Source of the DNA: Candidatus Saccharimonadota bacterium
GTDB lineage: Bacteria; Patescibacteriota; Saccharimonadia; Saccharimonadales; Saccharimonadaceae
Length of the DNA: 20,567 bases
NCBI GenBank assembly: GCA_030527565.1
Contig: JAUNAO010000007.1
Span: forward strand, 1 to 20,567
Direction: 5' to 3'
Shown here piece by piece: positions 1 to 20,567 of the stretch. Under the pieces are notes generated by a model. That model did no database searches, had not been told where the DNA came from, and was given only the letters and a program-made list of their open reading frames with translations. The position numbers and the translations under genes are program-made. The stretch's first letter is position 1. Every line of letters begins with the position of its first letter.

Positions 1-2
1 AT

Positions 3-1280
3 GTTGTGATGTTTTTCGATTTTGTGTGGGGATTTAAGTTAAGAAAAGTAGGGAAGTTTTTGAAGGAAAAATGGGCGTGGTTGCTATTCCCTATTTTCGT
101 TTCGCTTTCAATTTTGTGGACAGGGAATCTTGTTCGGGGAATTTTAACGGTTGGGATTTTGTGGCTGATTTATTTTGCGGGGTTTGCGATTTTTACTCGT
201 AAAAAATTATTAAATGCGGAGTTTTGGCGGAAGTTTTTAAAGTGGTTTTTTGGGGCGGGGTTGTTTGCTTGCGCGTGGTGTTTAGTGCAGTGTATTTTAG
301 ATATTGCGGGGGTTTCGCGAGAAGTAAGTTTGATGTGTGTGGGATGTACGACGCAGATGTTTGGGTTTCCTCATCCAAATGGGTTTGCGATTGAGCCGCA
401 ATTTATGGGGAATCTTTTACTTGCGCCGGCGATTGTGTCAGCAGTTTTAGTTTTAAAGAAAAAGTCCGTAGGGATTCCACTTTTTCTTATTTTTGTCGCG
501 GGGTTGTTTTTGACGTTTTCGCGGGGGGCGATTTATGCATTCATTGTTGCGATGATTTTCTTGATCGCGTTTGAAATTATGCGGACGAAAAAAATGCGAG
601 CACTCGTTTTGGTCTTGATTTCTTGTTTGGCGTTTTTGTTTACACTCAATTTGCAGGGAATTTTTGCGCAGGTTTCGAAAACGAATGATACGTATTTGAC
701 GGGCGTGACAAAAGTTTTGAACCATTTGTCGTTGGGGATTATTGATATTCCGATTGATAAAAATGAAAGTGAGGAAATTGCGGAGGGGCCGGTTGTTGAA
801 ACGGAGGACAATGATGCGGTATTTGATGGGTATGTTGAAGAATCGACGAATATACGGGTTGGATTAACGGAGTCGGCGATGCGGGTTTGGTCGCGAAATT
901 TTTCGACGATGATGTTTGGGGTTGGAATTGGCGGTGCTGGGGAAGCGATGTTTAAAGCGGGGGAGATTGGCTCGCCGAAAGAGATTGTGCAAAATGAGTA
1001 CGTAAGTTTGTTACTCGAAGTTGGTTTGGTTGGGGTTCTGTTGTGTGCTTTGACGGTTTTTTATATTTTGCGAACGGTTTGGCGAAATGAAAAAAGCGAA
1101 ATGGTTTTTGCGTTGATTTTTGCGTACGCCATTTCGCTTTTATTCTTTTCGGGATTACCGAATGCGTTGCAGATTTATTTACTGCCGGTAGTATTTTATT
1201 TATCTACTACTTCGCCTTCGACGGCATCGTCGTCAGAAGATTTGTCGCCTTCTTTGGCTGCGTCTTCAGAAGCGGACTGA
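3..1280 (+). CDS. O-antigen ligase/polymerase family membrane protein (5' end outside window)
   Basis: Polytopic membrane protein of the Wzy/WaaL O-antigen ligase type, which joins or polymerises lipid-linked glycans on the outer face of the cytoplasmic membrane. I see about ten hydrophobic segments. There is a His-Pro-Asn stretch (FGFPHPNGF, about residue 120), an SRG motif after the next helices (FSRGAIYAF), a long external loop at about 215-320, and the family's C-terminal signature (GVGIGG, then [15 protein letters not shown]). The frame is open to the window edge. The GTG/ATG pair at 6-11 is the first possible start here, but the protein begins abruptly before its first helix, so the real start is probably upstream. 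The last 28 codons, a Ser/Ala/Glu-rich tail, lie antisense to the end of dnaK, an 85-nt convergent overlap. The family call is secure; ligase versus polymerase cannot be told from sequence. Confidence 0.8.
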
Positions 1281-3076
1281 TAAAGTTTTGCGCCAATTGG
1301 CATGATCTTATCCGAAAGTTCTTTTGCGGCAGATTCGTAAGCATCTTTGTCTGCGGATTCGTCGCTTAAGACTTTCTTTGCTTCTTCGACGGCTTTTTTG
1401 ATTTCTTCTTTATCATCATCCGAAATCTTGTCTTTGTATTCGTTTGGCATTTTTTCGGCTTGATAAATAGCATTTTCTAGGTGGTTTTTTGCATCGATCG
1501 AATCGCGCTTCTTTTTATCTTCCTCAGCGTGGAGCTCGGCTTCTTTTTGGGCCTTTTCGATATCATCTTTACTCATGTTGCCAGAGTTTTGGATCGTGAT
1601 CGACTGTTCTTTGCCGGTGCCTTTATCTTTTGCGGTAACATTCAAGATGCCGTTCGCGTCGAGATTAAAGGTAACTTCGATTTGTGGCACGCCACGTGGA
1701 GCTGGTGCGATACCGTCGAGGATAAAGCGACCGAGCGATTTGTTGTCGTTTGCAAATTCGCGTTCGCCTTGGAGAACGTGGATTTCGACTTGTGGCTGGT
1801 TGTCCGAAGCGGTCGAGAAAACTTCGGATTTCGAAGTAGGGATTGTTGTATTGCGATTGATGAGTGGAGTACGAACGCCGCCCATAGTTTCGATACCGAG
1901 AGTTAGAGGAGTAACGTCGAGAAGGAGAACATCTTTAACGTCGCCTTGGAGAACGCCGCCTTGGATTGCGGCACCGATTGCGACAACTTCGTCTGGGTTA
2001 ACGCCTTGCATTGGATCTTTGCCGAAAATAGATTTAACTTTTTCGACGACAGCTGGCATACGCGTCATACCACCGACCATGACGATTTCGTCGATGTCTT
2101 TTGTCGTTAACTTTGCGTCTTTCAAAGCCTTTTCGACTGGGCCGGCGAGGCGATCGAGAAGACTCGAGACGAGTTCTTCGAGCTTTGCACGAGTTAAGGT
2201 GAATTCAAAATGTTTCGGGCCATCGGCGTCAGCAGAAAGGAAAGGAAGGTTGATGTCGGTCGAGGTCGAAGAGCTAAGCTCCTTTTTCGCTTTTTCGGCT
2301 TCGTCTTTGACGCGCTGCATGGCTGCGGCGTCGCCCTTAATGTCGATTCCGGAGTCTTTTTTAAATTCATCAACGAGGAAGTTAACAATAATGTTGTCGA
2401 AATCTTCACCGCCGAGATGGGTGTCGCCGTTGGTTGACATAACTTCGAAAACGCCATCACCGAGCTCGAGGACGGAAACATCGAAAGTACCACCACCAAG
2501 GTCAAAAACGACGATTTTTTCGTCTTTTTTCGACTCGAGACCGTAAGCGAGAGCGGCTGCGGTTGGCTCGTTGATGATGCGCTTTACTTCAAGGCCGGCA
2601 ATTTTACCAGCGTCTTTAGTAGCTTGGCGCTGAGAATCGTCGAAGTAGGCAGGGACGGTGATAATTGCCTCAGTAACCTTTTCACCAAGGAAAGCTTCGG
2701 CATCGGCCTTAATTTTGCCAAGAATCATAGCTGAGATTTCTTCAGGCGTATATTCTTTGCCATTCATTTCGACGGCGACAGCGTTGCCTTTTTTGACGAT
2801 TTTGTATGGGCTAATTTCGGCGTCGCGTTCAACTTCTTTGTCAGTGAATTTGCGGCCGATTAAGCGTTTGATACCGTAAATCGTGTTTTTAGGGTTCGTG
2901 ACACGTTGGCGCTGGGCGACTTTACCGATTAGGCGCTCGCCTTTTTTTGTCACAGCAACGACGGAAGGGGTCGTACGATCGCCTTCGGCGTTAGTAATGA
3001 CTTCTGGTTTTCCGGCGACCATGTAAGCGAAAGCTGAGTTGGTCGTGCCGAGGTCAATTCCGATAATTTTTGACAT
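1196..3076 (-). CDS. dnaK: Chaperone DnaK (Hsp70)
   Basis: ATP-dependent Hsp70 chaperone that binds exposed hydrophobic segments of client proteins in the cytosol with DnaJ and GrpE. The 626-residue product is of normal length. The ATPase domain starts with [13 protein letters not shown] (residues 4-16) and carries [25 protein letters not shown] and [12 protein letters not shown]. The linker [15 protein letters not shown] precedes the substrate-binding domain, and the acidic tail ends [12 protein letters not shown], like the conserved bacterial DnaK tail. I start it at ATG 3076 because AAGGAG lies 5 nt upstream and the family begins there. An in-frame start at 3100 would fall inside the CIRCE element. 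grpE, dnaJ and hrcA are not in the window, so dnaK stands alone, which is unusual. Two CIRCE operators and a sigma70-type promoter lie just upstream. The 3' end overlaps the convergent first gene. Confidence 0.98.
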
Positions 3077-3093
3077 ATATTCTCCTTTATTTT

Positions 3094-3120
3094 CTGGCAC
3101 TCGTTGTGTGTGAGTGCTAA
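3094..3120 (-). promoter_or_regulatory. CIRCE operator 1 (HrcA site) in the dnaK 5' UTR
   Basis: Read on the dnaK strand this is TTAGCACTC-N9-GAGTGCCAG: the left arm is perfect and the right arm has two changes from GAGTGCTAA. It lies between the predicted dnaK +1 (about 3123) and the Shine-Dalgarno. This is the classic position for repression by HrcA, which must be encoded elsewhere. Confidence 0.93.
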
Positions 3121-3129
3121 TCTTTTTCT

Positions 3130-3158
3130 ATTGTAGCAAATTGGCACTCGCGTGTCAA
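3130..3158 (-). promoter_or_regulatory. dnaK promoter
   Basis: Perfect -35 TTGACA (3158-3153), a 17-nt spacer, and -10 TACAAT (3135-3130) preceded by TGC, so also an extended -10. Predicted +1 is near 3123. The vegetative-type promoter plus operators indicates heat-shock control by derepression, not by an alternative sigma factor. Confidence 0.88.
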
Positions 3159-3167
3159 TAGTGCTAA
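3141..3167 (-). promoter_or_regulatory. CIRCE operator 2 covering the dnaK -35
   Basis: On the dnaK strand this is TTAGCACTA-N9-GAGTGCCAA, with three changes from the consensus. Its spacer contains the TTGACA -35 hexamer, so a bound repressor would block RNA polymerase directly. With operator 1 it brackets the -10. Confidence 0.85.
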
Positions 3168-3176
3168 TTTGGGAAA

Positions 3177-3290
3177 GGAAAATAAAAGTCCATTCTCGGG
3201 ACGGCTGCGCCCGGCCCGTCGTTACGGGCGGGCTTGCCTCACTGAGGGCTCGTAAGCCCTCAAAGCCCTTGAATTAGACTTTTATTTTCC
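3177..3290. repeat. 114-bp palindromic element with internal hairpins (MITE-like or structured RNA)
   Basis: Perfect 14-bp terminal inverted repeats (GGAAAATAAAAGTC at 3177-3190 and its complement at 3277-3290) enclose a GC-rich core with two further perfect hairpins: GCCCGT-CGTT-ACGGGC (3214-3229) and TGAGGGCT-CGTA-AGCCCTCA (3243-3262). It sits between the divergent dnaK and ruvB promoters, where no transcript ends, so a terminator role is not expected. There is no ORF inside. Its base composition differs from the AT-rich flanks. The non-autonomous mobile-element idea is inference; the symmetry is directly seen. Confidence 0.6.
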
Positions 3291-3303
3291 CTCTAAAATA
3301 GTG

Positions 3304-3309
3304 TATAAT
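3304..3309 (+). promoter_or_regulatory. ruvB -10 box, leaderless spacing
   Basis: TATAAT, then exactly 6 nt, then ATG 3316. TG directly precedes the box without the usual intervening base. No convincing -35 is seen 17 nt upstream. The arrangement predicts a leaderless ruvB mRNA. Confidence 0.7.
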
Positions 3310-3315
3310 ACAGAT

Positions 3316-4326
3316 ATGGCAATTGAGAGGTTAGTTGAACCGGTGATAGAGGAGGGGAATTCGGAGGAGGAGCGGATGGAGATTTCGCTTCGACCGATGA
3401 GTTTTAAGGAATACATCGGACAGGAACATCTCAAAAATAATCTTAAATTGGCGATTGATGCGGTGAAAAAGCGAAATGATGGGACAACTTTAGACCATAT
3501 ATTATTATATGGTCCGCCGGGACTCGGGAAAACGACGATGGCGGGGGTGATTGCGAAAGAATTAGGGGCGTCTCTCAGGGTTACTTCGGGTCCGGCGATT
3601 GAGCGGGCGGGGGATCTTGCGTCGATTCTAACGAATTTGAAAGATGGGGATGTTCTGTTTATCGACGAGATTCATCGTTTGCGGCGGGCGGTTGAGGAGG
3701 TTTTATATTCGGCGATGGAGGATTATAAACTGGATATTGTGATTGGGAAGGGGCCGGCGGCAAGAAGTGTTAGGTTAGACTTGCCGCGATTTACGGTGAT
3801 TGGGGCGACGACGCGGACAGGATCACTTGCGGGGCCGTTACGGGATCGGTTTGGGATTATTCATCGGCTGGAATATTACAAAGAGGGGGAGATTAAAGAG
3901 ATTATCGAGCGGACGGCGGGGATTTTAAATACGGAGATTAAGTCGGGGGCGACAGATTTGCTTGCGACGAGGTCGCGGTTAACGCCTCGGATTGCGAATC
4001 GAATTTTTAAGCGAGTGAGGGATTATGCGGACGTGAATGGGGATGGGATTGTTGATGAGGTGATTGCGACGGCGGCGCTTGGTTTGATGGAGATTGATGA
4101 GTTGGGGCTTGATCCGGCGGATCGGAATATGTTGAGGTTAATGGATGAGAATTACGGCGATCGGCCGGTTGGGCTTGCGACGATTGCGGCGCTGACGGGA
4201 GATGAGGCGACAACGATTGAGGATTATTATGAACCATACTTGTTGCAACTTGGGCTGTTGGCCAGGACGCCGAGAGGTCGAATGGTGACCGAAAAGGGTC
4301 GTAAACATTTAAAACATCTGTTATAA
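3316..4326 (+). CDS. ruvB: Holliday junction branch migration ATPase RuvB
   Basis: Hexameric AAA+ motor that drives branch migration of Holliday junctions with RuvA, feeding RuvC. The 336-residue protein is of family length. The Walker A GPPGLGKT lies at about residues 66-73, the Walker B is LFIDEIHRL, and the sensor region reads [18 protein letters not shown]. The C-terminal winged helix ends with [14 protein letters not shown]. The start is ATG 3316: it lies 6 nt after TATAAT and has no Shine-Dalgarno. The four codons upstream in frame would overlap the -10 box and cannot be transcribed from it. ruvA and ruvC are not adjacent. The stop codon (TAA 4324-4326) lies inside the -10 box of the next gene. 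Confidence 0.98.
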
Positions 4327-4327
4327 T
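4319..4327 (+). promoter_or_regulatory. Extended -10 promoter overlapping the ruvB stop
   Basis: TGTTATAAT with 6 nt to ATG 4334. The TAA stop of ruvB (4324-4326) is part of the TATAAT hexamer. No -35 or Shine-Dalgarno is seen, which predicts a leaderless mRNA. Confidence 0.75.
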
Positions 4328-4333
4328 TAAGTT

Positions 4334-4900
4334 ATGAACGAGAATTTAGCAAAAATTCGACATGAACGGAGCGTGAAGGATTTCCCGACGCTTGGGCTTG
4401 ATGATGACGAGTATGTCGAGTTTGCCTTTAAACGGGCGAAGATTTATTTAGTATTAATGTATAGTGGGCTGATTTTAGGGTTGGCACTAGTTGCGATTGC
4501 GCTGTCGATTGCGACGTCGAAGACTTCGATGCTTGGGCCGATGGGGCAGAATTTTATCAATATTATTTTGATGATTCTGATTGTTGCGGCGTTGATTGCG
4601 GCGGGCTTTATTTGGATGATTTATCATGGAAATAAAGTCTTTATTACGAACAAACGGGTGATTCAGAAAGTTCGGTTGTCGCCATTTGCGACTTCGACGA
4701 ATATGGTTGATCTTTCTTCGATTGAAGATGTGAGTTATCGTCAGGGCGGGATTTTACAAACCTTGTTTCATTATGGGACGTTCCGTCTTGCGACGGTTGG
4801 AGATGAGACGACTTATACTTTCCCGTATGCGGAAGTATCAGCGGATGATTTGAAAGTTATTTCACGAATGATTTCAGACGCAAAAGATAATAAAGATTAA
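4334..4900 (+). CDS. Membrane protein with bacterial PH domain (DUF304/YdbS-like)
   Basis: 188-residue protein with a short polar N terminus, two transmembrane helices (about 38-60 and 75-97) and a C-terminal bacterial PH-like domain (about 100-185). The domain shows the usual signature: VFITNKRVIQK, then DLSSIEDVSYRQGGILQT and FRLATVGDETTYTFPYA. DUF304 (bPH_2) proteins are membrane proteins of largely unknown function. I infer only that the PH domain lies on the cytoplasmic side. It follows ruvB by 7 nt but has its own leaderless promoter, so it need not be a ruvB partner. Its stop overlaps the convergent prepilin gene by 4 nt. Confidence 0.82.
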   Translation: MNENLAKIRHERSVKDFPTLGLDDDEYVEFAFKRAKIYLVLMYSGLILGLALVAIALSIATSKTSMLGPMGQNFINIILMILIVAALIAAGFIWMIYHGNKVFITNKRVIQKVRLSPFATSTNMVDLSSIEDVSYRQGGILQTLFHYGTFRLATVGDETTYTFPYAEVSADDLKVISRMISDAKDNKD

Positions 4901-5289
4901 TGAGTGCGATTAGTTTTAATGTAGGCGTCCTCTTTTTCGAGGGTGGCTTTTAGAATGTATTCCTTACATTCGCCGTTGTTGCAGTTGGCTGGGATGTAGG
5001 TGTAGGAACTGTAGGCGTCGCCTAAATTAAAGCCCTGAGGGTCGGTCCAGAGGGAAGGATCGATGACGGTGATGTTTTCTTCGGAAATGGTTTCTGGGTA
5101 GTAGCCGTTTTGTTTGTAGAAACTTTCTTCGAGGGCATAATACATAGCGTTGATTGCGGTTTTTCTTTTGTCGTCGCGCTCCATTGCGTCGAGATTGGAT
5201 TTTTGAACAAAGAAAAGTGCGACGAGAAGGGTCGCAAAAACCCCAACTACAACTAATTCTAAAATCGTAAAACCATTTTTCGTTTTCAT
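4897..5289 (-). CDS. Type IV prepilin-like protein
   Basis: 130-residue protein starting with a class III prepilin signal: MKTKNG then FTILE, so prepilin peptidase should cut after Gly6, leaving Phe+1 and Glu+5. The following hydrophobic stretch (LVVVGVFATLLVALFFV) forms the N-terminal pilin helix. A globular domain follows with one Cys pair (PANCNNGECKEY) that could form a disulfide near the C terminus. This is the size of a minor pilin/pseudopilin. The start is ATG 5289, 6 nt after an extended -10. Longer readings of the frame run into tRNA-Pro and are not credible. The PilB-like ATPase at 13346 and ComEC at 10867 are probable partners, though not linked in an operon. Confidence 0.85.
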   Translation of the reverse strand: MKTKNGFTILELVVVGVFATLLVALFFVQKSNLDAMERDDKRKTAINAMYYALEESFYKQNGYYPETISEENITVIDPSLWTDPQGFNLGDAYSSYTYIPANCNNGECKEYILKATLEKEDAYIKTNRTH

Positions 5290-5295
5290 GAGATT

Positions 5296-5304
5296 ATTAT
5301 AGCA
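5296..5304 (-). promoter_or_regulatory. Extended -10 promoter of the prepilin gene
   Basis: On the minus strand TGCTATAAT, then 6 nt to ATG 5289. No Shine-Dalgarno fits in this space, which predicts leaderless transcription. Confidence 0.75.
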
Positions 5305-5317
5305 TAAAAATATAGAA

Positions 5318-5338
5318 TAAAAAAAGACCCGAAGGTCT
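5318..5338 (-). terminator. Intrinsic terminator of tRNA-Pro
   Basis: On the minus strand AGACC-TTCG-GGTCT followed by a run of seven T, starting 2 nt after the tRNA CCA end. The stable TTCG tetraloop supports it. Confidence 0.85.
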
Positions 5339-5339
5339 G

Positions 5340-5415
5340 TGGTCTGGGTGACAGGACTTGAACCTGCGACCTCGACTTCCCAAAAGTCGCGCGCTACCAA
5401 CTGTGCTACACCCAG
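5340..5415 (-). tRNA. tRNA-Pro(UGG)
   Basis: 76-nt cloverleaf: acceptor CTGGGTG/CACCCAG, anticodon stem CGACT/AGTCG with loop TTTGGGA (anticodon TGG), T arm GCAGG-TTCAAGT-CCTGT, discriminator A and encoded CCA. The D stem GCAC/GCGC has one A-C mismatch at 12-23. It has its own promoter and terminator. Confidence 0.95.
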
Positions 5416-5425
5416 ATGTGCTTTT

Positions 5426-5434
5426 ATTATATCA
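5426..5434 (-). promoter_or_regulatory. tRNA-Pro extended -10 promoter
   Basis: TGATATAAT on the minus strand, which places +1 about 4 nt before the tRNA 5' end. It is back to back with the ftsH promoter at 5451. Confidence 0.7.
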
Positions 5435-5450
5435 CAAAACCTTAGGATTG

Positions 5451-5459
5451 TGTTAAAAT
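5451..5459 (+). promoter_or_regulatory. Putative ftsH promoter (extended -10)
   Basis: TGTTAAAAT, with predicted +1 near 5466 and a short leader holding AAGGAG (5470-5475), 6 nt before GTG 5482. The same TGTTAAAATTAA string recurs before yebC. Confidence 0.5.
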
Positions 5460-5481
5460 TAAAAGATAAAAGGAGAAAAAA

Positions 5482-7398
5482 GTGGCGGAAGCAGTAAAAA
5501 AACCGGCGGGGCGGAATGGAAATAAATCGAATACAGTGCGAAGTGTTTTGTTCGCGTTTCTTTCGATGTGTATGATTATGTTTGTGATTGCGAATTTTAG
5601 CGCAAATAATGCTCAGACAACTGAGGTGCCGATTTCTAGTGTGATTCAGCGGGCGAATGATCCAGAAGGGAATATTCAGAAGATTACAGTTTTAGGCGAT
5701 ACACTTGAAATTACTTTGAAGGGCGAAGATAAGCCGACTGAGGTTTCGCGACGAGATGTTTCTGGGACTTTGTATGACCAAGGGCTTTTGAATTATTGCG
5801 AAGGGATGAGCGGCGAGGAGCTCGCGAAATGCAATGAGACTTATCCGGTGATTGAATATAAAGAAGCGACGGATGTTTGGGGGATTGTGCTTGATGTGTT
5901 GTTTACAATCCTTCCGGTCATTGCGATTGTGATTTTCTTCTCTTGGATGATGAAACAGGCGAATGCGGCAAATAGTCAGTCAATGAGTTTTGGTAAGTCG
6001 CGAGCAAAATTGTATGGGGCGGATAAGAAAAAAGTCACGTTTAAAGATGTTGCGGGAAATGAAGCAGCAAAACAAGATTTAGCGGAAATTGTTGATTTCT
6101 TGAAGAGTCCGAAAAAATATGAAAAGTTAGGCGCGAAGATTCCGCGGGGTGTTCTTCTTGCGGGCGATCCGGGTACGGGTAAAACTTTGATGGCACGAGC
6201 AGTTGCGGGTGAGGCGAATGTGCCGTTCTTCTCAATTTCGGGTTCGGAATTTGCAGAAATGTTTGTTGGGGTTGGTGCGTCTAGGGTGCGAGATCTTTTC
6301 TCGAAAGCGAAAAAGAATTCACCATCGATTATCTTTATTGATGAGATTGATGCGGTGGCGCATAAACGTGATGCGCGAGGTGGTGCGGGACGTGAAGATG
6401 AGCAGACTTTGAACCAAATTCTTGTCGAGATGGATGGGTTTGATAATGATTCGGGCGTAATTGTGATTGCGGCGACAAACCGAGTCGATATGCTTGATAA
6501 AGCGTTGCTTCGTCCTGGGCGGTTTGACCGACATGTAAACGTGACTTTGCCGGAGCGAAAAGATCGATTGGAAATTTTGAAGGTGCATTTTAAAGGTAAG
6601 CCGATTGAGGCGGACGTTGATCTCGAGGCTTTGGCAAAGAAAACGGCGGGATCTTCCGGTGCGGATCTTGCAAACATTGCGAATGAGGCAGCAATTACGG
6701 CAGCGCGCGAAGGGCATAAGGCGATTTCGAATAAAGACGTTGTTGAGTCATTTGAACGGGTGGCGATTGGGCCAGAGCGAAAGAGCAAGGTGATGAATGA
6801 AAAAGAGCGGAAGATTACGGCTTATCATGAAGCTGGACATGCGGTAGTTGGGCATGTGTTACCGGATTCGGATCCAGTACATAAAGTGACAATTATTCCG
6901 CGTGGCGCGACGGGTGGTGTAACATGGTTCCTGCCGCCGGAAGACCGGAGTTACAAGAATATTTATGAACTCAAAGATATTTTGGCGCGGGCGATGGGCG
7001 GACGTGTTGCGGAAAAAATTATTTTCGGGGCGGATGCAGTAACAACGGGAGCTTCGTCGGATCTGAAAAATGTTGCGTCGCTTGCGAAGTCGATGGTGAT
7101 TGAAGAAGGTATGGGTAGTGCAGATCTTCGGAATATGGTGTTTCCGGGTGAGGATGCGGGATATTATACGATTACGACTGGAAAACCATATTCGGAAAAG
7201 ACGGCGGAGATGATTGATGCTGAGGTCCGAAAGTTTGCAGACGAAGCAGCGGTGCGGGCGGAGAAAGTTCTCGTTGCGAATAAAAAAGTTTTGGATCGAC
7301 TTGCAGAAGAGCTTTTGAAGAGTGAGACTTTGGAAGAAAAAGAGCTCGAAGAAATTTTGAAAGATGCAAAAATGCCGGAAGCGGCGAAACTTTACTAG
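5482..7398 (+). CDS. ftsH: ATP-dependent zinc metalloprotease FtsH
   Basis: Membrane-anchored AAA+ protease that extracts and degrades membrane and cytosolic proteins. The 638 residues show helix 1 (about 20-40), an external domain, helix 2 (about 133-157), the AAA module (Walker A 228-235, Walker B IIFIDEID 283-290, arginine-finger region RPGRFDR) and the zinc protease domain with HEAGH at 449-453 and the third ligand Asp527 in TTGASSDLKN. Walker A reads GDPGTGKT where GPPGTGKT is usual. The external domain has two Cys (106 and 117), a possible disulfide. The start is GTG 5482, chosen for the AAGGAG 6 nt upstream. It is followed after 21 nt by the M1 aminopeptidase, probably in one operon: FtsH makes peptides and the aminopeptidase can trim them, though this coupling is inference. 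Confidence 0.98.
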   Translation: MAEAVKKPAGRNGNKSNTVRSVLFAFLSMCMIMFVIANFSANNAQTTEVPISSVIQRANDPEGNIQKITVLGDTLEITLKGEDKPTEVSRRDVSGTLYDQGLLNYCEGMSGEELAKCNETYPVIEYKEATDVWGIVLDVLFTILPVIAIVIFFSWMMKQANAANSQSMSFGKSRAKLYGADKKKVTFKDVAGNEAAKQDLAEIVDFLKSPKKYEKLGAKIPRGVLLAGDPGTGKTLMARAVAGEANVPFFSISGSEFAEMFVGVGASRVRDLFSKAKKNSPSIIFIDEIDAVAHKRDARGGAGREDEQTLNQILVEMDGFDNDSGVIVIAATNRVDMLDKALLRPGRFDRHVNVTLPERKDRLEILKVHFKGKPIEADVDLEALAKKTAGSSGADLANIANEAAITAAREGHKAISNKDVVESFERVAIGPERKSKVMNEKERKITAYHEAGHAVVGHVLPDSDPVHKVTIIPRGATGGVTWFLPPEDRSYKNIYELKDILARAMGGRVAEKIIFGADAVTTGASSDLKNVASLAKSMVIEEGMGSADLRNMVFPGEDAGYYTITTGKPYSEKTAEMIDAEVRKFADEAAVRAEKVLVANKKVLDRLAEELLKSETLEEKELEEILKDAKMPEAAKLY

Positions 7399-7419
7399 AT
7401 TAGTTTAACAAGGAGGAAA

Positions 7420-9786
7420 ATGGAGAGACTTTTAGATTATTTTGTGCCGGAAAAATATACGCTAGATTTGACGATCGAGAAAGCGAAAAAGGCGATTTCG
7501 GGAAAAGTTTTAGTAACTGGGGTGGCGAAGGCGGAAAATATCAAGTTTCATGCGGTTGGTCTCTCTGTTGACTTTGTTAAAATTAATGGAAAAACGGTAG
7601 GATTTTCGGTAGAGGATGGGCTTCTGAGCGTTTTTGAGGCACCTAGGGGCGATTTAGAGGTCGAAATAGGGTATCATGGCTCTTTGAACGAAAATATGCA
7701 GGGAGCGTATTTGTCGACTTATGAGTATCAGGGGCGAACAGAGGTGATTGTAGCGACGCAGTTTGAGTCACATTATGCGAGGGAGGCGTTTCCTTGTATT
7801 GATGAGCCGGCGGCGAAGGCGGAGTTTGGTTTAACTATTAGGACGCCGGATACTGAAGATATTTTGCTTGCGAATACGCCGATTACGACGGATGAAAAAA
7901 TCGATGGGTTTAGGGTTGTGACTTTTAAGTCGACACCAAGAATGAGTACGTATTTACTCGCGTTTGTGATGGGGAAGTTCCATGGACGGACGATTCGAAA
8001 TAAGCATGGGGTCGAGATTACGACTTATGCGGCGTTAAATCAGGATCTTTCGACAGTTGATTTTGCGAATGAAGTTGCGGCGCGGAGTTTAGAATTCTTT
8101 GATGATAATTTTGGGGTGCCGTATCCTTTGCCGAAATTAGATCAGGTTGCGTTGCCGGATTTTGAGGCGGGGGCGATGGAGAACTGGGGGCTTGTTACGT
8201 ATCGTGAGTCGATGCTGCTGGCGGGGCGGAATGCGACGCTTGCGACGAAGAAAAGTGTTGCGCTGACGATTGCGCACGAACTTTCGCACCAATGGTTTGG
8301 GGATTTGGTGACGATGGAGTGGTGGGACGATTTGTGGCTCAATGAATCGTTTGCGTCGGTGGTTGAGTATTTTGCGGTCGATGCGATTTATCCGGAATTT
8401 AAGATTTTTGAAGGATTTTTCGTTTCCGACTCATTGTCGGCGCTGAAACGGGATATGTATTCGGATGTCCAGTCGGTACATCAAGATGTTTCAAGTCCAG
8501 CGGAAATTGCGACGTTGTTCGATCCGTCGATTGTTTACTCGAAGGGGGCGAGGTTGATGTTGATGTTGATTCGGATGATGGGTTGGGAAAAGTTTTGTGA
8601 AGGGATTGCGAAGTATTTTGAAAAGTTTAAGTATCAAAATACGGTTGGGGATGATCTTTGGGCGAGTTTACAGGAATTTGCAGATTTTGATGTGAAGGAA
8701 ATGATGCATGCGTTTATTGAGCGGCCGGGTTATCCAGTCATCACGGATGGGGAACAGAAGAGATTTGTGGTTGATGGGGAGATGGCGGAATCAAGTTGGC
8801 CGATTCCGGAAATTGTCGAGGATATGTCTGGACATTATATTTTGAATTTGTCGGATGAAGAGTTTAATGAGCGGCTTGCGCGGTTTGATACTTTGTCGCT
8901 TGAAGAAAAGTTAAGACTTTTGATCGATCGGATGTTGCTTGCGAAAACTGAATTAGTTTCGAGTGCGTCACTAATTCCATTGGTTGCTAAATTCAAGGAT
9001 GAGACGAGTGCGGCGGTTTGGGATATTCTAGTTTCGATTATTGCGGGATTAAAGATTTTCTTTGAGCCTGGAAGTGAAGAAGAGAAACGATTTAAAAAAT
9101 TTGTCGGCGAATTAGTTCGGCCGGGGATTTTGAAAGTTGGAATCAAAACGCGGGAGGGGGATGATGAAAATATGTTGAGGCTTCGTTCAATTTTGCTTGC
9201 ACTTGATTATTATGCGGAGACAGAAGAAAATATAAAAGCGTTAGCCGAAATGTATGATTCGGATGTTGAGAGGCTAGACGCGGAAATTCGGGAACATATT
9301 TTAGCGGCAAAGATTTATGATGATCCAGAAATTTCGGAAGAGTTTTTGAAGAAATACGTTATGGAGGCGGATCCGGAAATTAAATTTGAGCTTTTGTTTT
9401 CGCTGACGCTCTCAAAGGATGAGAAAAATGTCGCGAAGATGATTGAACTATTGGAAAAACCGGAAATTGTAAAACCACAAGATCAGTTTCATTTGTTTAT
9501 TTATCTTTTCCGAAATGCGGTTGCGAAGGAAAAAGCATTTGCATGGTTAACTTCGCATTGGGATTTTGTAAAAAATATGGCGGGAGATAAATCGCTCGAT
9601 AATTATCCGCGGTATATGGCGGGGTCGATTCGGACTGAAAAACAAGCAGAAGAATATGTTGATTTCTTTGGGTCGATGCGAGATGATTTGGCTTTGCAAA
9701 GGGCGATTCTGATCGGTGAAAAAGAAATTCAGGCGCAGCTCGCTTTGATTGAAAAAGATAAAGATTCGGTTATTAAGGCTTTATAA
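7420..9786 (+). CDS. M1 family zinc aminopeptidase (PepN-like)
   Basis: Metallo-aminopeptidase that removes N-terminal residues from peptides. In the 788 residues I see the N-terminal beta domain, the GAMEN exopeptidase motif at 251-255, the HEXXH zinc site HELSHQWFGD (from 286) and the third zinc ligand Glu309 in LWLNESFAS. A C-terminal helical-repeat region follows, typical of ERAP/PepN-type enzymes. No signal peptide or membrane helix is present, so it should act in the cytosol. AAGGAGG lies only 3 nt before the ATG, a tight spacing. It probably shares the ftsH transcript. In an organism expected to live off imported peptides, such an enzyme would release amino acids; that role is inferred. 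Its stop overlaps the convergent gene at 9781 by 6 nt. Confidence 0.95.
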   Translation: MERLLDYFVPEKYTLDLTIEKAKKAISGKVLVTGVAKAENIKFHAVGLSVDFVKINGKTVGFSVEDGLLSVFEAPRGDLEVEIGYHGSLNENMQGAYLSTYEYQGRTEVIVATQFESHYAREAFPCIDEPAAKAEFGLTIRTPDTEDILLANTPITTDEKIDGFRVVTFKSTPRMSTYLLAFVMGKFHGRTIRNKHGVEITTYAALNQDLSTVDFANEVAARSLEFFDDNFGVPYPLPKLDQVALPDFEAGAMENWGLVTYRESMLLAGRNATLATKKSVALTIAHELSHQWFGDLVTMEWWDDLWLNESFASVVEYFAVDAIYPEFKIFEGFFVSDSLSALKRDMYSDVQSVHQDVSSPAEIATLFDPSIVYSKGARLMLMLIRMMGWEKFCEGIAKYFEKFKYQNTVGDDLWASLQEFADFDVKEMMHAFIERPGYPVITDGEQKRFVVDGEMAESSWPIPEIVEDMSGHYILNLSDEEFNERLARFDTLSLEEKLRLLIDRMLLAKTELVSSASLIPLVAKFKDETSAAVWDILVSIIAGLKIFFEPGSEEEKRFKKFVGELVRPGILKVGIKTREGDDENMLRLRSILLALDYYAETEENIKALAEMYDSDVERLDAEIREHILAAKIYDDPEISEEFLKKYVMEADPEIKFELLFSLTLSKDEKNVAKMIELLEKPEIVKPQDQFHLFIYLFRNAVAKEKAFAWLTSHWDFVKNMAGDKSLDNYPRYMAGSIRTEKQAEEYVDFFGSMRDDLALQRAILIGEKEIQAQLALIEKDKDSVIKAL

Positions 9787-10392
9787 ATCATTGTTGTATT
9801 TTATGCCTTGCGATTTGTAAAAGTCCATGGCGGTGGGGAGGGAGAGGTTTTTTGCGGTTAAATTACCGATTTCGTCGAGCATGAAAATTGTGAAAAGTGA
9901 GATTGAAAGGAATAGGAAAGTTTTCTTTTTTAACTTTTTTGCGAGAAAAATGCAGAATGGCAAAACGAGGTACATGAGAATTAAAGCGGAGAGGCCGAAG
10001 AAGAGAACGCTGCGGAGGCAGACGAAACCGCCGATGTTGCCGAAATTTAAGATTTCGACATTGTAGTCCCAGTAGCGGGTACCGTTGCCGATTATAAAAA
10101 TGAGCCAGCCGGAAATTAGTTCGAGCAATCCGGTTACGATGGTGGAAATCAGAAAAACGAGAAAAGGATTTTTGCGGAATTGATAAGTTGTTAGGAGAAT
10201 CAAAATTGCGCCGACTGCGTAAATGTTAATCCAAGGTAGGAAGTTGCCGCCTTGCATGTAAAAACCGTCCATGCCGTTGTTGAAAAAGTAGAAGATAACT
10301 TCATAAAGCCAACCGAAAATGCCGGAAATGACGATGATTAGAAAAAGAATGCCGACTTTTTGATATTTTTGTAAGGGTTTCTCTTTTTTCAT
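9781..10392 (-). CDS. PF06541-like multispanning membrane protein (putative ABC-transporter type IV/CmpB)
   Basis: 203-residue protein with about five transmembrane helices. It shows conserved pieces of the PF06541 family: GIFGWLYEVIFYF near the N terminus, LELISGWLIF in the middle, then RYWDYNVEILNFGNIGGFVCL, matching the family's W-D-Y...N..G..C pattern. The family is named as a putative ABC transporter component, but a transport role is not established and no ATPase is adjacent. Start ATG 10392 lies 6 nt after an extended -10, with no Shine-Dalgarno. Convergent with the M1 aminopeptidase, overlapping its stop by 6 nt, and no terminator hairpin is seen between them. Confidence 0.72.
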   Translation of the reverse strand: MKKEKPLQKYQKVGILFLIIVISGIFGWLYEVIFYFFNNGMDGFYMQGGNFLPWINIYAVGAILILLTTYQFRKNPFLVFLISTIVTGLLELISGWLIFIIGNGTRYWDYNVEILNFGNIGGFVCLRSVLFFGLSALILMYLVLPFCIFLAKKLKKKTFLFLSISLFTIFMLDEIGNLTAKNLSLPTAMDFYKSQGIKYNNDL

Positions 10393-10398
10393 AGTTTT

Positions 10399-10407
10399 AT
10401 TATAGCA
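10399..10407 (-). promoter_or_regulatory. Extended -10 promoter of the PF06541-like gene
   Basis: TGCTATAAT on the minus strand with 6 nt to ATG 10392, the same leaderless arrangement as the prepilin gene. Confidence 0.75.
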
Positions 10408-10417
10408 TGAGGATAAT

Positions 10418-10437
10418 AAAAAATCGCCCGATGGGCG
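10418..10437 (-). terminator. Intrinsic terminator of tRNA-Met
   Basis: On the minus strand CGCCC-ATC-GGGCG, then A and six T, about 12 nt after the tRNA CCA end. It also separates the tRNA unit from the gene that follows on the same strand. Confidence 0.82.
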
Positions 10438-10448
10438 CTTTCTTGAAA

Positions 10449-10525
10449 TGGTGGTACCGGGTGGGATCGAACCACCGACCTCGGGCTTATGAGTCCCACG
10501 CTCTAACCTGCTGAGCTACGGTACC
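10449..10525 (-). tRNA. tRNA-Met(CAU)
   Basis: 77-nt cloverleaf: acceptor GGTACCG/CGGTACC, D stem GCTC/GAGC, anticodon loop CTCATAA (CAT), T arm GGTGG-TTCGATC-CCACC, discriminator A, encoded CCA. The anticodon stem TGGGA/GCCCG has an A-G mismatch at 31-39. The first acceptor pair is a normal G-C, so this is not an initiator. Elongator Met is most likely; a tRNA-Ile with a lysidine-modified CAU cannot be excluded from sequence alone. Confidence 0.92.
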
Positions 10526-10535
10526 GTATGGGTTT

Positions 10536-10544
10536 ATTATATCA
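10536..10544 (-). promoter_or_regulatory. tRNA-Met extended -10 promoter
   Basis: TGATATAAT on the minus strand, which places +1 about 4 nt before the tRNA. It lies in the gap after tRNA-Arg(UCG), so tRNA-Met can be transcribed independently. Confidence 0.68.
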
Positions 10545-10557
10545 TATTTTTAAGTTT

Positions 10558-10634
10558 TGGTACACCCAGCAGGGTTCGAACCTGCGACCTTCTGTTCCGA
10601 AGACAGACGCTCTAATCCGCTGAGCTATGGGTGC
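10558..10634 (-). tRNA. tRNA-Arg(UCG)
   Basis: 77-nt cloverleaf: acceptor GCACCCA/TGGGTGT (first pair G-U), D stem GCTC/GAGC, anticodon stem TCTGT/ACAGA with loop CTTCGGA (TCG), T arm GCAGG-TTCGAAC-CCTGC, discriminator A, encoded CCA. It reads CGA, a codon used heavily in the neighbouring genes. No terminator separates it from the upstream tRNA-Arg(CCG); the 54-nt gap holds a 6-bp hairpin (10652-10657 with 10673-10678) that may serve in processing. Confidence 0.95.
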
Positions 10635-10688
10635 GCGTTATTTGGTAGGCCCGTTGGCGAAGCCCGGGTGGACCAACGCCTTTGGCAT

Positions 10689-10763
10689 TGGTACGCCCGA
10701 CCAGAATCGAACTGATATTGCTGGTTCCGGAAACCAGTGTTCTATCCGTTGAACTACGAGCGC
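10689..10763 (-). tRNA. tRNA-Arg(CCG)
   Basis: 75-nt cloverleaf: acceptor GCGCTCG/CGGGCGT (G-U at the first pair and T-G at 5-68), anticodon stem CTGGT/ACCAG with loop TTCCGGA (CCG), T arm ATCAG-TTCGATT-CTGGT, discriminator A, encoded CCA. It reads CGG, also frequent here. First gene of the minus-strand tRNA cluster. Confidence 0.94.
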
Positions 10764-10771
10764 ATGGGAAC

Positions 10772-10780
10772 ATTATAGCA
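10772..10780 (-). promoter_or_regulatory. Promoter of the tRNA-Arg pair
   Basis: TGCTATAAT on the minus strand, which places +1 within a few nucleotides of the tRNA-Arg(CCG) 5' end. Confidence 0.7.
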
Positions 10781-10866
10781 TTTTTTACTGATAAAGAAAA
10801 GCATAAACGAGTTAGTTTTGCGAGGTGGGGGTTGAAAATAAAAAATAGGCATGCTAGGAAAAAGGG

Positions 10867-12306
10867 GTGAAAAGATTTTTTATGCATCAGTCGTATTTGG
10901 TTGTGTTTCTTTGTGTTGGAATTGTTATCGGAATGATTTTTGGAATTGTGTTTCGAGTCAATTACTTCGCGTCGCCGATTTGGATTGTTGTAGTTTTGTT
11001 GTTGTTTTTGTGGGGATACTTTCGTCCGCAATATATTTTTATGATTATTATGGTTGTTGCGGGAATGATTTTAGCATTTTTTCGGATCGCGACGGAGTTA
11101 AATGGGGAAAATTATATTCGGCAGTTTCATGGGCAGACGGTTTTAATTACGGGAATAATAAAAGGTGATCCGGAGACGGACGAAAAAGGAACAAAAATAA
11201 AGTTAGTAGATCTGAAATTTGGTGAGGAAGAAGTTTCGACAAGTGGGAGTATTTATATTACTTTGCGGGAAAATAAAGATTTAAAACGAGACGATATTTT
11301 AGTTGTTTCTGGAAAGTTGGATGCGGGGTTTGGAACTTATGCGGGGTATATGTACAAACCGGAGGTTGTAGAAATTTGGCGGGCGGAGCCGGGGAATTTA
11401 ATTGTGAAAATTCGAGATTGGTTTGCGGAGAGAATTTGTAGCATTCTCTCGGAGCCGCAGGAAAATTTAGGTTTGTCATATTTGCTCGGAATGAAAACTG
11501 GATTACCAGAAGATCTATCGGAAAATTTAAGGGCGGTAGGGTTAACACATATTGTAGTGGCGAGTGGGGCACATCTTTCAATTTTAGTTGAAGTTGCGAG
11601 AAAAATATTTGGGAGATTGTCGAGATTTTCTGGGTTGTTATTTTCGATTTTATTTATTTTGTTTTTTATGGCGATGGTTGGGTTTACGCCGTCGATTCTT
11701 AGAGCGGGAATTATGTCGATTTTAACTTTGTTGATGTGGTATGTAGGAAGGAAATTTGAATCTTGGCGGATTATTCTGATTGTGGCGGCGGTGACATTGA
11801 TGTTAAATCCAATGTTTTTAATTGATCTTGGTTGGTTATTGTCATTTGCAAGTTATGCGGGGATCATGATGCTTGGACCGAGGATGACGAAATTTTTTTG
11901 CGGAGAGAAAAAACCTGGTTTTATAATGTCGACAATTTTGACGACGCTTGCGGCGACTTTTATGACGTTGCCAATTACGTTGTATTATTTCGGGGCGGTG
12001 TCATTAATATCGGTGATGGCGAATCTATTAATTTTGCCGACTTTGTCGCTCGCGATGGGACTGGTATTTTTGGTTGGAGTTTTTGCGGGGTTGCCGGTTA
12101 TTGAAACGATTATAGGGTTTTTAGCAACGAAAATGTTGGACTTTCATATTTTTGTAGTGGAGTTTTTTGGTGGGATGAAAAGTTTTTTGGTTGAAATTCC
12201 AGCATATGAGCCCCAAGTGTTTTTAATTTATATTTTTGTAGCCGTCCCGTTTCTTGTTGGACTTTTACGGCAAAAAATGTTAAAATTAAGAGAAGTGAAA
12301 TATTAA
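10867..12306 (+). CDS. comEC: ComEC/Rec2 DNA-uptake channel, short form without the metallo-beta-lactamase domain
   Basis: Inner-membrane channel for single-stranded DNA in natural transformation. In the 479 residues I see N-terminal helices, an OB-fold-like region (about 85-170, including TVLITGIIKGDPE) and the competence domain with GLTHIVVASGAHLSIL (225-240), corresponding to the family's SG-HL motif. The PSILRA motif follows (275-280), then further helices to the end. The C-terminal metallo-beta-lactamase domain found in full-length ComEC (usually about 700-800 residues) is missing: the frame closes soon after the last helix. The start is GTG 10867 with AGGA about 7 nt upstream; ATG 10882 is a possible alternative. 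yebC follows after 16 nt. With the prepilin and PilB-like genes it supports a DNA-uptake system. Confidence 0.92.
   Translation: MKRFFMHQSYLVVFLCVGIVIGMIFGIVFRVNYFASPIWIVVVLLLFLWGYFRPQYIFMIIMVVAGMILAFFRIATELNGENYIRQFHGQTVLITGIIKGDPETDEKGTKIKLVDLKFGEEEVSTSGSIYITLRENKDLKRDDILVVSGKLDAGFGTYAGYMYKPEVVEIWRAEPGNLIVKIRDWFAERICSILSEPQENLGLSYLLGMKTGLPEDLSENLRAVGLTHIVVASGAHLSILVEVARKIFGRLSRFSGLLFSILFILFFMAMVGFTPSILRAGIMSILTLLMWYVGRKFESWRIILIVAAVTLMLNPMFLIDLGWLLSFASYAGIMMLGPRMTKFFCGEKKPGFIMSTILTTLAATFMTLPITLYYFGAVSLISVMANLLILPTLSLAMGLVFLVGVFAGLPVIETIIGFLATKMLDFHIFVVEFFGGMKSFLVEIPAYEPQVFLIYIFVAVPFLVGLLRQKMLKLREVKY
12278..12286 (+). promoter_or_regulatory. Possible internal promoter for yebC
   Basis: TGTTAAAAT inside the last codons of comEC, followed by TTAAGAGA. 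It closely matches the putative ftsH promoter string and would give yebC a leader of about 30 nt with its own Shine-Dalgarno. Confidence 0.35.
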
Positions 12307-12322
12307 ATTTTTTGGAGATTTT

Positions 12323-13024
12323 ATGTCAGGACATAGTAAATGGGCAACGACGAAGCGGCAGAAAGCGGTAGTTGATGCGAAACGAGGGGCGCTTTTTACG
12401 AAGATTGGAAATCAGATTGCGATTGCAGCGCGATCGGGAATTGATCCGGCGATGAATCCGAGCCTTGCGATGGTTCTAGAAAAGGCGCGGCTTGCGAATA
12501 TGCCGAAGGCGAATATCGAGCGGGCGATTCAACGGGTTGCGGATAAGTCGGCGGCGGCTCTCATCGAAGAGGTTTATGAAGCGTATGGTCCGGGTGGGGT
12601 TGGGATTGTGATCGAAGTTGCGACGGATAATAAAAATCGGACGATGCCGGAAGTGCGTCATATTTTGGACAAAAATGGTGGGCGGATGGCTGATCCGGGA
12701 TCGGTTATGTTCCAGTTTGCGCGAAAAGGCGTGATTGAGATTTCGGAAAAAGGTGAAGATGCTTTGATGACGGCGCTTGAAGCGGGGGCAGAGGATGCGT
12801 CGGAGGAAGATGAGGGTATTGTAATTTATACGGCGGCGTCGGATTTGATGAAAGTGCGAGGGGCTTTAGTTGAGTCGGGTTTGACCGTCACTTCTGCGGA
12901 ACTCCAGTATGTGCCAAATTCGTATGTACCAGTTGAAGGTGAGAGTGCGGAGAAATTAGAAAAATTGCTCGGTGCGGTGGATGATCTTGATGACGTTGTG
13001 AACGTTTATACGAACGCGGAGTAA
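12323..13024 (+). CDS. yebC: YebC/TACO1 family regulatory protein
   Basis: Conserved bacterial protein of about 240 residues; this one has 233. The family was first called a transcriptional regulator, and members also act in translation of difficult (proline-rich) stretches, so the exact role here is open. The N terminus MSGHSKWATTKRQKAVVDAK is the family hallmark, followed by AIQRVADKSAA, YEAYGPGGVGIVIEVATDNKNRT and DLDDVVNVYTNAE at the end. GGAGA lies 5 nt before ATG 12323. It follows comEC by 16 nt and is probably cotranscribed. It is commonly found beside ruvC/ruvA/ruvB in other bacteria, but ruvB here is 8 kb away. Confidence 0.96.
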   Translation: MSGHSKWATTKRQKAVVDAKRGALFTKIGNQIAIAARSGIDPAMNPSLAMVLEKARLANMPKANIERAIQRVADKSAAALIEEVYEAYGPGGVGIVIEVATDNKNRTMPEVRHILDKNGGRMADPGSVMFQFARKGVIEISEKGEDALMTALEAGAEDASEEDEGIVIYTAASDLMKVRGALVESGLTVTSAELQYVPNSYVPVEGESAEKLEKLLGAVDDLDDVVNVYTNAE

Positions 13025-13025
13025 G

Positions 13026-13054
13026 TTGCAAAAATAGGGGGAATATGATAAGAT
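13026..13054 (+). promoter_or_regulatory. tRNA-Ser promoter
   Basis: TTGCAA, a 17-nt spacer, then TAAGAT preceded by TGA (extended -10). Predicted +1 is about 13061, next to the tRNA 5' end. Confidence 0.6.
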
Positions 13055-13061
13055 TATTGGT

Positions 13062-13147
13062 GGAAAGGTGGCCGAGTGGTTGAAGGCACTGGTCTTGAAA
13101 ACCAGAGACCGAAAGGTCCGCAGGTTCGAATCCTGTCCTTTCCGCCA
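13062..13147 (+). tRNA. tRNA-Ser(UGA)
   Basis: 86-nt class II tRNA: acceptor GGAAAGG/CCTTTCC, anticodon stem CTGGT/ACCAG with loop CTTGAAA (TGA), long variable arm with the hairpin GACC-GAAA-GGTC, T arm GCAGG-TTCGAAT-CCTGT, discriminator G, encoded CCA. The variable arm fixes it as Ser and not Leu. Confidence 0.96.
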
Positions 13148-13156
13148 GAGTTAGAA

Positions 13157-13186
13157 CAAAAAAATCGCCCCGCGGGGCGATTTTTA
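13157..13186. terminator. Bidirectional intrinsic terminator
   Basis: Perfect palindrome ATCGCCCCGCGGGGCGAT (13164-13181) flanked by A-tract on the left and T-tract on the right. It ends tRNA-Ser on the plus strand and the 34-residue gene on the minus strand, whose TAA (13184-13186) abuts the hairpin. Confidence 0.92.
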
Positions 13187-13288
13187 GCGACCATCCTTCA
13201 AACGTGGGTGTTTGCGTTTGTCGCTGTGTTTGTGATTATTGTTGCGATTTTGTTTTGAAACTTTTCGCAATGTGATTTTTCTTGCCAT
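13184..13288 (-). CDS. Small highly basic protein, 34 residues, unknown function
   Basis: Short gene supported by its signals. ATG 13288 lies exactly 6 nt after TGTTATAAT on the minus strand, the same leaderless layout as nine longer genes here, and its TAA touches a strong terminator. The product starts MARKITLRKV and contains 13 Lys/Arg and 3 His in 34 residues, with an Asn/His-rich middle (NRNNNHKH) and no hydrophobic segment, so it should be cytosolic and probably binds RNA or DNA. It resembles tiny ribosome-associated proteins in composition only; I do not recognise a family. It is divergent from the pilB-like gene and shares the 57-bp gap with that gene's promoter. Confidence 0.68.
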   Translation of the reverse strand: MARKITLRKVSKQNRNNNHKHSDKRKHPRLKDGR

Positions 13289-13294
13289 GCGAAT

Positions 13295-13303
13295 ATTATA
13301 ACA
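13295..13303 (-). promoter_or_regulatory. Extended -10 promoter of the 34-residue gene
   Basis: TGTTATAAT on the minus strand, 6 nt before ATG 13288. The hexamer TTTCAA at 17-nt spacing is a poor -35. Confidence 0.68.
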
Positions 13304-13330
13304 AATTTGTCAATAAATTGAAAATGTTTA

Positions 13331-13339
13331 TGGTATAAT
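13331..13339 (+). promoter_or_regulatory. Extended -10 promoter of the pilB-like gene
   Basis: TGGTATAAT with 6 nt (TTTTGT) to ATG 13346. No Shine-Dalgarno and no good -35. Confidence 0.75.
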
Positions 13340-13345
13340 TTTTGT

Positions 13346-14941
13346 ATGGACGAACAAGAGATCCAGCAGAAACGACGTGAGAATGAAGAGGCGGCGACGA
13401 GAGAGCGGGCGCGGATTTTGGGTTTGCCATATCTTGATACGCGGAAATTTGAGAGTTATATTCCTTTGACGATGGGTCTCCTCACGGTTGATGAGATGCA
13501 TAAGAATTTCATTTTGCCGCTCTCGAAAGGTGGAGGCGAACAACATTTCCAGTTTATGGTGACGAGCCAGACGCCGCGGTCATTAATTCTTGAAATGAAC
13601 AAGGATTACGCCGACAAGGGCGAGCATGCGGACTTCTTTTTGATTTCGCAGTCGGCATACCGAGTTTTGATGCTTCGTTATGATCCGCCGAAGGAAGTAA
13701 AATATGATGATATTAAAATTGGCGGCGAGGGCGACTCGGAGACGATTGCGGAAGTTTCGCGGACGCTTGACTCGGTTTCGACAGACAAGGTTTTTGATTT
13801 TTTGATCGATCAGGCGGATAAACTTGGAGCGAGTGACATCCATATTGAGAATATGCGAGATGAAATTCGGATTCGGATGCGGGTGGACGGAATGCTGCAT
13901 CCGGTTGCGAAGATTGATAAGGATAAGTATCGAATTTTTATGGGTGAGTTATCGTCGAGAGCGAATGTTTCGACAGCTTCGAATAAGCCGCAATCTGGAC
14001 ATATGCAAAAAGAAATTACGCGAGATGGCTCGTCGCACATTTTGAATATTCGCGTCGAGACGATCCCGACGATGTATGGACAGGATGCGGTTTTACGTTT
14101 ATTCAATTTCGATGAAACGTTGCTCAATTTGGATCTTTTAGGCTTGTCCGATGATGAATTAAAGCAAATTCATGAAGTTGTTTCACATCCGCGAGGATTG
14201 GTTTTGATGGTTGGTCCGACGGGTTCGGGTAAATCAACGACACTCTATTCGATGTTAAATGCTTTGAATACTTCGGATCGAAAGATTATCACGCTTGAGG
14301 ACCCGATTGAATATGGGATTACGGGAATTTCGCAGATCCCGGTCGATACAAATAAAGGCGGGTCGTTTGCTGATGGGCTTAGATCAGTGCTTCGTTTAGA
14401 TCCGGACGTAGTGATGGTAGGGGAGATTCGGGATGCGGATACGGCGAAGACTGCAATTCAGGCTTCGATTACTGGGCATCTTGTTTTGTCAACTTTTCAC
14501 GCGAATTCGACGGCGGCGGCATTTTCGCGGATGATTGATCTTATTGGGGTGAATCCGATTTTTGCAAGCTCGATTCGATTAATTATTGCGCAGAGGCTAG
14601 TTCGGAAATTATCGGATTCGAAAAAAGCGCGTCCGGCGACTGAAGCAGAAAAGAAATATATTGAGGAAGTTTTAGGACGAGAGATGAGCGATATTACGCT
14701 TTATGATCCGGTGCCGACGGAAAAATTTCCATTTGGATATGCGGGTCGGATGGTGCTGATGGAGCAGTTGGTGATTTCTGATGAAATTCAAGGTTTTATT
14801 CGTGGAGATATTTCGGATATTCACACTGAGGCGATTGAAAAAGCGGCGCGAGAAAATGGGATGTTGACTTTAGAACAAAAGGGCGTGATGGCGGCGCTTG
14901 AGGGGCTGACAACACTCGAAGAAGTTTCGCGCGTTGTATAA
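13346..14941 (+). CDS. pilB: GspE/PilB-type secretion ATPase (type IV pilus assembly)
   Basis: Hexameric cytoplasmic ATPase that powers pilus extension. In the 531 residues an N-terminal region (about 1-140) precedes the N2 domain (ASDIHIENMRDEIRIRMRVDG, from 162). Then come Walker A GPTGSGKST (290-298), the Asp box (ITLEDPIEYG), Walker B VVMVGEIRD (355-363) and the His box GHLVLSTFHAN (377-387). The tetracysteine zinc site that PilB/GspE proteins usually carry after the His box is absent: the segment from QRLVRKL to about 480 has no Cys. The PilB versus PilT choice rests on the long N-terminal region and pilin elsewhere in the window. Start ATG 13346 follows an extended -10 by 6 nt. A methyltransferase gene follows with its own promoter. 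Confidence 0.93.
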   Translation: MDEQEIQQKRRENEEAATRERARILGLPYLDTRKFESYIPLTMGLLTVDEMHKNFILPLSKGGGEQHFQFMVTSQTPRSLILEMNKDYADKGEHADFFLISQSAYRVLMLRYDPPKEVKYDDIKIGGEGDSETIAEVSRTLDSVSTDKVFDFLIDQADKLGASDIHIENMRDEIRIRMRVDGMLHPVAKIDKDKYRIFMGELSSRANVSTASNKPQSGHMQKEITRDGSSHILNIRVETIPTMYGQDAVLRLFNFDETLLNLDLLGLSDDELKQIHEVVSHPRGLVLMVGPTGSGKSTTLYSMLNALNTSDRKIITLEDPIEYGITGISQIPVDTNKGGSFADGLRSVLRLDPDVVMVGEIRDADTAKTAIQASITGHLVLSTFHANSTAAAFSRMIDLIGVNPIFASSIRLIIAQRLVRKLSDSKKARPATEAEKKYIEEVLGREMSDITLYDPVPTEKFPFGYAGRMVLMEQLVISDEIQGFIRGDISDIHTEAIEKAARENGMLTLEQKGVMAALEGLTTLEEVSRVV

Positions 14942-14943
14942 TA

Positions 14944-14952
14944 TGATATAAT
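14944..14952 (+). promoter_or_regulatory. Extended -10 promoter of the methyltransferase gene
   Basis: TGATATAAT with 6 nt to ATG 14959, placed 2 nt after the pilB-like stop. Confidence 0.75.
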
Positions 14953-14958
14953 TGGCGT

Positions 14959-15708
14959 ATGAGTGAAAAAGTTATCTCGGACTATAATGGTTACGACTAT
15001 AAAAAGAAATTCTGGGAAGATGTTGATCGCGAGTATGAGGATCAGGCGGACCGGATGGCAATTCGGAAATTATTGCCGAAACGAATGGAAAAATTTGCGG
15101 ATATTGGGGGCGGGTATGGGCGATTGGCGAACGAATATCTGAAGCGGGCGCGAAAAGTTTATCTTTTTGATTATTCAAAAACGGAGCTTAAGCAGGCAAA
15201 GGAAATTTACGGCGATAAAATCGAAACGAAAGCGGGGGATATTTATGAGTTGCCGTTTAAAGATGGGGAACTTGATGGGTTGATGATGGTGCGAGTAACG
15301 CATCATTTGAAGAACTTGAAGAAAGCAGTTGCAGAGCTTTACCGGGTGCTTGCGCCGGGTGGAGTTGCGGTGATTGAGGTTGCGAATAAGCGAACTTTGC
15401 CGAAGATGATGCGGTTTGTAACTGGACGGTCGAAGGTTAATCCGTTTGACCATAAAGTTGCGAACTATAAGGAAATTTCAAAGGCCGGATTTTATAATTA
15501 TCATCCAAAGTATGTTGAAGAGATTTTTGAGGAGGTTGGTTTTAAGACAGATAAGGTTTTGTCGGTTTCAAACTTCCGTAGCAAGGCTTTAAAGAAGGTC
15601 TTTAAGACGGATAATCTCGTGAAGATGGAAAATAGGGCGCAGCAAATTTTGGCGCCGATTCGGTTTGCGCCGTCGATTTATTATAAGTTGAGAAAACCGG
15701 AGGAATAG
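14959..15708 (+). CDS. Class I SAM-dependent methyltransferase (type 11-like)
   Basis: 249-residue cytosolic enzyme with a Rossmann-type SAM fold. Motif I is FADIGGGYGRLA (46-57), with an acidic end of strand 2 (VYLFDYS, Asp71), then AGDIYELPFKDGELDGLMMVR and LYRVLAPGGVAVIEVANK, typical of UbiE/COQ5-like (Methyltransf_11) enzymes. The substrate cannot be read from sequence. The C-terminal quarter is Lys/Arg-rich. Start ATG 14959 follows an extended -10 by 6 nt, and a terminator follows directly on the stop, so it is probably a single-gene unit. Confidence 0.88.
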   Translation: MSEKVISDYNGYDYKKKFWEDVDREYEDQADRMAIRKLLPKRMEKFADIGGGYGRLANEYLKRARKVYLFDYSKTELKQAKEIYGDKIETKAGDIYELPFKDGELDGLMMVRVTHHLKNLKKAVAELYRVLAPGGVAVIEVANKRTLPKMMRFVTGRSKVNPFDHKVANYKEISKAGFYNYHPKYVEEIFEEVGFKTDKVLSVSNFRSKALKKVFKTDNLVKMENRAQQILAPIRFAPSIYYKLRKPEE

Positions 15709-15735
15709 AGAGGGGCCGCGAAAGCGGCTCTTTTT
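15709..15735 (+). terminator. Intrinsic terminator after the methyltransferase gene
   Basis: Hairpin GCCGC-GAAA-GCGGC, extended by G-U and G-C pairs, then TTTTT. It begins at the stop codon and ends before the tRNA-Arg promoter. Confidence 0.85.
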
Positions 15736-15741
15736 GTTGAC

Positions 15742-15770
15742 TTGTTAAAGGGGCGGAATTAAGGTATAAT
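15742..15770 (+). promoter_or_regulatory. tRNA-Arg(UCU) promoter
   Basis: TTGTTA, a 17-nt spacer, TATAAT; +1 about 15777, 5 nt before the tRNA. This is one of the few promoters here without the TGn extension. Confidence 0.65.
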
Positions 15771-15781
15771 ATAGGGGACGC

Positions 15782-15856
15782 GGGGCCGTCGTTCAACGGA
15801 TAGGACATATCCCCTCTAAGGATACAATGATGGTTCGATTCCATCCGGCCTCGCCA
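15782..15856 (+). tRNA. tRNA-Arg(UCU) with unusual C33
   Basis: 75-nt cloverleaf: acceptor GGGGCCG/CGGCCTC (one G-U), D stem GTTC/GGAC, anticodon stem TATCC/GGATA, loop CCTCTAA giving anticodon TCT, T arm GATGG-TTCGATT-CCATC, discriminator G, encoded CCA. Position 33, nearly always U, is C here (loop C32-C33-U34-C35-U36-A37-A38). All stems pair, so it looks functional. It decodes AGA/AGG. Confidence 0.92.
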
Positions 15857-15882
15857 TTTTTGTTGGTTTTACGGGGGTAATC

Positions 15883-15911
15883 TTGACAAAATGGTTATGG
15901 TATGCTATAAT
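15883..15911 (+). promoter_or_regulatory. Consensus promoter of the structured RNA
   Basis: Perfect TTGACA (15883-15888), 17-nt spacer, perfect TATAAT (15906-15911) preceded by TGC. This is the strongest promoter in the window by consensus. Predicted +1 is about 15918. Confidence 0.92.
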
Positions 15912-16063
15912 TAGAAGATGGGGGTAATTCAAACTAATTAAAATTATGCTTGCATGAGTTTGAAAGGTTTGGTAGAATAGATACTATCGCTCGTGAATTC
16001 CCAAAATTGCGAGGAGTGGGTCGTAGGTCGTTTGAGCGAAGCATTAAGGAGAAAAATCGATAC

Positions 16064-16150
16064 ATGCGTATCAAAAGAGCAAAGCGTTCGGTTGAACGTC
16101 GCGCTACAAAAATTCCACCAGCAGAATGGATGGAATTTATAGAAATCTAG
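16064..16150 (+). CDS. Doubtful small basic ORF (28 residues) inside the structured transcript
   Basis: ATG 16064 starts MRIKRAKRSVERRATKIPPA and ends at TAG 16150. AAGGAG lies 12 nt upstream (16046-16051), longer than usual, and the ATG sits in the 4-nt loop of a perfect hairpin. The frame stays open upstream to TTG 15950 (66 residues) without a better start. Codons such as CGT, GCT and CCA differ from the GCG/CGG/CGA habit of most genes here and would fit a highly expressed small protein; they would also fit chance reading of an RNA gene. I recognise no family and could not match it to ribosomal protein bS21. Confidence 0.25.
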   Translation: MRIKRAKRSVERRATKIPPAEWMEFIEI

Positions 16151-16152
16151 TG

Positions 16153-16269
16153 GGAGCTAAACTAACTTCCACGCGAAACCCGCGAACAGCCCGTCTTTAC
16201 GGGTGTTCGCTCTGAAAACCCCGGCTCGGGGTTTTCTTTATGTTTCGCTTAGGAAGCTAGTTTAGCTTC
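16153..16269. repeat. Imperfect inverted repeat spanning the terminator
   Basis: GGAGCTAAACTAACTTCC (16153-16170) and the complement of 16252-16269 (GAAGCTAAACTAGCTTCC) agree at 16 of 18 positions. The left arm lies in the structured RNA. The right arm covers the last codons of the dsbA-like gene and its stop-side flank. Confidence 0.55.
16215..16241. terminator. Intrinsic terminator, probably bidirectional
   Basis: AAAACCCCG-GCT-CGGGGTTTT (16215-16235) then CTTTAT. It ends the structured RNA on the plus strand and lies 14 nt after the dsbA-like stop on the minus strand, where TTTT also follows the stem. Confidence 0.88.
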
Positions 16270-17046
16270 TACAATATTTGTAATTAACTCAGTTAGCTGG
16301 GATTTGGTCATGTTCTTTTCCCAAGTGAAGGTTTGGCCGTTAATTGTAATTGAGCCGCCGGTTAGGTCGATTTTTTGACCGTCAATAAAGAGAGATGGGG
16401 TGCTGTCGATGTCCATGCGTTGGCCGATGCCCATATCAAAGCTGATCTTTTTCGAGACGTTTTCGGAAGCGATGTCGGAATTGAACTTTTCGAGGTCGCC
16501 CTTACCTTCGGTTACTTCGACGAAGTATTTATTAAAGAGGTCGCCGCGTTCGGAACCGGTTGCGTAGAACCATTCACCTTGTTCCGAGAAGAGTTTATCG
16601 GCGTAGGCTTTCCAGTAGCCTTGGAGGCCGGCAGCTTCAGCAGCGGAAGCGGCGGCGGTTGCGTTTGTGTGGTAGCTTAAGAGGAAACTACGGTAGACAA
16701 TCGAGAGTTTTCCTTCGAGAGCGATGATGATGTCGTTTAGGTTTTCGTTCATACCAGCGCAGCCAGAACATTGGTAATCGGCATATTCGTAGATAATAAC
16801 GGGAGCTTTGCCGGCGATTTCGGGATTGTCGGTTACGGTGCCGGTAGCCTCGTCGTAGCCTTTGATATGGTCAGAGATGTAGCCGTTATGGGTATCGGCT
16901 TTGATGACCGAATAGAAATTGTAATCGTTGAAATTAGTTGCTTTGTTGTTCCCGTCAACGACGAGGTAAGTTGCGGCGCCGAGAAAAGCGACAATGGCGA
17001 GAGCGACGATAGCTCCGGCAACTGAGAAACCTGTTTTTTTCTTCAT
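16249..17046 (-). CDS. DsbA-like membrane-anchored thiol-disulfide oxidoreductase
   Basis: 265-residue protein with a Lys-rich start, one N-terminal membrane helix (about 7-30, uncleaved anchor or signal) and an external thioredoxin-like (Thioredoxin_4/DsbA) domain from about 80. The catalytic CSGC motif is at 93-96 (YADYQCSGCAGMN) and the cis-Pro loop is DSTPSLFIDG (Pro217). It should form or shuffle disulfides in exported proteins; the Cys pairs in the prepilin and in the FtsH external domain are possible local clients, which is inference. The start is ATG 17046 with AAAGGAG 4 nt upstream. Unlike its divergent neighbour it has a short leader of about 14 nt. Confidence 0.93.
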   Translation of the reverse strand: MKKKTGFSVAGAIVALAIVAFLGAATYLVVDGNNKATNFNDYNFYSVIKADTHNGYISDHIKGYDEATGTVTDNPEIAGKAPVIIYEYADYQCSGCAGMNENLNDIIIALEGKLSIVYRSFLLSYHTNATAAASAAEAAGLQGYWKAYADKLFSEQGEWFYATGSERGDLFNKYFVEVTEGKGDLEKFNSDIASENVSKKISFDMGIGQRMDIDSTPSLFIDGQKIDLTGGSITINGQTFTWEKNMTKSQLTELITNIVEAKLAS

Positions 17047-17059
17047 AAAACTCCTTTGA

Positions 17060-17068
17060 TGGTATAAT
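17060..17068 (+). promoter_or_regulatory. Extended -10 promoter of the CBS gene
   Basis: TGGTATAAT with 6 nt to ATG 17075. The hexamer shares two bases with the opposing dsbA -10. Confidence 0.75.
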
Positions 17069-17075
17069 TATAGCA
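17067..17075 (-). promoter_or_regulatory. Extended -10 promoter of the dsbA-like gene
   Basis: TGCTATAAT on the minus strand; +1 about 17060, giving a leader just long enough for AAAGGAG. Its TG overlaps the first base of the divergent gene's ATG. Confidence 0.72.
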
Positions 17076-17653
17076 TGTGGCGAGAGATTATGGCTAAAAT
17101 TGTCAAAGCGGTCGATCCAGCGCTTGAAAAATATCGGGAGAAGAAACCGGCGGCGAAACCGGAGCAGTTCGTCCCGAAGAGTTTAGAGGAATTTATCGGG
17201 GTAATTCGGCGGACACCGAAGAGTATTTTGTCGGAGGCGGAACGGGCGCGGATTGCGGCGGTGATGAGTTTTGAGGGGCGACGAGTTTCGGATTTGATGG
17301 TGTCGAAGAATAAGATGGTGTTTGTGAACGAGAAGGATTTTTTGGGGCCGCTGACGCTTGATAAATTGTATAAATCGGGGTTTACGAATTTTCCGGTTGT
17401 CGATAATAAGGATCATGTTAAAGGGATAATTCATACGGAGGCGCTGAACGCGCTCGAGATCAAAAAGACGGATCGGGCGGGGAAGTATGCGGAGAAGGAA
17501 GTTTCGTATTTGCATGTTGATGACAGTTTGGAGTTTGTGGTTTCGGAGATTGAGCGGACGAATGCATATTATTTCTTAGTTTTAGATTCCGAAGAGAAGT
17601 TGGCGGGGTTCTTTACGGTGCAGATGCTACTGGAATATCTGTTGAAATTATGA
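17075..17653 (+). CDS. Stand-alone CBS-domain pair protein
   Basis: 192-residue soluble protein. Residues 1-65 are charged and helical. Two CBS motifs follow: VSDLMVSKNKMVFVNEKDFL through FTNFPVVDNKDHVKGIIHTEAL, then SYLHVDDSLEFVVSEIE through YFLVLDSEEKLAGFFTVQML. The first resembles the CBS unit of CNNM/CorC transporters, but the DUF21 membrane domain and the CorC_HlyC domain are absent. CBS pairs usually bind adenosyl nucleotides and sense energy state; the partner here is unknown. ATG 17075 is chosen over ATG 17090 because it sits 6 nt after the extended -10. The stop TGA is part of the aspS promoter. Confidence 0.82.
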   Translation: MWREIMAKIVKAVDPALEKYREKKPAAKPEQFVPKSLEEFIGVIRRTPKSILSEAERARIAAVMSFEGRRVSDLMVSKNKMVFVNEKDFLGPLTLDKLYKSGFTNFPVVDNKDHVKGIIHTEALNALEIKKTDRAGKYAEKEVSYLHVDDSLEFVVSEIERTNAYYFLVLDSEEKLAGFFTVQMLLEYLLKL

Positions 17654-17659
17654 TATAAT
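17651..17659 (+). promoter_or_regulatory. aspS extended -10 promoter over the upstream stop codon
   Basis: TGATATAAT, where TGA is also the CBS gene's stop codon. The gap to ATG 17667 is 7 nt, the one exception to 6 in this set. Confidence 0.73.
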
Positions 17660-17666
17660 TTCTCTT

Positions 17667-19427
17667 ATGAGAACGCTAACTGATAAATTAGAAGAATTTT
17701 TGGGTCAAGAAGTAACGGTGGAAGGCTGGGTGAATTCGCGGCGCGACCACGGGGGTTTGATTTTTGTCGATCTTCGGGACCATAAGGGATTAATTCAGTT
17801 AGTAATTACGCCAGAAACCGAGGAAGCGTTTAAGATGGCCGAAGGGGTGCGGGATGAATTTGTGTTGTCGGTCTCGGGGGTCGTTCGGGAACGGGAAGCG
17901 GGGCTTATTAATCCGAATATCCCGACAGGGAAGATTGAGTTAGTAGTTTCGAGTTTAACGATTTTGAACCGAAGCGAGACGCCGGTTGTGAATACGCATG
18001 ACGACGGGGAGAAATCATCGGAAGAGATGCGGCTGCGTTATCGTTTCTTAGACTTACGGCGGCCGTCGATGTTGAAGTTGTTGTCGGAGCGGGCGCGGTT
18101 CTATAGTTTTATGCGGGCGTATATGGAGAAGCACGAATTTATTGAAGTGACGACGCCGATTTTAGCAAACTCTTCGCCAGAAGGAGCGCGGGATTTTCTA
18201 ATTCCTTCGCGGCTACACCCAGGGAAATTTTATGCTTTGCCGCAGGCGCCGCAACAGTTTAAGCAACTTTTGATGGTCGGCGGGATTCCGCGTTATTATC
18301 AGTTAGCGCCATGTTTCCGAGATGAGGATCCGCGAGCGGATCGACTTTATGGGGATTTTTACCAGTTGGATCTCGAGATGGCGTTTGTTAGTGACGGTGA
18401 AGTTGTGCGGCGAGAGATGGAGCCTTTAATTAAGTCGCTCGTCACGGATTTTGCGGGGAAGAAATTATATTCGGAAGATGTACCGCGAATTCCTTATGTT
18501 GAAGCGATGGAGAAATATGGGGTTGATAAGCCGGATCTTCGTTATGGGATGGAGTTGATTGATTTGACTGAGGCTCTCGCGGGGACGGAGTTTAAGGTTT
18601 TCCAATCTGAATGCGTGAAGGCGATTTGTGTGAAGGGCGGGGCGAAATTGACGCGGCGCGAGATTGATGAGTTTACGGAACTAGCGCGGAAGAATGGTGC
18701 GGGTGGTTTAGCATATATATTATATACGGATGGAGAAGCGAAGTCGCCAATTGCGAAGTTCTTGACTGAAGCCGAGATGGCAGCGATTAAAGAAAAGACC
18801 GGTGCGGAAGAAGGCGATGCGGTGTTCTTTGGGGCGGATAAGCGTGCGAAGGTAAATAAAGTTTTAGGACAACTTCGGACCCATTTTGCGGACCATTTCG
18901 GTTTGAAAGATCCGAACGTTGTCGCGCTGTGTTGGATTGTGGATTTTCCATTTTATGAATGGGATGAGAAAAACCGGAAGTTAGATTTCGGACATAATCC
19001 GTTTTCGATGCCGAAGGGCGGAATGGCAGCGCTAGAAGCGGCAGAGACGAATGAAGAAAGACTTGCACTGATTGCGGATCAGTATGATATGGTGATGAAC
19101 GGGTACGAGATTTGTTCGGGCGCGGTACGGAACTATAATCCAGAGATTATGTACAAGGTGTTTAACATCTTAGGGTTTAATAATGAATATGTTGAGGCGC
19201 GATTTGGCGGGATGTTGAATGCGTTTAAGTTTGGTGCGCCACCGCACGCAGGTTGTGCGTTTGGGATTGAACGGATTTTTATGGTCCTCAATGATACGGA
19301 AAATATTCGTGATATTGTTGCGTTCCCGAAGAACGGGGCGGGGGTTGATTTGATGATGAATTCGCCATCTACTGTTGACCAGTCGCAACTTGATGAGGCT
19401 CATCTTGCGATTATCCCAGAAGAATAG
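17667..19427 (+). CDS. aspS: Aspartyl-tRNA synthetase, bacterial type
   Basis: Class IIb synthetase that charges tRNA-Asp. The 586 residues show an N-terminal anticodon-binding OB fold (VEGWVNSRRDHGGLIFVDLRD), motif 1 region (RYRFLDLRRPSML), motif 2 with YYQLAPCFRDEDPRADR (210-226), the bacterial GAD insertion (about 290-410), GHNPFSMPKGG, and motif 3 FGIERIFMVL (GIER at 533-536). After RADR most bacterial enzymes read QPEFTQxD; here it is LYGDFYQLD. Whether it also charges tRNA-Asn cannot be decided from what I see. Start ATG 17667 follows an extended -10 by 7 nt. It lies directly upstream of ileS, which has its own promoter. Confidence 0.97.
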   Translation: MRTLTDKLEEFLGQEVTVEGWVNSRRDHGGLIFVDLRDHKGLIQLVITPETEEAFKMAEGVRDEFVLSVSGVVREREAGLINPNIPTGKIELVVSSLTILNRSETPVVNTHDDGEKSSEEMRLRYRFLDLRRPSMLKLLSERARFYSFMRAYMEKHEFIEVTTPILANSSPEGARDFLIPSRLHPGKFYALPQAPQQFKQLLMVGGIPRYYQLAPCFRDEDPRADRLYGDFYQLDLEMAFVSDGEVVRREMEPLIKSLVTDFAGKKLYSEDVPRIPYVEAMEKYGVDKPDLRYGMELIDLTEALAGTEFKVFQSECVKAICVKGGAKLTRREIDEFTELARKNGAGGLAYILYTDGEAKSPIAKFLTEAEMAAIKEKTGAEEGDAVFFGADKRAKVNKVLGQLRTHFADHFGLKDPNVVALCWIVDFPFYEWDEKNRKLDFGHNPFSMPKGGMAALEAAETNEERLALIADQYDMVMNGYEICSGAVRNYNPEIMYKVFNILGFNNEYVEARFGGMLNAFKFGAPPHAGCAFGIERIFMVLNDTENIRDIVAFPKNGAGVDLMMNSPSTVDQSQLDEAHLAIIPEE

Positions 19428-19435
19428 TCTAAATA

Positions 19436-19444
19436 TGTTATAAT
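19436..19444 (+). promoter_or_regulatory. ileS extended -10 promoter
   Basis: TGTTATAAT with 6 nt to ATG 19451, 8 nt after the aspS stop. Leaderless layout. Confidence 0.74.
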
Positions 19445-19450
19445 AAAAGA

Positions 19451-20567
19451 ATGAAATATAGAGCTGGGATGCGCCGGAAGGCGAATGAATACGAAAAAGC
19501 CATCGCGGAATGGTGGAAAGAAGATAAAACTTTTGAAAAGTCGGTAGAAGAGAGACCGATTGATAATTCGTACGTTTTTTATGATGGCCCGCCGTTTATT
19601 ACCGGAAATCCACATCACGGAACTTTGCTCAGCTCGATTGTAAAAGATGCGGTGCCGCGTTTTTGGACGATGAATGGGAAGCGAGTTGAGAGGCGTTGGG
19701 GTTGGGACTGCCATGGTTTGCCAGCGGAAAACTTTGTGGAAAAACAGCTCGGAATTACGGACCGGCGCGAGATCGGGACGAAATGGTCGCTTGAAGATTA
19801 TATTTTGAAGGCGAAAGAGTCGATGGTGGCGAATTCGGAAACTTGGCGGGGGACGATTGATCGGATTGGGCGCTGGGTTGATTTTGATAATTGTTACCGG
19901 ACGATGGATAAGAATTATATGGAGTCGGTTTGGTGGGCATTTAAGAAACTTTACGAGGCGGGGAAGATTTACGAAGGCCGGAAAGTTTTGATGTATGATA
20001 CGAAGTTTGCGACGCCAGTTTCGAAAGCCGAAGTGACAATGGATAATGATGCGTATCAGACTGTGACGGATCCGTCAGCGTATGTGAAGTTTAAGTTGGT
20101 TGGTGAAGATTTGAAGATGCTCGCATGGACGACGACGCCATGGACGTTGCCGGGAAATTTGGCGCTCGCGATTCATCCGGAGCTTGAATATGGCGTGTTT
20201 AATATTGAAGGTGAGAAATTAGTCGTTGCATTGAAGCTGGCGGAGAAGTTGTTCGGGGCGGAGAAGAAACCGGAAGTTGCATATAGGGGAGAGCATTTTG
20301 TTGGGAAGGCGTACGAGCCGATCATTTCGGTTGCAGACGGATTGTTCGATCTCGGGCTCCGCGGTGATGCGGGAACGGTACGGCGGAAAGATACTTATAC
20401 GATTTTGCCAGCGGAATTTGTTTCGGCGGAAGAGGGGACAGGGATTGTACATATTGCACCGGCTTATGGCGAGGACGACTATGCGCTTGCGAATAAGTTT
20501 GAGTTAGATTTCGTCGATTGTCTTGATGAAAATGGATATTATTTGCCGGAGATGGCGGAAGTTTTGC
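19451..20567 (+). CDS. ileS: Isoleucyl-tRNA synthetase, type 2 (3' end outside window)
   Basis: Class Ia synthetase that charges tRNA-Ile and edits valine. The first 372 codons are present and the frame is open at the window edge. The N-terminal catalytic half has FYDGPPFITGNPHHGTLL (HIGH region 55-58), WTMNGKRVERRWGWDCHGLP and the CP1 editing domain with AWTTTPWTLPGNLALA (225-240) and GTGIVHIAPAYGEDDY. The wording around the active site matches the eukaryote-like IleRS2 group (GLPHYGH, RRFGWDCHGLPVE) and not classical bacterial IleRS1 (HIGHALNK). The HIGH motif reads HHGT, with Thr in place of the last His. IleRS2 enzymes are generally mupirocin-resistant. Start ATG 19451 follows an extended -10 by 6 nt, with no Shine-Dalgarno. 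Confidence 0.95.
   Translation, partial: MKYRAGMRRKANEYEKAIAEWWKEDKTFEKSVEERPIDNSYVFYDGPPFITGNPHHGTLLSSIVKDAVPRFWTMNGKRVERRWGWDCHGLPAENFVEKQLGITDRREIGTKWSLEDYILKAKESMVANSETWRGTIDRIGRWVDFDNCYRTMDKNYMESVWWAFKKLYEAGKIYEGRKVLMYDTKFATPVSKAEVTMDNDAYQTVTDPSAYVKFKLVGEDLKMLAWTTTPWTLPGNLALAIHPELEYGVFNIEGEKLVVALKLAEKLFGAEKKPEVAYRGEHFVGKAYEPIISVADGLFDLGLRGDAGTVRRKDTYTILPAEFVSAEEGTGIVHIAPAYGEDDYALANKFELDFVDCLDENGYYLPEMAEVL

Follow-up and report, generated by a model that had tools for sequence, protein, structure and literature searches.

Ribosomal-protein mRNA leaders can bind their own product. The locus described here resembles such autoregulated leaders in that the mRNA of a small, often basic protein carries a covarying structure, a stem, upstream of its ribosome-binding site (stem-swap test, in which the relatedness of the sequences is ignored). 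It differs from them in two respects: no match above chance level links the small protein to a known ribosomal protein, and 14 of 83 entries from the genus have lost the leader. bS21 is a small bacterial protein that begins with MP and has basic segments, and small size, an MP start and basic segments are what the small proteins have in common with it. The small proteins were not among the matches to PF01165, and 28 of 30 genomes, that of the window included, gave a separate match to this family (19 of them over the curated cut-off); bS21 was accordingly rejected.

The 3' part of the locus may be compared with two other systems. Like intrinsic terminators, its inner hairpin 2 with a T-rich tail scores as a terminator-like site; unlike them, this hairpin forms a single arm within a three-part structure that is itself repeated. 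REP/REPIN and MITE-type repeats (PMC3116915, PMC3733652, PMC6382973) are likewise short, dispersed, hairpin-forming and bounded by inverted-repeat ends, and several dispersed copies with terminal inverted repeats were found here. Compared with them, the present one is ~106 bp long, has two inner arms, and has an outer stem that differs in sequence between sites yet pairs. As to the bacteria themselves, which are ultrasmall and depend on a host, the Saccharibacteria ribosome is said to be without three otherwise conserved proteins, and a 2024 perspective expects translation control to be key to Patescibacteria differentiation (PMC11665869).

The window, i.e., the whole stretch of 20,567 nucleotides that was analysed, is part of contig C49 in a 595-kb genome. 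The region under study is very probably a single-gene transcription unit giving the mRNA of a 28-aa protein, this degree of confidence covering the identity of the mRNA and excluding function. The coding identity of the small protein is well supported: it is unannotated and represents a new family of a known kind, widespread in its order. The locus also comprises a conserved leader and one copy of a structured dispersed repeat, and a putative leader-based regulation is supported by comparison. The features are as follows.

15883..15911, + strand: upstream promoter TTGACA-17-TATAAT with TG extension (12/12 match)
15950..15978, + strand: conserved promoter TTGCAT-17-TAGAAT, extended -10 TTTGgTAGAAT (81/83 distinct genus entries)
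15986..16050, + strand: 5' leader of the small-protein mRNA, its start placed from the -10 box
15987..15992, + strand: leader closing stem, 5' strand TCGCTC, covarying with 16034-16039
16026..16030, + strand: leader-loop motif GGTCG, towards the 3' end of the loop (GG[TC]CG counts)
16034..16039, + strand: leader closing stem, 3' strand GAGCGA (covariation)
16046..16051, + strand: Shine-Dalgarno AAGGAG (similar sequence in 66/69 leadered genus entries)
16059..16072, + strand: start-codon hairpin GATAC-ATGC-GTATC, the ATG being part of the loop (predicted fold and genus pattern)
16064..16150, + strand: small gene, 28 codons and stop TAG, MRIKRAKRSVERRATKIPPAEWMEFIEI (homology, synonymous bias)
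16157..16262, + strand: dispersed-repeat copy with terminal inverted repeats and two inner hairpins, folding as a closed stem with two arms
16182..16210, + strand: repeat inner hairpin 1, GCGAACaGCCCGTctttACGGGtGTTCGC (17-copy covariation)
16214..16236, + strand: repeat inner hairpin 2, the terminator-like site (17-copy covariation)
16249..17046, - strand: convergent DsbA-like thioredoxin-fold gene (PF13462, E 6.1e-22), its stop codon inside the repeat

In this arrangement, the promoter at 15950-15978 is followed by the leader with its covarying closing stem, the Shine-Dalgarno sequence, the ORF at 16064-16150 and the terminator-like site, which in this strain belongs to the dispersed repeat. 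Comparison with related loci established the promoter, the closing stem, the Shine-Dalgarno sequence with the ORF, and the terminator-like site. The mRNA would start near 15986, and the extra upstream promoter would give an additional, longer transcript. The leader with GGTCG may bind something and so tune translation, the ligand possibly being the small protein itself.

The small gene and its family

Single-base codon differences were scored in the 28-aa ORFs that begin with MRIK (32 of 83), using the 303 closest pairs, which are non-independent. In the frame of the small gene 70% of the differences were synonymous, compared to 15% and 14% in the other two sense frames. The antisense frames gave 13%, 44% and 14%, the 44% frame being, as we read it, the one whose third positions coincide. 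For the C-terminal half of the protein, the in-frame value was 82%. Lengths of the family members ranged from 26 to 33 aa, and the differences were of whole codons (in-frame indels). Such a length is near or under the usual limit of gene callers. When 40 related genomes were searched with the DNA, a conserved block was obtained that ended, in the best relatives, where the 66-codon frame ends, and similarity at the protein level starts at the ATG at 16064. Since protein-level conservation begins only at this ATG, a 49-aa frame (15993-16142) was discarded, and so was the part of the 66-codon frame that extends further 5'. A start codon, a ribosome-binding site, synonymous bias and protein-level conservation were all found for the small gene. 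A terminator-like site lay within 120 nt past the ORF in 67 of 83 genus entries.

The distribution of the family was examined with profiles. Profile A1, made from 13 proteins of the genus, matched 94 of the 392 genomes of the order. By our own count, 78 of the 88 sampled genomes of the genus were matched, including that of the window, with a single match in all but two; no A1 protein match was obtained in the remaining 10 of 88. Profile A3 (nine proteins of other genera) matched 128 of the 392 genomes, which we counted as 12 from the genus, 85 from other genera of the family and 31 from other families of the order. In both searches, matches near E 0.01 may be due to chance; the weak A1 matches L114 and L115 were judged to be such and were dropped. 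Members in other genera had MPIAIEFVPSRRKKIAVDVVPAEWQLYIAQ or a similar sequence, and more distant members MPVKIKVMNSRGTRVEVRVRRPSWQQFLQY or similar. Profile A4 was run on 379 genomes of the phylum and matched 25, the two from outside the order being weak (E 0.007 and 0.009); its match in the window's own genome was also weak and lay elsewhere in that genome. The family looks confined to its order, with the reservation that proteins of this length readily escape detection (those of the genus, for instance, were not recovered with A4). Relatives occur in Candidatus Saccharibacteria/TM7, including a complete TM7i chromosome and an oral-taxon-352 strain. Since Saccharibacteria genomes are very small, a gene this widespread in the order likely matters.

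Loci whose protein was identical to one already taken were dropped before the counts. Among the loci kept from other genera of the family, L108, L109, L111 and L112 repeat L121, L123, L125 and L129, and L113, L117, L118 and L120 repeat L127, L130, L131 and L128. Without these duplicates the 142 synteny entries correspond to 134 places and the 39 motif entries of other genera to 31; duplicates were removed for the promoter, stem-swap and terminator tallies. The 20 distant entries are L151-L170, one of which (L154) comes from the window's own family. Genome G344 carries two different copies of the small gene (L033 and L061), possibly reflecting two strains or a true duplication.

Curated collections gave no match to the small protein (Pfam, NCBIfam, PDB or Rfam). 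In Pfam, the best value among 13 members was E 0.084, to the mS41 SAM domain and in one member only, while for 23 further members no match appeared up to E 1. In NCBIfam, the 13 A1 proteins were without any match. Against the PDB, profile A1 had no match up to E 1, and profile A4 had a single one, to a viral structural protein (E 0.44). When 5.8 billion proteins were searched with an open frame of 49 aa from L141, 54 were retrieved; a Pfam domain was absent from all of them, and so was any name except hypothetical protein. Many of the 54 have a start extended upstream (e.g., P0010), implying that gene finders do sometimes call the gene. A search of titles and abstract openings, with few subscription journals covered, yielded no paper tied to the protein, the leader or the repeat. 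In the searched text of PMC10633639, there is no mention of small proteins, small ORFs, short or unannotated genes, or of anything noncoding. A gene this short would be easily missed by transposon screens.

The protein has a basic N-terminal part and a C-terminal motif, PAxWQ. Mean net charge was +4.7 in the genus, +5.1 in distant members and +1.1 in family members outside the genus; genus proteins have no cysteine, and a tryptophan was present in 83 of 83. AlphaFold2, run on alignment A6 (60 of 122 listed proteins), gave an extended chain with a short C-terminal helix at a mean pLDDT of 75 and a pTM of 0.20, the latter too weak for a fold search. A peptide that takes up its fold on binding to a partner might well give such a model. 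Taken together, the charge, the residue content and the AlphaFold2 model point tentatively to a ribosome- or RNA-associated subunit that would fold on a partner and be under leader-based control; this is the least certain step of the scheme, and we consider it possible rather than probable. A more specific proposal, which we regard as rather unlikely, is that translation in this order involves an unrecognised subunit found nowhere else, the small protein, added to the ribosome that is said to be without three proteins, the GGTCG leader being a new cis-regulatory RNA for its self-limitation.

Promoters, leader and the nature of the transcript

Of 83 distinct genus entries, 81 gave a promoter-like match at the place equivalent to 15950-15978, the typical form being CTTGCA-N17-TTTGnTAGAAT. 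A TTGACx/TATAAT promoter further upstream was seen by eye only in the window and in L002 among the matches listed.

An earlier note had read the region as a hairpin-rich transcript with a strong promoter, an intrinsic terminator and no recognisable RNA family. The strong promoter at 15883-15911 was confirmed as the sole 12/12 match of its type in the window. The dnaK promoter, given there as the next best, was recovered as a minus-strand match at 3158, just upstream of a dnaK-like ORF, and is the sole other match of at least 11/12. A predicted terminator site is present at 16214-16236, in agreement with the note. At the gathering score, Rfam gave only tRNAs in the window, and in the region there was no match at this score to tmRNA, RNase P, SRP, 6S or riboswitches. 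The best non-tRNA match in the region was CRISPR-DR40, at 26.7 bits vs a cut-off of 42, and when the region and 18 related loci were searched permissively, nothing came near a cut-off. As to the abundance of hairpins, a 322-nt stretch did fold better than its dinucleotide shuffles (z -4.03 and -4.45 in two runs), but the excess came mainly from the 3' repeat: 16157-16262 alone gave z -7.46, the stretch without the repeat -1.26, and the ORF alone -3.13. The leader of the window folded like its shuffles (z 0.09 and 0.05 in two runs).

Other parts of that reading changed. For the ORF, said there to lack a good start, AAGGAG (16046-16051) is followed by an ATG in frame, at 16064. The pseudoknot suggested between TTTGG (15968-15972) and CCAAA was set aside because its TTTGG arm lies within the spacer of the second, conserved promoter at 15950-15978; a transcript from this promoter would be without that arm. 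The note would have given up its undescribed non-coding RNA if homologous loci combined synonymous-biased substitutions in the 28- or 66-codon frame with a lack of covariation in the stems. The first was observed, strongly and in the 28-codon frame, and the suggestion fails on it; the second was not, as the stem that the note named, TCGCTC/GAGCGA, covaries. A conserved RNA structure probably does exist, as the 5' leader of an mRNA.

In this leader, the first bases pair with the bases just 3' of the GG[TC]CG motif, forming a closing stem. Examples from other leaders are GTTGGTTC/GGACCAAC, TTGACTC/GAGTCAA, GTCTCTTTAC/GTAGAGAGAC and TGCGTCTC/GGGACGCA. When alignment A5 (MAFFT; 34 of 67 listed leaders) was folded with RNAalifold, only 4 pairs were obtained, at -0.43 kcal/mol, a result due in part to rows whose 3' strand is misaligned. 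In its place we took a stem-swap test, in which each leader's own strands were compared with strands swapped between leaders. Only leaders with both a promoter match and GG[TC]CG were taken, viz. 61 of 83 from the genus and 32 of 39 from other genera of the family, the latter becoming 23 once duplicates were removed. For the 61 genus leaders, the value was 16.87 with their own strands vs 14.06 when swapped (0 of 5000 permutations), and for the 23 leaders of other genera 18.35 vs 13.73 (0 of 5000), the permutations ignoring the relatedness of the sequences.

In the 110 nt next to the ATG, GG[TC]CG was present in 60 of 83 entries from the genus and, for other genera of the family, in 35 of 39. 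It was found in 3 of 20 distant entries, and in 70 of 546 upstream background windows. The distance from the -10 box to the ATG had a median of 94 nt in leadered genus entries. In 14 of 83 it was 7-10 nt (L012, L053, L055, L061, L062, L066, L068, L069, L074, L075, L078, L088, L091 and L095), so that the mRNAs of these entries would be leaderless; the leader is therefore dispensable in some lineages. The pattern GATAC-N(0-5)-GTATC, with the start codon in the loop, occurred in 42 of 83 genus entries. The leader is probably cis-regulatory, and as a conserved element it offers a direct handle on translation control in these bacteria. Some leaders are unusual in form. Those of L082-L085 and L089 contain the segment AGGTCGATTGGTTCTAATGG, a repeat of the GGTCG motif. 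Those of L006, L033 and L035 are 138-140 nt long, with a segment inserted between the TGGG and GGTCG parts; in L006 and L035 the inserted segment has the complementary parts CCTATATGG and CCATATAGG.

Three other readings of the transcript were weighed against that of a small-protein mRNA. A non-coding structural or regulatory RNA, in which the ORF would be incidental, is in keeping with the strong promoter, the terminator-like site, the lack of any Rfam match and the covariation of the leader stem, and the ORF segment does fold better than shuffles in this one sequence. This reading is largely refuted already by the frame-specific synonymous bias. The codon statistics (a synonymous fraction of 0.70 in frame vs 0.15 and 0.14 in the other sense frames) led us to reject a stand-alone non-coding RNA; length changes, moreover, are in frame, and amino acids are conserved across the order while the leader is lost in some entries of the genus. 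We find it barely credible.

It is very unlikely that the ORF encodes a regulatory leader peptide, with a downstream gene controlled by its translation or by stalling at the C-terminal motif. The ORF is indeed short and its leader structured, conservation is strongest near the stop codon, and a few members (L013, L084 and L096), in which such control is conceivable, have a close downstream gene in the same direction. Against these stand the terminator-like site that comes next in 67 of 83 genus entries, the usual neighbour, which is convergent, and the extra residues past the motif in several members (e.g., L086, L100 and L103), which do not suit a position-exact arrest. There is, finally, a slim chance of a dual-function RNA, i.e., a small-protein mRNA with an added role in trans for its leader or its 3' part: leader and ORF are separable and both conserved, and this strain has the strong extra promoter. 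Among 30 genomes, on the other hand, the exact leader pattern of the window had a single occurrence in the window's genome and was seen elsewhere only in G010 and G015, at the orthologous locus. The preferred reading remains that of the mRNA of a 28-aa protein.

The dispersed repeat and the neighbouring genes

The ~106-bp repeat gave nine matches in the window's genome (G000), one of them partial, and more in G015. In the search of 40 genomes, the repeat part was matched, as we read it, only in these two. Alignment A7 was made from 17 copies of G000 and G015, the latter having additional matches. The copies include that of the window (16157-16262) and L014, L015, L017-L020, L022-L030 and L263.

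As folded, the copy in the window contains 39 pairs. Over the 17 copies, 91.4% of the cells were able to pair, compared to 76.5% when the 3' letters were shuffled, and 26 of the 39 pairs changed on both sides, compared to 15.3 in the shuffles; neither value was reached by any shuffle (0 of 500). Sliding the partners by one column lowered the pairing to 47-49%. Further pair types did not exceed those of the shuffles (34 vs 37.2). In hairpin 1, 9 of 12 pairs changed on both sides and 85.3% of the cells were paired over the 17 copies, with frequent loss of pairing in the middle (columns 30 and 52, unpaired in 12 of 17 copies). In hairpin 2, 5 of 10 pairs changed on both sides and 99.4% of the cells were paired. 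Of 109 cells with a pair other than the commonest one, 108 had changed on both sides and one was a one-sided change of the G-U type. Such scarcity of G-U pairs in the arms is unusual for selection on RNA. Their near-absence suggests that the arms may be kept complementary at the DNA level, e.g., via template switching during replication or use of single-stranded hairpins.

Beyond the inverted repeats common to the copies, the flanks of a given copy tend to pair as well and so extend the outer stem, though they differ among copies (8.2 of 10 positions vs 5.6 when swapped; 0 of 5000 permutations). Flanking alignment placed L263 of G000 and L017 of G015 at the same site, and both retain the outer stem with some of its letters differing. 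Insertion of the repeat into existing palindromes is possible. In the window copy, the outer stem extends into the last codons of the DsbA-like gene. For the L022 copy, G004 and G010 matched both flanks but not the repeat between them; in G004 the stretch is too diverged to define the site, and no clean empty site was found in this comparison. At L002, the orthologous gap of G015, an ordinary terminator hairpin is followed by a piece resembling, by eye, the right end of the repeat. The repeat is a separate, strongly covarying case of a short dispersed element kept folded at different sites.

A convergent DsbA-like gene accompanied the small gene in 106 of 142 entries (99 of 134 places when recounted without duplicates) and in 13 of the 20 distant entries. 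It was present beside relatives of very low similarity (L155, L158-L160, L162, L163, L166, L169 and L170), and this conserved position supports the orthology of distant, low-scoring members. Pfam thioredoxin/DSBA domains were verified for L155, L163 and the window, and in these three the next gene has a CBS or CNNM domain. None of 13 neighbouring proteins scanned was ribosomal. The small gene is also kept where the neighbours differ, so that a direct tie to DsbA is not required. At L084 no DsbA-like gene was found, and the small gene is followed by one for a tRNA synthetase of class II (D, K and N type). In the window, an ORF named from its sequence as aspartyl-tRNA-synthetase-like (17667-19427) lies two genes further on.
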